Shown: positions 1 to 64,000 of the stretch, piece after piece
Position numbering within the stretch: position 1 is the first letter of the stretch
Layout of the letters: every line of letters starts with the position of its first letter
NCBI GenBank assembly: GCA_028874995.1
Contig: JAPPGM010000126.1
Coordinates: 19,996 to 83,995 of the forward strand
Reading direction: 5' to 3'
Length of the DNA: 64,000 nucleotides
Origin: Gemmatimonadota bacterium
GTDB lineage: Bacteria > Gemmatimonadota > Gemmatimonadetes > Longimicrobiales > Gaopeijiaceae
Made by a program: the position numbers and the translations under genes
The notes under the pieces: generated by a model
Told to the model about the DNA's origin: nothing
Seen by the model: the letters and a program-made list of their open reading frames with translations, nothing else
Database searches by the model: none

Positions 1-270
1 CCGAGCCCCATCGCCCTCGTGCTCGCGATGAGTCCGAGGATGGGTGGCCCGGACCGGGTGTGTGCGCGTTCGCGATCCTGGGCCGGCAGGGAAGCGACGC
101 TGGACGACAGGGCCAGAGCGCACCACGCCGACGCTAGAGCTGCCCGTGGACAGAATCCCCCCGGTATTCGAGCGGCGATGCATCCGGTCAGGACGCTTCG
201 CTCTACCTTTCCATGATGTAAACTACACACTACATTATGTTATGTTTGCTGTACATTTTATCGGTTTAAG

Positions 271-395
271 GCTGCGCTCTGCGTTGCTGCTCAGCCCAAT
301 AGCGCTTGCTATTGGCCCTTCGTCGCGCCTTGCCATCCCGGCGCCTCGCCGCTCTCGGTGCTCGCGGGGCTCTATCCACGGGCTGCAATCAGGGC
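271..395 (+). repeat. dispersed ~115-bp intergenic element, copy A
   Basis: Aligns by eye with the reverse complement of ~58960-59085: shared CGCTCTCGGTGCTCG and TCCACGGGCTGC, about 33/38 identical in the core, weaker homology (GCTATT, TGCCANCCCGGC) across ~115 bp. Contains perfect hairpin CCAATAGC-GCTT-GCTATTGG at 296-315. Confidence 0.65.
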
Positions 396-405
396 GCGGA
401 CCGGT

Positions 406-714
406 CTACTCCAGTTCGTCCTCGACGAGCACCCGCTTGACCCCAGCCTCGGTGAGGGCCTGTTGCACCTCGTTCACCTTTCCGTAGGCGACATCGGGGT
501 CGACCTTGACGGCAACGACGCGCGTAGCCTCGATGTCCTCGAGGGCTTCGGTCAACTCGCCGGGCGTCATCTCCTCGTCGTCGAGGAGGATGGTGCCGTC
601 CTCGAGCACCGAAACCTGGAGGGGGCCGTCTTCCTCGTCCGCGGTGGCGTCCGGGGGCGGCGCGTCACAGGCGGAAACGGTGGCGAAAAGCGCCAGGGTG
701 AGCAGTGCTCTCAT
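406..714 (-). CDS. ExbD/TolR-like periplasmic domain protein with lipoprotein signal
   Basis: MRALLTLALFATVSAC lipobox, then ..VSVLEDGTILLDDEEMTPGELTEALEDI...VVAVKVDPDVAYGKVNEVQQALTEAGVKRVLV, typical of the ExbD C-terminal domain; start trimmed from the 816 ORF. Confidence 0.7.
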   Translation of the reverse strand: MRALLTLALFATVSACDAPPPDATADEEDGPLQVSVLEDGTILLDDEEMTPGELTEALEDIEATRVVAVKVDPDVAYGKVNEVQQALTEAGVKRVLVEDELE

Positions 715-849
715 GGTATTCTCCCGTTGGGGTTCCGGATCGGACCCGACTTTGGTGCGGGTCCATAGTGGGCCGGTTTGCAGGTGCCGGTCAACCCTGA
801 TACCCGCCGCACGCACCCAGGTTGCGACGAGGCGCCCGAGGGGCCGGTT

Positions 850-1068
850 TCACGGCGCCAATTCCCCCGCTTCCACGGCAACGCTCCTCCGGCAGGCCGC
901 ACAACGCGCCACGACCCGGTCCCTTACGTAGGATACGTCCTCCCTGGGCGGGGTGCGGATCACCGCGCAGGGGGCGCCGCACCGCGGGCACTTCGGGTTC
1001 GGGGTATCCCGGGCCAGCTCCCGCAGCAGGATTCGCCGCTCACGGGCGTTGTAGGCTATTGTATCCAT
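850..1068 (-). CDS. small zinc-ribbon protein (CPRC...CAAC)
   Basis: 72-aa MDTIAYNARERRILLRELARDTPNPKCPRCGAPCAVIRTPPREDVSYVRDRVVARCAACRRSVAVEAGELAP, inside the 850..2076 minus ORF; ATG at 1066-1068. Confidence 0.6.
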   Translation of the reverse strand: MDTIAYNARERRILLRELARDTPNPKCPRCGAPCAVIRTPPREDVSYVRDRVVARCAACRRSVAVEAGELAP

Positions 1069-1227
1069 CGCGGCGGCACGAATGCGGTGGGGCCAACGGC
1101 GCCGTCTCTTCGCGTGTCCTTGCGGGTTGGTGGCGAGGTACGGCGGGGCCCGTCGCAAGCGGCAGCGGGCCGGTCGCGCGGGGGTGGCGGCGAAAGTCAT
1201 GGACAACGAACACAGGCTTACGGATAG

Positions 1228-3645
1228 ATGATCGAACTGTTGGCGGCAATGACGGCCGCCTCCCTGGGAGTGGGACAGGAGGTGGTGGTGGGGGAGAACG
1301 GCACCGGGACGGAGGGGGCGGATTCCGGGCCGGACGTGGTGGTCTACGACGGCAGCGCGGGACAGCTGGAGGTCCCCGGACCCATGGTCGCCGATGCCGA
1401 TATCACCATCGACGGCGAGATCGACGAGGCCGTGTGGGCGGACGCGCCGATACTGACCGGCTTCACCCAGTTCGACCCGGTCGAGGGTGTGCCCGCCACG
1501 CAGCGCACCGAGGCGCGGGTGCTCCTCACCGACGAAGCCATCTACTTCGCGGTGACCGCGTGGGACGACGTGAAAGACGGCGTGCGGGCCACCCTGGGCG
1601 ACCGCGACTCCTTCGCCCGTTCGGACGACTACGTGCGCTTCATCATCGACACCTTCAACGACCACCGGCGGGGCTACGTCATCATGGTCAACCCGCTGGG
1701 CGTGCAGCAGGACGGGCTGTGGGTCGTGGGGGGAGGGGGAGACCGGCGGCGAAGATGGGGTCCGCCGATCGACTGGAATCCGGACTTCGTGTGGGATTCG
1801 AGCGGGCGGATCTTCGACGGGGGATACACGGTCGAGGTGAAGGTGCCGTTCAAGAGCATCCGCTTCCCCAAGGTGCCGGTGCAGGACTGGGGACTCCAGA
1901 TCCACCGCCGCATCGCGCGCAACGGCTACGGCGAGTCGTGGGCGCCGGTGACGGCGAACGTCGCGAACCAGATGGAACAGTTCGGCACGCTCACCGGGCT
2001 TCAGGACCTGAACCCGGGACTCTTCCTCGAGGTCAATCCGGTCCAGACCTTCAGCAAGCAGGGCGCCTACGATCACGACGCGGGGGCGTTCCAGCGCGAG
2101 GGGATCGACGGGGACTTCGGGATGAACGTCACCTACGGGATCACCTCCAACCTGACGCTCGACGCGACCTACAACCCCGATTTCTCCCAGGTTGAAGCCG
2201 ACGCGGGACAGATCCGGGTCAACGAACGCTTCGCCCTCTTCCTGCGCGAGAAGCGCCCGTTCTTCCTCGAGGGCACCGAGATCTTCCAGCTTCCGCGGCA
2301 GCTGGTCTACACGCGTTCAATCGTGAATCCGGTGGTGGGGGCGAAGCTGCAGGGCAAGATCGGGTCCTTCAACGCGGGGTATCTCGGTGCCCTGGATGAT
2401 GTCGCGAACCCCGACAATCCGGGCGAGAACACGCATGCGGTGGTCAATCTGTTCCGTCTGCGGCGCGATCTGGGGAGCACTTCCAACGCCGGCATGGTAT
2501 ACACCGACAGAACCTTCGGCCCGGACCGTTTCAACCGGGTGTTGGGCGTGGACGGGCGGTTCCAGCTGAACCAGCGGTACACGGTCACCCTCCTCGCGGC
2601 GGGCAGCCGCGCGGCGCACGGGGGCCCCGAGTCCGTCAACGGCGGACTCCTCTCCGCCCAGGTGGCCCGCTCCGGCCGCAACTTCCAGTTCGAGGTCGGC
2701 GGCCATGACATCAGCAACGACTTCGAGGCGGGGAGCGGCTTCCTGAGGCGCACCGGCGTCGCCCAGCTGCAGTCGCGGGTGAGCTACAACTTCCGGGGGC
2801 GTCCCGGAGACTTCATCGAGCGGTGGGGCCCGAGCCTCGAGACGGAGGGGCTGTGGACCCACGACGACTTCCGGGCACGGCAGCGCCCGCAGGAGTCCAG
2901 CGTTCAGCTCGGGGGCAGCGTCTCCTTCCGCGGCAACATCACCGTTTGGGGCAACTACTCGCGTTCGTACTATCGCTTCGAGCGCGACAGCTACTACAAT
3001 CTCGCCTCCAGGAGTGCCGGGGGTGTCCGGCAGGCCTTCTTCCCCGACCAGTCGCTCTTCCAGGGTCTCAGTTCGGGGACGATCTTCTTCTGGATCAATT
3101 CCTTCGACCGCGTGCGGGGCAACCTTCGCCTGACGCGATCGGAGTCGCCGCTCTTCGACTTCATCAGCGACGCCCCGGTCGACGTCGCCGATTCCTGGTC
3201 CGGCGACGCCAGCCTGAACCTCTTTCCCACGACGAACCTCAGCGCCGAAGTCGGCGTCCGGCACACGAGTCTCCTGCGACAGCGCGACGGGTCGCTCTAC
3301 TCGCGGGCCACGATCCCGCGCCTCCGGGCGCAGTACCAGTTCAACCGTGCCCTCTACCTGCGGACGATCGTGGAGTACGGCAGCCAGCGCCGGGGCAGCT
3401 TGCTCACCCCCACCGGTGGCGACCAGGTTGTATACTGTTCGGACGGGTCGTGCTTCGACCTGACGGGGTCGGAGTCCAACGATTTCTCTTTCGAGACGCT
3501 GCTGAGCTACGAACCGACCCCGGGGACGGTCTTCTTCATGGGGTACACGCGCCGCATGGAGGACATGGAGGCCTTCCGCTTCCGGGATGTGCGCCCGGAG
3601 GCCGAGGGATTGTTCGTGAAACTTTCCTACCGGTTCCGGGGGTAG
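1228..3645 (+). CDS. DUF5916 domain-containing outer-membrane protein with CBM9-like N-terminal domain
   Basis: DGEIDEAVWADAPILTGFTQFDPVEGVPATQRTEARVLLTDEAIYFAVTAWD... then NPDFSQVEADAGQIRVNERFALFLREKRPFFLEGTEIF and a beta-barrel-like C-terminus. Confidence 0.85.
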   Translation: MIELLAAMTAASLGVGQEVVVGENGTGTEGADSGPDVVVYDGSAGQLEVPGPMVADADITIDGEIDEAVWADAPILTGFTQFDPVEGVPATQRTEARVLLTDEAIYFAVTAWDDVKDGVRATLGDRDSFARSDDYVRFIIDTFNDHRRGYVIMVNPLGVQQDGLWVVGGGGDRRRRWGPPIDWNPDFVWDSSGRIFDGGYTVEVKVPFKSIRFPKVPVQDWGLQIHRRIARNGYGESWAPVTANVANQMEQFGTLTGLQDLNPGLFLEVNPVQTFSKQGAYDHDAGAFQREGIDGDFGMNVTYGITSNLTLDATYNPDFSQVEADAGQIRVNERFALFLREKRPFFLEGTEIFQLPRQLVYTRSIVNPVVGAKLQGKIGSFNAGYLGALDDVANPDNPGENTHAVVNLFRLRRDLGSTSNAGMVYTDRTFGPDRFNRVLGVDGRFQLNQRYTVTLLAAGSRAAHGGPESVNGGLLSAQVARSGRNFQFEVGGHDISNDFEAGSGFLRRTGVAQLQSRVSYNFRGRPGDFIERWGPSLETEGLWTHDDFRARQRPQESSVQLGGSVSFRGNITVWGNYSRSYYRFERDSYYNLASRSAGGVRQAFFPDQSLFQGLSSGTIFFWINSFDRVRGNLRLTRSESPLFDFISDAPVDVADSWSGDASLNLFPTTNLSAEVGVRHTSLLRQRDGSLYSRATIPRLRAQYQFNRALYLRTIVEYGSQRRGSLLTPTGGDQVVYCSDGSCFDLTGSESNDFSFETLLSYEPTPGTVFFMGYTRRMEDMEAFRFRDVRPEAEGLFVKLSYRFRG

Positions 3646-3687
3646 GGTAAAGGACGTTCCCGGAACGCGAGATAAGGAGATGATGGA

Positions 3688-3894
3688 ATGACGATAAGAA
3701 CCGTCGGAGCTCTCACGGCCACCGGTGTGGTGAGTTTCCTGTTGCTGAAGCTGATCGCGGCCGTCACGGCGCCGCTCGTAGGCATGTTCTTCAGCTTCAT
3801 GGCTCTGGCCCTCAAGGTGGGGCTGGTGGTCGGGGTCGCCTATTTCCTGTACCGGATGTTCCGCCGGCGGCAGGAAGAGGAGATCGTCGCTTAG
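3688..3894 (+). CDS. small hydrophobic membrane protein
   Basis: 68 aa, two hydrophobic segments, RBS-like AAGGAG upstream, basic C-terminus. Confidence 0.6.
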   Translation: MTIRTVGALTATGVVSFLLLKLIAAVTAPLVGMFFSFMALALKVGLVVGVAYFLYRMFRRRQEEEIVA

Positions 3895-3940
3895 GTCGGG
3901 TTCGGCCGCCGGGGGATGAGCGCGGCGGCCGTTTTTCCTT

Positions 3941-5728
3941 CTACTTGCTTCCGGGTTGCGGGGTCTTGCCGCCCGGGGGCCATTCCTTTCCACCTGGGCG
4001 TCGGGACTTTCTTCCGCCCGTCGAGCGCGCCTTGCCCCTCGACTGCCGAGTCTTTGCGCCTGGCCCACGCGCCTCCGCGCCAGACTGCCGCCTTTTTGCG
4101 TCCGAATGTCGCTCTTTTGCGCCCGGCCGCCGCTGCTTGGCGCCCGGCCGCCGCTCCCGCCCTCCCGTCCCCCAATCCCGCCCCCCCGGCCGCCGTTCCT
4201 TCGCCCGGTCGTAGTCGACGCGAAGGCTGCGGCCGCCCAGCGTGATCCCGTTCATCGCGGAGATCACCTTTTTCGCGTCGCTTTCGCGGACCTCGATCAG
4301 TGAGTGGCTCTCGCGCACGTCGATGCGTCCCACCCTCCTGCCGGGAACGCCCGACTGGTTGGTGAGGGCGCCGAGCAGGTCGCCGGGTCCGAGGTCGTCG
4401 CGCTTTCCCGCGGAAACGAAGAGGCGCACCCAGCTCTCGGGCACGGATGCGTGCGTCGCACCAACCGACGGGGATTCCTTCTTCGCGCTTCTGCGGTCGA
4501 GGAGGAGCAGGGCCGCGGCCGCGACTTCGGCAGCCGAGAACCGGTCCAGCAGCGACTCGACGAGAAGGTAGTAGGACGCCATCTCGGGGGCGCGCGCCGC
4601 TTCGTGCAGCTCGTCGACGCGGGCGTCGAGGGTGGCCGAGACGCGGGGGGGACGGGTGGGGCGGATCCGTTTGAGGCGGAGGCCGGCACCGGCGGCGACC
4701 TCCCTGAGGTGTCCCGTTTCGCGAATAGCGGCGAGGACCCAGGCGGGGCCGCCGGCCGCGTGACGCAGCGTTGCCGCGGCGGCTCCCGCGGGGACCGAGC
4801 AGGACAGCGTTGCCACGGTCGCGGGGTCGGCGATGGCGTCGAGAGCCTCGCGGCCGGCCTCGTCCTCGCCGGGGGACAGCCAGACGGGCACGGTCTCGTC
4901 GCCGGGGGGGCCGGAGACGTAGCCGTGCATGGCCAGAAAATCCCCCAGGTCCGCGGCCTGATCGGCCGACGAGGCGAAGATCAGCACATGGCGGATCGGA
5001 TCTTCCAGGAGTTCGGCCGCAAGGGCCAGCGCCGCCTCCCAGCGATCGCCCTCGATCACCACCTGGTTGAGTTCACGTGAGGATTCGCCGGTTTCCGGCC
5101 CGGTCTTCGCCGGCTCCCCCGGGACCTGGCGCGGCCCGGGCGGCACGGTGGTGGCCCGGTGCGTGAATCGTTCGGCGAGCGAGCGCAGCGGGGGGCCGAA
5201 GGGATGTCCGCAGAAGATGCGCTGACACTCGCGGGGCAGTTCAGTGAGGAATGTCTCGAGGTGGTCCGGGCGGACACCCTTGACCACGCCGTCGCCATCG
5301 TGCAGGACGAGCGCCCGGACGTGGGAGACATCGACGGACCGGTCGCATAGCGCCTGCACACGGTCGGCCGGGACGAAGAGGAAGTCGGCGCGTTCGGGGA
5401 GCAGCCAGTGTTCGGCCAGCGCCGCGGCACGTGCGCCCGACGCCTCGCACAGGCCCGCGAAGGACCGGGCGAGTTCGGTGGCCTGGCGGTGTCCCGCGCA
5501 GAGGATCAGGCAGACCGGCGCGCCATGGCCGCCCTCAAGCCGGTCCAGCAGGGGGGCGCCGTAACCGACCAGGGTGCCGCTGCCCGGTCCCGCCCGGCCC
5601 ATCAGGTCGTTCCCGCGCGCGATGACCGGGATTGCCGCCGCCTGGAAGGGCGTGGGGGTCTCGATGCCCTCGGCCGCTAGGCCCGCCACGGTCTCCGGGC
5701 CGAGGGGAAGGTCTTCGAAGGACTTCAT
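3941..5728 (-). CDS. degenerate DEAD-box-like helicase with DbpA-type RNA-binding domain and basic repetitive tail
   Basis: Q-motif-like FEDLPLGPETVAGLAAEGIETPTPFQAAAIPVIARGNDL; motif I is GRAGPGSGT; no DEAD motif (LVLHDGDG); C-terminal GDLLGALTNQSGVPGRRVGRIDVRESHSLIEVRESDAKKVISAMNGITLGGRSLRVDYDRAKE resembles DbpA RBD; tail rich in RRPGAK-like units. Confidence 0.8.
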   Translation of the reverse strand: MKSFEDLPLGPETVAGLAAEGIETPTPFQAAAIPVIARGNDLMGRAGPGSGTLVGYGAPLLDRLEGGHGAPVCLILCAGHRQATELARSFAGLCEASGARAAALAEHWLLPERADFLFVPADRVQALCDRSVDVSHVRALVLHDGDGVVKGVRPDHLETFLTELPRECQRIFCGHPFGPPLRSLAERFTHRATTVPPGPRQVPGEPAKTGPETGESSRELNQVVIEGDRWEAALALAAELLEDPIRHVLIFASSADQAADLGDFLAMHGYVSGPPGDETVPVWLSPGEDEAGREALDAIADPATVATLSCSVPAGAAAATLRHAAGGPAWVLAAIRETGHLREVAAGAGLRLKRIRPTRPPRVSATLDARVDELHEAARAPEMASYYLLVESLLDRFSAAEVAAAALLLLDRRSAKKESPSVGATHASVPESWVRLFVSAGKRDDLGPGDLLGALTNQSGVPGRRVGRIDVRESHSLIEVRESDAKKVISAMNGITLGGRSLRVDYDRAKERRPGGRDWGTGGRERRPGAKQRRPGAKERHSDAKRRQSGAEARGPGAKTRQSRGKARSTGGRKSRRPGGKEWPPGGKTPQPGSK

Positions 5729-5744
5729 CGGGGAGGGTGGGCTG

Positions 5745-6047
5745 CTACGTCAGTTCGCCCGAGCCGGGACCGCCGGCGTCGCCGTACTCGTACGGAAGGT
5801 GGTTGAGAAAGCGCTGGATCTCGTAGTCCATGCGCGAAGTGCGGAGCCGGTCGGTGCGCGCGGTCACATCGGTGAAGGGGCCGTGACGGTGGACGGAGAG
5901 GACCACGGTGCCCTCGTCGCCGGTGTAGGTGGCCCCGTGCGAGGACTGCTTCGACCTGGTGAGGCCGATGTACACCGGCAGGATTTCTTCGGCCCGCGCC
6001 AGGACCTCCGCCGGAGGAAGCGCCGTCTTGCGTTCGTATCCCGCCAT
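5745..6047 (-). CDS. conserved hypothetical protein
   Basis: 100 aa MAGYERKTALPPAEVLARAEEILPVYIGLTRSKQSSHGATYTGDEGTVVLSVHRHGPFTDVTARTDRLRTSRMDYEIQRFLNHLPYEYGD...; ATG at 6045-6047. Confidence 0.65.
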   Translation of the reverse strand: MAGYERKTALPPAEVLARAEEILPVYIGLTRSKQSSHGATYTGDEGTVVLSVHRHGPFTDVTARTDRLRTSRMDYEIQRFLNHLPYEYGDAGGPGSGELT

Positions 6048-6057
6048 TGTCTTCCCT

Positions 6058-6660
6058 CTACTCGTTGGTTTCCGCTGTGAGTTCGTTCTCGATCCACCGT
6101 TTCCACCGCGCGATTTCGGCCGACGTGGCCAGGCCCTCCAGTCGGCGTTCGCCCGCGACCAGCGCCGGGAGCTTGATGACGTCGTGTGTCCGGAGCGCCT
6201 CCCGGTGCCCCAGGACGACATCGGTGTAGCGGTCCACGTCCAGCACCGCCCTGGTCTCGGTGCGGTCCAGTCCGGCGCGGTGCGCGATTTCAACCAGCAA
6301 ATCTATCCGCCCGATGTCGATCCGGTCGACGAAGTGGGCTTCGAACAATGCGCGCCGGACGGTGTGGTCACAATCCCTGTCGCGCGCGAACTCGGCCAGT
6401 TCGTGGGCCTTGCGGGTCCACGGCAGCAGCTGCGGGGTCTCCATGGGGACGCCGAGATCATGGGCGAGGTTGGTGATCCGGGCGTGGTAGTCCTGCCAAC
6501 GGGCGCCGGCGGGGTCGATCAGCAGGTGCGGGGGCGGCCGGAGCTCGAAACCGCGCCATTCGATGGCGTCCGACGCCCCGGCCTCGTCGACCAGGTGCGA
6601 GGCCAGGCGCGAGGCGGGATCGATGAAATCGAAGTAGAAGACGGGGGGCGGGGTGGGCAT
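6058..6660 (-). CDS. DsbA-family / 2-hydroxychromene-2-carboxylate isomerase-like thioredoxin-fold protein
   Basis: FYFDFIDPASRLASHLVDEAGASDAIEWRGFELRPPP...EAHFVDRIDIGRIDLLVEIAHRAGLD...LPALVAGERRLEGLATSAEI. Confidence 0.8.
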   Translation of the reverse strand: MPTPPPVFYFDFIDPASRLASHLVDEAGASDAIEWRGFELRPPPHLLIDPAGARWQDYHARITNLAHDLGVPMETPQLLPWTRKAHELAEFARDRDCDHTVRRALFEAHFVDRIDIGRIDLLVEIAHRAGLDRTETRAVLDVDRYTDVVLGHREALRTHDVIKLPALVAGERRLEGLATSAEIARWKRWIENELTAETNE

Positions 6661-6933
6661 GGTCCAGGGTACCGGAAGTCGGTGGACAGAGCCATCCGAA
6701 TGCCGGGGGGATTCCTTCCAGGGGCTGTTCGGGGCGACGGAAAGGGTTGCCAAAGATACCTCCGCGAACCGATTGTGCGACGGCTCAGCCCGGAGCGGTC
6801 GCATCGGCGGCGCCTTGTGCAGCCTGGGTCGCCCGGGTGCCGGCGAAGGGCCGGAATTCCGGAATCCCCGCTCCCCCTCCGGCCGGCGTCCGGATGGGAG
6901 CAACACAGGAAGACTACCAACAACGACCAACCC

Positions 6934-8121
6934 ATGACCTATTCCAAGAACATCGCTCGGCTTCAGCCGTCGGCCACCGTGACGGTGAGCACGCTCGCCA
7001 AAAAGCTGCGTGCCGAGGGACGCGACATCATCAACCTGAGCGCGGGCGAGCCCGACTTCGACACCCCCGAGGGGATCGCCGAGGCCGGCATCGTGGGGAT
7101 CCGGCAGGGGCGCACCCGGTACACCCCAGCCGCGGGCCTCCCCGAACTGCGCGCGGCGGCCGCCGAATACATGACCGCGGGGACCGCCTACCCGGCCGAT
7201 CCGGCCCGGGTGGTGGTCTCGGCGGGCGCGAAACAGTCGCTCTTCAACGCCTGCTTCTGCCTCTTCGGGCCCGGCGACGAGGTGCTGATCGGGTCGCCGT
7301 ACTGGACCTCCTACCCCGAGATGGTGACGCTGGCGCGCGCCGAGCCCGTCCCGGTGGCCGGGAGCGAGAGCCGCGAATTCATGCTCACACCCGACGACTT
7401 GGAGGCAGCGGCAACGGAGCGGAGCAAGGGGCTGATCCTCTCGACCCCATCGAATCCGACGGGGGGCGTGTATTCCAAGGCGGCGCTCGGCGCAATAGCG
7501 GAATGGGCCAGGTCGCGCGGCGTCACCTTGGTCAGCGACGAGATCTATCAGGAGATCTACTACGGCGAGGGAGACAAGGCCCCGGGCGCGCTGGATCTGG
7601 CCCCGGGCGCGGTGGGCAACCTGGTGGTCACCAACGGAATGTCCAAGGCGTTCGCGATGACCGGGTGGCGGGTCGGCTTCTCGTACACCACGGCCGAGCT
7701 TGCCGCGAAGATGTCGGCGCTCCAGAGCCACGTGTCGCTGAACGCGGCCACACCGTCCCAGGTGGCCGCCCTGGAAGGCCTCACCCGGGGCGAGGAGGGC
7801 GCGCGTGACCGCGCCGTCATGCTGGCCGCCTTCCGCCGCCGCCGCGACCTCGTCACGCGCCTCTTCGACGAGCTGCTCCCGGGGTGCTTCTACGTCCGTC
7901 CCGAGGGCGCGTTCTACCTGTACTTCGGCGTGGACGGCGCCTTCGACGGGGACATCACCTGCGCCGGTGACGTCTGCACGCGCATCCTCGAGGAGGTGGG
8001 CGTGGCGATCGTCCCGGGCGAGGCGTTCGGCGACCCGCGCTTCGCCCGCATGAGCACCGCTTCGTCGGACGAGGACATCGAGGAGGGGGTGCGGCGCATG
8101 GCCAAGGTGCTGGGCGGGTGA
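6934..8121 (+). CDS. pyridoxal-phosphate aspartate aminotransferase (class I/II)
   Basis: INLSAGEPDFDTPEGIAEAG...GRTRYTPAAGLPELRAAAAEYM...SNPTGGVY...VSDEIYQEIYY...NGMSKAFAMTGWRVGF. Confidence 0.93.
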   Translation: MTYSKNIARLQPSATVTVSTLAKKLRAEGRDIINLSAGEPDFDTPEGIAEAGIVGIRQGRTRYTPAAGLPELRAAAAEYMTAGTAYPADPARVVVSAGAKQSLFNACFCLFGPGDEVLIGSPYWTSYPEMVTLARAEPVPVAGSESREFMLTPDDLEAAATERSKGLILSTPSNPTGGVYSKAALGAIAEWARSRGVTLVSDEIYQEIYYGEGDKAPGALDLAPGAVGNLVVTNGMSKAFAMTGWRVGFSYTTAELAAKMSALQSHVSLNAATPSQVAALEGLTRGEEGARDRAVMLAAFRRRRDLVTRLFDELLPGCFYVRPEGAFYLYFGVDGAFDGDITCAGDVCTRILEEVGVAIVPGEAFGDPRFARMSTASSDEDIEEGVRRMAKVLGG

Positions 8122-8185
8122 GCGCGCCGTCCGCGACGGTGCCCGGATCGCCCCCGTGACGTGCGACTCATGGCGAGCGTGCTGA

Positions 8186-8920
8186 ATGGGTGAGGGGAGG
8201 AGGGGAGAGGGGGATCCCGGCGCGGCCGAGACCATCGTAAGCGGCGCGCCCGCGCCCTCGGAATTCCCGCACGACGAACTGGACGGATACGTACGCAACC
8301 TCTTCGCGAGGGAGGACGACTGCCTGCGCGCGATACGCGCCCGGGCCGCCGAAGCCTCGCTGCCCGCGATCCAGCTCCCCCCCGCCACCGCCCGCGCCGT
8401 CCAGATCCTGCTGCGTGCGATCGGGGCGCGACGCGTTCTCGAAATCGGCACGCTGGCAGGCTACTCGGCGGTGTGGATCGCGCGGGCGCTGCCGCCCGAC
8501 GGCATGCTGATCACGCTGGAAATCGACCCGGACCGTGCCGCCATGGCCCGCAAGTCGGTAGAAGATACCGGCCTCGCCGACCGTGTCGACGTGCGGGTCG
8601 GCGACGCGCTCGACCTGATGACCGCGCTGGATCCGGATCCTCCCTTCGACGCCGTCTTCCTGGACGCCGACAAGGAGCGCTACTGCGACTACCTGGAGCA
8701 GGCGGCGCGTCTTGTCCGCCACAAAGGCCTGTTAGTGGCCGACAACGCGCTTTGGCGCGGCGAAGTTATGGATCCGGAAAGGTTCGGGGGGCTGGCGGTG
8801 GACATTCACCGCTTCAACGAGCGGGTGGCCGCCGATCCGCGCTTCGAGGCGACCATCCTGCCCGTGGGGGACGGGTTGTTGGTCGCGGTGAGAACTACCG
8901 GCAAATCTGCTAGCAATTAG
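8186..8920 (+). CDS. O-methyltransferase (SAM-dependent, CCoAOMT-like)
   Basis: RRVLEIGTLAGYSAVWIARALPPDGMLITLEIDPDRAAMARKSVEDTGLADRVDVRVGDALD...FDAVFLDADKERYCDYLEQA. Confidence 0.92.
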   Translation: MGEGRRGEGDPGAAETIVSGAPAPSEFPHDELDGYVRNLFAREDDCLRAIRARAAEASLPAIQLPPATARAVQILLRAIGARRVLEIGTLAGYSAVWIARALPPDGMLITLEIDPDRAAMARKSVEDTGLADRVDVRVGDALDLMTALDPDPPFDAVFLDADKERYCDYLEQAARLVRHKGLLVADNALWRGEVMDPERFGGLAVDIHRFNERVAADPRFEATILPVGDGLLVAVRTTGKSASN

Positions 8921-8952
8921 TGCTAGCACCCGACTGGAGGCCTCGAGCCCCC

Positions 8953-9558
8953 CTACCGGACGGCGATATTCGCGGTGACGAGGCCCATTGTCACCGAGTA
9001 GATGGGCGCGAACCAGGAATCACCCCAGTCGCCGGCCACGATCATACCCAGTACCGACCCGGCCACCAGCCCTGTCACGGAGCCCGCTATCGCCCGTGGG
9101 CCACCGGTGGCTCCGGCTGCCATCGCGGCGACGGGAACAGAGACAAGGGTGACCGCCGAACCAAGGAAAATCCACATCAGACCGTCGATCGACGTGGAAA
9201 AGGACGTAATGAACGCAGGAACCATGGGGCCGAAAGCCGCGAGCGAGGCATAGACGAAAACCCTTCGGTCGAGACCGCGTTGCCGGGTGATTTGAGGGAT
9301 CGAGTCATCGGGGGCCGGCCCATGTCGGGACAAGCCAGCACCCTTGTCAACGGCCAATTCCGCAGTCGGCTTCGCCGTGGTGGCGGACACAATCAGGTCA
9401 TGAAACGGGCTCGCCCGTGCTTCTTCGATCCAGGCCCTCAGCGTACCGGGTGGCCGACCGGACCCGAATTGGGCCGCCAGGTCCGCCGGCAAGGAGAGCG
9501 GTCCAGCTGAAAATCCCCAAAGCAGCAACACGAACCGGGTCATCGCCTGAGATGACAT
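8953..9558 (-). CDS. hypothetical membrane protein
   Basis: N-terminal signal-like segment and Gly/Ala-rich hydrophobic C-terminal half; no family recognised. Confidence 0.5.
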   Translation of the reverse strand: MSSQAMTRFVLLLWGFSAGPLSLPADLAAQFGSGRPPGTLRAWIEEARASPFHDLIVSATTAKPTAELAVDKGAGLSRHGPAPDDSIPQITRQRGLDRRVFVYASLAAFGPMVPAFITSFSTSIDGLMWIFLGSAVTLVSVPVAAMAAGATGGPRAIAGSVTGLVAGSVLGMIVAGDWGDSWFAPIYSVTMGLVTANIAVR

Positions 9559-9723
9559 TCCTTCCCTCGTCAGGACGCGCGTGAAGTCGTTTCCTCGAGG
9601 GACATTACGTTGCTTTCAGAGTGCAGTTTCGTGGGTGGGTGGTTGCGCCGGCCGCAGGAATCACTCGCCGCTCGACAGCTGCGGTTTCGGACGATGGGAA
9701 CCGGGCATGGCACCCCCGGGGCC

Positions 9724-10647
9724 CTACCGGCCAACCGCCTGCATCGCCTCCGCCGCCCGCACGGCCGCCCCCACGTATCCGCCCCCGAAGAGCCGCGCGT
9801 GCACCAGCAGCGGGTACAGTTCATACGCAGGGCGCCGCCTTTCATGGCCCGGTTGCCGGGGCCAGGCCTCGTCGTAGCCACGGTAGAAGGCTCGCGGGAA
9901 CCCCCCGAAGAGGCGCGTCATGGCCAGGTCCACCTCGCGGTGACCGACGTACACGGCCGGGTCGATGAGCACGGGTTCACCCCCGCCCCCGCGCCGCCCC
10001 TCCCGCCTGCGGGCGAAGAGGACGTTGCCGGACCAGAGGTCGCCGTGCAGAAGTGACGGACCGTCGGCTTCGGCGGCCCGGGTAAGCAGCGCGCCGGCCT
10101 TGTCGGCCGCCCTCTCGATCGTGTCCAGTTGGCGCGAGGAAAGCGTGCCGCGCCCGGCCAGTTCCCGGGCCAGCGGACGGATGCGCAGTTCGGCCCAGAA
10201 GTCGCCCCAGTCCTCGGTCCACCGGTTCGGCTGCGGGAGCGAGCCGATCACGTTGTCGGTGTGCCAGCCGTACCGGCCGTCGCCCTCGGAACTTTGGTGC
10301 AGCGCGGCGATTTCGCGTCCCAGCCGATGCCAGGAGTCCTCGTTCGGGGCCGCCTCCTCGATCCATTCGAGCAGAATCCACGCGGCGGAGTCACTCTCCT
10401 GACTGTGGGCCAGCACGGCGGGGATCCTGGCCGCGCCGCAGGCCGCCAGCGCCTCGAGGCCCTCCGCTTCCACCTGGAAGAAGCGGTGTCCCACGTTCGC
10501 GTTCCATTTGAGAAATACGTCGACGCCCCGGGTCCGTACCTTCAGCCCCTCGTTGACGCAGCCGCCACCCACCAGGCGCGTGCCCAGCACCTCCGACGGG
10601 TCGAGACCGGCGGCACGGCAGGCGCTCCGGAGGACAGCCGGGTCCAT
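9724..10647 (-). CDS. fructosamine kinase family protein
   Basis: GGGCVNEGLKVRTRGVDVFLKWN...FQVEAEGLEAL...LLHGDLWSGNVLF...LIDPAVYVGHREVDLAMTRLFGGFPRAFYRGYDEAWP. Confidence 0.92.
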   Translation of the reverse strand: MDPAVLRSACRAAGLDPSEVLGTRLVGGGCVNEGLKVRTRGVDVFLKWNANVGHRFFQVEAEGLEALAACGAARIPAVLAHSQESDSAAWILLEWIEEAAPNEDSWHRLGREIAALHQSSEGDGRYGWHTDNVIGSLPQPNRWTEDWGDFWAELRIRPLARELAGRGTLSSRQLDTIERAADKAGALLTRAAEADGPSLLHGDLWSGNVLFARRREGRRGGGGEPVLIDPAVYVGHREVDLAMTRLFGGFPRAFYRGYDEAWPRQPGHERRRPAYELYPLLVHARLFGGGYVGAAVRAAEAMQAVGR

Positions 10648-10660
10648 CTCGGTCCGGTCG

Positions 10661-11161
10661 TCAGTCCCGGCCGGGGCCCGCCAGCTCGTCCAGCAGGCCG
10701 CCGCAGGCGCGTTCCAGGATGCGGTACACCCGCTCGAAACCGTCCTGTCCGCCGTAGTAGGGGTCCGGGACATCCGGGTCGTGCGCGTCGGGGTCGTAGT
10801 CGCGCATCAGGACGATGTCGGCGAGGCCGCCTCGGCCGCGCCCGAGCCGTTGCCGCAAGCGCTGCAGGGAGCGGCGGTTGCTGCGGTCCATCGCGACGAT
10901 CACGTCGAAGTGCTCGAAGTCGCGCGGCGTGACCTGGCGCGCATACCCGGTGAGGCGGACGCCGTGCGCCGCGGCCACGGCCGTCGAACGGGAGTCGGGT
11001 GGTTCGCCGGTGTGGTACGCGGCCGTCCCGGCGGAGTCCACGTGGAAGTAACCGGCGAGGCCGCGCTCCTTCGCCAGAGCGGCGAAGATCCCCTCGCCCA
11101 GGGGAGAGCGGCAGATGTTCCCGAGGCAGACGAAGAGGACGGAGGTGTTGGGATCGGACAT
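10661..11161 (-). CDS. low-molecular-weight protein-tyrosine phosphatase
   Basis: SVLFVCLGNICRSPLGEGIFAAL...VDSAGTAAYHTGEPPDSRSTAVAAAHGV...DVIVAMDRSN...DVPDPYYGG. Confidence 0.95.
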   Translation of the reverse strand: MSDPNTSVLFVCLGNICRSPLGEGIFAALAKERGLAGYFHVDSAGTAAYHTGEPPDSRSTAVAAAHGVRLTGYARQVTPRDFEHFDVIVAMDRSNRRSLQRLRQRLGRGRGGLADIVLMRDYDPDAHDPDVPDPYYGGQDGFERVYRILERACGGLLDELAGPGRD

Positions 11162-11290
11162 GTCTGAAGATGGCGAGAGGGTGGGCTGGAGTCACCCGTG
11201 CCCGGTGTGTGCGGCGGCTCGACGCATGCGGCATCGCGGGAGGAGTGCATGACAGGCCCGTCCACCCTTCGGTTGTTCGACGCTGATCGA

Positions 11291-11312
11291 GCTTGTTACA
11301 TTTTTCACAAGC
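11291..11312. promoter_or_regulatory. inverted repeat GCTTGT-N10-ACAAGC between divergent genes
   Basis: GCTTGTTACATTTTTCACAAGC, AT-rich, in the intergenic space between the divergent LMW-PTP and DEAD-box genes. Confidence 0.35.
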
Positions 11313-11409
11313 CCGTGGATCTGTCGCCGGTTGAATGCAGCGGGGTTGCTGCCACGGGCCCTAGGTCGGGCGACCGCGCCCGGCACGCCATTGTACCGTC
11401 ACGCATGAC

Positions 11410-12666
11410 TTGACCGAATCGACGAACTTCTCGGCCTTCGGGCTCTCACCTCTCCGGCTGGCAGCCATCGAATCCATCGGCTGGACGCGGCCGACCTCCA
11501 TCCAACAGCAGGCAATTCCCCTTGTCATGGGTGGGCGGGACGTGGTCGGAATCGCCCGTACCGGGACGGGGAAGACCGGCGCGTTCATGCTGCCTGCGCT
11601 GGAAGGACTCGAGGAGGGGGCCGGGTTGCAGGTGCTGGTGTTGTGCCCCACCCGCGAGCTCGCGCAGCAGGTCTGCGAGGACACCGGGGCGCTCGCCGTC
11701 GGCTCGAAGGTGCGCTCGGCCGTGATCCACGGCGGGGTTGCGTACGGGCCGCAACTCGACGCGCTGGCGCGGGGCGACGAGGTCGTGGTGGCCACGCCGG
11801 GACGCCTGATCGACCTGCAGCAGCGCGGCAGAGCGAAGCTGAAGGGCGTCCGCCTGCTGATCCTGGACGAAGCCGACCGCATGCTGGACATGGGGTTTCG
11901 GCCGCAGATCGAGCAGGTGGTGCGCGGGCTCGGGCGGCGGCCGCAGACCCTGCTGTTCTCGGCCACGATGCCCAACGCCGTCCACGCCCTGGCGCTGCGC
12001 ATGACGCGCGATCCCGCCTGGATCGAGGTCACACCGTCGGGAACGATGGCGCAGGGGATCTCGGAGATCGCGTATTCCGTGCGCCCGGAACTGAAGCCCG
12101 ACCTCCTGATTCACCTCCTGGCCCAGCCGGGATGGGACCAGGTGCTCGTCTTCACGCGTACCAAGATCGGCGCGAATACGCTGCAGTCGCGGCTGGAAAA
12201 GGCCCGCATCTCCTGTGACGCGATCCACTCGGACCGGCAGATGCGCCACCGCACCCGCGCGATGGAGCGTTTCAGCAACGGCGACGTACGGGTGCTGGTT
12301 GCGACCGACATCGCGCAGCGGGGACTGGACATCGAGGGGATCTCGCACGTCGTCAACTACGATGTGCCGCTCGACCCGGGCGACTACGTGCACCGCATCG
12401 GGCGCACGGGGAGGGCGGGGGCGACGGGCGAGGCCGTGACCTTCGTGACCGCGGCGGACATCGGCGCGTTCCGTACCCTCGAATTCCAGTTGGGGCGCCG
12501 GCTGGACAAGGTGCACCATCCGGACTTCGACTTCGCGGGGGGCGTGGTCATGGAGCGCAGGGAGCCTTCGCGCACGCGGTCGCGGTCGGGGCGCGGGATG
12601 GGGAGCAAGGCGGGCGAGCAACTCGCGCCGGAGGAGCTGGCGGCGCTACTCAGTCACGAGAGCTGA
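11410..12666 (+). CDS. DEAD/DEAH-box RNA helicase (intact)
   Basis: TTG start; ARTGTGKTGAF, PTRELA, LDEADRMLDMGF, FSATMP, ATDIAQRGLDIEGISHVVNYDVP, HRIGRTGRAG. Confidence 0.95.
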   Translation: MTESTNFSAFGLSPLRLAAIESIGWTRPTSIQQQAIPLVMGGRDVVGIARTGTGKTGAFMLPALEGLEEGAGLQVLVLCPTRELAQQVCEDTGALAVGSKVRSAVIHGGVAYGPQLDALARGDEVVVATPGRLIDLQQRGRAKLKGVRLLILDEADRMLDMGFRPQIEQVVRGLGRRPQTLLFSATMPNAVHALALRMTRDPAWIEVTPSGTMAQGISEIAYSVRPELKPDLLIHLLAQPGWDQVLVFTRTKIGANTLQSRLEKARISCDAIHSDRQMRHRTRAMERFSNGDVRVLVATDIAQRGLDIEGISHVVNYDVPLDPGDYVHRIGRTGRAGATGEAVTFVTAADIGAFRTLEFQLGRRLDKVHHPDFDFAGGVVMERREPSRTRSRSGRGMGSKAGEQLAPEELAALLSHES

Positions 12667-12791
12667 CCGCCCGCGATGGACACGCTGCCGGACTGGCCTC
12701 AACGCGACGGCTTCGTGTCGTGTCCCATGGGAGCGACTACGGACCGTCCACCGCGTGCTTGCCACGCCAACCCTTCACCACGAGCGGCTGA

Positions 12792-13205
12792 ATGATCCTC
12801 CGGCGATACGGCAAGTGGTACCACAGCGTCGAGCCCAACTTCAATCCCGCCGCGATGACCGAGATCGGTTTCCAGCGCGACCGGGTCTTCTCGGTTTCGG
12901 CGGCAGATTTCGATGACGGATACCGAGTGGTGACAACGGATGAGGTGGGCGCGGAAGCCGATGGCGATGTCCAGCGCCATGCGGAGCGAAAGCTGCTGCG
13001 GAGGCTTGAGGACGCGTTGCGGGAAAGGGTGGCGGCGCTCGAGGCCGGGCAGGTCCTGGTCGTGCTGAACGAGCGCACCGACTGGCCCAAGACGCGTGAA
13101 CGGCGGGACAAGGTGATCGTCGACGGCGAGAACCGCTTCCACTTCCACTGGTGGGTCGATCCGCCGCTCAGGGTGGGCGTGTTCGCGGGTGAGGCGACCG
13201 CGTGA
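12792..13205 (+). CDS. hypothetical protein
   Basis: 137 aa starting MILRRYGKWYHSVEPNFNPAAMTEIGFQRD; no family recognised. Confidence 0.5.
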   Translation: MILRRYGKWYHSVEPNFNPAAMTEIGFQRDRVFSVSAADFDDGYRVVTTDEVGAEADGDVQRHAERKLLRRLEDALRERVAALEAGQVLVVLNERTDWPKTRERRDKVIVDGENRFHFHWWVDPPLRVGVFAGEATA

Positions 13206-13272
13206 GTCTGGCGGCAGGCCTGGATTGCACGACGGAACTCATCGCCGCCGGTGCGTTGTGAGGGGCACTCGA

Positions 13273-14559
13273 ATGAGGGCGTCGACAGGGTTGCGTTGCC
13301 TCGGAGTATGCATCGCCGTCGTCGCCGCGCTGGGGACGGTGTTGGCGACGTGGCGCGATGCGCACTCCCAGCAGTCCCGCCCCAACGTGTTCCTCGACTG
13401 CCGGGAAGCCCGGTGCAACTACGAGTACTACCGCACCGAGATCGACTGGGTCAACTGGGTCCGGGACAGGCAGGTCGCCGATGTCCACATCGTGATGACG
13501 GCCCAGGGGACCGGGGCGGGGGGCAGGGAATACCTGTTCGACTTCATCGGCACCGACGAGGAATCCCCCTACAGTCACCAACATTCCTACCAGTCGCTCC
13601 CGACCGACACCGACCGGGAAGTCCTTGACGCCCTCGCCAACACGCTGGCCCTCGGGTTGGCCATCTTCGCGAACCAGTCGGGGTACCGGGGACTCGCCAC
13701 CGTCGTGCCTGCCGAGACCGGGCAGCCGGAGGGTCTGGTGTCACCGGACGAGGTCGACGATCCCTGGAACCTTTGGGTGTTCAGGGTACGCGGCGAAGCC
13801 GGCATGGATGGAGAATCGACCTACCGCAACGTCCGCGTCGAAGGCAATCTCGCCGCCTGGCGCACGACGCCGACCTGGAAGTTCAGCATCTCGGGGGGAG
13901 TGGGACACAACCGCCTGCGGATCGACCTGTCGGACGGGACGTTCAGGGACAACCGCACCCGCTGGAATGTGGACTCGCGCCTCGTCTACGCGCTGGCCGA
14001 GCACTGGTCGGTGGGCGTTATCGGATCCACCGGCCGTTTTCTCAGCTACAACCTGGACTATCGCCTGGCGCTGACGCCGTCGATCGAATACAGCGTCTTC
14101 CCTTACGAAGAAACGACGCGCCGCTCCTTCACCTTCGTGTACGGGATTACCGGAATGTACCACGACTACACGGAGCGCACCGTCTACCTGGAGACCGAGG
14201 AGACCCGCTACGAGCAGATGCTGGAGATCCGCTTCGTTCAGCGCCAGCCCTGGGGCAGCGCCTGGTTCGGGACCAGCGGAACGCAATTCCTGCATGACAC
14301 CGATCTCTACAGGGTCTCGTTGTGGGCCGGGGCGTCGGTGAGGATCGTGCGCGGCTTCTCGGTCAACATCTCCGGGAATGTGTCGTGGGTGAGAGACCAG
14401 ATCTTCCTCTCCGCGGAGGGCGCGACCGACGAGGAAGCCCTGCTGCGGCTCCGGCAGCGGCCGACCGACTTCGACTACGGCATGGAGGTCGGCTTCAGCT
14501 ACCAGTTCGGGTCGATCTACAACAACGTGGTGAACAACCGGTTGCGGCCGCGGCGGTAG
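13273..14559 (+). CDS. hypothetical outer-membrane beta-barrel-like protein
   Basis: Signal peptide, DCREARCNYEYYRTEIDWVNWVRDRQVADVHIVMTAQ..., alternating beta-strand pattern and terminal YQFGSIYNNVVNNRL. Confidence 0.65.
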   Translation: MRASTGLRCLGVCIAVVAALGTVLATWRDAHSQQSRPNVFLDCREARCNYEYYRTEIDWVNWVRDRQVADVHIVMTAQGTGAGGREYLFDFIGTDEESPYSHQHSYQSLPTDTDREVLDALANTLALGLAIFANQSGYRGLATVVPAETGQPEGLVSPDEVDDPWNLWVFRVRGEAGMDGESTYRNVRVEGNLAAWRTTPTWKFSISGGVGHNRLRIDLSDGTFRDNRTRWNVDSRLVYALAEHWSVGVIGSTGRFLSYNLDYRLALTPSIEYSVFPYEETTRRSFTFVYGITGMYHDYTERTVYLETEETRYEQMLEIRFVQRQPWGSAWFGTSGTQFLHDTDLYRVSLWAGASVRIVRGFSVNISGNVSWVRDQIFLSAEGATDEEALLRLRQRPTDFDYGMEVGFSYQFGSIYNNVVNNRLRPRR

Positions 14560-14566
14560 GCAATAC

Positions 14567-15964
14567 TCAACGCACCGTTGCCGGCAGCTTCCTCACGACC
14601 ACTCTGGGCACTTCGAATTCGTCGAATTCGATGAAGGCGGCCATCCCGTTCGGACCGAAGGCATCGGGCACCTTGGTGTCGTCAGCGAAAGTCCCGACGT
14701 AGCGCCCGTCGCTTGTCAGCACATCGACCGGCCCTGGGCTACCCGGTTTGTCGCCGTCGCGCCGCGCCCAGATGCGTCCTTCCCATGTCGTGGAGAGGGA
14801 CCGCAGGACAGGGATTTCGGGGTAGAACCGGGGCTCGACGTCTTCGACGGTGGACGACGACTCGGGCGAGCCGACGGGATTCCCGCCGACCGTGGTCGTG
14901 GTCGTGCGCATGACGATACTGCGAAAGCCCGCCCCGCCCACTCCCGCCTGGCGGGCAGCGGCATCCCTGCTTTTCTGCCACTCTTTCTTCATTGCAGCCG
15001 TAACCGGGATGGGCCGCAGGGGCCGCCGGATGATGCGCGTTACCTCACTGCCATCCGGGGGCGTGATCTTGAGCTCATATGTAGACGAATCGGAGTGGAC
15101 GATGCCCCCGTCCGGCAACACGCCCGCCAAGAGCGACGGCTCGAAGATGGTCGGCCTGGTGAAGGCACTGGCGGCATCTCTCAGAGTTCTGCTGATGTTC
15201 CCTCGGAAGTCGATGTCTTCGCCACGGGGAGGCAGCCACCCTGCGACCACCGTGTCCGTCCGTACCTCTTCTTCGGCGAAATCCAGACGCAGCACGGGAC
15301 GGGTTGTTGGCGGGTCGGGGAGTGTCCCGTCACCGAGCACGTTGAACGTCCACGAGGTGCTGGTGCCGCCGGCACTGCTGGTGAACGCGCGAATGTCTCC
15401 GGTGAAGACGCCTCCGCCACGAGGGTCCGCGAGCAAGGTGTTCCAGCGTACGGCGCCCCGTACCATGCGCTCGAATTCGCCGTTGGCGTTGAAGAGGTGG
15501 TAGGCACCGTGCCCAGTGTCCTTCACGACCATTGCGCCGTCGCGCATTACCGCGAACCCCGTGGGCATCTTGAACTCACCGGGCCCTTCTCCGGGGGCGC
15601 CGAACTCGCGCACGAAGTTGCCCGATGGGTCGAACACCAGGACACGCATCCCATCGGAACTCATCATTGCCTGCACACTCCTCATCAGCGCTTCCGGATC
15701 GTCGACGGATATCCGGCCGCCGGAGAGACCGTCGACGATGTACAGATTCCCGCTCCGATCGAACCCGACGTAGTGTACCCTGCCGAACATTTCCCACGGC
15801 TCCCCGTCCATCACTCCGACCCGGAAGACTTCCTCGAAGTCGGCTTCCAGGGGTTGGTCGCGGCCGGGGAGGTCGATCACTTGTTGTGCACCGAGGGAGA
15901 GCGCGGAGGGCAGGGTGATGAAGAGCAACGAGAGGCTGATCGCCGTGACGGATCTTGTGGGCAT
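14567..15964 (-). CDS. 6-bladed beta-propeller protein
   Basis: EDFEEVFRVGVMDGEPWEMFGRVHYVGFDRSGNLYIVDG...FGAPGEGPGEFKMPTGFAVMRDG...DVLTSDGRYVGTFADD..DAFGPNGMAAFIEFDEFEVPRVVVRKL; paralogous to 22491..23813. Confidence 0.8.
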   Translation of the reverse strand: MPTRSVTAISLSLLFITLPSALSLGAQQVIDLPGRDQPLEADFEEVFRVGVMDGEPWEMFGRVHYVGFDRSGNLYIVDGLSGGRISVDDPEALMRSVQAMMSSDGMRVLVFDPSGNFVREFGAPGEGPGEFKMPTGFAVMRDGAMVVKDTGHGAYHLFNANGEFERMVRGAVRWNTLLADPRGGGVFTGDIRAFTSSAGGTSTSWTFNVLGDGTLPDPPTTRPVLRLDFAEEEVRTDTVVAGWLPPRGEDIDFRGNISRTLRDAASAFTRPTIFEPSLLAGVLPDGGIVHSDSSTYELKITPPDGSEVTRIIRRPLRPIPVTAAMKKEWQKSRDAAARQAGVGGAGFRSIVMRTTTTTVGGNPVGSPESSSTVEDVEPRFYPEIPVLRSLSTTWEGRIWARRDGDKPGSPGPVDVLTSDGRYVGTFADDTKVPDAFGPNGMAAFIEFDEFEVPRVVVRKLPATVR

Positions 15965-16285
15965 CTGGAGCGTTTCCTGAATCGAGGGGGTTATGGGAGC
16001 CGAGCGGCGGCGTGAGATTAGACGACCCGGGCGGACATTCGGTTGTCCCGGTGGCACTTGGGCCATCCGTCCGCGGACAAGGCCCCTGCACCGGGAGCGC
16101 CGGTCGAATGCCGAGGAATTTTCCACCGGGCTGCCCGGGGGTGTTGGGACTCCAGGATTGCGACCGCCCGAGTCAGTCTGTCGCGCGGTGAAGCGGGGAA
16201 CCATATTGCGCCGCAAATCGCCCCTGTACTGAGATTTCCGTCCTTTGCAGCACCGCCATCCCCGGACCAAAGGAAGCGAACGCAA

Positions 16286-18034
16286 ATGGCCTATCAACCA
16301 GCCCGAACCAGTCTCGGAATCCGCTTCGAACCCCACGAGAATCCCAGCAATCCCGTCACCATCGGGCTCGCGGCGCAGTACTGCCTGCTCACCCTGGGGC
16401 CCATCGTGCTCACGGTCGCGATCGTGGTGCGCACGGCCGGGGCCAGCGAGCTCTTCCTGTCGTGGGCCGCGTGTGCGGCGCTCCTGGTCAGCGGCATCAC
16501 GACGATGGTGCAGGCCAGGCGGTTCGGACGCTTCGGAGCGGGCTACATCCTGCTGATGGGCACTTCGGGAGCCTTCATCGCGGTGTCGGTGGGCGCGCTG
16601 GCGCAGGGCGGACCCGGCATGCTGGCCACGCTCGTCGCGGCCTCCGCGCTCTTCCAGTTCCTGCTCGCGTCGCGGCTTTCGCTGCTCCGGCGCCTGATCA
16701 CCCCGACGGTTGCGGGAACCGTGATCATGCTCATCGCGGTCACGGTCATGCCGCTAGTCCTCGACCTGGTGGAGCGGGTGCCGGAGGGAGCCGCCCCGGC
16801 CGCCGGGCCCATGACGGCGCTGGTCACCCTGGGCGTCACAATGGTGATCGTCCTGCGGGCCGCCGGGGCGATGCGCCTCTGGGGACCCGTGATCGGGATC
16901 GTCGCGGGGAGCATGGTCGCCGGCTTCTTCGGGCTATTCTCGTGGGATGCCGTCGCCGCCGCTCCCTGGTTCGGGCTGCCGGTCGCGGGCTGGCCGGGGT
17001 TCGACTTCAGCTTCGGGCCCACCTTCTGGGCGCTGCTGCCGGCGTTCGTGTTCGTCACCCTGGTGGGCGCGATCGAAACCATCGGCGACTCGGTGGCCGT
17101 GCAGCGGGTGTCGTGGCGCGACGATCGGGCCACGGACTTCCGCGGAGTGCAGGGGGCGGTCATGGCCGACGGGTTGGGGAACTTCCTCTCGGGACTGCTG
17201 GCCACGGTTCCCAACACCACCTATTCGAGCAGCGTGTCGATCGTCGAGATCACGGGGGTCGCCGCGCGGCGGGTGGGGGTCGGCATCGGCGTGGGATTCT
17301 GCGCCCTGGCCCTGATGCCCAAGCTCGTGGCGGTCATCCTCTCGATCCCGGACTCGATCATCGGCGCCTACGTGGTGGTGCTGATCGCGATCCTCTTCGT
17401 GCTGGGCATGCGGATCGTGGTCAACGACGGGATGGACTACCGCAAGGCCGCGATCGTGGGCGTCTCGTTCTGGGTCGGCTACGGCTTCCAGAGCGGCAGC
17501 CTCTTCATCGACCAGATGCACCCTTTCTTCGCCGAGATGCTGAGCAACGGCATGACCTCGGGCGGTCTCACCGCGCTCGTCCTGTCCGCCTTCGTCGAAC
17601 TCACGGGACCCCGCCGGAAACGTCTGGTGACGACGCTGAGCGTGGACGCGCTGGCCGAGATCCGCGCTTTTCTGGAGAGCTTCGGGGCCCGGGTGGGGTG
17701 GCGCGACGAAGCGGTCGAACGGGTCCAGCTTGCTGCCGAAGAGGCGCTGGTGAGCCTGATGGGGGATGCGGGAGAGGAATCGGACGCGACGCGGCGGCTG
17801 CGCCTGAGCGTGCGGTCTCAGCGTGGTGCGGTCGAACTGGAATTCCTGGCCGTTGCGGGTGAGGGCAACCTGGAGGACCGGTTGGCGCTGGCGGGTGAGC
17901 AATCGTTCGAGATCGCGGGCGAGCAGGACTTTTCACTGCGGCTGCTGCGCCACCTGGCTGCCTCGGTCCGGCATCAGAAATACCATGACACGGATATTCT
18001 GACGGTTAGGGTGGATTTGCCGGCGGCGGCGTAG
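16286..18034 (+). CDS. xanthine/uracil permease (NCS2) with C-terminal RsbW/HATPase-like domain
   Basis: NCS2-type membrane core (GDSVAVQRVSWRDDRATDFRGVQGAVMADGLGNFLSGLLATVPNTTYSSSVSIVEITGVAARRVG) then ~135-aa soluble C-terminus LSVDALAEIRAFLESFGARVGWRDEAVERVQLAAEEALVSLM. Confidence 0.88.
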   Translation: MAYQPARTSLGIRFEPHENPSNPVTIGLAAQYCLLTLGPIVLTVAIVVRTAGASELFLSWAACAALLVSGITTMVQARRFGRFGAGYILLMGTSGAFIAVSVGALAQGGPGMLATLVAASALFQFLLASRLSLLRRLITPTVAGTVIMLIAVTVMPLVLDLVERVPEGAAPAAGPMTALVTLGVTMVIVLRAAGAMRLWGPVIGIVAGSMVAGFFGLFSWDAVAAAPWFGLPVAGWPGFDFSFGPTFWALLPAFVFVTLVGAIETIGDSVAVQRVSWRDDRATDFRGVQGAVMADGLGNFLSGLLATVPNTTYSSSVSIVEITGVAARRVGVGIGVGFCALALMPKLVAVILSIPDSIIGAYVVVLIAILFVLGMRIVVNDGMDYRKAAIVGVSFWVGYGFQSGSLFIDQMHPFFAEMLSNGMTSGGLTALVLSAFVELTGPRRKRLVTTLSVDALAEIRAFLESFGARVGWRDEAVERVQLAAEEALVSLMGDAGEESDATRRLRLSVRSQRGAVELEFLAVAGEGNLEDRLALAGEQSFEIAGEQDFSLRLLRHLAASVRHQKYHDTDILTVRVDLPAAA

Positions 18035-18042
18035 GATTCGGA

Positions 18043-19176
18043 ATGGAAAGGATGAGGAACTGCGGTGCGGCGACCCTGCTCGCCGTTGCAGCCGCCATAG
18101 GCGCGCCGGCTGTGGAAGCCCAGCAGGTGCTGGAGATCGACACCGCGGCCGGGCGGGTCATCATTGACGACATATGGCGCGCCATCAGCTCCGTTGACGA
18201 CATCGTCCTGGACCGAAACAGGGCCATTCTCTACGTCAGTGATGCGGAGGAGCCGGAGGGGGTCATGGCGTTCTCCCTTGAGACGGGGGAGTGGATTCGA
18301 ACCATTTCAACCCCGACGGGAGATGGTCCGCACGAGCTTTAGGAGGGCCTGACCGGCATGTCGATCGCCCGTGACGGGGGACTCTACGTTTCCGGCCACT
18401 TGAGGATCCTCGAGTTCGACCCGCTCGGCACGCTTGTCAGCTATTGGCAACCTCGGGCGGAACCACGCCAGAAAGTCTGCGGATTCGGCGATCAGCCGGC
18501 CATCCCGGTCCAGGGCAGTCTGATACGGCGTCGGCCCGACGGCACCGACGAGGGCGTGGGTCCGAACGAGGTGGATGGCCGCGCAGCGGATCGCATCATC
18601 TTCGACAGAGAAACGGTCGAGGGAAACAGGACAGTCCGCTACGGATGGAGGGCAGATGCACAAATCGCGTGCACGGACGACGAAGCCTACGTCGCGTTGA
18701 GCTACGAGTAGGGCCCCGATTCCGTGTTTGTGTACCGCCGCAACGGCACGATGCGGACGCTGGCCGTGCCGACCGATTTCACCGAAGGGGCCGAGGATTG
18801 TACGGTGAAGGTCACGATGCCATCCGGGAGATCCGTGGATTGGCCCTGCGGCCCATGGAACCGGCGGCTGAGACCGTCCCTGGACGACAGGGGCGACCTC
18901 GTGTTGCTCGGCCGGAACGTGCAGTTTTCGGGCACCGTCGTCGACCCCGAGACCGGCTGCCATGCGATCGTGCGCAAGCCGGGACCGTCACTTAACTTCG
19001 ACGCATGGCACATCTACCAGGATAGCGCCCTCGTGTTCGAGTACGATTTCGGGTCTACCGATCAAGGAGGCTCCTACATTTCGCAGCAGGCAAACCGGGT
19101 AGTCCTCCGCCCGCTGCGACGGGTCAGCGGAGATCCGTGTCCGGAAATGCTGCCCTCCGTGGTTGGTGTTGGGTAG
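18043..19176 (+). pseudogene. secreted propeller-like protein interrupted by two in-frame TAG codons (18340-18342, 18709-18711)
   Basis: ORFs 18043..18342, 18358..18711 and 18724..19176 share one frame and read continuously apart from two TAGs. Confidence 0.7.
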
Positions 19177-19179
19177 CCC

Positions 19180-21207
19180 CTACGTCACCGGCCCACCCCT
19201 CCGATGCTTCTCGAACCACTCCCGCAGGTAGATGTGCGTCCGAAGGAAATTCGACGGCCTCGAACTCGTCCCGTGCCATTCATTCTTGAACCGGATCATC
19301 GCCGTCGGAACCTTCAGCACCCGCAACGCCTGGTAATACTCCTCGGTCTGCGGCATCGGGGTGCGCAGGTCGCCTTCACCGGTCATCAGCATGGTGGGCG
19401 TGGTGACGTTGCCGACGTACATGAGCGGTGAGCGCCGCAGGTGCTCGGACGGATCGTCCCACGGGAAGTGCTCGAAGTTGCGGTACCAGCTGGCGCCGTC
19501 CGTCGTCCCCACGAAGGAGAGCCAGTTGGTCACGGGGCAGTTGGCCGACGCAGCCGCGAAGCGGTTGGTGTGTCCCACCACCCACGAGGTCAGTACGCCG
19601 CCCCCCGAACACCCGTAGACGAACATGTTCTGCTCGTCGATGTAGCCGCGGCCGACAACGAGGTCGACGCCCGACATCAGGTCGTCGAAGTCCTTGCCCG
19701 GATAGGCGTTCTTGATTGCGTTGCCGAAGGCGCTGCCATAGCCGGATGAGCCGCGCGGGTTGGTGTAGAGGACCACGTAGCCGTTGGCCGCGTGGTTCTG
19801 CCAGCCGAAGTTGAAGCCCACGTTGTACATGCCGTGGGGCCCGCCGTGAATGGCCAGGATCAGCGGGTACTTCTTCGACGGGTCGAAGTCGGGCGGCTTG
19901 ATGATCCAGCCCTGGATGTCGAAGTCCTCGACGGACTTGTACCAGATCTCCTCGACCTCGCCGAGCGCCACGCCGGTCAGCACGTCGTCGTTCACGTCGG
20001 TGAGGCGGGTGATGCTTCCGGGATCGTCGAGCCGGAACGAGACGAGGTCGCCGGGGCTGTGGGGGTCGGAGCGCGTGCCCACCGCGAGCCCCGCCTCGAT
20101 CGACGAGATGCTCAGCATGTGGTTGCCCTCGGTGACCGGCGTGACGCCCCCGCCCACCGACGCGAAGTACACGTTGCGGGTGCCTTCGCTCGACACGTTC
20201 AGGTAGAGGCCGCTTCCGTCCTCGGCCCAGGTCATCCCCGAGGCCTGGCGGTCGAAGCCCTGGCTGATCGTGCGCGAGTTGGAGCCATCGCGGTTCATCA
20301 CGTAGATCTTGCGCGTGATGTAAGTGTCGGTGGTGAGGTCGTTGCCGGTGTAGGCGATGAGGCGGCCGTCGGGGGAGGGGACAGGGGATCCGTCGGGCCC
20401 GGAGCGGTCGGTGAGCCGGGTGATGGCTCCGCTGGCCACGTTCACCGAGTAGATGTCCGACTGGCGCCACTCGTGTTCGGCATCCTCGACACGCAGCGAG
20501 GTGAAGAGGATCTCGGCGCCGTCGGGCGTCCAGGTCACGCCGTTGTGATTCCAGTCGCCGTCGGTGAGTTGGCGGGCCGTGCCGCCGTCGGCCGGGACGA
20601 CGAACAGGTGTGTGTAGCCCTCGTCGATGTAGCCCCGCCGGTCCCGACGGTAGTAGAGCCGGTCGACCACCTTCGGCGCCTCGGTCCACTTGGCTCCGTC
20701 GGGGCGTCCCGGCAGGCTGATCGGCCAGGGATGGTCCGAATCGACGGACATGCTGAAGGCGATCTGCGTCCCGTCCGGCGACCACTCGACGTTGCCGGGG
20801 CCGTTCTCAAGGTGGGTGACCTGGGTTTCGGCGCCCTCGGCATCCATCCAGCGAACGAAGATCTGGGTCCCCTCGTCGTCGCTGCCTCTGGTGAAGAGGA
20901 TCCGGTCCCCATTCGGCGACCATTTCGGCGACGACCCCTCGGTCAGGCGGCGCTTTCGGCTGCCGTCGGCGTTCATGATGTACACCTCGGAGTCGCGCCG
21001 GTCGTTGATCTTGTCCACCCAGCTGCGGGTGTAGATGATCTGGCTGCCGTCGGGGGAAAGCTGCGGGTTCGCGACCCACTCCCAGTCGAGGTAGGTGACG
21101 AGTCTCAGGGTTCCGTCGGGCTCGTTCTGCGCGGTGAGCGCGGCGGGCAGCAGGAAGGCGGTCACGAGGATGGGCAGCAGGGTGGGGGCGACGCGGGGTC
21201 TGGTCAT
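19180..21207 (-). CDS. S9 family peptidase (prolyl oligopeptidase / acylaminoacyl-peptidase type)
   Basis: WD40-like PD40 repeats; YPLILAIHGGPHGMYNVGFNFGWQNHAANGYVVLYTNPRGSSGYG...FVYGCSGGGVLTSWVVGHTNRFAAASANCPVTNW...EWHGTS. Confidence 0.93.
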   Translation of the reverse strand: MTRPRVAPTLLPILVTAFLLPAALTAQNEPDGTLRLVTYLDWEWVANPQLSPDGSQIIYTRSWVDKINDRRDSEVYIMNADGSRKRRLTEGSSPKWSPNGDRILFTRGSDDEGTQIFVRWMDAEGAETQVTHLENGPGNVEWSPDGTQIAFSMSVDSDHPWPISLPGRPDGAKWTEAPKVVDRLYYRRDRRGYIDEGYTHLFVVPADGGTARQLTDGDWNHNGVTWTPDGAEILFTSLRVEDAEHEWRQSDIYSVNVASGAITRLTDRSGPDGSPVPSPDGRLIAYTGNDLTTDTYITRKIYVMNRDGSNSRTISQGFDRQASGMTWAEDGSGLYLNVSSEGTRNVYFASVGGGVTPVTEGNHMLSISSIEAGLAVGTRSDPHSPGDLVSFRLDDPGSITRLTDVNDDVLTGVALGEVEEIWYKSVEDFDIQGWIIKPPDFDPSKKYPLILAIHGGPHGMYNVGFNFGWQNHAANGYVVLYTNPRGSSGYGSAFGNAIKNAYPGKDFDDLMSGVDLVVGRGYIDEQNMFVYGCSGGGVLTSWVVGHTNRFAAASANCPVTNWLSFVGTTDGASWYRNFEHFPWDDPSEHLRRSPLMYVGNVTTPTMLMTGEGDLRTPMPQTEEYYQALRVLKVPTAMIRFKNEWHGTSSRPSNFLRTHIYLREWFEKHRRGGPVT

Positions 21208-21435
21208 CGAACTCTCCGGGGTCGGGACAGCGTGCCAGAGGCGGGGTTCGGATCCGTCCGGTCCGCGTCCGGCGGGGTTGGGGAGGAGAAAGTATGGGGT
21301 GCGATCGGGCGGGGAAAGTGCGGCTGGAATCCTTGGGTTACGGCATTCCAGTATGGAAACTATGGATTACTTAATGTAATGTACAGTTCACATTGTGGAT
21401 TCTCGGAGAGAACGCCGAGTGGGGGATGGGTGCGC

Positions 21436-21984
21436 TCAGGCGACGGAGGACGCTCGGCTGCCCGCAACATCCCGGATCTCCGCACGCAACGCGGCGATGT
21501 CCGTCCGCATTTCCGTCCTGAGGCCGGAGATCTCGATGCGCAGGGCCGCGAAGTCCTCTCTGCATTCGGTGCGTAGGGCGGCGATCTCTGCACGGAGATT
21601 GGAACTGTCGTCCCGTGTATCGGACCTGTGGGCCTGGAAGTCGCTCTTGAGGTCTGTCCTGACGGCGTCGATGTCGCCCTTCAGCTCGGTTCTCAGGGCG
21701 TCGATGTCGCCCTTGAGCTCGGTTCTCAGGGCGTCGATGTCGCCCTTCAGCTCGGTTCTCAGGGCGTCGATGTCGCCCTTCAGCTCGGTTCTCAGGGCGT
21801 CAATGTCGCCCTTCAGTTCGGTTCTCAGTGCGTCGATGTCGCCCTTCAGCTCGGTTCTCAGGCTCTCGATGTCAGCGCGCACCAGCCCGAAATGCCTGAC
21901 CTGCATGACGCCGAGGCCGACGCCTATCCCCAGGAGGGAGGCACCGACGCTCAGGATCGCGATGAACTCGGCGCTCACCGGCAC
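21436..21984 (-). CDS. single-TM coiled-coil protein with 11-aa tandem repeats
   Basis: GTG start; N-terminal hydrophobic segment FIAILSVGASLLGIGVGLGVMQV then six LRTELKGDIDA units. Confidence 0.7.
   Translation of the reverse strand: MPVSAEFIAILSVGASLLGIGVGLGVMQVRHFGLVRADIESLRTELKGDIDALRTELKGDIDALRTELKGDIDALRTELKGDIDALRTELKGDIDALRTELKGDIDAVRTDLKSDFQAHRSDTRDDSSNLRAEIAALRTECREDFAALRIEISGLRTEMRTDIAALRAEIRDVAGSRASSVA
21668..21865. repeat. 33-bp tandem repeat x6 (TCGATGTCGCCCTTCAGCTCGGTTCTCAGGGCG)
   Basis: Six head-to-tail 33-bp units, nearly identical at DNA level, in frame with the coiled-coil ORF. Confidence 0.95.
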
Positions 21985-22199
21985 GCTCCCCCGCCAGTAC
22001 GCCCTTTCGACCGGTCGTCCGCGGGATCGATCATCGCAAATCCTCCGTCCCCACTCCTCGTTGTCTATTGTCCTCGTCGCTTCGGCAGCGCCGATCAAGC
22101 GGCCATTGCACCAGGATCTCTTTCCAGCCGACAAGGTACCGACCGAAACCGGGCGCTGGAATGTTGAAACGGGACAACCTGCTGACCAATGATAGTCTC

Positions 22200-22446
22200 G
22201 TCGGGGAATCGCGGCCAGTTTGGGGCCTCTCGCATTGGACTCCGGATCCAGCGAATGGCCCCCGCGGGAGACGAGACCGGTCCCGCGGATACCGTGACGG
22301 CGAGCGGCGAGTATATTGGAACCCTGCCCGCTGACTGGCTGCGGATTCCGGCGGCGTTCGGGCCCGGCGGGCTGATGGCCGGCGATTGAATCGGATGGAT
22401 GGACTTCAGTCTGTTCAGGTGATCCGGCAGCCGTCGCTATCGCAGT
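22200..22446 (+). pseudogene. C-terminal remnant of a beta-propeller paralog, frameshifted near 22385
   Basis: ..RIQRMAPAGDETGPADTVTASGEYIGTLPADWLRIPAAFGPGGLMA then, in another frame, NRMDGLQSVQVIRQPSL; matches VWIERTGENGQGLGPIDIMTADGRYVGTLPAEGLRTPWAFGPAGLAA and ELDEYDVQTVVVVRLSL of the next gene. Confidence 0.65.
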
Positions 22447-22490
22447 CACGCCACCCCGTGTACGATGGCAAGCCGCCCGAGGACCATCAG

Positions 22491-23813
22491 ATGAGACACT
22501 TCGCCCTTCCCATCACCCTCTTCATTCCCCTCTCCCTCGCCTGCGGCAACCCTGCGGAGACACCCGGCGACGCGGCCGGCGATCCCGCAGGCGCCGACGT
22601 CATGCTGACGCCCGCGACGGAAGATGTCTACACGGTCGGAGCCATGGAGGGCGAGGACTGGGAGATCTTCGGCCGGATCCGGTCGGTCCACTTCGACCAG
22701 GAGGGCAGGCTTCATATCCTCGACTCGCAGGCGGACAGGGTTGTGGTGGTGGGGCCCGGCGGGAGCTTCGTGCGGACGGTGGGGAAGCCGGGTGAGGGGC
22801 CCGGCGAATTCTCCGCGCTGCGCGATCTGGTGGTTCACCGGGACGGGAGCTACGCCGTGGTCACCTTCGGGTCGATCCACCGCTTCGACGCCGGGGGCGA
22901 GTTCATGGGGACCGTACCGGCGGATATGAATACGGGGATGCCGATGGGGGCGCAGGGGCTGCCGGACGGGCGGCTCGTCAGTTCCAACACGCTCAGGATG
23001 AACATGTTGGGAAGTGGGGGATCAGTTGCGATTTCGGCGGGCGAAGCGCCGGAGGGCCGTGCCATTGAGGTGTTTTCGCTTGAGGAGGGGATGTCCGAAC
23101 TCCTCTACACGGCCTGGAAGCTGCCCGAAGAGGACCCCGAGGACGGTGCGATTTCGGTGTCCGGCAGCTCTGCCGCGGTGAGCTTGAGCTTCCAGATGAG
23201 GCCGCCTCGCGCCTTCGTTCCCGGGCTCCACCTCGGGGTTCTGTCCGACGGCAGGATCGCGGTGGTCGACTCGGTGGGATACCGGGTGAAGCTGGTGGAC
23301 ATGGACGGGAGCGTAACCGGAACGCTGGAGCGCCCCATTGCCCCGACCGTCGTCACTGAAGCGATCAGGGAGGCGGAACGCGAACGACTCCGGGCCGCAC
23401 GGGAGGAGGGGAACGCGCCAACCGGTGAAGTCGGCGTCATGACGGTGAGCGGCAGCAGCACCGGCGGCACCACCTCGACCACGCTCAGTTCAATCAACCC
23501 TGACGACGTGCGGAGTGTGCAGGTGACCACCGGCTCGATCGAGGAAATGACCTTCGCCGACGAGATCCCCGTCATCGACGACATCGCGGTCGACTGGGAG
23601 GACCGGGTCTGGATCGAGCGAACCGGCGAGAACGGGCAGGGGTTGGGGCCGATCGACATCATGACGGCGGACGGCCGATACGTCGGGACGCTCCCGGCGG
23701 AGGGGCTGCGCACGCCGTGGGCGTTCGGGCCGGCCGGGCTGGCGGCGTTCGTGGAGTTGGACGAATACGATGTGCAAACGGTGGTGGTGGTTCGGTTGTC
23801 GCTGGAGCGATAG
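22491..23813 (+). CDS. 6-bladed beta-propeller lipoprotein
   Basis: Lipobox LSLAC; EDVYTVGAMEGEDWEIFGRIRSVHFDQEGRLHILDSQADRVVVVGPGGSFVRTVGKPGEGPGEFSALRDLVV; C-terminus DIMTADGRYVGTLPAEG. Confidence 0.85.
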   Translation: MRHFALPITLFIPLSLACGNPAETPGDAAGDPAGADVMLTPATEDVYTVGAMEGEDWEIFGRIRSVHFDQEGRLHILDSQADRVVVVGPGGSFVRTVGKPGEGPGEFSALRDLVVHRDGSYAVVTFGSIHRFDAGGEFMGTVPADMNTGMPMGAQGLPDGRLVSSNTLRMNMLGSGGSVAISAGEAPEGRAIEVFSLEEGMSELLYTAWKLPEEDPEDGAISVSGSSAAVSLSFQMRPPRAFVPGLHLGVLSDGRIAVVDSVGYRVKLVDMDGSVTGTLERPIAPTVVTEAIREAERERLRAAREEGNAPTGEVGVMTVSGSSTGGTTSTTLSSINPDDVRSVQVTTGSIEEMTFADEIPVIDDIAVDWEDRVWIERTGENGQGLGPIDIMTADGRYVGTLPAEGLRTPWAFGPAGLAAFVELDEYDVQTVVVVRLSLER

Positions 23814-23918
23814 CTGGTAGCGGCCGCGTTGGTAGTCGGAGCCCGCGCGGACCGTGATGGCGCAACGGCCCCTGGGCGTGGGGCGGGCTGGGAACGACGA
23901 CAGGAGGGGGAGGTGCCT

Positions 23919-24989
23919 TCAGCGGAAGAGGGCCGGGTGGCCGCCGGTGTGCAGGAAGACGGCGTGATCGCCTGCGGAGATCGTTCCGTCACGCAGCCGG
24001 GCAACCAGCGCCGCGGCCGCCTTGGCAGTGTAGACCGGGTCGAGAATGACGCCCGCCCGCGCGCCGAAGACACGTGTGGCTTCGTCGCCCTCCGCGGTGG
24101 CGATTCCGTAACCGGCCCCTGCGAAGTCGTCCGTGACGAAAACGTCCTCCGCCATTCTCCGAACGCGGCGGGCCAGCCCCGCACGTGGTCCGGAGGTGCC
24201 TTCAGCCCCCGCGTTCCCGGAAGATGAGCCGGGGCCGGGTTCCAGCAGGCGCGCCGCCGCCGTCGCCAGACCGAACGCAGTCTCCCTGATCCACGCCGCC
24301 GGCTCGTCAGCGCTCACACCCACCAGCCGGGCGCGCCAATCGAGGATCGCGCACCCGAGGATCAGTCCTGCGAGCGTCCCTCCCGACGACGACGAGGTAA
24401 AGACCCAGGGTGGGGTGTTGCCGCCTCCGACCTGGTTCCGCATCTCCGCCACGGCGTGCACATAGCCGAGCGCCCCTCTCGCCGTTGAGGCGCCGAGGGG
24501 GACGACCAGCGCCCTCCCGTCGGCCGCCCCGATCCGCCGCGCCTCTTTCTCGATCGCGGGGCCGCGTTCGCCCCTGTCCCCCACCGTCACGATCCGTGCG
24601 CCGAGCAGCCGGTGCAGATGCGCGTTGCCCCGTTCCGGGTCATCCGGTTCGCCGTTTACGACCAGCGTGCATCCGAGTCCCAGCCGGGCCGCCGCCGCCG
24701 CGGTTACACGGCAGTGATTGGAGTGCGGGCCCCCGGCCGTTACCAGGTGCGTGACGCCCTGCAACCTTGTCGGGTCCAGTTCGTACTCCAGTTTGCGGAC
24801 CTTGTTGCCGCCGAGTCCCAGACCTGTGCAATCGTCGGCCTTGATGGAGACTTGGGCGCCGGTCCCCAGATGGCCGGCCAGGGCAGCCGCCGGAAACAGG
24901 GGAGTGGGCACGGACGCCAGGCGGGTGCGGCCGATGGCATCCAGCCGGGCGAGTGCCGGGCCGGAACCGGTGGAACGGAGAACGCTCAT
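23919..24989 (-). CDS. D-cysteine desulfhydrase / ACC deaminase family PLP enzyme
   Basis: VPTPLFPAAALAGHLG..VSIKADDCTGLGLGGNKVRKLEYEL...LVTAGGPHSNHCRVTAAAAARLGLGCTLV...FTSSSSGGTLAGL...GVILDPVYTAKAAAAL...FLHTGGHPALF. Confidence 0.9.
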   Translation of the reverse strand: MSVLRSTGSGPALARLDAIGRTRLASVPTPLFPAAALAGHLGTGAQVSIKADDCTGLGLGGNKVRKLEYELDPTRLQGVTHLVTAGGPHSNHCRVTAAAAARLGLGCTLVVNGEPDDPERGNAHLHRLLGARIVTVGDRGERGPAIEKEARRIGAADGRALVVPLGASTARGALGYVHAVAEMRNQVGGGNTPPWVFTSSSSGGTLAGLILGCAILDWRARLVGVSADEPAAWIRETAFGLATAAARLLEPGPGSSSGNAGAEGTSGPRAGLARRVRRMAEDVFVTDDFAGAGYGIATAEGDEATRVFGARAGVILDPVYTAKAAAALVARLRDGTISAGDHAVFLHTGGHPALFR

Positions 24990-25076
24990 TGGGGGAAGAT
25001 GAGGGGGCAAAGGCGATACCACCAAGGCTCCCGAGCCCATAGAATTCAGACAACCCCGCGTTCAAAGCCCGATTGC

Positions 25077-27392
25077 ATGCGATACATCCTCGTTCTGCTC
25101 GTCCTCACGCTCCCCCCTGGAGCCTCCGCCCAGAACGGCGCGATCAGCGGTCGCGTTTGGTCCGCCGACGGCCTCCTCATCGGCGCCGCCGGCGTCCGCC
25201 TCGTCGCGGCCGACGATTCCACCCGGCAGCGCTCCACCGACACGGACCGGCTCGGCTTCTTCGCATTCAGCGACGTGACGCCCGGCGGCTACGTGCTCAC
25301 GGTGGCCCGGATCGGGTACGCTCCGCATGATGAGCGGGTCGAAGTCGCGGCCGGGACCCGGCTCGAAATCGACATCACCATGGAGGCGCAGCCGATCGCG
25401 CTCACTGGGATCGAGGTCGAGGCCGAGCGGAGCCGCGCCCGCGCCCGCTTCGAGGAGTCCGCGGGCGCGACCGTCCAGGACATCAGCCGCGTCGAGATGA
25501 AGGCGCTCCCGATCCTGGTGGAAACCGACCCGCTTCGGGCGGTGGAGGTCCTGCCCGGCGTGAACACGATCTCGGACTTCACCGCGGCCTTCAATGTGCG
25601 GGGCGGTTCGGCCGACCAGAACCTGATCCTGCTGGACGACATCCCCATCTTCAACCCGTTCCACCTGGGCGGCCTCTTCTCGGTCTTCAACGCGGACATG
25701 GTGCAGCGCGCCGAGTTGCGTGCGGGCGGCTTTCCGGCCGAGTACGGAGGCCGCGTGTCGTCGGTGCTCACGGTGGAGACCGATGTGGGCGACGGGAAGA
25801 CCAGCGTGGACGCCGGCGTCAGCCTGCTGGCGTCGCGGATCGCTGTGGACGGGTCCCTGCCGAAGGGGTTCGTGGATCAGGTGGGTCTCGCCAACACGAG
25901 GTGGCGCGTATCCGGCCGGCGCTCCTACGTCGACATCCTGGTCAGGCCGTGGTTCAAGTTCCCCTATCACCTGACGGACATGCAGGGGACCTTCGAGGCG
26001 TGGACGAAGGGGGGCAACCGCCTGCGCTTCACCGGTTACACGGGTCGCGACGTCCTGGACCTCTCGGATGTGGGTGACAATCCTCTGCCCATCCAGTGGT
26101 CATGGGGGAACGACGCCGTGGGCGGGTCCTGGACGAATCCCATGAGAGCGGGCGGGTCCATGGGCGTCGGGGCCTCCTTTTCGCGGTTCACCTCCGACTT
26201 CGAATTCGTGGAAACGGGATCCCGGTTCACCTCCGACATCCAGGAGGCGAAGTTCCGGACCGACCTCGAACAGCGCCCCACCGGCCGGACCCGGTGGAAG
26301 TCCGGGGTTGCCGCCAAGCAGCTCGTCTACGACAACCGGATCGAGGCGGGAGGCACGGTCTTCGCCGAGAGCGCGGGGAGCGGCTGGGAGGCCGCCGGAT
26401 ACAGCCAGATCCACTGGGACCCCAACTCGCGTTGGCTGGTCGAAGCTGGGTTGCGCGTCGACCACTGGATTCCCGATCCCGGCGAGAGCCGGACGACCCT
26501 GTCGCCCCGCTTTGCGGTCAAGCGCTTCCTCCGTGACCGCAATGCCGCGGTGCGCCTGGCGGGCGGACGCTACACCCAGTTCCTGCACTCGCTGCGCGAC
26601 GAGGAGCTGCCTCTCGGCATCGACATCTGGGTGCTGGCGGGCACGCGCGCGCCGCGCATCGTTTCGGACCAGCTTCAGCTGGGGCTCGAGACCTTCTTCG
26701 GCGGCGACGACGAGTGGTACGCTTCGCTGGAGGGCTACTACCGGAACTTCGACGGGGTGACCACGGTGAACACCGCCGACGACCCCAACGACGAGCTGGA
26801 CGACCTCGTCTCCGGAGACGGCTGGTCGTACGGCGTCGACTTCTTCCTGCGGCGCGACCGCGGCGCGACGACGGGATGGGTCACGGTCTCCTTCCTGAAG
26901 GCCGAACGGACGTTTCCGGACACGCGGTCGGGCCTGGATCCCCCTCCCGGCCTCACGTATCCCCCCATCTTCGACCGCCGCCTCGACGTCGACGTCGTGC
27001 TGCGCCGCACATTGGGCTGGTGGGGCGTGGAGGCGGGCCTCCGCGCGAACTTCGGGACCGGGATCCCCTACACGCGGCCGCTCGGCCAATTCGATGTCTA
27101 CCGCCGCCGTCCGGTGGAGAGCGTGGTGGAATACAACAACGGGTCCGCCGTCGCCCTCGGGCCGCGCAACGGGGCGCGGTATCCGGTGCGCCATCGTCTT
27201 GACCTGTCCCTCAGGAAGACGATCGCAAGGGAGTGGGGACGCGTGATCCCCTACCTGAGCGTCATCAACCTCTACAACCGGAAGAACGTTCTCTTCTACT
27301 TCTACGACTTCGAACCCGACCCGCCCACGCGCTCGGGTGTGTCGATGATTCCCTTCCTTCCGACGCTGGGCGTCGAGGTGTCGTTCCGATGA
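25077..27392 (+). CDS. TonB-dependent receptor with carboxypeptidase-regulatory-like domain
   Basis: NGAISGRVWSADGLLIGAAGVRLV..; LPILVETDPLRAVEVLPGVNTISDFTAAFNVRGGSADQNLILLDDIPIFNPFHLGGLFSVFNADMVQRAELRAGGFPAEYGGRVSSVL. Confidence 0.92.
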   Translation: MRYILVLLVLTLPPGASAQNGAISGRVWSADGLLIGAAGVRLVAADDSTRQRSTDTDRLGFFAFSDVTPGGYVLTVARIGYAPHDERVEVAAGTRLEIDITMEAQPIALTGIEVEAERSRARARFEESAGATVQDISRVEMKALPILVETDPLRAVEVLPGVNTISDFTAAFNVRGGSADQNLILLDDIPIFNPFHLGGLFSVFNADMVQRAELRAGGFPAEYGGRVSSVLTVETDVGDGKTSVDAGVSLLASRIAVDGSLPKGFVDQVGLANTRWRVSGRRSYVDILVRPWFKFPYHLTDMQGTFEAWTKGGNRLRFTGYTGRDVLDLSDVGDNPLPIQWSWGNDAVGGSWTNPMRAGGSMGVGASFSRFTSDFEFVETGSRFTSDIQEAKFRTDLEQRPTGRTRWKSGVAAKQLVYDNRIEAGGTVFAESAGSGWEAAGYSQIHWDPNSRWLVEAGLRVDHWIPDPGESRTTLSPRFAVKRFLRDRNAAVRLAGGRYTQFLHSLRDEELPLGIDIWVLAGTRAPRIVSDQLQLGLETFFGGDDEWYASLEGYYRNFDGVTTVNTADDPNDELDDLVSGDGWSYGVDFFLRRDRGATTGWVTVSFLKAERTFPDTRSGLDPPPGLTYPPIFDRRLDVDVVLRRTLGWWGVEAGLRANFGTGIPYTRPLGQFDVYRRRPVESVVEYNNGSAVALGPRNGARYPVRHRLDLSLRKTIAREWGRVIPYLSVINLYNRKNVLFYFYDFEPDPPTRSGVSMIPFLPTLGVEVSFR

Positions 27393-28375
27393 GTCCCCGC
27401 AAACACCGGAGACGGCGTGCGATCGCGATCCTCGCCGCCCCCCTCCTGGCCGCCGGCTGCGAGCTGACCGAAGTCACGGTGGAGCTTGGCGATGACGTGA
27501 TCGTGGCCGAGGCGCAGGTCGTGCTGACGCTGGACCACGACGATGACGAGGCTTCACTGACGGCGTGGACGCTCCTGCACCGGACCTATCAGCCCGAGGG
27601 AGCTCCGAGCCTGTCCGGCGCGGTGATCACGGTGTCGGGCGAGGGGAGCGAAACGGTCCGGCTCGTGGAGCAGGACAGCGTAGACCTGTGCATCGTGCCG
27701 GACTCGACCGAGGAGTTCGCTGCGGAAGGGGCGGCCTGCTACCGCGCCGAGGCAACGCCCGCCCCGTTCGCACCGGGCGAAATGCTCTCGCTGAACATCA
27801 GGGCCGCCGATGGACGGGTCCTGACGGGAACCAGCCTGGTGCCCGGCGCCTTCTCGTTGACCGGGTTGACCCATGAGGACGGCCGGTGCCGCCTTCAGCC
27901 CGACACCAACTACCGCTTTGTGTGGACACCCTCGAACGACTCGTGGGCATACATCATCGACGCCCGTCTCGAAGGCCTCGCCGAGGCGTTCGCCTCCCGC
28001 GGCATCAACGCACCGGACACTCTGTACATGGTGGGCGTTTCGATCGGACGCGAAGACACCGACATCGTCTTCCCGAGAAACCTCGGTGTCTTCGACTTCT
28101 TCGACAGCGACGAGGACGAACGCGAGGTCATCCGGGCGCTGAGAAACGGGCTCCCGGAAGGATCCCGGGCCGCCGTGGCGATCACCGCGGCGGATCGCAA
28201 CTGGGTGAACTGGGCACGGGGGGGCAACTTCAACCCATCGGGACAGGTGCGCATTCCATCGATCTTCGGCGAGGGAGCGGGGATGTTCGGGACCGCGATC
28301 CAGAGACGGGTGTGGGTCAGGTCGAGCCCCCGCAGGGAAGGGGAGCCGCCGTTGTGCGGGCTCCCCTGGAATTGA
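27389..28375 (+). CDS. DUF4249-like lipoprotein
   Basis: Lipobox LLAAGC; ATGA overlap with the upstream receptor gene; SGAVITVSGEGSETVRL, CYRAEATPAPFAPGEMLSLNIRAADGRVLTGTSLVPG. Confidence 0.6.
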   Translation: MSPRKHRRRRAIAILAAPLLAAGCELTEVTVELGDDVIVAEAQVVLTLDHDDDEASLTAWTLLHRTYQPEGAPSLSGAVITVSGEGSETVRLVEQDSVDLCIVPDSTEEFAAEGAACYRAEATPAPFAPGEMLSLNIRAADGRVLTGTSLVPGAFSLTGLTHEDGRCRLQPDTNYRFVWTPSNDSWAYIIDARLEGLAEAFASRGINAPDTLYMVGVSIGREDTDIVFPRNLGVFDFFDSDEDEREVIRALRNGLPEGSRAAVAITAADRNWVNWARGGNFNPSGQVRIPSIFGEGAGMFGTAIQRRVWVRSSPRREGEPPLCGLPWN

Positions 28376-28392
28376 GAGGTGGTCGGCGAGTG

Positions 28393-28438
28393 GTCAATTG
28401 CTTAGGCAATATGTCAATTGTGATTTACATTTAGTAAA
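28393..28438. promoter_or_regulatory. AT-rich repeat/hairpin cluster between convergent genes
   Basis: Direct repeat GTCAATTG at 28393-28400 and 28413-28420, stem ATTGC-TTAG-GCAAT at 28397-28410, stem TTTAC-ATTTA-GTAAA at 28424-28438. Confidence 0.5.
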
Positions 28439-28461
28439 CTGCGGTAGACATCTTGGCCTTC

Positions 28462-29133
28462 TCAGGCTTCCGAAACCGTCACTCGCCGGGCCACCTTCCG
28501 TTTGACCTTCACCGGATCCGAACCCCCCTCCACCGTCACCGTCACCGCGCCCTCCTCCCCGCCCCCCTTCCGCACCACCGCCCTCGCGCCCGGAACCAGC
28601 CCCACGGACTTGAGGTAGCGGAGCCGGCCAGGATCCTCGTCCGCGACCGAGCGCACCGTGAATCGGCTGCCGGAGGCCACCTGGTCGAGGCGGCTGACGG
28701 GCGTGGGGTCGATCCGCCCCGCGCGGGTCGGGATGGGAGCCCCGTGGGGATCGGTAGATGGGTGGCCCAGCGCCTCGGCCATCGCTTCGATCAACCGCTC
28801 GGATGCGGCGTGCTCGAGCCGTTCCGCCTCGGCGTGCACGTCGTCCCAGTCGTAGCCCAGCCGCTGCACCAGAAACGACTCGATGATGCGGTGCCGGCGG
28901 AGGATCTTGAGCGCTTCGCGGCTTCCTTCCTTCGTCAGCCGCACCCCCCGGTAGGGTTCATGGCGCAGGAGGCCGTCCTCGGCCAGACGCCGGATCATTC
29001 CGCTGACGGATCCCGGCCGCACGGCAAGCACGCGCGCCAGCTCGTTGGTGCCGGCTGGACCACCCCCCTCGTTCAGGGCGTACACGGCCTTCAGGTAGTC
29101 CTCGACGGAGGGCGACAGAGATGGAGAATCCAT
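28462..29133 (-). CDS. DtxR/MntR-family metal-dependent regulator with FeoA/SH3-like C-terminus
   Basis: SVEDYLKAVYALNEGGGPAGTNELARVLAVRPGSVSGMIRRLAEDGLLRHEPYRGVRLTKEG...EAERLEHAASERLIEAMAEALGHPSTDPHGAPIP. Confidence 0.94.
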   Translation of the reverse strand: MDSPSLSPSVEDYLKAVYALNEGGGPAGTNELARVLAVRPGSVSGMIRRLAEDGLLRHEPYRGVRLTKEGSREALKILRRHRIIESFLVQRLGYDWDDVHAEAERLEHAASERLIEAMAEALGHPSTDPHGAPIPTRAGRIDPTPVSRLDQVASGSRFTVRSVADEDPGRLRYLKSVGLVPGARAVVRKGGGEEGAVTVTVEGGSDPVKVKRKVARRVTVSEA

Positions 29134-29220
29134 GATGCAAGATAATGGGGGACCACGGGATGCCGGCAACGCACGCGTCGGGCGGACCGATGGACAACGA
29201 AAAACGGTGTTCACGTTACC

Positions 29221-29457
29221 TTGGGGTGCCCGGCTTTGATATTCACCCAGGAGGCCCGATTGGAAGACTCGGTTGCAATTGACGCCAAGCGCATCCTGCT
29301 GCGTTACGGCACTCCGATTCTGGTATTAGACAAGGTCCCGTCGGAGGAGCGCATCACCCTGGCCCGCCAGATCGCCAGAACCCCGCTCACGGAACGGGAG
29401 ACGCGTCTCCGCGAGCTGCTCGCGGAAGCGGGACACCTCCAGGAGCCCGCGGACTAG
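29221..29457 (+). CDS. small conserved hypothetical protein
   Basis: 78 aa; start uncertain (TTG at 29260 possible). Confidence 0.5.
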   Translation: MGCPALIFTQEARLEDSVAIDAKRILLRYGTPILVLDKVPSEERITLARQIARTPLTERETRLRELLAEAGHLQEPAD

Positions 29458-31166
29458 GCGCGTAGCCGCAGGCTCCTGAGGCGGCCCATCGCGGCCGCCA
29501 CATCCTGAATGCGGGGCTGTGCGAGATCCCCGGTCCTGCCCGAGTCGAGCACATCGAGTCCCCGGCCCTCCAGCGCTTCGGCCACCGCCTCGAGCACGTC
29601 CTCCACGGCCCTTCCTTCGCCCATGAAACCGCGGGCAAGGTGGAGCGCCAGCGCGATCGCGCGGGTCTGCGCGTACGACACGATCTGCCGCACCCCCGCG
29701 AGCTCGATCCGCTCCCGCCCGAAGTCGACCGTGTGACGGCTCCGCACCTTGATGGAACGCTCGCGCCGACCGCGCCGGGCCGAGATCGAGCGGGGGTCGG
29801 GGAAGCGGTGGCGGGCGGGCCATCGGACGGGTCCCGCGTGGGTCTTGCGGCCGGTCGGAAGGGCCTCCGCCACGCCCCGCGCCGCCTCGGTCAGGTCCAC
29901 GGGGCGATACCGGATCATGCCCACCACCCGATCCGCCACGTCCAGGTAGTCTCCCGAGCCGCCGATCACCAGCAGCGTGCTCGCACCGGCGTCGTCGCAC
30001 AGGCTGCGCACCCGGTCGATGAATGGGGTGATGGGTTCATCGTCGCCCTTGACGAGAGCCTGCATGCGCCGGTCGCGGATCATGAAGTTGGTGGCGGCGG
30101 TGTCCTCGTCGATCAGCAGCAGCCGCGACCGGGCCTCCAGCGCCTCGATGATCGCCGCGGCCTGGCTGGTCGACCCCGAGGCGTTGGGTGTGGAGAAGGC
30201 GCGGGTGTCCTGGCCGCCGGGCAGCGCGCCGATGAAGGACGAGATGTCGACACCCGCAACCGAACGGCCGTCCTCGGCCTGGATCTTCATGGCGGTCGGA
30301 TCGGTGACGACGTGCTCTCGGCCGTCGTCCGGGCGGTGGTTGTAGACGCCCCGGGCGACCGCGTCGAGCACCGTCGACTTGCCGTGGTAGCCGCCGCCGA
30401 CCAGCAGGGTCACGCCGTGCGGGACCCCCATGCCGGAGACGGGCGGGGCGTTGGCGCGGTCGAGCGTGACGCGGAGGCCGGGCGGAGACTCGAAGGGCGT
30501 AGCCCGGTCGCGGGCGAGCGGCCGGTCGTCGATGCCGCTCCGCCGTGGGAGGATCGAGCCGTCGGCGATGAAGGCGACGAGACCGCGGTCGCGCAACAGG
30601 GCGCGCATGAAGTCGGCGTCTTCGTTGACGTGGGCGTGCCGGGCCAGCGTCTCCGGGGTGTGGGCGTGGTGGGGAAGGGTGGACTGGACCAGCGCGGGAA
30701 GGGTGTCCAGGAGGAGCCGCTCCGCCGCGCGGCCCAGAATGCGCCGTCCGGCGGCGGGCAGGCCAATGGTGAACCGGGCCTCGACGGTCCCGTCGGCGCC
30801 GACGAGCACCGCCGTGTTGGGAAGGACGACCTGCCCGGGATCGGCCATGGCGATCTCGCCGCTCCTGCCGCTGCCGGAGCCGCGCCGGGTGCGCCGGGCG
30901 GCGGCCGCGAAGGTTCGAGCGAGGAGACAGGACAGACCGGTGCGACGCGATGGCGTGCTCAGGGTAGCCGCGTCGTAGCCGGCCGGGTCGGAATCCAGGA
31001 TGACCGCAACCCGGGAGGGAGCCGCGAAGGGGTCTCCCTGGACCCGCCGCACCTCCAGGGTGTACGGTGGGAGGCGCCAGATGCCCTTGAGATCGCGGTA
31101 CGCGGGGTAGCCGCGGCCGTCGATCCGGCGCAATGTGCTTCGGAGGTCGTCTTCCGTTCTGTGCAT
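29454..31166 (-). CDS. ABC-ATPase domain-containing protein (predicted ABC-class ATPase)
   Basis: DDLRSTLRRIDGRGYPAYRDLKGIWRLPPYTLEVRRVQGDPFAAPSRVAV; Walker A GGGYHGKSTVLDAV; SGSTSQAAAIIEALEARSRLLLIDEDTAATNFMIRDRRMQALV. Confidence 0.9.
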   Translation of the reverse strand: MHRTEDDLRSTLRRIDGRGYPAYRDLKGIWRLPPYTLEVRRVQGDPFAAPSRVAVILDSDPAGYDAATLSTPSRRTGLSCLLARTFAAAARRTRRGSGSGRSGEIAMADPGQVVLPNTAVLVGADGTVEARFTIGLPAAGRRILGRAAERLLLDTLPALVQSTLPHHAHTPETLARHAHVNEDADFMRALLRDRGLVAFIADGSILPRRSGIDDRPLARDRATPFESPPGLRVTLDRANAPPVSGMGVPHGVTLLVGGGYHGKSTVLDAVARGVYNHRPDDGREHVVTDPTAMKIQAEDGRSVAGVDISSFIGALPGGQDTRAFSTPNASGSTSQAAAIIEALEARSRLLLIDEDTAATNFMIRDRRMQALVKGDDEPITPFIDRVRSLCDDAGASTLLVIGGSGDYLDVADRVVGMIRYRPVDLTEAARGVAEALPTGRKTHAGPVRWPARHRFPDPRSISARRGRRERSIKVRSRHTVDFGRERIELAGVRQIVSYAQTRAIALALHLARGFMGEGRAVEDVLEAVAEALEGRGLDVLDSGRTGDLAQPRIQDVAAAMGRLRSLRLRA

Positions 31167-31191
31167 GGTATTTCGTTCCCGGGAGGTGCGT

Positions 31192-32280
31192 ATGTCGCGT
31201 TCACAATATGGCTGGATGGCGGCTTTCTGGGCTGGAGCCGCCCTCGGTGGGGCGTGCGGAGACCCGGTTACGCGGCCCGAAGCAATCGAATGCGGGGACC
31301 TCGATCCCGGGTACCTGGCAGACGGCGGGGTGGGGCGGGATGGGATCCCGGCGCTCACCAATCCGGATTTCGTGCCGATCGACGACGAAGAGCGCACCGG
31401 GTACCTGTCGGCGGAATCACGGGTGATCGGCGTGGAGATCGACGGCGGGTGGCTGGCGATCCCACACAACGTGATGTACCGGCACGAGATCGTGAACCTG
31501 AACCGCGACGACACGCAGATCGCGGTGACCTACTGCCCCCTCACGGGGTCGGCCCTGACCTTCGACCGGGAACTGGTCGATGACGCCGGCTTCGGCGTGT
31601 CGGGACTGCTCTACCGGGCCAACCTGATTATGTACGACCGGAACACCGACGATTCCCTGTGGCCGCAGATGGCCGGTGAGGCCGCGTGCGGACCGAAGGA
31701 TGGCGTGGCTCTGGCACGTCGTCCGGTTGTGGAAATGACCTGGGCGGGGTGGAAGGAGCTCTTTTCCGGCTCCGAGGTGGTGGGGATCGAACCGGCGGAG
31801 TCTTTCATCTACAGTGTCAACCCGTACGGGGTGAGCTACGAGGATCCGGACAACCCCGACTTCATCGGCTTTCCGATCCCGCGCGACGATGTGCGGCGCC
31901 CGCCGAAGGAACGGGTCCTGGGTCTGCCGGCGTCGGGTGGGCAGCCGGCGGTGGCATTCCCCTTCCTCGCCATGACGGAGGCGGGTGACTTCTGGACTGT
32001 CGGCTTCGACTACGCGGGAACGTCCGCCGTGGTGTTCTGGGACGCGGGCAGGCAGGCGGCCGTGGCGTTTCGGCCCGTCGCAAGTGGGCGGACCCTGACC
32101 TTTATGGCCCTGGACGACGGATTCGTCGACAGCGAGACCGGATCGCGCTGGAATGTGACCGGACTTGCAACCGAGGGGGCTCTGGAGGGCGAGCGGCTGG
32201 AGATCATCGCGGACGCCTACGTCGCGTTCTGGCAGCCGTGGGCTGCGTTCCATCCGGGGACGACGCTGTTCATTGAGTAG
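31192..32280 (+). CDS. DUF3179 domain-containing protein
   Basis: PALTNPDFVPIDD..EESRVIGVEIDGGWLAIPHNVMYRHEIVN..AVTYCPLTGSALTFDREL..FGVSGLLYRANLIMYDRNTDDSLWPQMAGEAACGP. Confidence 0.9.
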   Translation: MSRSQYGWMAAFWAGAALGGACGDPVTRPEAIECGDLDPGYLADGGVGRDGIPALTNPDFVPIDDEERTGYLSAESRVIGVEIDGGWLAIPHNVMYRHEIVNLNRDDTQIAVTYCPLTGSALTFDRELVDDAGFGVSGLLYRANLIMYDRNTDDSLWPQMAGEAACGPKDGVALARRPVVEMTWAGWKELFSGSEVVGIEPAESFIYSVNPYGVSYEDPDNPDFIGFPIPRDDVRRPPKERVLGLPASGGQPAVAFPFLAMTEAGDFWTVGFDYAGTSAVVFWDAGRQAAVAFRPVASGRTLTFMALDDGFVDSETGSRWNVTGLATEGALEGERLEIIADAYVAFWQPWAAFHPGTTLFIE

Positions 32281-32305
32281 CGCCGGAGATGGCGGCGCGC
32301 GGGGT

Positions 32306-33217
32306 GTGCGCCGGTGGCGTCCCCCCCCCCGCCTGGCCCGTCTGGCGCCGCACTGCTCCCGGTGCTCGCGGGGCCTTGCCCACGGTCTGCTGGCGGCCGC
32401 GGTCACAGGGTTGGGTGGCGGGGTGGGCGGGGCGGCCGCCCAGTGGGTGGAGGAGCCCGGCAAGGGGTGGATCGCGCTGGCCGTGTACCACCAGGACACG
32501 CGGGAACGCTTCGGGATCGGGGGAGACACCCGGGCGCTGTTCGCCGACGGGCACGCGGTCACGACCTCGTCGTTTCTGACCGTCGCCATGGGTCTCGTGC
32601 CGGGGATCGACCTTTGGAGCCAGTTGTCCTTCCACCGGCTCCGATACGACGACGTGGCGGGCAAGCGGTCCTCCACCGGGGTCGGCGACACGCGCCTCTG
32701 GTTGAGGGCTGCGCCGCTGAAGTGGCTGGGTTCGGGACTGCCCTTCGCCGTCCGGGCCGGATTCAAGGTCCCCGCCGGCGACTTCGACGTGGACGCCGAG
32801 GTCATCCCGCTCGGGGACGGACAGCGCGACTGGGAGGTGCTGGCCGAGGTGGGACACTCCTTCTGGCCGCTGTCTCTTTACCTCTCCGGGTGGGTGGGCT
32901 ACCGGTGGCGCGAGGAGAACGCGGAGGCGAGAAAGGACTTCGGAGACGAGGTGTTCTACTTTGCCCAGATCGGGGGACGGCTGGGCCGATTCGGATACAG
33001 GCTGGCGGTGGATGGGTGGGACGGGGCCGCCGGTGTCACGGAGGGGGTCCCGATCCCGAATTTCCAGCGCGACCTGGTACAGCTGCAGCCGTCGCTGCTG
33101 TATGATGTCGGTCCCGGACAGATCGAGGCGGGCGCGCGCTTCGCGTTGAAGGGCAGAAACCTACCGGCGGGAACCGCGCTCATGTTCAAGTACTTCACCG
33201 GATGGGAGCCGTTCTGA
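32306..33217 (+). CDS. outer-membrane transporter-like beta-barrel protein (MetA/phenol-degradation-like)
   Basis: GTG start chosen; mature part QWVEEPGKGWIALAVYHQDTRERF...TVAMGLVPGIDLWSQLSFHRLRYDD...GVGDTRLWLRAAP.. ends KGRNLPAGTALMFKYFTGWEPF. Confidence 0.65.
   Translation: MRRWRPPPRLARLAPHCSRCSRGLAHGLLAAAVTGLGGGVGGAAAQWVEEPGKGWIALAVYHQDTRERFGIGGDTRALFADGHAVTTSSFLTVAMGLVPGIDLWSQLSFHRLRYDDVAGKRSSTGVGDTRLWLRAAPLKWLGSGLPFAVRAGFKVPAGDFDVDAEVIPLGDGQRDWEVLAEVGHSFWPLSLYLSGWVGYRWREENAEARKDFGDEVFYFAQIGGRLGRFGYRLAVDGWDGAAGVTEGVPIPNFQRDLVQLQPSLLYDVGPGQIEAGARFALKGRNLPAGTALMFKYFTGWEPF
32321..32330. repeat. poly-C (C10) homopolymer tract in the 5' coding region
   Basis: GGTGGCGT CCCCCCCCCC GCCTGG. Confidence 0.95.
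32328..32395 (+). repeat. possible diverged copy C of the dispersed element
   Basis: GCTCCCGGTGCTCGCGGGGCCTTGCCCACGGTCTGCT vs copy A GCTCTCGGTGCTCGCGGGGCTCTATCCACGGGCTGC; translations CSRCSRGLAHGLL vs RSRCSRGSIHGLQ. Confidence 0.35.
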
Positions 33218-33221
33218 GATC

Positions 33222-34973
33222 ATGAGCATGGAGAAGATGACACCGGGTCACCGGTGGATTGTGGGGTTGGTGGCACTTCTCGGGGTTTGGGCGTGTGCCG
33301 GAGAGCCCGCTTCCGTCACGAATGAAGTCTACGGTGACGGGCAGGTGGCGCGATCGGGTGGCGGGGTGGTGGTGGCGGCGCAACCGCTCGCGGCCGAAGC
33401 CGGGGCGCAGATGCTTCGCCGCGGCGGCAATGCGGCGGACGCGGCGGTGGCGGCGGCCTTTGCCGTGTCGGTGGTGGAGCCGTCGATGAACAGCATCGGG
33501 GGCCGCACCCAGATTCTGCTCCGCTTGCCGGACGGCACGGTGGCGGGGATCGACGCGACCACTCAGGCGCCTTCCACCTACGACCCGGAGACCGCGCCGC
33601 AGGCGTCGTACGGGTACCCGACCGTGGGCGTGCCCGGGGCCGTCGCCGGACTCACCCGTCTCCTCGACGAGTACGGCACGCTTCCCCTGGCCGAGGTCAT
33701 GGCCCCGGCGATCGAACTCGCCGGGAAGGGCTTCCGTCTCCTGCCGGGCGAAGCGGCGCGGCACGCGGCCGGCGCGGGGCAGCTTGCCGAATTCGAAGGC
33801 TCCCGCGCCCACTTCCTCAACCGGTCGGGCGAGAGTCGCAACGCCGGAGACCTCTTCCTGCAGCCGTACCTTGCGGCCACCCTCACCGCCATTGCCCGGG
33901 GCGGAGCGGACGCATTCTACCGGGGTCCCATCGCGGAGCGCATCGTGGACGACATGGCCGCGCACGGCGGCGCGGTCACCGCCGGGTCGCTGGCCCGGTA
34001 CCGTGCCCTCGACGCCCCCGTCGTCCGCGGGAGCTACCGTGGCTACGAGCTGGTGGGCACGGATACCCCGGCCTCGGGCGCGGCAACCATCGGCATCCTT
34101 CACATCCTGGAACACTTCGACATGGGAGCCCTCGACGCGGACAGCTGGGCGGGGCTGGTGGGGACGGTGGTCGCGCGGACCTTCGAGGAGCGTGCGGCCG
34201 CCCGTTCGGAAGGCGCGCGCGACCTCGCATTCATGACCGCGAAGGAGTGGGCGGCCGGGATCGCGGCGAGCGTCCAGGTACCCGGGGCGGTCCGTCGCGG
34301 CGCGGGCGCGGCTTCGGGCGGCGTTGCCAAGGACCGGGTGTTGTCCCAGGGGGGGACCCACGGGGGCGAAACAATGTCGGATTGGGACACCCGCTCATTC
34401 GGTCCGGAGGACGGCCACACCACCCACCTCTCCGTTGCGGACGCCGCCGGCATGTACGTGGCACTGACCCAGACGATCGGCCCGAACCTGGGATCCAAGG
34501 TGGCCACACGCGGCCTCGGCTTCCTCTACGCAGCGACCCTGGGCGGCTACCTCGGCCACATGGAGCCCGGAGAGCGGGCCCGGTCGAGCATTTCGCCCCT
34601 AATGGTTCTTCGGGACGGCAGACCGGTGCTGGTGCTGGGGGCGGCGGGCGGCGCGCGGATCATCTCGGCGGTAGTCCAGGCCGTAATCCGGGTGGTGGAC
34701 CAGGGCATGACGCTTCCCGACGCGCTCGCCGCGGCCAGGGTTCATCCGATCGACGGTGGCATCGCCATGGAAACGTCGCCGGTGATCGGATGGGCGGCGG
34801 AGGATGTCGCGGAGGTGGAGTCATGGGGAATGGTGGTGCAGGAGGTCGAGCGGGAAGGTGCCTTCGGGCGGATCCACGGGATCTGGGTGGACCCGGCCTC
34901 CGGTGAGGTGGTGGGAGTGGCCGACCCCGACTGGGAGGGTGCGGCGATTGCGGTGGAGGTGGCCGCACGGTAG
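33222..34973 (+). CDS. gamma-glutamyltranspeptidase
   Basis: AGAQMLRRGGNAADAAVAAAFAVSVVEPSMNSIGG; DGHTTHLSVADAAGMYVALTQTIGPNLGSKV; SSISPLMVLRDGRPVLVLGAAGGARIISAVVQAVI. Confidence 0.94.
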   Translation: MSMEKMTPGHRWIVGLVALLGVWACAGEPASVTNEVYGDGQVARSGGGVVVAAQPLAAEAGAQMLRRGGNAADAAVAAAFAVSVVEPSMNSIGGRTQILLRLPDGTVAGIDATTQAPSTYDPETAPQASYGYPTVGVPGAVAGLTRLLDEYGTLPLAEVMAPAIELAGKGFRLLPGEAARHAAGAGQLAEFEGSRAHFLNRSGESRNAGDLFLQPYLAATLTAIARGGADAFYRGPIAERIVDDMAAHGGAVTAGSLARYRALDAPVVRGSYRGYELVGTDTPASGAATIGILHILEHFDMGALDADSWAGLVGTVVARTFEERAAARSEGARDLAFMTAKEWAAGIAASVQVPGAVRRGAGAASGGVAKDRVLSQGGTHGGETMSDWDTRSFGPEDGHTTHLSVADAAGMYVALTQTIGPNLGSKVATRGLGFLYAATLGGYLGHMEPGERARSSISPLMVLRDGRPVLVLGAAGGARIISAVVQAVIRVVDQGMTLPDALAAARVHPIDGGIAMETSPVIGWAAEDVAEVESWGMVVQEVEREGAFGRIHGIWVDPASGEVVGVADPDWEGAAIAVEVAAR

Positions 34974-35011
34974 GCCGTACGAAGTCGTCCGCCCGCGCGC
35001 TTCCCTTCCGT

Positions 35012-35668
35012 TCAGCCGATGGGGTAGAGCAGACCGACTCGAAGCGAAAGAGAGCGGTTCTTGAGACTGCCCTCTTCGAAATGGTCGATGAATCCCAGGC
35101 CGTGATAGTACTGGAAACCGATGGTGACCCCCAATCTCTCGGTCGCCCCGATCTCCAGGCTTCCGCCGCCGACGAGGCCGAAATCCAGTGAGCGGAACTC
35201 GTCGTCGGCGCAGGCGCTGGTCCTTTCGGTTCTTCCTTCGGCGTCCTGGAATTCGAATTCGCAGGACATGAGCCGTCCCGCGGCGCCCCCGGCCGACACG
35301 TGCACGGCCAGTGGCTCCCATATCAACGGGATCCTGACATCGAGCAGAGCCGCAATCTCCACGTAATCCAGGCGGGTCGTGATCTTCTGGCCGAGTGACC
35401 GGGCGCCTCCCCTCCGGGAATAGGTGCCGCTCAATTGCAGCGCGAGGCTGTTGACCTGGTCCGGTGGCGACACCCGGAATGTGGCCGCGAGACCGACATT
35501 CGGTCCGGTGGCCCGCTCGCGATTCAGCACGAGAAGGGAATCGACGTGGTAGTCGCGGATTATCGAAAGGTTGAGACCCCCATGAAGCGAAAAGGTGGTC
35601 TGGGCCGACGCGGAGGATCCGGGAAGGAGGAGCCCGGCGGCCAGAAGAAGCGTGGAAAAGCGTTTCAT
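35012..35668 (-). CDS. outer-membrane beta-barrel protein (PorT-like)
   Basis: Signal peptide; FSLHGGLNLSIIRDYH...LALQLSGTYSRRGGAR...TRLDYVEIAALLDVRIPL...; C-terminal strand LRVGLLYPIG. Confidence 0.75.
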   Translation of the reverse strand: MKRFSTLLLAAGLLLPGSSASAQTTFSLHGGLNLSIIRDYHVDSLLVLNRERATGPNVGLAATFRVSPPDQVNSLALQLSGTYSRRGGARSLGQKITTRLDYVEIAALLDVRIPLIWEPLAVHVSAGGAAGRLMSCEFEFQDAEGRTERTSACADDEFRSLDFGLVGGGSLEIGATERLGVTIGFQYYHGLGFIDHFEEGSLKNRSLSLRVGLLYPIG

Positions 35669-35828
35669 GGGGGCCCTTTCAATGAACGGGTAGACGTTGG
35701 GTCCAAGCTACACCCGGGGCGTTGGAAGAGAAACCGGGGCGTCCCGCTTCCCGGGCTGCAAGCTCTTGCCGGGACGGCCCGCCAACCCACTTTGTGCTGA
35801 TGCTTCCTTCCACATACGGAGAGCCTCA

Positions 35829-37400
35829 ATGAGGACTACACCCCGGCCGGCACCGTTGATCCTTCTCATCCACTTCGCCGTGACGGCGTGCGCCCCCGAC
35901 CCGTACGACACGATCCTGCGGGGCGGGCGTGTCCTGGACGGCACCGGCGCTCCCGCGCGGGAAGCCGACGTCGCCATCCGCGACGGCCTCATCGCGGCGG
36001 TGGGCGACCTGGACGGGGCGGTCGCCGAGACGACCCTCGATGTCACCGGCCTCTACGTGAGCCCCGGATTCATCGACACCCACTCCCACGCCGCGCCCGG
36101 TCTGGAAACCGAGGAGCGCAGCCACGGCGAGCCCCTCCTCGCCCAGGGGCTCACCACGGTCGTCGTCAACCCCGACGGAGGCGGCCCGGTCGACCTGGCC
36201 GAACAGCGGACCGAACTCGAGGAACACGGCCTCGGGGTCAACGTGGCGCAACTCATCGGCCACGGGTCCGTGCGGGGACGCGTGCTTGGCAGTGAAGACC
36301 GCGCGCCCACCGACGCCGAGCTGGACGAGATGCGCTCGCTCGTTCGCGCGGGGATGGAGGCGGGGGCGTGGGGTCTCTCGTCGGGAACCTTCTATTCTCC
36401 GGGCAGCTTCGCGGAGAACGCGGAACTGATCGAGCTTGCGCGGGTGGCCGCGGAGTTCGGCGGCGTCTACACGAGCCATATTCGGGACGAGTCCAACTAC
36501 ACGATCGGGGTGCTGGCGGCGGTCGAGGAGGTGATCGACGTGAGCCGCCAGACCGGGATCACCGGCGTGGTGACCCACATCAAGGCGCTGGGGCCGCCCG
36601 TGTGGGGGTCGTCCGCGCTCATCGTGGAGCGGATCGAAGCGGCCCGCGCCGAAGGGCTTTCCGTGTACGCCGACCAGTACCCGTACCTGGCTTCGGCGAC
36701 CGGTCTTTCGGCGGCGCTGCTGCCGCGCTGGTCCCAGGCGGGTGACAGCGAGGCATTCGACGAGCGGGTGGCCGACCCGGACACCCGCGCGCGCATCCGC
36801 GAGGCGATGGTGGAGAATCTGGCCCGGCGCGGGGGCGCCGACCGGATCCAGTTTCGGCGATTCTCGGAAGATCCGTCGATCGAGGGGCAGCTCCTCTCGG
36901 ACGTCGCCGGAGACCGGGGTGAAGATCCCGTCGACACCGCGCTGGAACTGATCATCCGGGGCGGTCCGTCGATCGTATCCTTCAACATGAGCGAGGAGGA
37001 TGTTGTACGGCTGATGACGCAGGAATGGACGATGACGTCGTCCGACGGCGGTCTGCCGGAGTTCGGCGTGGGGGTGCCGCACCCCCGCTCGTACGGGGCG
37101 TTCCCGCGCAAGGTCCGGAAGTACGTGTTCGAGGACGGCGTGATGACGCTGGAGGCGGCGATCCGGACCATGACGTCGCTCCCCGCGGAGGTGATGGGGA
37201 TGGAGGACCGGGGCCGGATCGAGGAAGGAATGGTCGCGGACCTGGTGGTCTTCTCGGATCACTTCAGGGACAACGCGACCTTCACCGAACCGCACCAGCT
37301 CTCGGCGGGGGTGGTCCACCTGTTCGTGGCCGGGGAGGCCGCGATCCGCGACGCGGGATTCACGGGGGTTCGGGCGGGGCGGGTGCTGGTGAAGAGGTAG
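35829..37400 (+). CDS. N-acyl-D-amino-acid deacylase / D-aminoacylase-family amidohydrolase
   Basis: YDTILRGGRVLDGTGAPAREADVAIRDGLIAAVGDL..PGFIDTHSHAAPGLE..; YTSHIRDESNYTIGVLAAVEEVIDVSRQTGITGVVTHIKALG. Confidence 0.93.
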   Translation: MRTTPRPAPLILLIHFAVTACAPDPYDTILRGGRVLDGTGAPAREADVAIRDGLIAAVGDLDGAVAETTLDVTGLYVSPGFIDTHSHAAPGLETEERSHGEPLLAQGLTTVVVNPDGGGPVDLAEQRTELEEHGLGVNVAQLIGHGSVRGRVLGSEDRAPTDAELDEMRSLVRAGMEAGAWGLSSGTFYSPGSFAENAELIELARVAAEFGGVYTSHIRDESNYTIGVLAAVEEVIDVSRQTGITGVVTHIKALGPPVWGSSALIVERIEAARAEGLSVYADQYPYLASATGLSAALLPRWSQAGDSEAFDERVADPDTRARIREAMVENLARRGGADRIQFRRFSEDPSIEGQLLSDVAGDRGEDPVDTALELIIRGGPSIVSFNMSEEDVVRLMTQEWTMTSSDGGLPEFGVGVPHPRSYGAFPRKVRKYVFEDGVMTLEAAIRTMTSLPAEVMGMEDRGRIEEGMVADLVVFSDHFRDNATFTEPHQLSAGVVHLFVAGEAAIRDAGFTGVRAGRVLVKR

Positions 37401-37405
37401 CAGCC

Positions 37406-38062
37406 CTACCCGACCGGGAAGACCAGCCCTGCCTGAACCGAAATGGCCCGGTTGTGCCCTGTCCAATCCAGCTCGCCGTCGTATATGGAACGCAGTCCAT
37501 GGGTGTAGAGAACGTCCAGCGACAGTCCCATCCCGCCCGTCACGGACAACAGGACGCCCGCTCCTCCGGACACCGCGAAGTCCACGTTCTTGGTCGGGGT
37601 CTTCAGCGCCTCTTCGTCGCAGCCTCCCATCTGGACAATGGGTTGCAGCACCGGCGTGATCGTCACCTCGCAACTCGTCTCCCACGCGATCACGGGCCCC
37701 GCCAGCAGGTACAGCAAACTCCGGGAACCGCCCAGCGGAAGGCTTGCTCTCCCGAGAGCGGCCACCTGCACGTAGTCGAGCGACAGGGCAACGTCACCGA
37801 TTTGGACGAGCGAGAAGGTCGCTCCCTTCTGCAGGTATGAGCCTGCGAGCCGCAGACCGAGAGGTCCCGACACAGGCAGGGTCAGGGACGCGCCTGCCAG
37901 GATCCCGCGCCGCCCTTCCTGGCTGGTGATCCCGACGCCGCTGACGGTGAGGTCCGACAGGCTCGCTCCGGCATTGACTCCGAAGGTGAACTGGCCGGCG
38001 GCGGGGCTCGCCGCAAGTCCCATGGCCAGAGCGGTGACGGTCAAGGTCTTGATATGGGTCAT
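37406..38062 (-). CDS. outer-membrane beta-barrel protein (PorT-like), paralog of 35012..35668
   Basis: FTFGVNAGASLSDLTV...LSLDYVQVAALGRASLPL...; C-terminal strand VQAGLVFPVG. Confidence 0.75.
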   Translation of the reverse strand: MTHIKTLTVTALAMGLAASPAAGQFTFGVNAGASLSDLTVSGVGITSQEGRRGILAGASLTLPVSGPLGLRLAGSYLQKGATFSLVQIGDVALSLDYVQVAALGRASLPLGGSRSLLYLLAGPVIAWETSCEVTITPVLQPIVQMGGCDEEALKTPTKNVDFAVSGGAGVLLSVTGGMGLSLDVLYTHGLRSIYDGELDWTGHNRAISVQAGLVFPVG

Positions 38063-39297
38063 GGGGCCTCCGGTACCACCCCGTACCGCCGCAGCACCTC
38101 GACCGTCGCTTCGATCGGAAGGGCTTCGCGCGTCCCGAAACGGCTGCTCACCGCAACCGCCTTGAAGATTGAATTGTAGATGGCCTCTTCGGTCGCCTCG
38201 ACCGTTGCCTGGAAGATCCCCGAGATGTCGCTGTTGGCAAGATCCTCCACCGTCCGTACCCCGTCGCCCGCACGCCTGCGCACGCCCGGGGCGGTGGAAA
38301 ACGCGATTACGTAGTCCCCCGATCCGTTGCTCGCGTACGAACCGGTGCGCGACAGCCCCATGACGGCCCGCATGGCCACGCGGCGGAGGTTGCGTTCCGA
38401 CAGCGGCGCGTCCGTCGCCACGACCATCATGATCGAGCCCTGGGACTCGCCGTCGCGCTCCTCGCGATCGCCGGGCCCGCCCTCGCCGCCGCCCTCCCTG
38501 CGACCGCCCCCCCCGCCCCCCCGCTCCACCCGGCCCCGGAACGCGTACCGTCCCAGCTCCCGCCCCACCGGCGCACCGGCGATCTGCAGGATCCCGCCGA
38601 AGTTGGACTGCACCAGCACTCCCACCGTGTAGCCTCCCAGCGAGGCCGGCAGCACCCTGGAGCTCGTCCCGATCCCCCCCTTCCAGCCGAACGCGGAGGT
38701 GCCCGTTCCGGCCCCGACCGCCCCCTCCTCCACCGGCCCTGCCGCAGCGCCCTCGAGCGCCGCGCGCACGTGCGCGGCGGTCACCGGACGGCTGCGTATG
38801 TCGTTCAGGCCACCGTCGTTGGTCTCGCCCACCACCGGGTTGATCGACCGCACCCTCTCCATCCCCTCCATCTCCAGCGCCCATTCGACCATGGCGTCGG
38901 CCGCCCTCCACACGCACAGGGTGCACGTCAGCAGGATGGGCATCTCCAGTTCGCCGAGTTCGCCGACCTGGGTGACGCCCAGCAGCTTGCCGAAGCCGTT
39001 GCCCACATGCATCGCGGCGGGCACGCGGTCGAAGTAGAGGTTGCCGGCGTGGGGACGGATCGCGGTCACGCCGGTGCGGATGTCGTCACCTTCGATGATG
39101 GTGGCGTGGCCGACCAGAACACCCTCCACGTCGGTGATTGCATTGTGCCGGCCCGGCTCGAAGATCCCCACGGCGATGCCGAGGTCGCGGGCACGGGGGC
39201 GGTCGGGCTCCTGGGATGCGGCAGGCCGGGCGATTGGGGCGAGAAGCGTTGTCAGGCCAATCGCGAACACAGGTATCGCCATACTTCCATATCTCAT
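38059..39297 (-). CDS. P1 family peptidase (DmpA / L-aminopeptidase type)
   Basis: ARDLGIAVGIFEPGRHNAITDVEGVLVGHATIIEGDDIRTGVTAIRPH; VGETNDGGLNDI; QGSIMMVVATDAPLSERNLRRVAMRAVMGLSRTGSYASNGSGDYVIAFST. Confidence 0.93.
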   Translation of the reverse strand: MRYGSMAIPVFAIGLTTLLAPIARPAASQEPDRPRARDLGIAVGIFEPGRHNAITDVEGVLVGHATIIEGDDIRTGVTAIRPHAGNLYFDRVPAAMHVGNGFGKLLGVTQVGELGELEMPILLTCTLCVWRAADAMVEWALEMEGMERVRSINPVVGETNDGGLNDIRSRPVTAAHVRAALEGAAAGPVEEGAVGAGTGTSAFGWKGGIGTSSRVLPASLGGYTVGVLVQSNFGGILQIAGAPVGRELGRYAFRGRVERGGGGGGRREGGGEGGPGDREERDGESQGSIMMVVATDAPLSERNLRRVAMRAVMGLSRTGSYASNGSGDYVIAFSTAPGVRRRAGDGVRTVEDLANSDISGIFQATVEATEEAIYNSIFKAVAVSSRFGTREALPIEATVEVLRRYGVVPEAP

Positions 39298-39388
39298 AAC
39301 CATATCACCATATCGTTTTCTACCTGCGTAAGCCTCACGAGTTGAGCCGCAGGTTGCCAGGCCGCTGCCAGGCCCGGGGCAGTCACCG

Positions 39389-40270
39389 TCACAGCGCCCC
39401 GGCAACCATGACGCCCAGCAGCAGCGGGTGGTACAGCAACGATCCCATGAACACCCGGCCGCACCCCCGCGTCGTGGGCTTCACCATGAATGCCACGGTA
39501 ACGGCCAGCATCCCCCCGCCCAGCACCAGCGCCCCGGCCAGGTAGACGTTTCCGCTCATCCCCAGAACATTGGGCAGGATGCTCACCGGCAGCAACACCA
39601 CGGCGTTTCCGACCATGAGCCCGGAGATCAGGCGGTGCGAGCCGGGGGGGATGAGCTGAAAGCCGGCCCGCGCGTAGTCCTGCCGCAGGTTCCAGCCCAG
39701 TGCCAGCACGTGAATGAACTGCCACAGGTAGAGGATCCCGAAGAGCGCCACGCCGCGCGCGTCGATGGCTGCGGCGTGTGCCGTCCACCCCACCAGGGCC
39801 GGCAAGGCGCCGGGGACGGCGCCCACTGGCGTCGCCAGGGGGGACCGGAGCTTGAGGGGCGTGTAGGCGGCGTTGTACAGGAACGCGGCTGCGGCGGTGA
39901 CCAGGGCGGGCAGCCACCCGAGCCAGAACCAGAGATGGCCGGTGCCGGCCACGGTCAGCAGCCAGCCGAAGAGCCGGGCATGCCGCGCCGGAATCCTGCC
40001 TGAGGGGACGGGACGCCCCCGGGTCCGCAACATCTTGCCGTCGGGCTGCCGTTCCACGTACTGGTTCAAGGCCAGCGAGCCCGCGGTGCTCAGGGTGATG
40101 CCGACGACCAGATGGAGGAGCGCGGGCAGGTGGACGGCGGGAATCGCCGCCATGAGGTAACCGGCCACCGCGGTGACCGCGACGAAGATCGTGATCCCGG
40201 GCTTGGTGAGCTCCAGGTAGGCTCCGGCCCGACCCCCCCAGCCTGCCCGGATCCGTTCCTCGACGCTCAC
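39389..40270 (-). CDS. ctaB: UbiA-family prenyltransferase, protoheme IX farnesyltransferase-like
   Basis: YLELTKPGITIFVAVTAVAGYLMA..; LNQYVERQPDGKMLRTRGRPVPSGRI; LYNAAYTPLKLRSPLATPVGAVPGALPALVGWTA; WQFIHVLALGWNLRQDYARAGFQL. Confidence 0.85.
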   Translation of the reverse strand: MSVEERIRAGWGGRAGAYLELTKPGITIFVAVTAVAGYLMAAIPAVHLPALLHLVVGITLSTAGSLALNQYVERQPDGKMLRTRGRPVPSGRIPARHARLFGWLLTVAGTGHLWFWLGWLPALVTAAAAFLYNAAYTPLKLRSPLATPVGAVPGALPALVGWTAHAAAIDARGVALFGILYLWQFIHVLALGWNLRQDYARAGFQLIPPGSHRLISGLMVGNAVVLLPVSILPNVLGMSGNVYLAGALVLGGGMLAVTVAFMVKPTTRGCGRVFMGSLLYHPLLLGVMVAGAL

Positions 40271-40310
40271 CGGACCCGCTGCTCGGGGGACCGCACTGAG
40301 CCCACGGGCC

Positions 40311-41102
40311 TCAAAGGAGCCCCTGCACCAGGCCGCCGTCGATCTGCAGCGTGTGCCCGGTAACGTACGATGCCGCCTCGGAGGCCAGGAAGACCACGGC
40401 ATTGGCGAACTCCTCGGGGCGGCCGATCCGCCCGGCCGGGATATCGGCGGTGATCCCCTCCAGCACGGTTTCCCGTGTCGTCCCCCGTGCCTCCGCCTGG
40501 CTGGCGATGAGCGATTCCACCCGCGCGGTGTGGATGAACCCGGGCGCGGCCACGTTGCAGAGGATGCCCTCGGCGGCCAGGTCGCGCGAAATCGTCTTGA
40601 TGAAGCCCACCACACCGGGCCGCGCAGTGTTGGAGAGGAGCAGCCCCTTGACCGGCTGCTTGACCGCCACCGACGTGATGGCCACGATGCGCCCCCACCC
40701 GCCCCCGCGCATGTGGGGCAGCGCGGCCAGAGTGAGCTGCACCGTCGACATGAGGTTCAGGTCGAGGGCCGTGCGGTACGCTTCCGGGGTGAAGTCGTCC
40801 ACGCCGCCGGGAGGCGGTCCGCCGGCGTTGGCCACCAGAATGTCCAGACGGCCGAATTCGGCGGCGGCGCGGTCGGCCAGGGCCACGCAGAAGTCCGCGT
40901 CGGCCACGTTGCCGGCCGCGGCGACGATCCTGCGCCCGGTTTCGTCCGCGATTTCGCCCGCGGTGGCCGCGAGCGCGCCGGGGGACCTGGAGTTGATGAG
41001 AACGTCGGCACCTTCGCGCGCCAGCCGCTCCGCGACCGCGCGTCCGAGCCCCCTGGATGCGCCGGTGACGAGCGCGGCCCTATCTTTAATGCCGAGATCC
41101 AC
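40311..41102 (-). CDS. SDR family oxidoreductase
   Basis: AALVTGASRGLGRAVAERLAREGADV..; ILVANAGGPPPG; GRIVAITSVAVKQPVKGLLLSNTARPGVVGFIKTISRDLA; GHTLQIDGGLVQGLL. Confidence 0.95.
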   Translation of the reverse strand: MDLGIKDRAALVTGASRGLGRAVAERLAREGADVLINSRSPGALAATAGEIADETGRRIVAAAGNVADADFCVALADRAAAEFGRLDILVANAGGPPPGGVDDFTPEAYRTALDLNLMSTVQLTLAALPHMRGGGWGRIVAITSVAVKQPVKGLLLSNTARPGVVGFIKTISRDLAAEGILCNVAAPGFIHTARVESLIASQAEARGTTRETVLEGITADIPAGRIGRPEEFANAVVFLASEAASYVTGHTLQIDGGLVQGLL

Positions 41103-41302
41103 GGAATCCTTCTCCTCAAAACGGGTGAAAGCGGGCGCACCGCGGGCCGAAAGGTGCTCCGGGCCCGGCGGCCAGGCAAGCCGCTGCCGATTGGCGGCGA
41201 CGGCCGAAAGCGCGAGAGAACGGGAAACCCTCGGCGCGGCCCGGTGGTACTAAGGATGTACGCGCGGCACGATTGAACCCGCGGCGCAGTCAGCGGAGAC
41301 AG

Positions 41303-41989
41303 ATGAACACGCCCAACGTCAGAGCCCGGCGCCGGAAGGAACGGAAGATGTGGAGGACCGCCCTCGTGGTGTCCCTCCTCTTCCACCTCCTCGTGCTCGT
41401 GGTTGGCGGCCGGCGTCCCTTGCCCCGGTCGCCCCTCGCCGCTGCGGGGCCCAAGGCGGGCGATGCCCGCGCGGCGCGAGGTGGGCTGCAGGCCATGAAC
41501 ATCACCGTCCCCCCGCCCCGCCCGATCGTGCCTCCGCCGCTGCCGGTGCCCGCCACGGTCGAAGTCGAACCCATGGAATTCGATACCGAGCCGGAGTTCG
41601 ACCTGGCCGCGATTCTCGGGGAGCGCCCGGGGATCGGCCCGCCGGGTCTCGACGGGGACGGCGAGGGCGACGGGGGAGAGGCGACGGAGGGGCTCTCGTC
41701 GGTGGCGCCGCCGAAGCCTCGCGGGATGATCATTCCGCCCGAACATGATGTCCTGAAGGACACCGAGATCGTCGTCTGGGTGTTCGTGAACGAGCACGGT
41801 CAGGTGGTCGCCGACTCGACCCGCCTGGACCCGCCGACCCGAAACCGCGACTACAACCGTCAGATCCTGAGGGAAGCCGCCCGGTGGATCTTCTACCCCG
41901 CCAGCAAGGGCGGCCAGCCGGTCGCCGCGTGGACCAGCTTCAGGTTCGGCATCGGAGGGACAGGTCGCGCGTCTTCTCCGAACCGCTAA
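41303..41989 (+). CDS. TonB-like energy transducer protein
   Basis: N-terminal TM MWRTALVVSLLFHLLVLVVGGR, proline-rich segment, C-terminal DTEIVVWVFVNEHGQVVADSTRLDPPTRNRDYNRQILREAARWIFYPASKGGQPVAAWTSFRF. Confidence 0.75.
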   Translation: MNTPNVRARRRKERKMWRTALVVSLLFHLLVLVVGGRRPLPRSPLAAAGPKAGDARAARGGLQAMNITVPPPRPIVPPPLPVPATVEVEPMEFDTEPEFDLAAILGERPGIGPPGLDGDGEGDGGEATEGLSSVAPPKPRGMIIPPEHDVLKDTEIVVWVFVNEHGQVVADSTRLDPPTRNRDYNRQILREAARWIFYPASKGGQPVAAWTSFRFGIGGTGRASSPNR

Positions 41990-41999
41990 CTTCACCTCC

Positions 42000-43568
42000 A
42001 TGCAGCGTGCCGCCAAGCGAATCCTCTGGGTGGACGACGAGATCGATCTCCTCCGTCCCCATCTCCTCTTCCTGCAGCAGCGGGGCTACCACGTCGACGC
42101 CATCACCAACGGCGACGACGCACTCGCCCTCCTGCGCGACCACGCCTACGACCTGATCCTGCTCGACGAGCAGATGCCGGGGCGGCGCGGCCTCGAGGTC
42201 CTGCGCCTGATTCGCCACGACGACCCTCACGCCCGCGTGGTCATGGTCACCAAGTCCGAAGAGGACCACACCATGACGGAGGCGATCGGCCGCCAGGTGG
42301 AGGCGTACCTCGTGAAGCCGACGAGCCCGCGCCAGGTGCTGTCGGTGGTCACGCGCATCCTCGAGGGCTCAACCATTCAGCAGCAGCGCGCGGCACAGGA
42401 CTTCGCCGCGCGCTGGCCGGAGCTTTCGCGCAAGCGGGAGGAGGCTTCCACAGCCGCCGACTTCGCCCGGCTATACCAGGAGCTGGTCGACTGGCACCTG
42501 CGCCTGGAGCGGGCCGGCGAGACGGGTCTGCTCGCGACCGTCGAGTCCCTTCAGCAGGATCTTCGCCACGACTTCGGCCCCTGGATCACGCGGGAGTACC
42601 CCCGTTGGGTGAGGGGCGGAAAGGGGGCGCCGGCGCTTTCCGTCGACGTCGTGAAGACGCACGTGGTCCCCCTTCTGGACACGGAACCGGTCTTCCTGGT
42701 GGTGCTCGACTGCATGCGATTGGATCAATGGCGGGCGATCGCCCCGCTGGTGGGCGGGTTCTTCGACATCGACGAGGGCTACCACTATTCCATTCTGCCA
42801 ACCGCCACCCCCTACGCGCGCAACGCCATCTTCTCGGGCCTCTTTCCCGACCAGATCGCGGCCCGGCGGCCCGGCTGGTGGAACACCTCGGACGACGAGG
42901 GATCGCTCAACGCCTTCGAGAACGAGCTGCTCAGCGACCAGCTCCAGCGCCTCACCGGCCGGGAGGTGGCGGTCCACTACGAGAAGGTCTTCACCGACCG
43001 TGACGAAGCACAGGTGCGCGGCCGCCTCCTGTCGGCGCTGCGGGCCCGGGTTTCCGTGGTCGCCATGGTCTTCAACTTCGTGGACCTCATGACCCATGGA
43101 CGCTCCGAGTCCCCCATCCTGATGGAAGTGGCCAAGGACGAGGCGGCGCTCAGACAGCTGACCCGTTCCTGGTTCGAGCGGTCGACGGCGTTCTCGGTGC
43201 TCAAGGAGGCCGCAGCCCGGGGACACCGGGTCGTGCTGACCACCGACCACGGGTCCATCCACTGCCGACGTCCCGCCACCATCTACGCGCGCCGCGACGC
43301 CAGCACGAGTCTGCGCTACAAGTTCGGCGGCAACCTCCGCGCGCGGGATCCACGGTCGGCGTACGCACCCAGGAACGTGGCGACCCTGCGGCTGCCGAGG
43401 GGACCGGCGGGCACGAACTGCCTGGTCGCGCTCGACGACTACTTCTTCGTCTACCCCACGAAGCTCCGCGAGTACCAGCGGCGGTACCGCAACTCGTTCC
43501 TGCACGGGGGGATATCGCCGGAGGAGATGATCGTTCCGGTCTCGGTGCTGAGGCCGCGGCCGCGGTGA
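42000..43568 (+). CDS. bifunctional response regulator / PglZ alkaline-phosphatase-superfamily protein (PorX-like)
   Basis: Receiver domain RILWVDDEIDLLRPHLLFLQQRGYHVDAITNGDDALALL..LILLDEQMPGRRGLEVLRLIR..VTKSEEDH; PglZ region VFLVVLDCMRLDQWRAIAPLV...LTTDHGSIHCRRPATIYARRD...FLHGGISPEEMIVPV. Confidence 0.92.
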   Translation: MQRAAKRILWVDDEIDLLRPHLLFLQQRGYHVDAITNGDDALALLRDHAYDLILLDEQMPGRRGLEVLRLIRHDDPHARVVMVTKSEEDHTMTEAIGRQVEAYLVKPTSPRQVLSVVTRILEGSTIQQQRAAQDFAARWPELSRKREEASTAADFARLYQELVDWHLRLERAGETGLLATVESLQQDLRHDFGPWITREYPRWVRGGKGAPALSVDVVKTHVVPLLDTEPVFLVVLDCMRLDQWRAIAPLVGGFFDIDEGYHYSILPTATPYARNAIFSGLFPDQIAARRPGWWNTSDDEGSLNAFENELLSDQLQRLTGREVAVHYEKVFTDRDEAQVRGRLLSALRARVSVVAMVFNFVDLMTHGRSESPILMEVAKDEAALRQLTRSWFERSTAFSVLKEAAARGHRVVLTTDHGSIHCRRPATIYARRDASTSLRYKFGGNLRARDPRSAYAPRNVATLRLPRGPAGTNCLVALDDYFFVYPTKLREYQRRYRNSFLHGGISPEEMIVPVSVLRPRPR

Positions 43569-43629
43569 CCTCGGTTCGTCTTCGGCCCACCCTGCCAATC
43601 CGCCGCGTCGCCCCTCCCCACGGCTGATC

Positions 43630-45441
43630 GTGGCGGGCTGGCGGAGGATTCTTTCGTACCTCGGGCCGCACCGGGGTGTCCTGCTGCTGGCGGCGCTGGC
43701 GAGCGTGGCCTACGCGGCCCTCGACGCCTTCTCCATCGTGGTGCTGATTCCATTCCTGGGCACGGTCTTCAGTGCGGCGGGAGGGAGCGGCAACGCCTCG
43801 GCCGAGCCCGGCCGGATCGACCGCGTGCTCGACTTCACCATAGGCCGCTTCGTCGACCTGGACGGCGACCCGCAGGCGGCGGTGGCCGGGATCATCGTCT
43901 TCATTCTGGTGCTGGTCGTGCTCAAGAACGCGGTGGACTTCGCGCGATCCTGGCTCTCGGCGCGCGTCGAGCAGGGGGTCACGCGCGACCTGCGCAACGA
44001 GGTCTACGGTCACCTGCTGGAACTCGATCTCGCCTTCTTCGGGCGGGTGCGCACCGGCCAGATCGTGTCCCGCCTCACCCACGATGTCGAGCAGCTCCGC
44101 ACCCTGGTCACCGCCGAACTCATCCGGGCGCTTTCGTGGGCGCTGGTCTTCACTGCGACGCTCTACTGGATGCTGGTCGTGTCGGCGCGGCTGACCCTGG
44201 CCGCCTTCATCGTCGTGCCGCTGACGATGGTGATCTGGGGACCGCTCATCCGCCGCCTCCGGCGCGGCGACCGCGAGGTTCTCGACATGGCGGGCGAGGT
44301 GAGCTCCCACATCCAGGAGACCGTGTCGGGGATCCGCATGGTCAAGTCGGCCGCGGCGGAGCCTCACGAACGCGGCCGCTTCCTGAAGCTGACCACGGGC
44401 TACTTCGAGACCTTTCTGCGAACGGTCCGGCTCCGCGCGCTGGCGGGCCCGATCACCGAGATCCTGGTGGCGCTGGGCACCGGGGCCCTCCTCTGGTACG
44501 GCGCGCGCATGGTGGTGGTGGAAGGGTCGCTCAGCGGCGAGGCGTTCGTCGGTTTCATCTTCCTGAGCACGAAGCTGTACGCGCCGGTCAAGTACCTGAG
44601 CAAGCTGCCGACCCTGATCCAGCCGGGCCTGGTCGGAGCCGAACGCATCTTCGAGTTCCTGGATGCCCCGGCGGGGATCAGGGACCGGAAACGGGCGCGG
44701 CCGTTCAACGGGGTGCGCGCGGGGATCCGCTATCGCGCCGTTCGCATGGAGTACCGCCCGGGCGAACCGGTGCTGCAGGATGTGGACTTCTTCGTCCCGG
44801 CGGGGGCGGTGGTGGCGCTGGTGGGTCCCAGCGGGGCCGGGAAGACCACCATCGTGGACCTGCTGGCCCGCTTCTACGATCCCACCGCCGGCGCGATCGA
44901 GTTCGACGGGACGGACATCCGCGACCTGCGCATCGCGTCGCTGCGGGGAGGGCTCGGGGTGGTGTCGCAGGAAACGGTGCTCTTCCACGATACCGTGCGT
45001 GCCAACATCGCCTACGGGCGGGACGACGCCACGCCGGAGCAGGTCGAGGCGGCGGCCCGCACGGCGCACGCCCACGACTTCGTGATGAACCTCCCGGACG
45101 GGTACGACACCGTGGTGGGGGAACGCGGAACCACGCTGTCGGGTGGCCAGCGCCAGCGCATCGCGATCGCGCGGGCCGTGTTGCGCGATCCCCCGGTGCT
45201 CGTCCTGGACGAGGCGACCAGCGCGCTCGACACCGAGTCGGAGCGGGTGGTCCAGGAGGCGATGGAGGCACTGCTCGCGGGCCGCACCGTCTTCGTGATC
45301 GCGCACCGGCTGTCGACGATCCGGCGCGCCGACCGGATCGTTGTCGTGGACGGGGGGCGGATCGTGCAGCAGGGCACGCACGCCGAGCTCATGGAGGAGG
45401 GGGGACTGTACCGCCGTCTGCGGGAGCTGCAGTTCCGGTGA
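43630..45441 (+). CDS. ABC transporter ATP-binding/permease protein (MsbA-like)
   Basis: TM domain plus VGPSGAGKTTIVDLLARFYDPTAG, LSGGQRQRIAIARAVLRDPPVLVLDEATSALDTESE. Confidence 0.95.
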   Translation: MAGWRRILSYLGPHRGVLLLAALASVAYAALDAFSIVVLIPFLGTVFSAAGGSGNASAEPGRIDRVLDFTIGRFVDLDGDPQAAVAGIIVFILVLVVLKNAVDFARSWLSARVEQGVTRDLRNEVYGHLLELDLAFFGRVRTGQIVSRLTHDVEQLRTLVTAELIRALSWALVFTATLYWMLVVSARLTLAAFIVVPLTMVIWGPLIRRLRRGDREVLDMAGEVSSHIQETVSGIRMVKSAAAEPHERGRFLKLTTGYFETFLRTVRLRALAGPITEILVALGTGALLWYGARMVVVEGSLSGEAFVGFIFLSTKLYAPVKYLSKLPTLIQPGLVGAERIFEFLDAPAGIRDRKRARPFNGVRAGIRYRAVRMEYRPGEPVLQDVDFFVPAGAVVALVGPSGAGKTTIVDLLARFYDPTAGAIEFDGTDIRDLRIASLRGGLGVVSQETVLFHDTVRANIAYGRDDATPEQVEAAARTAHAHDFVMNLPDGYDTVVGERGTTLSGGQRQRIAIARAVLRDPPVLVLDEATSALDTESERVVQEAMEALLAGRTVFVIAHRLSTIRRADRIVVVDGGRIVQQGTHAELMEEGGLYRRLRELQFR

Positions 45442-46388
45442 GCGTGCTTCCCAGGTCGAAGCGCATGCGGCACCGCGTGGAGTACGCTGCGTTGCGCGCG
45501 GTGATCGCAGTCTGCAGGGCGGTGCCCGCGGGGGTGGCGGACCGGGTGGGGGTCGTCGTGGGGTGGGTGGTGGCGTGGTTGTGGCGGCCGCGCTGGGAGG
45601 TGGTGATGCGGCAGCTGCGGATGGCGTTTCCGGGGGAGGACGAGGGGTGGCGGCGACGGGTCGCGCGTGCTTCGTACGTACACTTCTGCGCGGAGGCGGT
45701 GGCGATGTTCAGGCTGGTGGGTGCACGCCGGACCGAGATCCTGGAGCGGACGCGCCTGAACGGAGAAGAGGTGCTGACGGAGGCGGCGGGGGAGGGGCGG
45801 GGGGTCACGCTGGTGAGCGGTCACCTGGGCAACTGGGAGGTGGGGACGGCGGGTGTGGTGGCGCGCGGCTTCCCCATGGACATCGTGGTGGCGCGGCAAC
45901 GCAACGTCCTCTTCGACCGCTACCTGGCCCGCGCGCGCAGACGGCTGGGCATCGGGCTGATCCCCCGCGAGGAAGCGCAACGCGGTGTGCTGGCCACCCT
46001 CAAGGCGGGAAGGGTGCTCGGGATCATGGGGGACCAGGACGCGCGGCGGGCCGGTATCTTCGTGGACTACTTCGGCCAGCCGGCATCCACGGCGCGCGGG
46101 CCGGCCGTGCTCTCGATGCGCGCGGGGGCAACGGTCGCGACCTTCTACACGATCCGAAGAGCAGGATGGAGGCCTCGCTACGACATCCATATCGAGCCGG
46201 TGAAGGAGGCGGACAGGGGCCGGGGCCGCACGGTGGCGGCCGCGGTGACCCGGGCCTTCACCGCCCGTTTGGAGGAGCGCGTGAGGCAGTATCCGGAACA
46301 GTATCTCTGGCATCACCGGCGCTGGAAGACGCAGCCGCCCGGCGATGATGACGGGGAACGCCGAGAGAACCGAGTATGTATAGATTGA
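45438..46388 (+). CDS. LpxL/HtrB-family lysophospholipid acyltransferase
   Basis: GTG start overlapping upstream stop; VTLVSGHLGNWEVGTAGVVARGFPMDIVVARQRNVLFDRYLARARRRLGIGLIPREEAQRGVLATLKAGRVLGIMGDQDARRAGIFVDYFGQPASTARGPA. Confidence 0.93.
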   Translation: MSVLPRSKRMRHRVEYAALRAVIAVCRAVPAGVADRVGVVVGWVVAWLWRPRWEVVMRQLRMAFPGEDEGWRRRVARASYVHFCAEAVAMFRLVGARRTEILERTRLNGEEVLTEAAGEGRGVTLVSGHLGNWEVGTAGVVARGFPMDIVVARQRNVLFDRYLARARRRLGIGLIPREEAQRGVLATLKAGRVLGIMGDQDARRAGIFVDYFGQPASTARGPAVLSMRAGATVATFYTIRRAGWRPRYDIHIEPVKEADRGRGRTVAAAVTRAFTARLEERVRQYPEQYLWHHRRWKTQPPGDDDGERRENRVCID

Positions 46389-46392
46389 CACC

Positions 46393-47145
46393 ATGATCCG
46401 CATCTGCATTCCCTGCCGCGACGAGGACCGCACCATCGGTGTGTTGCTCTGGAAGATCCGCGAGGTCATGCTGGGCATGGGCCGCGACTTCCACGTCTAC
46501 GTCCTAGACGATGCGTCGACCGACGGGACTCGCGCGCGGCTGGACAGGTACAGGCAGGTGCTGCCGCTGACGATCCTCTCCGAATCCAGGCCCATCGGGT
46601 ACGGCCGTGCCCTGGAGAAGCTGTTGAAGTGCGCCGCCGGGGAGACGCGCTACCCGAAGCGGGACGCGATCGTCACCATGCAGGCGGACTTCACCGAGCA
46701 CCCGACGGGGCTCCGCGTCCTGGTGCGCACCTTCGAGGGGGGCACCGATATCGTGGCCTGCGAGAGCGGCGAAGAGTCCGCGAACCAGCCGTGGACCGTG
46801 CGGCTCGCCCGCCGGCTTGGCCGGGTCGCGCTGGGACCCTCTTCGGGGGACGATTCCGGCATCGATTCGCTATTGGGCTTTCGGGCGTACCGCGCAGTTG
46901 TGGTCAGGAAGGCGTTGCGGGCGGCAGCCGGTCGGCCGCTCATCACCACCGACGGCTGGGCCGCCAACGCGGAGCTGATGAAGGTGCTGGCGCCCTTCGC
47001 CCGGCGGATTGCGCATGTGCCGTTGGGGTTGCGGTACGACATCCGCTGGCGGGGTACGCGGGTGCGTATTGTCCGTACGTTGCGGCAGATTCTGCGGGTG
47101 AGGAAGGTCGCACCGCTCGAGCCGGAGGGTCATGGTGCGGTCTAG
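46393..47145 (+). CDS. glycosyltransferase family 2 protein
   Basis: MIRICIPCRDEDRTIGVLLWKIREVM..FHVYVLDDASTDGTRARLDRY..SRPIGYGRALEKLLKCA. Confidence 0.85.
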   Translation: MIRICIPCRDEDRTIGVLLWKIREVMLGMGRDFHVYVLDDASTDGTRARLDRYRQVLPLTILSESRPIGYGRALEKLLKCAAGETRYPKRDAIVTMQADFTEHPTGLRVLVRTFEGGTDIVACESGEESANQPWTVRLARRLGRVALGPSSGDDSGIDSLLGFRAYRAVVVRKALRAAAGRPLITTDGWAANAELMKVLAPFARRIAHVPLGLRYDIRWRGTRVRIVRTLRQILRVRKVAPLEPEGHGAV

Positions 47146-48112
47146 TGCTCCGCGGATGGCCCCGCCAGGATACAATGCCGGTCGAAGGCCGGGAAGGTTC
47201 CGTATCCGGGTTGCCGGGACGGTGAGACACGCACTGGCACGAGCGGTTGCGGCCACTGCCTTGGGCGTCTTGATGCTGGCACCGATGGCTGCCAGGGCCC
47301 AGGAGCGGGAAATCCTGATGCGTGACTCGCTTTCGGTGATGCGGGGGAACGCAGGTGTAGTGCCGCTCTGGATCGGAGAGGAGCTCCGATACAAGGTCAA
47401 GTACGGGATCATCGGGGTCGGCGAGGGGAGAATGGGTGTGGCAAGGCTCGATACGATCAATGGCTGGACGACGTACGTGGCCGAGATGCACATCAAGGGC
47501 TTGGGCATGGATCAGACAAGCTACAGCTGGATCGACACGGAGAAGCTGTTTTCCAGGCGCTTCGTCAAGGAAGAGGAAGATCGGCCTCGCGAGTACGACT
47601 TCCTTCCCGAAGAGCGTCTTGTCCACCAGATCGAGCATCTGGACAGCACTTGGTCGATAGAGACGTCAGAGCCGCTCGACGACATTGCCTTCGTGTACCT
47701 CGCGCGCACGCTCCCCCTGAAGGTCGGACAGATTTACGAATACAACCGGTATTTCAAGGAAGAACGCAATCCGATCATTCTGAAGGTTCTGCGCAGGGAC
47801 AAGCGGAAGGTGGGGGCTGGAGAGTTCAATACCATCGTCGTCCAGCCCATCATTCCGAAGAGCAGCCTGTTCGCCGAGGGCGGCAATGCCGAGATCCACC
47901 TCTCCGACGACGAGCGGCGACTGATGGTGTACATGAAGGTGGACGGACCGGTACTGCCTTTCAATTTCACCCTGCACCTGGAAGAGTTCCGGGAGGGCAG
48001 GGCGCTCGGCGACGATGGCGATGGGGAGGAGCAGGGCGACAAGGAGGACGACTCCGGGAAGTCCTCGGTCGGCAACCCGCCCAGGGCCCACCGCCCGGAT
48101 CCGCCGAACTGA
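47132..48112 (+). CDS. DUF3108 domain-containing protein (first of tandem pair)
   Basis: LWIGEELRYKVKYGIIGVGEGRMGVARLDTINGWTTYVAEMHIKGLG..YSWIDTEKLFSRRFVKEEED..YNRYFKEERNPIILKVLRRDKRKVGAGEFNTIVVQPII. Confidence 0.88.
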   Translation: MVRSSAPRMAPPGYNAGRRPGRFRIRVAGTVRHALARAVAATALGVLMLAPMAARAQEREILMRDSLSVMRGNAGVVPLWIGEELRYKVKYGIIGVGEGRMGVARLDTINGWTTYVAEMHIKGLGMDQTSYSWIDTEKLFSRRFVKEEEDRPREYDFLPEERLVHQIEHLDSTWSIETSEPLDDIAFVYLARTLPLKVGQIYEYNRYFKEERNPIILKVLRRDKRKVGAGEFNTIVVQPIIPKSSLFAEGGNAEIHLSDDERRLMVYMKVDGPVLPFNFTLHLEEFREGRALGDDGDGEEQGDKEDDSGKSSVGNPPRAHRPDPPN

Positions 48113-48114
48113 CG

Positions 48115-48900
48115 TTGCCTCGCGGGCCGCTGTCGTTCACTCTCCTCGCACTCGCTGCCCTCGTCCTCCCCCGCCCCGCCTCCCCCCAACAACCCGCACG
48201 GCCCGATTCTCTCACTGCCCCCTCCCCCGTCCCCTTCGGCCCCGGCGAGGAAGTCCGCTACAAGGTAAAGGTCGGCATCTTTTCCATCGGTGAGGCGGTC
48301 ATGCGAATCCCCCGCATCGACACGATCCGCGGAATCCCCGCCTACGCCATCGAGTGGACGATCGACGGCGGCTTCCCCGGCTTTCGCATCCGGGACCGGT
48401 TCTTCAGCTGGGTGGACACGCGCACCCTCGCGTCGCTGCGCTTCAAGAAGGAGACGCACAACGGGACGCAGCGCCGGGAACTCGATTTCTTCCCCGGGGA
48501 ACGCCGCTGGCAGCGCACCGACATCGACAGCGCGGGGGCCCTGCCCACCTCGCTGCCGCTCGACGACGTCTCGTTCGTGTACTTCGCCCGCACCCTCGAT
48601 CTGGAACCCGGCACCACCCGCAGCTTCGACCGGTTCTACGAGGAGGAGGGCAACCCCATCACGCTGCACGTGCTCAGGAAGGACCGCAGGGAGGTGGGCG
48701 CGGGCGAATTCGAAACCATCGTGATCCGTCCCGTGATCAGGAACACCAGCCTCTTCGCCGAGGACGCCAACGGCGAAATCCACGTCTCCGACGACCATCG
48801 CCGCCTGATTGTGTACATGAAGGCGGACCTTCCGCTGGTAAATCTCACCTTCCACCTGGAGGAGATCCGGGAGGGGGTGCCGCTGGGAGCATCTCCATGA
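48115..48900 (+). CDS. DUF3108 domain-containing protein (second of tandem pair)
   Basis: TTG start; FGPGEEVRYKVKVGIFSIGEAVMRIPRIDTIRGIPAYAIEWTIDGGFPGFRIRDRFFSWVDTRTLASLRFKKE..FDRFYEEEGNPITLHVLRKDRREVGAGEFETIVIRPVI. Confidence 0.88.
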   Translation: MPRGPLSFTLLALAALVLPRPASPQQPARPDSLTAPSPVPFGPGEEVRYKVKVGIFSIGEAVMRIPRIDTIRGIPAYAIEWTIDGGFPGFRIRDRFFSWVDTRTLASLRFKKETHNGTQRRELDFFPGERRWQRTDIDSAGALPTSLPLDDVSFVYFARTLDLEPGTTRSFDRFYEEEGNPITLHVLRKDRREVGAGEFETIVIRPVIRNTSLFAEDANGEIHVSDDHRRLIVYMKADLPLVNLTFHLEEIREGVPLGASP

Positions 48901-49454
48901 CGCCGCGGCGACGGGCGGTGCGGTTGTGGGGCGCCTGGATCCTCGCACTGGTCTACTTCTGGCTGGCCAGGCCGGACACCGAGTCCCTGTGGACGGGGGG
49001 CGCGGTCATCGGCGCCGGGCTGGTCGTTCGCGCCTGGGCGGCGGGGGTCCTGGAGAAGGACAGGGAGCTGGCCGTGTCGGGACCGTACGCCTTCACCCGC
49101 AACCCCCTCTACCTGGGCAGCTTCGTCATCGGCGTGGGCGCGGCCTTCGCCGGAGGGCGGACGTGGATCGGCGCCGTGTTTCTCGCCTTCTTCATCTGGG
49201 CCTATAGGGGGACGATGGCCCGCGAAGACGACCGTCTGGAGGAACGCTTCGGCGAGTGGTACCGGTCCTACCGGCATGCCGTGCCCGCCTTCCTGCCCCG
49301 GCTGACGCCCTACCGCCCACCCCGCGAAACGACGGTTGCCCCGACGCGCTTCTCGCTCGCACGCTACATGCGAAACCGTGAATGGGAAGCGGCGCTTGGA
49401 GGAGTTGCCGGGATGGGGATCCTGTTGCTCAAGGCAGGGGGGTACCTCGGGTAG
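48897..49454 (+). CDS. isoprenylcysteine carboxylmethyltransferase-family / phospholipid methyltransferase-like membrane protein
   Basis: GLVVRAWAAGVLEKDRELAVSGPYAFTRNPLYLGSFVIGVGAAFAGGR..AREDDRLEERFGEWYRSYRHAVPAFLPR. Confidence 0.92.
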   Translation: MTPRRRAVRLWGAWILALVYFWLARPDTESLWTGGAVIGAGLVVRAWAAGVLEKDRELAVSGPYAFTRNPLYLGSFVIGVGAAFAGGRTWIGAVFLAFFIWAYRGTMAREDDRLEERFGEWYRSYRHAVPAFLPRLTPYRPPRETTVAPTRFSLARYMRNREWEAALGGVAGMGILLLKAGGYLG

Positions 49455-49540
49455 TCGTTCACTCGCGGTGGACCATGCCGGGCCCCGGGCCAGTGCCGCC
49501 AGTGGGTTGCCCCTTGGACGACCGGCGCTGCAACGCGGCG

Positions 49541-49960
49541 TCACCCGGCGCTGTCCGGTGTCTCCCCGTCCACCTCCACCAGGTGCAGTGTCGGTCCCGT
49601 CAGAACATTGCCCTTCACCTTCACATCGAATTCGTATCGTCCCGGAACGGGGAAGACCACGTCCTCGAGGGGCATGACCAGTTGCGTACGGGGTGGTGGC
49701 CTGTCGGCGGGCCGGGGGGTCACCTCGGACTGCCCCTCGACCGTCAGCGTGGGCCGTCCGTCGGGTCCCCGAACATCGACGCGGAAGGAATGGCTGCCCG
49801 AGTCGCTCCGATCCCACTCGAGCGACAGCACCAGCGTCATCCGATCCTGCCGGGCGGGAAAACCCGCAGCGTACAGGTCGTGGAAGATGCCGTGCAGGTT
49901 GAGCTTACCGTCGGGAGTGGCGGTCGCGTGGTCGCAGACGGCGGAGGTGAGGATTCTCAT
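49541..49960 (-). CDS. DUF6941-like conserved protein
   Basis: MRILTSAVCDHATATPDGKLNLHGIFHDLYAAGFPARQDRMTLVLSLEWDRSDSG..YEFDVKVKGN. Confidence 0.7.
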   Translation of the reverse strand: MRILTSAVCDHATATPDGKLNLHGIFHDLYAAGFPARQDRMTLVLSLEWDRSDSGSHSFRVDVRGPDGRPTLTVEGQSEVTPRPADRPPPRTQLVMPLEDVVFPVPGRYEFDVKVKGNVLTGPTLHLVEVDGETPDSAG

Positions 49961-50108
49961 CGGTGGTGGTTCGGCGACCGAGCTCCGGGCCGCTTTCTTG
50001 CCATTGTTGCGTGTTCACGTAAGTTAGGGGCTTCGTCCGGGCGGCATGCGGCCCCGCGGACAGAAGGCGGGTGGATCCCGCCGGACCGACCAATTACAAG
50101 GAGGAGTA

Positions 50109-50363
50109 GTGGCGAAGCAAGAGCCGATGGACCGAGCGCGGGACGAGTTGTTCAGCCATATCCACCGTTGCGGCGTCCTCCAGGCGCACGAAGATGACCA
50201 GGATTCGTGGATGACGGAGACGATCGAATACCTGGCGGAGCGCTACCCGGACCTGGGTGTGCAGGAGCTGACGCAGCTCAAGGCGGTGGGAATGCAGTTC
50301 TGCAAACCCGTGATCTCGCGGCTCAAGCGCGAGGAGCCGGCGGTACAGCCCGCGGTGGACTAG
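50109..50363 (+). CDS. small hypothetical protein
   Basis: GTG start preceded by AAGGAGGAG; acidic helical 84 aa. Confidence 0.65.
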   Translation: MAKQEPMDRARDELFSHIHRCGVLQAHEDDQDSWMTETIEYLAERYPDLGVQELTQLKAVGMQFCKPVISRLKREEPAVQPAVD

Positions 50364-50510
50364 GAAGACAGCGAGGCCATGCTGGGAGCACCCCGAGAGG
50401 CTTGACCAGCAGCCCCGACAGATGAACGAGGCGGCCCGGCGCGGATTCATCGCCGAGCGAAAGACGGGAAGGGTTTCCACGGGCCGCCACATTTCGGGAG
50501 ATAATAGGAC

Positions 50511-51611
50511 ATGACGAGCCGTCGTGACTTTCTGAAGACTTCGGCCGGGGTGGGAGTGGGGGCCGCGGTCGGCATGGGTTCGCCCAAGCCGGTGGCCGGT
50601 GCGCCCGCGGTCCTGCGGAGCCGGGTCGCGCCTGTCGCCATCGCAAGCGGCAACGGAATGGAGGCCGTGGCGACGGCATTCCAGGCGGTCAGCGCGGGCG
50701 GCGACACCCTGGACGCAGTGGTAAAGGGCGTCAACATCGTCGAACGCGACCCGAATGATCGGTCCGTCGGCTACGGGGGACGCCCGAATCTGGACGGTGT
50801 GGTCCAGCTCGACTCCTCCGTCATGCACGGCCCCAGCCGGGGAGCGGGCGCGGTTGCCTGTCTCGAAGGGATCAAGACACCCTCGAGCGTCGCGGTGGAC
50901 GTGATGCGCTACACCGACCACGTGCTCCTGGTGGGCAAGGGGGCCCAGCGCTTCGCCGTGTCGATGGGACACCAGTTAGAGGATCTTCTCACCGACAGCA
51001 CCCGTCGCCAGTGGATCGCGTGGCGTGCGCGCTTGAGCGAAACCGACGACTACCTGACGCCCGATGAGGCGGCCATGAGGGCTTCCCCCTTCGAGGACGA
51101 GGAAGACGACGAGATGGGACTGCTGGATTCCCACGATGGTGTGCGTCCGCAGGGAACGATCAACTGCAACGTCATCAACCAGGACGGCGACCTGTCGGGG
51201 GTCACCACCACGTCGGGGCTGGCGTGGAAGATCCCGGGCCGGGTCGGTGACTCGCCCATCGTGGGCGCGGGCCTGTACGTCGACAACGATGTCGGTGCCT
51301 GCGGGTCCACCGGCCGCGGCGAAGCGGTCATCAAGACGTGTGGCTCGCATTCGGTCATCGAGCTGATGCGCTCGGGCATGTCGCCGGTCGACGCCTGCCT
51401 CGAGGCGCTCAGGCGCGTCGTGACCTTCACAACCGAGGCGCGGCTCCGCAACGAGCAGGGTCTTCCGACCTTCAACGTGAACTACTACGCCGTGAACAAG
51501 AACGGCGAATACGGCGGCGCGGCCATCTGGTCGGGCGCTCGTTTTGCGGTCTGCTCCGGGGGCGAGAGCCGCCGGGAGGACTCCGCCTACCTCTTCGAGA
51601 GGGGCAGTTGA
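50511..51611 (+). CDS. N(4)-(beta-N-acetylglucosaminyl)-L-asparaginase / isoaspartyl peptidase with Tat signal
   Basis: MTSRRDFLKTSAGVGVG Tat motif; DGDLSGVTTTSGLAWKIPGRVGDSPIVGAGLYVDNDVGACGSTGRGE. Confidence 0.94.
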   Translation: MTSRRDFLKTSAGVGVGAAVGMGSPKPVAGAPAVLRSRVAPVAIASGNGMEAVATAFQAVSAGGDTLDAVVKGVNIVERDPNDRSVGYGGRPNLDGVVQLDSSVMHGPSRGAGAVACLEGIKTPSSVAVDVMRYTDHVLLVGKGAQRFAVSMGHQLEDLLTDSTRRQWIAWRARLSETDDYLTPDEAAMRASPFEDEEDDEMGLLDSHDGVRPQGTINCNVINQDGDLSGVTTTSGLAWKIPGRVGDSPIVGAGLYVDNDVGACGSTGRGEAVIKTCGSHSVIELMRSGMSPVDACLEALRRVVTFTTEARLRNEQGLPTFNVNYYAVNKNGEYGGAAIWSGARFAVCSGGESRREDSAYLFERGS

Positions 51612-52030
51612 GTACCGGAGACGCCGGTCACGGCGAAGAAAAAGGAACGAGCCCCCCGAAGGTCAAACCCGAAAAGCCCAAGCCCGTCGGGTTTGGCGTG
51701 GAGGAGCTGGCTGAGGTCAAGAAGATGGAGCGGCTGCACTGCTCCGGCCGCCAGGTGCCCTCGCCCATGGGGGGCTTCCTGATGGACCTCGGCGTGCGCC
51801 AGGAGGCCGACGGAACCAGCACGATCCTCTTCGAGTGCAAGACATCGGCGCTGCGCTACCAGCTTCCCCTCAGGATCAGCACCTGGAGGGAGCGAAGGAA
51901 GGTGAGGATCCAGGCTGAGGAAGGGCTGGATCCCATGTGTCCGCGCGGTGAGCTGGGTCCCCCGCTGGTGCGGCGCGGCAAGGACTTCTTCTGCCCGCGC
52001 TGCAACATCATGTTCGGGAGGGTTCCGTAG
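51608..52030 (+). CDS. hypothetical protein
   Basis: TTG start overlapping upstream TGA; KKMERLHCSGRQVPSPMGGFLMDLGV..STILFECKTSALRYQLPLRI..KDFFCPRCNIMFGRV. Confidence 0.6.
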   Translation: MSTGDAGHGEEKGTSPPKVKPEKPKPVGFGVEELAEVKKMERLHCSGRQVPSPMGGFLMDLGVRQEADGTSTILFECKTSALRYQLPLRISTWRERRKVRIQAEEGLDPMCPRGELGPPLVRRGKDFFCPRCNIMFGRVP

Positions 52031-53076
52031 CCAGAATCGCGCTGGTCGGGGGGGACGGGATAGGCCCCGAGGTCATCGGGGCGGCCGCGGAGGTCCTGGT
52101 GGCTGCCGCTTCACGGCACGGCCTCGACCTGACCCTCGACCACTGGGACCTCGGCGCGGACCGTTTCCTGCGTGACGGCGTCACCATCACCGACGAGGAG
52201 CGCGACCGCCTGATCGACGAGTACGACGCCGCGCTCCTGGGCGCCCTCGGCGACCCCCGCGTCCCCGGCAACGAGCACACCCGCGACATCCTTCTCGGCC
52301 TCCGGTTCGGTGCGGACCTGTACATCAACTTCCGTCCCTGCAAGCTTCTCGTCCCTTCCCTTTCTCCCCTCAGGAACCCCCACCCGGACACCGACGTCGT
52401 CTTCTTCAGGGAGAACACCGAGGGGCTGTATGTTGGTGTAGGGGGGAGCTTCAAGCGCGGCACGCCCGACGAAGTCGCGACCGAACAGAGCGTCAACACG
52501 TGGAAGGGTGTGGACCGCATCGTGCGGGCGGCCTTCGAGTACGCCGCGGCGACCGGACGGGGGCGCGTCACTCTGGTGGACAAGGCGAACGTGCTGTTGC
52601 ACGAGGGTGGACTGTGGCGGCGCGTATTCGCCGAAGTGGGGGCCGCGCATCCCGACATCTCCGGAGACGCCATGTACGTGGACGCCATGGCGATGGACCT
52701 GGTGCGGCGGCCGGAACGCTACGAGGTCGTGGTGACCTCCAACCTGTTCGGCGACATCCTGAGCGATCTGGCCGCACAGGTGACGGGGGGACTGGGACTG
52801 GCGCCTTCCGGCAACCTCAACCCGGGGTCGTGGGCGCTCTTCGAACCGGTGCACGGGTCGGCGCCGGACATCGCGGGGGACGGGATCGCGAACCCGCTGG
52901 CCGCGGTGGGATGCGTGAGTCTCGCCTTTGGACATCTGGGCATGGAGGAGGTGGCGGCCGATGTGGACGATTGCATCGTGGCGTCGATCCGGGAGGGCAT
53001 CACCACGCCTGATCTGGGAGGAAGTGCCACGACGCGGTCGGTCGGGGAGTGGATGGCCGGACGGTTGCGGGAGTGA
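52027..53076 (+). CDS. isocitrate/isopropylmalate dehydrogenase family (3-isopropylmalate dehydrogenase-like)
   Basis: ARIALVGGDGIGPEVIGAAAEVL...; FRENTEGLYVGVGGSFKRGTPDEVATEQSVNTWKGVDRIVRAAFEYA; TSNLFGDILSDLAAQVTGGLGLAPSGNLNP. Start uncertain: no ATG/GTG/TTG precedes the conserved N-terminus. Confidence 0.9.
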   Translation, partial: VARIALVGGDGIGPEVIGAAAEVLVAAASRHGLDLTLDHWDLGADRFLRDGVTITDEERDRLIDEYDAALLGALGDPRVPGNEHTRDILLGLRFGADLYINFRPCKLLVPSLSPLRNPHPDTDVVFFRENTEGLYVGVGGSFKRGTPDEVATEQSVNTWKGVDRIVRAAFEYAAATGRGRVTLVDKANVLLHEGGLWRRVFAEVGAAHPDISGDAMYVDAMAMDLVRRPERYEVVVTSNLFGDILSDLAAQVTGGLGLAPSGNLNPGSWALFEPVHGSAPDIAGDGIANPLAAVGCVSLAFGHLGMEEVAADVDDCIVASIREGITTPDLGGSATTRSVGEWMAGRLRE

Positions 53077-53265
53077 TTTCCAGCGCGGCGGCGAGAGCGC
53101 CTTGAACCCCCCCTTCTCCCGGGAGTAGCTTTCAGCCCCGTCAAGAGGGAACCTGTGGGAGCATGCGGAGCCGAACCGGGTAGGCAAGGGTCGGGGCGGA
53201 AGGGGTCGTGAGGGGCCTGGGCAAACGAACCAACAAAGGCGGGGTGACCGCCACGGGAGCGATAC

Positions 53266-54471
53266 ATGGGAACGCAGGGATTCGAGAAGGAGGTCGTCTT
53301 CCTTTCGGGGAAACGCACCCCCTTCGGCACCTTCGGTGGCTCGCTGAGGGACTTCACCGCCACCGATCTCGCCGTGCACTCGGCGGGCGCCGCGCTGGAA
53401 ACGGCCGGGATCGAGCCAGCGCAGGTGGGGCATGTCTTCTACGGCAACGCTCTGCAGACCTCCGCCGACGCCATCTACCTGGCGCGGCACGTTGGTCTGC
53501 GTGCGGGTGTCCCCGAGAATGCGGGGGCACTTACCGTAAACCGGCTGTGCGGCAGCGGCTTCCAGGCCATCGTGTCGGGCGCGCAGGAGATCCTGCTTGG
53601 TGGCACCGAGGTGGCGCTGTGCGGTGGCTCCGAGTCGATGAGCCAGGCGCCGCACGTGGTTCGCGGCGCGCGTTGGGGCAAGCTGCGGCTCGGTCCGGCC
53701 GGCAAGGGATTCGAGGACGTGCTCTGGGAGGCCCTCCTCGACTCGCACTGCGGCCTCACCATGGCGCAGACCGCCGAGGAGCTCGCGGAGCGCTACGGCG
53801 TGACCCGTGAGGAGGCCGACCGGGTGGCGGTGAACAGCCAGCGGCGGGCCAAGGTGGCCTGGGACGAGGGACGCTACGACGCCGAGGTGGTGCCGGTCAC
53901 CGTGCGGACCCGCAAAGGCGAGAAGCAGTTCGGCGTGGACGAGCACATGCGCCCCGACACGACCATGGAAGCGCTCGGACGACTGCGCCCCTACTTCAAG
54001 AAGGACGGCCTGGTCACGGCGGGCAACGCCAGCGGGATCGGCGACGGAGCGGCCTCGCTGGTGCTCGCTGAGCGGGGCTGGGCCGAGGCAAACGGTGCGA
54101 CGCCGATTGGCCGCCTGGTCTCGTGGGGGTTCGCGGGCGTCGATCCGCGGATCATGGGGCTTGGACCCGCGCCGGCTTCGCGGGCCGCGCTCGCCGCCGC
54201 CGGGCTCGGCCTGCGCGAGATGGACCTGGTCGAAGTCAACGAGGCGTTCGCGCCCCAGTACAAGGCCGTAGAGAAGGAACTCGGACTCGACCCGGAGCGC
54301 ACGAACGTGAACGGCGGAGCGATCGCGATCACGCATCCACTGGCCGCCTCGGGGGCCAGGATCACCCTGCACCTGCTGCACGAGCTGCGGCGGAGGGGTG
54401 CGCGGTACGGTCTCGGGTCGGCGTGCATCGGGGGTGGCCAGGGCGGGGCGGTCGTGGTCGAGGCGTACTGA
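53266..54471 (+). CDS. acetyl-CoA C-acyltransferase (thiolase)
   Basis: VVFLSGKRTPFGTFGGSLRDFTATDLAVHSAGAALETAGI; VNRLCGSGFQAIVSGAQEILLG; GGAIAITHPLAASGARITLHLLHELRRRGARYGLGSACIGGGQGGAVVVE. Confidence 0.96.
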   Translation: MGTQGFEKEVVFLSGKRTPFGTFGGSLRDFTATDLAVHSAGAALETAGIEPAQVGHVFYGNALQTSADAIYLARHVGLRAGVPENAGALTVNRLCGSGFQAIVSGAQEILLGGTEVALCGGSESMSQAPHVVRGARWGKLRLGPAGKGFEDVLWEALLDSHCGLTMAQTAEELAERYGVTREEADRVAVNSQRRAKVAWDEGRYDAEVVPVTVRTRKGEKQFGVDEHMRPDTTMEALGRLRPYFKKDGLVTAGNASGIGDGAASLVLAERGWAEANGATPIGRLVSWGFAGVDPRIMGLGPAPASRAALAAAGLGLREMDLVEVNEAFAPQYKAVEKELGLDPERTNVNGGAIAITHPLAASGARITLHLLHELRRRGARYGLGSACIGGGQGGAVVVEAY

Positions 54472-54490
54472 GGGGCGGACGGGTGGACCG

Positions 54491-55375
54491 ATGAGTTCCC
54501 GGGGACCGCTGACGCGGCGCGATTTCGACGAGGTCATGCGGCGGGCGGCGGAACTGGCCGCCGATGATCCGGACGGCGCCGCGGACGCCTTCAGCGAAGC
54601 GGAGGTGGTGCGCATCGGGCGCGAGGTCGGATTGCCGGAGCGGCATGTGCGCCGGGCCCTGGCCGAGCGGGAGGCGCGGGGTGGTGGGGTGGAGGGGGGG
54701 TGGAAGGGTGCGCTACGCATGCTTCTTCTTCGCGACGAGGTGTCGGCCAGCCGCACTATCGAGCGGCCCAGGGCGCGGATTCGGCGGGAATTGGACGACT
54801 TCATGGTGGGTGGTCAGCTGCTGCAGCGGGTGCGCGGCAAGGACGACCTGCTGCAGTACCGGCCGGCGGTCGACTGGGTGTCGAGGGTGGCGCGTGCGGC
54901 CAGCTTCAGGTCGCGAAAGCACTACGTCGCGTCATCGCGGCTCGTCGAGGTCCGGCTGGCACGTATGGGGGCCGAATCGACAGAGGTGGATATCCGCGTC
55001 GATCCGGGAATCGCTTCCAACTACCGCAACTGGTGGGTGCTGGCCGCGTGCACGACGGGGGTGGCCGCGGGGGTGGGAGTCGGAATAAGCCTGCCCCCAT
55101 CGCTGTTCGCGGTTGGAGCGTTCCTGGCGGCTGGGGTGGCGACCGGCCTGCTGACCTCGGCGGTGGTGGCGCTGATGGCGGGACCGGGCTTCCGGCGCCG
55201 GGTGGCCGATGTCGAGTCCGAGGTCGAGGGCGTGCTGGACGGTCTGGAGAAGGAGAACGGACTCGAACCGCCGCCGCCTGCGTGGAGACGGTGGGTGCGC
55301 CGCCACTTCCACGGCGTCGCGCGCGAAATGATGGACACACAACAGGGAGATTCGAATTGGCGATCGAAAAGGTAG
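54491..55375 (+). CDS. hypothetical membrane protein
   Basis: LTRRDFDEVMRRAAELAADDPDGAADAFSEAEVVRIGREVGLPERHVRRALAERE; two adjacent hydrophobic segments near residues 180-240. Confidence 0.7.
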   Translation: MSSRGPLTRRDFDEVMRRAAELAADDPDGAADAFSEAEVVRIGREVGLPERHVRRALAEREARGGGVEGGWKGALRMLLLRDEVSASRTIERPRARIRRELDDFMVGGQLLQRVRGKDDLLQYRPAVDWVSRVARAASFRSRKHYVASSRLVEVRLARMGAESTEVDIRVDPGIASNYRNWWVLAACTTGVAAGVGVGISLPPSLFAVGAFLAAGVATGLLTSAVVALMAGPGFRRRVADVESEVEGVLDGLEKENGLEPPPPAWRRWVRRHFHGVAREMMDTQQGDSNWRSKR

Positions 55376-56235
55376 GCGTGGCCGGTTGCGGCCTCATGGG
55401 GAGCGGCATTGCGGAGGTGTCCGCGAAGGCGGGTTGCGACGTGGTGGTGCGCGAGATCGACGACGGTGCGCTCGCGGCCGGCAAGTCGAGGATCGTGAAG
55501 TCGCTGGACCGGGCGGTGGGGAAGGGGAAGCTGGACCCCGCAGCCCGTGAGGAGGCGCTCGCGCGCATCACCTTCACCACGTCGCTGGACGCCTTCGCGG
55601 ACCGCGACCTGGTGATCGAGGCGATCATCGAGTCGCTCGACGCCAAGAACGAGCTCTTCGGCCACCTCGACGGCGTCTGCCCCGAGGAGACGATCTTCGC
55701 CACCAACACGAGTTCGCTCACGGTGACCGACATGGCGGCGGCCACATTGCGTCCGGACCGCTTCGTCGGCCTCCACTTCTTCAACCCCGTGCCGGTCATG
55801 AAGCTGGTCGAGGTCGTCAGGACGATCGTCACCAGCCAGGAGACCTTCGACGCCGCATCCGCCTTCGCCGAACGGGTCGGGAAGGTACCCATCGCCGCGC
55901 GCGACAACTCCGGTTTCGTGGTCAACCTGCTTCTGGTTCCCTACATGCTCGACGCGATCCGGCAGCTGGAACGCGGCGTCGCCACCGTCGAGGACATCGA
56001 CAAGGCCATGACGCTGGGGTGCGGGTATCCGATGGGCCCGTTCACGCTTGGCGACTTCGTCGGGCTCGACACCCTCATGCACGTCGCCGAGATCATGTAC
56101 GGCGAGTACCGGGAAGAACGCTACGCCGCTCCACCGCTCCTGAAGCGACTGGTGGCGATGGGGCGGTACGGGCGCAAGACGGGCGCGGGTTTCTACGACT
56201 GGACGCCCGATGGGCCGGTTGCCCTGAAGGTGTGA
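55357..56235 (+). CDS. 3-hydroxybutyryl-CoA dehydrogenase
   Basis: TTG start; VGVAGCGLMGSGIAEVSAKAGCDVVVREID..; FATNTSSLTVTDMAAATLRPDRFVGLHFFNPVPVMKLVEVVRT; GYPMGPFTLGDFVGLDTLMHVAEIMY. Confidence 0.96.
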   Translation: MAIEKVGVAGCGLMGSGIAEVSAKAGCDVVVREIDDGALAAGKSRIVKSLDRAVGKGKLDPAAREEALARITFTTSLDAFADRDLVIEAIIESLDAKNELFGHLDGVCPEETIFATNTSSLTVTDMAAATLRPDRFVGLHFFNPVPVMKLVEVVRTIVTSQETFDAASAFAERVGKVPIAARDNSGFVVNLLLVPYMLDAIRQLERGVATVEDIDKAMTLGCGYPMGPFTLGDFVGLDTLMHVAEIMYGEYREERYAAPPLLKRLVAMGRYGRKTGAGFYDWTPDGPVALKV

Positions 56236-56273
56236 GGATCTCGGGAGATGGCACCCCCAAAGGGTGGCCAACA

Positions 56274-56297
56274 ACTTAGCTAAGTAGTTAGCTAACT
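56274..56297. promoter_or_regulatory. two adjoining perfect 12-bp palindromes
   Basis: ACTTAGCTAAGT immediately followed by AGTTAGCTAACT; lies between the convergent 3' ends of 3-hydroxybutyryl-CoA dehydrogenase and rpsU. Confidence 0.6.
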
Positions 56298-56306
56298 CCT
56301 GCGGTG

Positions 56307-56510
56307 CTACCGGCGCGTTCGCCGCTGTCGCCGCCGCTCACGGCGGATCGCCGCCTCCCGCCGCCGCTTCCGCTGAGCGCTCGGCTTCTCGTAGAACCGG
56401 CGCTTCCTGAGCTCGGAGTAGAGTCCCGAGCGCTGCACCTTGCGCTTGAACCTGCGAAGAGCCCGTTCGAGGCTCTCGTTTTCCTTTACGAAGACTTCCA
56501 ACCGGATCAC
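56307..56510 (-). CDS. rpsU: 30S ribosomal protein S21
   Basis: GTG start; [67 protein letters not shown]. Confidence 0.95.
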
Positions 56511-56733
56511 CCCGCTACGAGGCAGTTCACGTTTGCCGGGACCCCCCGGCGCATTTCGAAGGCCTGCTGAAGCGTCGCTCCATTCGGCCGCGTCTCCCGG
56601 ACGGATCCGGCGACGGACGATAACGATAGAACCGGAACCCGGTGGCTGGCAAGCCGTCACCCGCCTTCCGCCACCCGCCCCCGTCCCCACCCTTCCGTCC
56701 CCGCACCTTCCCGTCCCCCACCTTGCGCCATTC

Positions 56734-56750
56734 GTAAACAAATGCTTACC
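56734..56750. promoter_or_regulatory. candidate operator GTAAACAAATGCTTACC
   Basis: Matches GTATACAAATCGTTACC at 58429-58445 in 14 of 17 positions; ~35 bp before the ATG at 56785. Confidence 0.4.
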
Positions 56751-56784
56751 ATTCGCGCCCCCCCTTCTCCAACCGGCTCGCTTT

Positions 56785-57729
56785 ATGCTCCCGATCGTCA
56801 CGACGGAAAGCCGCCCCGAGGCGATGGCCGATGTGCCGGGGATCTGTGAACTTCCCCTCACTCGCGCCGTGGTCCAGTACCGTGATGCCCACGAGCTGTA
56901 CCGTTCCGGCGGGCGGATCCAGGACATCGGGCTGGCGGTGGTGGTCGAAGGGCGGTTCGCGTCCTCCGTGAGGGCCATGGATCTCGGTTCGGCGGAGGTG
57001 AAGTACCTCAATCTCGCCTCCGAGCTGGTCATCCTGGACTGGGTGTATGATCCGACGCTGGCGCACATCCGGGCCCTGGCGGCGACCGGGCGGGATGGGG
57101 GGTCCACCGCCGGATTCGTTCCCTCCAGCGAACTCAGGCGGTACTGCTTCGACCTGGCCCTGCGGGTTCTTGGCCGGCGAGGCTTCTCCCCCCTCACCCG
57201 CCCCACGCTGCTCAGGATCGGGTTCCGCGATCTCTGCAAGGATCTGGACCTGCACGAGAGCACCGTCGTGCGCATCGTCACGGAGAGGGGCGAAGTCACC
57301 CGCGTCCACCTCGACTACGACGCGAACGCGCTCGTCTTCCGCTCTGCGGACTCCCTCCTCCCGAAGACGATGAAGGCTGCGATTCGGGAGGTCTTCCCGG
57401 GTCGGCCGATCCAGCGCTCGGCTCCCGTCGACGCGGGCGCCCCGGCGTGGCAGGTCCGCTTCGGCGTGCCGGTGACCTTTGCCGAACTGCGCGCGAGCCT
57501 GCTGGCCATGCGGCGTGGCCTCAATCACGTCTTCGCCCGGTTCGAACCGGAGCGATTCCGATCGGTCGAGGGCGTGTTGGCCACGTTCGGCGAGCGCGCC
57601 ACGCTGGACCTGTTCAATCGCCCGGGCGGCGAGCGGGATTGGCGGGAAACGACGGACGGGCGCCACTCCGAGGCGGGCGCCCCCTCGGTGGCGGGCCTCG
57701 AACCGGTCACTCCGATGTCGGTGCACTGA
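56785..57729 (+). CDS. orphan hypothetical protein
   Basis: ATG 56785; [98 protein letters not shown]; no family recognised. Confidence 0.65.
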
Positions 57730-57736
57730 GAGCCTC

Positions 57737-58330
57737 ATGCAGGGCATGGAGCAGAGAGTCGGAAAGGCGTGGACTTCCCCGCGCGACGGTCCCTCCGAGA
57801 CACCGGAAGTGCTCTACTTCCGGTATCTTGCGTACCGCCGCCGCCACGCCGACCGGCTCGTCCGGCTGATTCCCCGCGCAGCGGTGCGGGATCTCTACCG
57901 GGAGGCGCGAGAGTGGGCCTTGGAGCAGGGGGTGCACGATTCACGCGACCCGATGGCCACGCTGACCCGCTTCGCCGAGCACCTCCTTCCGCTGCCGCCA
58001 TTCGAGGTATGGTTGGCCGACCGCGCGACCCACCCTATCCGCCACATCGAGGATTCAAGCCAAATGTCCCCGGTCTCGCCCCCCGCGCAGCCGGCAAAGG
58101 TCGAGGAGCGCCGATTCGACTACGAGGGTCGCACCTGGTTCGCCTCTCTGCACGTTTTCGCCGTCGAAAACCGGTGGCGGGGATTCTTGCGGTTCCGGCA
58201 ATCGGGGCACGCGCGCCGGTATCACACGGCCCACATTTTCCTCGAGAATACGGCGCGGGAGGTGCGGAGGAGCTTCCGGGGGTTCGACGGGGCCGCATTG
58301 GGGGCGTTTCTGCGCTCCGTACTGCCCTGA
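57737..58330 (+). CDS. orphan hypothetical protein
   Basis: ATG 57737, 7 nt after the upstream stop; TPEVLYFRYLAYRRRHADRLVRLIPRAAVRDLYREAREWALEQG..RFDYEGRTWFASLHVFAVENRWRGFLRFRQSGHARRYHTAHIFLENTAREVRRSF. Confidence 0.65.
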   Translation: MQGMEQRVGKAWTSPRDGPSETPEVLYFRYLAYRRRHADRLVRLIPRAAVRDLYREAREWALEQGVHDSRDPMATLTRFAEHLLPLPPFEVWLADRATHPIRHIEDSSQMSPVSPPAQPAKVEERRFDYEGRTWFASLHVFAVENRWRGFLRFRQSGHARRYHTAHIFLENTAREVRRSFRGFDGAALGAFLRSVLP

Positions 58331-58428
58331 TTCGCCAGCCGGAGCCGCTCCCGGCGCCGCCGGAGCCGCCTGCCGTTTTTTGCGAAAAATCCGTTTCTGT
58401 TTCCCATTCCGTCACGCATTCGGCGAGT

Positions 58429-58445
58429 GTATACAAATCGTTACC
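58429..58445. promoter_or_regulatory. candidate operator GTATACAAATCGTTACC
   Basis: Second copy of the 17-bp motif at 56734-56750, in an AT-enriched intergenic region. Confidence 0.4.
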
Positions 58446-58737
58446 TGTTTGACACTTAGCGTGTTTCGATCCTGTCACGGCCGCGTCGGGAAACTCCCCC
58501 GGAAACAAGTGGTTTAGCGATAGGCGCGGTTTTCGTAACTTGTTGCTGTAAAACGATTTACGTAAGCCGGGGGTCGGGAGGGGGTCGTCTTGCCAATCCC
58601 GTTTGGGCCCGATATCGTTCATCGCTTAGCAGGGTGGGGGGAACGGTGGTCCGGACGCCGCCGTGAGCGTGCCCGCCAACGGGTCGGTTCCGACAGGAAA
58701 CCGAACAGAAATCCAAACTTCCTGATACAGGGGTCCA

Positions 58738-58965
58738 GTGCTCATGTGGAACACGCGTTCCGTCCAGTTGAATGTCCGTCTCCCGCAGGATGTCGCCGCC
58801 GAAGCCGAAGAGGTTCAGCGCTCAGATCCCGACTTCCTCAGCCGGATCGTTCAGTACGGCCTTACGCGGCGTGCCATCTACCGCAGCCTCCGCGAGGTGG
58901 AGGAGCGGGAAGCAGCGGTAACCCCTCTTTCGGTCGACACCGCTCCGGGTTTTCTGCAGCCCTAG
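58738..58965 (+). CDS. small ribbon-helix-helix-like protein
   Basis: NTRSVQLNVRLPQDVAAEAEEVQRSDPDFLSRIVQYGLTRRAIYRSLREVEEREA; GTG 58738 or ATG 58744. Confidence 0.55.
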   Translation: MLMWNTRSVQLNVRLPQDVAAEAEEVQRSDPDFLSRIVQYGLTRRAIYRSLREVEEREAAVTPLSVDTAPGFLQP

Positions 58966-59085
58966 CAGCCCGTGGACAGGGCCACTCGAGCACCGAGAGC
59001 GCTTGGGGGCCGGGCTGGCAGGGCACGTCCGGCAAGGGAATAGCAGCGCCGCCTGCCCGAAAAGCAGCGCAGGGCGGGAATGCAC
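58960..59085 (-). repeat. dispersed ~115-bp intergenic element, copy B
   Basis: Reverse complement contains CGCTCTCGGTGCTCGAGTGGCCCTGTCCACGGGCTGC; minus translation RPALLFGQAALLFPCRTCPASPAPKRSRCSSGPVHGLL parallels copy A RSALLLSPIALAIGPSSRLAIPAPRRSRCSRGSIHGLQ. Confidence 0.65.
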
Positions 59086-59230
59086 CCGGGGGTTTTCCAC
59101 GAATCGCCCGCTTGGAACCACCCGCCATTACCCGTTTCGGGACATGATCCGCTATCGTTGTGTAGTTACTGGTAAACAGTTGTGTGTTCCAGTATCGTAG
59201 TTCGGACTCAAAGCGCAGGTGGAGGAGAAG

Positions 59231-59530
59231 ATGGCGGAACGGGATGGAGAATCCGTACTTCGGGCGAAGTACAGGGACTACTGCTCCGCGCGGGTGGCCG
59301 ATGCCCTATTGTCCCTGTCGCCGGAGGAGGTCTTCGCGTTGGCGGAGGCGGAGGCGCGCGCGTCCAACCGGATTGCGCCGAACTCCCACAACGAAGCGAT
59401 CCGCCTCGCGACGGGCAGGATCCGCGACCGCCTTGAGTTGCCGGAATACGAGTCCTGGGCCGAGGAGTATGTGAAGGACCCTTCGAGGTTCGACCCCTAC
59501 CTGATGGGGCTCTGGAAGTCCGAAGAGTGA
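59231..59530 (+). CDS. conserved hypothetical protein
   Basis: MAERDGESVLRAKYRDYCSARVADALLSLSPEEVFALAEAEARASNRIAPNSHNEAIRLATGRIRDRLELPEYESWAEEYVKDPSRFDPYLMGLWKSEE. Confidence 0.65.
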   Translation: MAERDGESVLRAKYRDYCSARVADALLSLSPEEVFALAEAEARASNRIAPNSHNEAIRLATGRIRDRLELPEYESWAEEYVKDPSRFDPYLMGLWKSEE

Positions 59531-59561
59531 ACGCGACCGCGCCGGCGCCGCCGCCCGGTCC

Positions 59562-59777
59562 TCACTTGTAGCGGTAGGTCACCCGGCCCCTGGTCAGGTC
59601 GTACGGCGACATTTCGACCTTGACACGATCCCCCGCAAGCACGCGGATGTAGAACTTTCGCATCTTGCCTGATAGGTAGGCCAGGATTTCATGGCCGTTC
59701 TCGAGCTTCACCCGGAAGTTCGCGTTGGGGAGGACCTCGGTTACGGTGCCCTCCATCTCGATTGCGTCGTTGGCCAA
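59562..59777 (-). CDS. infA: translation initiation factor IF-1
   Basis: TTG start; [68 protein letters not shown]. Confidence 0.97.
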
Positions 59778-59812
59778 GAGCCTCGATCCTCGCTGTGCTT
59801 TCCCGCGTCCTG

Positions 59813-60253
59813 TCAGAAGGGCAGGTCGTCGTCGGGTTCGGAAATGGGTGGGGCCGGTGCGGGCGCGGGTTCGCGGTAGCCGCCGCGACTCTGGGGGGCC
59901 TGTTCGGCGCGCCCGCCTCCCGTCGATCCAAGCATGATCATCTCGTTCACGATAATGTCCGTCCAGTACCGGGTGCCGCCACGGTCGTCCTGAGTCTGTG
60001 AGTACTCGATCCGGCCCTCGACGTAGAGCCGGTCCCCCTTCTTGACCCACTGCTCCACGACATCGACCAGCCGGCCGAAGAAGGTGAGACGGTGCCACTC
60101 GGTGCGCTCCTGCTGCTGTCCCGACCTGTCCGGGAACGACCGGCTGGTGGCCAGCGAGAACTTGCCGACCCGGGTGCCGGATGCGGTGCTGCGCACATCG
60201 GGGTCGGCGCCGACATTGCCGATCAGGGTGACCTTGTTGAGCGAACGTGCCAT
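59813..60253 (-). CDS. ssb: single-stranded DNA-binding protein
   Basis: [76 protein letters not shown]; acidic tip EPDDDLPF. Confidence 0.97.
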
Positions 60254-60579
60254 TGATTCCTCGAAAAGAATGGTTGTTGCGGACCCTCCCGGGACCGGCC
60301 GGGCCCACTGCCTCCCCGCCCCGTCGTCCGCCTCGGAGACTCACCCTGCGTGTTCACGGGAATCGGTCGATGCCGGGAACGAGCGCGTCACCGGGAGATG
60401 CCAGTGGCAAGGTAAGCGTCCGCTCCGTCCGTCGCTATGCCCCACGCGGTGTTCGGACGAATTGCGTCCCATTCCGACTTGGCAGAGTCCCATCCCGACA
60501 TCTAGGTTCCGGACGCCGATCGGGCCTGCTCCCCCACGGGCGGCCGCGAACCGAACGACCCTGCACCCTGACCCGAAAC

Positions 60580-61365
60580 ATGACCCAGAACCGGTACGTC
60601 AAGACCGAGATCTCCGGCGCGATCGCCACGGTGACGATCGACCGGCAGGCAAAGCTGAACGCACTCAATCCGGAGGTTATCGCCGGGATCGACGAAGCCT
60701 TCGCCGCGCTACGGGACGACGCGGACCTCCGCGCGGTCATCCTGACGGGCGCGGGAGACAAGGCGTTCGTGGCCGGAGCGGACATCGGGGTGCTGGCGGA
60801 GATGGGGACTCTCACGGGAGCCGAGGTGAGCCGTGCCGGGCAGGAGGTGCTGCGCCGCATCGAGCGCTTCCCGCGGCCGGTGATCGCGGCGGTGGGCGGC
60901 TACGCGCTGGGCGGCGGCTGCGAACTCGCGCTCGCGTGCCATCTTCGTGTCGCGAGCGAGCGCGCCCGTTTCGGCCTCCCCGAAGTCGGGCTCGGGATCA
61001 TCCCGGGGTACGGGGGGACGGTACGGCTGGCGCGGCTGGTGGGACTGGGACGTGCCGCTGAGATGATCCTGACCGGGGAGTTGATCGACGGGAAGCGTGC
61101 GGCGGAGATCGGGCTCGCCAACCTGGTCGTCCCGCACGAGGAGCTCATGGACCGCGCGAGGAAGGTGGCCGGGCGGATCGCGCGGAACGCGCCGGTGGCC
61201 GTCGAAATGGCGCTGGCGTCGCTCTACGGGGCCGAGGAGAACACCATGGAGCACGCGCTGGCTTTCGAGGCCACGCTCTTCGGGCTGCTGGCCTCCACGG
61301 ACGACATGAAGGAGGGGATGGCGGCCTTCCTGGAGAAGCGCAGAGCAGTCTTTCGGGGGGCCTGA
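60580..61365 (+). CDS. enoyl-CoA hydratase/isomerase
   Basis: ATVTIDRQAKLNALNPEVIAGIDEAF..; GDKAFVAGADIGVLAEM; AVGGYALGGGCELALACHLRVASERARFGLPEVGLGIIPGYGGTVRL. Confidence 0.95.
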   Translation: MTQNRYVKTEISGAIATVTIDRQAKLNALNPEVIAGIDEAFAALRDDADLRAVILTGAGDKAFVAGADIGVLAEMGTLTGAEVSRAGQEVLRRIERFPRPVIAAVGGYALGGGCELALACHLRVASERARFGLPEVGLGIIPGYGGTVRLARLVGLGRAAEMILTGELIDGKRAAEIGLANLVVPHEELMDRARKVAGRIARNAPVAVEMALASLYGAEENTMEHALAFEATLFGLLASTDDMKEGMAAFLEKRRAVFRGA

Positions 61366-61444
61366 AAACGCGGGTCCGAACGGCCCGGATCCTGTTATAT
61401 TTGTACATGTCTGGAAACTCCCGTTCGCGGTCTCGTCCCGCTTC

Positions 61445-62587
61445 GTGGTCTTGAGGGAGCTGGAGCTGCGCCACTTCCGCAACCTGGGGGTACAGGAGTT
61501 GCGTTTTCCCCCTGAAGGGGTGGCGGTGATCGGCGACAACGCCCAGGGGAAGACGAACCTACTGGAGGCGATCTACTACCTGGAGAGCTTCCGCTCCTTC
61601 CGGGGCGCCGGCGACGCCGAACTGACCGCGTTTTCGGAGGACGTGTTCTACGTGAAGGGGTCCGTGGACGGGGACAGGCCGACGACGGTCTCCGCGGGAT
61701 TCGACCGGAAGCGGAGGAAGAAGAAGGTGTCGGTGGACGGTACCGATGCGGTCCGGATTTCGAGCGCGCTCGGCAGGTTGGGCGCGGTCGTCTTCTCGCC
61801 GTCGGATGTGGAGCTGGTCAGCGGCGGGCCGCAGGCGCGGCGCAGGTTTCTGGACATCGTGCTGTCGCTCAACCGGAACGGATACGTGAAAGCTCTCATG
61901 GGCTACAGGAAGGCTCTCGCGCAGCGGAACGCGGCGCTCAAGGCGAATGCCGGAGCGGCGTCGGTCGGTGCGTGGGACGAGGGGTTGGTCGGGAACGGCG
62001 CCCGTGTCACGCACCTGCGTCACGAGTGGACCACGACGTGGTCAGCCCCCTTTTCGGAGTACTGCGATTCCATTTCGAAGTGTGACCCGGTCGGGCTGGT
62101 GTATCGGCCGGACCTCGGGCGCTCGGGGGACGGTGCGGACACGGGCGCCGAATCGTTCGGGGCCGACGAGGGGCGGATCCGGGAGCGGTTCCGGGCCAGG
62201 CTTGCCGAAAGTTGGGAAACGGACCTGCGGCGGGGCGTCACCACGGCCGGTCCCCACCGCGACGACCTCCTGCTGACGATCGCGTCGCGGGGCAGGTCGC
62301 TCGCGGCGCGGACCTACGGCTCCGGGGGACAGCGCCGCACGACCGCGCTGGCGCTGCGCCTGACCGAAGCCGCCACGATCCGGCGGGAGCGGGGCACCGA
62401 GCCGATCCTCCTCCTTGACGACGCCTTCGCCGAACTGGACGAGGGGCGCTCACGGCAGGTCATGGAGCTGCTCAGCAGCGAGGGCACCGGCCAGGTCGTG
62501 CTCACGGCGCCCAAGGAATCGGATGCGCGGCTCAGGGGGCCTGCCCTGGAGCGCTGGCGTATCCGCGAGGGAGTGATCGAAGCGTGA
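61445..62587 (+). CDS. recF: DNA replication/repair protein RecF
   Basis: LRELELRHFRNLGVQELRFPPEGVAVIGDNAQGKTNLLEAIYYL; FSPSDVELVSGGPQARRRFLDIVLS; GSGGQRRTTALALRLTEA; LLLDDAFAELDEGR. Confidence 0.95.
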   Translation: MVLRELELRHFRNLGVQELRFPPEGVAVIGDNAQGKTNLLEAIYYLESFRSFRGAGDAELTAFSEDVFYVKGSVDGDRPTTVSAGFDRKRRKKKVSVDGTDAVRISSALGRLGAVVFSPSDVELVSGGPQARRRFLDIVLSLNRNGYVKALMGYRKALAQRNAALKANAGAASVGAWDEGLVGNGARVTHLRHEWTTTWSAPFSEYCDSISKCDPVGLVYRPDLGRSGDGADTGAESFGADEGRIRERFRARLAESWETDLRRGVTTAGPHRDDLLLTIASRGRSLAARTYGSGGQRRTTALALRLTEAATIRRERGTEPILLLDDAFAELDEGRSRQVMELLSSEGTGQVVLTAPKESDARLRGPALERWRIREGVIEA

Positions 62588-62991
62588 TGGCGAATCCGGC
62601 AGGGAGTGGGCGTAACGCGATTGGCACGGCCGGGCAGGATGGTGGCGGCGACCGCTTGACCCCGGTGGCGAAGGTGCTCCAAGGCTACCTGGACCGCACC
62701 GGGCTGGGAGACTCGCTGGCGCGGCTGGCGGCGCTGGACGAATGGGCTGTGGCCGTGGGCGAGCGGGTCAGCGGGGTGACCCGGCCGGTGGAGGTGCGCG
62801 GCGAGACGCTGGTGGTCGAGGTGCTTTCCAGCGCCTGGATCAATGAGCTGTCCATGATGGGCGAACTCATTCTTGAACGGCTGAACGCCAGGGGAGCGGG
62901 CCCGCCGATCGGGCGAATCCGCTTCCGCCTGGCGGAGACGAAGGACAATCTGACACAATCTTCGGGGCGACCCTATGGCCACGGACAATAG
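62584..62991 (+). CDS. dciA: DUF721 / DciA-family protein
   Basis: Located between recF and gyrB; ALDEWAVAVGERVSGVTRPVEVRGETLVVEVLSSAWINELSMMGELILERLNA. Confidence 0.85.
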   Translation: MMANPAGSGRNAIGTAGQDGGGDRLTPVAKVLQGYLDRTGLGDSLARLAALDEWAVAVGERVSGVTRPVEVRGETLVVEVLSSAWINELSMMGELILERLNARGAGPPIGRIRFRLAETKDNLTQSSGRPYGHGQ

Positions 62992-64000
62992 CAACAGCAC
63001 GAGCGGCAGGGCCGGCGACTACACCTCCAGGCGGATCCAGGTCCTCAAGGGCCTCGAGGCCGTGCGCAAACGGCCCGGTATGTACATCGGGTCCACCTCG
63101 GCGCGGGGGCTTCACCACCTGGTTTACGAAGTCGTGGACAACAGCATCGACGAGGCGATGGCGGGTCACTGCTCCTCCGTGAGCGTGATCATCCGGCCGG
63201 ACAACATCATCAGCGTCGACGACGACGGGCGGGGCATCCCCGTCGACATGCACCCCACCGAGGGCGTCCCGGGGGTCGAGCTGGCGATGACCACCCTGCA
63301 CGCGGGCGGCAAGTTCGACAAGAGCTCGTACAAGGTGTCGGGCGGCCTGCACGGGGTCGGCGTTAGCGTGGTGAACGCGCTCTCGGAGTGGCTGGAGGTG
63401 GAGGTGCGGCGGGGTGGAAAGCGATACCACCAGCGCTATGAGCGTGGAATCAAGGCCACGGAACTCAAGGTGATCGGGTCGGCGCGGGGAACCGGTACGC
63501 TCGTCACCTTCAAGCCCGACCCCGAAGTCTTCACCGAGCTGGCCTTCAACTTCGACACCCTCTCGGCCCGGCTGCGCGAGCTCGCTTTCCTGAACAAGGG
63601 GCTCGAGATCGTGCTGCGCGACGAGCGCACCGACGACGAGACCGGGGATGTCTACCGCTACGACGGAGGACTGGCCGAGTTCGTGGAGTACCTGCGGGGA
63701 CGGCGAACCGCCATTCACCCGCAGGTGGTCTACTTCGAGACGAGCCGGCCCGAGGCCGAGATCGAGCTGGCCATGCAGTACGACGACGGCTTCTCGGAGA
63801 ACATCCACACCTTCGTGAACAACATCGGCACGCACGAGGGCGGCACCCACCTGACCGGACTCAGGTCGGCGCTCACCCGGACGATCAACGACTACGCCCG
63901 CAGGAACAAGATCTTCAAGAAGGACGAGAGCCTGTCGGGCGACGATGTGCGCGAGGGCCTCACCTGCGTGCTGAGCGTGAAGGTGATGGAGCCCCAGTTC
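62975..64000 (+). CDS. gyrB: DNA gyrase subunit B (partial, runs off window end)
   Basis: Open frame from ATG 62975: IQVLKGLEAVRKRPGMYIGSTSARGLHHLVYEVVDNSIDEAMAGHC..VDDDGRGIPVDMHPTEGVPGVELAMTTLHAGGKFDKSSYKVSGGLHGVGVSVVNALSEWLEV. Not in the supplied ORF track. Confidence 0.97.
   Translation, partial: MATDNSNSTSGRAGDYTSRRIQVLKGLEAVRKRPGMYIGSTSARGLHHLVYEVVDNSIDEAMAGHCSSVSVIIRPDNIISVDDDGRGIPVDMHPTEGVPGVELAMTTLHAGGKFDKSSYKVSGGLHGVGVSVVNALSEWLEVEVRRGGKRYHQRYERGIKATELKVIGSARGTGTLVTFKPDPEVFTELAFNFDTLSARLRELAFLNKGLEIVLRDERTDDETGDVYRYDGGLAEFVEYLRGRRTAIHPQVVYFETSRPEAEIELAMQYDDGFSENIHTFVNNIGTHEGGTHLTGLRSALTRTINDYARRNKIFKKDESLSGDDVREGLTCVLSVKVMEPQF

What the first reader, a model, noticed from the sequence alone, without database searches (positions are those of the whole stretch)
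271..395. Dispersed ~115-bp intergenic element in at least two copies (271-395 +, 58960-59085 -)
Copy A and the reverse complement of copy B share CGCTCTCGGTGCTCG...TCCACGGGCTGC (about 33/38) plus weaker colinear similarity over ~115 bp. Neither lies in a supported gene. Both begin just downstream of the stop codon of a neighbouring gene (minus ExbD-like gene at 406, plus RHH-like gene at 58965) in the same orientation relative to that gene. Copy A carries an 8-bp perfect hairpin (296-315). The conceptual translation is also similar, so an unannotated small ORF cannot be excluded. It may be a MITE/REP-like element, a 3'-UTR element or a structured RNA.
Basis: seen in the sequence. Interest (0 to 1): 0.6.

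Follow-up and report, generated by a model that had tools for sequence, protein, structure and literature searches.

The report
Palindromic mobile repeat docked at stop codons
The two similar stretches are copies of a small non-coding mobile DNA element, present in dozens to over a hundred copies per genome in a genus of uncultured Gemmatimonadota (probably sponge symbionts), which tends to sit right behind the stop codons of genes and whose transposing enzyme was not found.

Summary
Copy A is the right half of a complete element, window 139-386 (+, 248 bp). Copy B (58966 to about 59106, -) is a degraded member. The window's genome has 67 matches to a covariance model, a complete relative has 111, and all 22 other genomes of the genus carry the family. 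It comes as a short form (core 170 bp) and a long form (core 245 bp, extra AT-rich module). Ends are inverted repeats (CAGYCCGTGG...CCACGGRCTG), the target is about CTRG, and a 3-4 bp target duplication shows in some copies. Orthologous sites without the element exist, one inside this window. Left ends preceded by TAG lie on a real stop codon in 16 of 27 copies; stop codons are 11% of non-genic TAG sites. Pairing of the arms is kept by compensatory changes. It is not coding, and no REP-type (Y1) transposase was found in three genomes of the genus. IS1111/IS110-type elements use one fixed position in it as a landing site. Two MAGs titled Acidobacteriota carry their own multi-copy subfamily. Best reading: a new MITE family with a stop-codon-biased target. 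The mobilising transposase was not found in 54% of a complete genome. Any host function is unknown.

The parts
139..386 (+). Complete long-form element (copy A); core from about 140 to 385, ends CTGCCCGTGGACAG ... CTATCCACGGGCTGC
   Evidence: aligns end to end with the consensus of 74 long copies; 82% to a sister copy over 248 bp; covariance-model hit G000:C153:20131-20379
139..200 (+). Left arm of copy A (GTGGACAGAATCCCCCCGGTATTCGAGCGGCGATGCATCCGG...), pairs with the right arm
   Evidence: fold of 135-391, z -4.3; consensus structure
201..268 (+). AT-rich module present only in the long form, flanked by GCTTCGCT-like direct repeats
   Evidence: absent from short copies; long and short alleles at one orthologous site
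269..386 (+).
   Evidence: profile hit 58-175 of 176
58966..59106 (-). Copy B, degraded short-form member with a deletion in the left arm; no longer folds as one hairpin (z +0.68)
58962..58965 (+). CTAG holding the TAG stop codon of the upstream ORF (58738-58965), junction of copy B
   Evidence: sequence; matches the target consensus
32330..32391 (+). Right-end remnant of a third member
   Evidence: 77% over 61 bp, E 3e-8; profile E 2e-4
50418..50487 (-). Probable left-arm remnant (weak)
   Evidence: profile E 4e-5
12735..12741 (-). Empty orthologous site: a sister genome (G012, L033) has a full long copy here, the window has only gTAGtcgctccc

Best explanation
A family of non-autonomous palindromic transposable elements (MITE kind). 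A transposase acting in trans (inferred, not found) recognises the near-identical inverted ends and inserts the element at a CTRG-like target, making a 3-4 bp duplication. The target contains TAG, so an insertion beside a stop codon leaves the upstream gene's stop intact and the downstream start untouched; such copies persist. Copies then decay, lose or retain an AT-rich internal module, form head-to-tail arrays, and serve as landing sites for other mobile elements. Shown: copy number, ends, target preference, empty sites, location, loss of coding signal. Inferred: the transposase, and selection versus targeting as the cause of the stop-codon bias.
For: High copy number in every one of 22 other genomes of the genus, 67 and 111 model hits in two genomes. 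Inverted ends and two size classes. Orthologous empty sites at five or more loci including one in the window. Flank duplication above chance: 4-bp 16 of 97 versus 6.1 shuffled (2000 shuffles, maximum 14); 3-bp 26 versus 12.1 (maximum 22); examples CTAC/CTAC, CCAA/CCAA and CCCG around each unit of a trimer. Left-TAG junctions at stop codons 16/27 versus 11% of non-genic TAG sites, p 2e-9. Whole-element pairing with 13 of 46 pairs changed on both sides versus 5.7 in shuffles. No coding signal.
Against: No autonomous relative with the same ends among the multi-copy families in 54% of the complete genome G021. Only 16-27% of copies keep an exact duplication, so its length stays uncertain. The interior is more conserved than the outermost arm, more than a plain deletion-derived MITE needs. 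Orientation follows transcription in 54 of 63 tandem gene pairs, which a palindromic target alone does not predict.
Confidence: 0.82

Rival explanations
1. A structured RNA or cis-regulatory element kept between co-transcribed genes (operon processing site, or 5' element with a promoter in the AT-rich module) that spread like a repeat and is now under selection for function.
For: Compensatory pairing, orientation with transcription 54/63, tight spacing to the next start codon, AT-rich module also seen alone upstream of genes that look like carB, murA, recQ and rsmI.
Against: Empty orthologous sites at the same gene pairs; copy-number and long/short polymorphism at one site; no Rfam match; no terminator-like match, and only one promoter-like consensus match in one of two copies scanned. 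Inverted ends of a transposon also covary.
Confidence: 0.12
2. REP/REPIN element moved by a RAYT (Y1) transposase.
For: Palindromic, intergenic, high copy, targeted by IS1111/IS110-type elements as REPs are (PMC11187229).
Against: No Y1 transposase (PF01797) match in G000, G021 or G014; target duplication present.
Confidence: 0.02
3. A small protein gene.
For: Frame 0 of the long form is open in most copies and has fewer stops than random relocation predicts (11 versus 36).
Against: Synonymous fraction 0.321 versus 0.304 expected; GTG start changed to GCG in 19 of the 43 copies scored, which were mostly short; conserved block read in different frames in the two titled phyla (sequence).
Confidence: 0.02

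Closest known systems
Correia elements / NEMIS of Neisseria
   Same: Palindromic MITE-like, two sizes differing by an internal insert (107 and 155 bp; PMC2229807), intergenic, long stem-loop transcript
   Different: Correia ends carry TA; here the target is CTRG, the ends are CAGYCCGTGG, sizes 170 and 245 bp, and the location is biased to stop codons. A sequence relation was not tested
REP elements as targets of IS1111/IS110 (ISPa11, IS621, ISPpu10)
   Same: An IS1111/IS110-type element sits at one fixed position of the repeat in at least five copies
   Different: This repeat is longer, has a target duplication, and no RAYT was found
Rickettsia palindromic elements (RPE)
   Same: Palindromic, largely open reading frame
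   Different: RPEs are found in frame inside genes; these lie mostly between genes and show no protein-level constraint
RUP of Streptococcus pneumoniae
   Same: Non-autonomous, intergenic, inverted ends
   Different: RUP is linked to IS630-Spn1 and TA targets (PMC2229807); no partner is known here

Membership tests
MITE | short, non-coding, terminal inverted repeats | tested here: met
   170/245 bp core, CAGYCC...GGRCTG ends; no coding signal
MITE | target site duplication | tested here: inconclusive
   3-4 bp matches significantly above shuffles but exact in only 16-27% of copies
MITE | insertion polymorphism (filled and empty sites) | tested here: met
MITE | related autonomous transposon sharing the ends | tested here: inconclusive
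   not found in 2.4 of 4.47 Mb of G021; the rest was not readable
REP/REPIN | Y1 (RAYT) transposase in the genome | tested here: not met
   PF01797 absent from G000, G021, G014
Correia/NEMIS | TA at termini, TA target | tested here: not met
   target consensus CTRG, ends CAG/CTG
integron attC | RYYYAAC / GTTRRRY core sites at the ends | tested here: not met
   not seen at the ends by inspection of the sequences
integron attC | integron integrase gene | not tested
   no search was made
known structured RNA | Rfam family score | tested here: not met
   no gathering-level match in the window

The most novel reading that the evidence does not exclude
A transposon family whose preferred target is effectively the TAG stop codon: it docks between genes, in the direction of transcription, duplicating the stop and sparing both neighbours. 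It uses the stop codon as a safe harbour and has spread as diverged, structure-conserving subfamilies through symbiont communities of at least two phyla.
Probability: 0.35. Interest if true: 0.6.

Novelty: new member of a known kind. Interest (0 to 1): 0.42.

Why it matters
It shapes intergenic space and assembly breaks across a whole genus of uncultured Gemmatimonadota. Its stop-codon bias gives a testable case of how a mobile element can multiply without breaking genes. It is also a landing pad for RNA-guided (seekRNA/bridge RNA type) IS1111/IS110 elements, so it offers natural target series for that system.

Tried and rejected
Small peptide: neutral substitution pattern; stop depletion in frame 0 remains unexplained. 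Translation-transparent ORF linking operon genes: start codon not kept, and frame 2 is as open as frame 0 in short copies. REP/RAYT. Autonomous partner: the 1183-bp candidate is an RlmN-like gene between two end remnants, the 2291-bp candidate holds an HNH/DUF222-like ORF, and the 1478-bp recurrent one is an IS1111/IS110-type element inserted in the repeat. Gene names without a Pfam call are my reading of the translations. 'Gammaproteobacteria' as a third host phylum: those MAGs (G061, G062, G063) match, by contig coordinates, genomes in the window's own family, so the record titles mislead. Chloroflexota: 2 copies, the one examined on an 11-kb contig; contamination not excluded. One search used the wrong coordinates and says nothing; the 16S search missed G021 and both Acidobacteriota MAGs. 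No match in viral contigs, plasmids or phages.

Full report
Observation. Aligning the two reported stretches gives 77% identity over 88 bp, E 4e-12 in the window. A DNA search of the window's own genome (G000, 4.52 Mb MAG) with the right half of copy A finds more than 40 places. Searching with window 136-390 shows that the element is larger: full matches run to both inverted ends. Aligned to the consensus of 74 long copies, copy A is complete from 139 to 386. Copy B is a degraded short form, 58966 to about 59106, with a deletion in its left arm and no whole-element fold. A right-end remnant lies at 32330-32391 and a weak left-arm remnant at 50418-50487.

Anatomy. Ends are CAGYCCGTGGAYA...TRTCCACGGRCTG. 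Two size classes dominate, cores of 245 and 170 bp. They differ by an AT-rich module between GCTTCGCT-like repeats. One orthologous site holds a long copy in G000 (L004) and a short copy in G021, and is empty in L070. Ends-only derivatives of 41-56 bp and head-to-tail arrays occur, with the same 4-bp unit CCCG before, between and after the members of one trimer. Five short copies at about 171-bp period lie at G021 3738486-3739347.

Mobility. Orthologous empty sites were read at several loci; one is in this window (minus strand 12741-12735: gTAGtcgctccc against aTAG[element]CTAGccgctccc in G012). Over 97 oriented copies the left and right flanks match over 4 bp in 16 (6.1 in shuffles) and over 3 bp with one offset in 26 (12.1 in shuffles); the target consensus is CTRG. 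This supports insertion with a 3-4 bp duplication, though most copies have lost an exact one.

Location. With a home-made gene caller (open frames plus codon-position GC, not a published predictor), gene-like stop codons lie within a few bases of the left end in 33 copies and of the right end in 6. Among copies whose left flank ends in TAG, 16 of 27 are on such stops; genome-wide 3-8% of NTAG sites are, and 11% of TAG sites outside predicted genes. In 63 copies between tandem genes, 54 point with transcription. Part of this follows from the target: many stop contexts are NTAG with N other than C, which fit only one orientation. Whether targeting or selection does the rest was not separated. 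These tests were devised after seeing the data.

Structure. Window 135-391 folds as one long hairpin, z -4.3. On 23 divergent short copies, 46 consensus pairs are 96% formed and 13 show two-sided changes against 5.7 in shuffles and at most 3 when slid. The titled Acidobacteriota copies have different outer arms that still pair, such as GTGGTGGAACT/AGTTCCACCAC. Inverted repeat ends by themselves covary, so this shows a maintained palindrome, not an RNA function.

Not coding. Substitutions are no more synonymous than expected (0.321 versus 0.304). Frame 0 of the long form does carry fewer stops than random relocation predicts (11 versus 36), but the null ignores site-rate differences and the short form shows nothing of the kind.

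Host range. All 22 other genomes of the genus match. In the phylum, 31 of 150 sampled genomes and 9 of 74 genera match. Named records are mostly Gemmatimonadota/Longimicrobiales MAGs. That they come from sponges is my inference from the bin prefixes (RHO, IRC, SB06xx, jk18x), not read from the records. Two MAGs titled Acidobacteriota from two projects have 58-64 copies of their own version, mostly 187 nt, and 13 of 16 genomes in that group match. None of their places appeared among 395 genomes of the window's phylum, while one copy 85% like the Acidobacteriota version occurs in G022. Contigs titled Gammaproteobacteria turned out to match members of the window's own family, so the titles are not reliable, and the Acidobacteriota titles carry the same caution.

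Mobiliser and hitch-hikers. No Y1 transposase in three genomes of the genus; no repeat family over 600 bp with these ends in 2.4 Mb of G021. An IS1111/IS110-type element (PF02371 E 5e-24, PF01548 E 3e-15) sits at the same base, TCCACG^ATGGAGTGG, in at least five copies, as IS1111 relatives do in REPs and attC sites (PMC11187229). A second insert with right end CTTGATTTGCGATACTTCCGTC sits at CGCCTTG^CCAGCC in several genomes.

Verdict. A new MITE family, ordinary in kind, unusual in its stop-codon bias, in its wide spread and in its role as a landing pad. A prokaryotic MITE review has no mention of CTAG targets, stop codons or these phyla, but the library searched covers open papers only.

Noticed in passing
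G021 3906772, 2232330, 4006220, 3355575, 3972461: An IS1111/IS110-type element of about 1.2-1.4 kb inserted at the same base (TCCACG^ATGGAGTGG) near the right end of at least five copies.
   Followed up: partly
L030, L104, L135, L180, L182, L184-L187: Another repeated insert with right end CTTGATTTGCGATACTTCCGTC sits at CGCCTTG^CCAGCC inside copies in several genomes; its other end was not found.
   Followed up: no
G021 3113710 and L110:1-104: Intron-like boundaries inside copies: a GTGCGCC start resembling a group II intron within the AT-rich module, and a 3' end resembling a group I intron before AATAGCGCTGC. Rfam gave no match for L110.
   Followed up: partly
G021 4152672, 3944645, 3982374, 3896324, 3872463: The AT-rich module with a left arm, or nearly alone, lies just upstream of genes that read like carB, murA, recQ, rsmI and a tRNA-Ser; it may act as a promoter or operator.
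   Followed up: partly
G021 3018595-3022238: A copy split inside its AT-rich module by 3.4 kb whose ends resemble CCTTATTCATGAA, the ends of a 13-copy 1.8-kb repeat family in G021.
   Followed up: no
long-form copies, frame 0: Stops in one frame are about threefold fewer than random relocation of substitutions predicts, without any synonymous bias; not explained.
   Followed up: partly
G061, G062, G063 = G430, G162, G286: MAG records titled Gammaproteobacteria match, by contig coordinates, genomes placed in the same family as the window's genome; the titles look wrong.
   Followed up: yes
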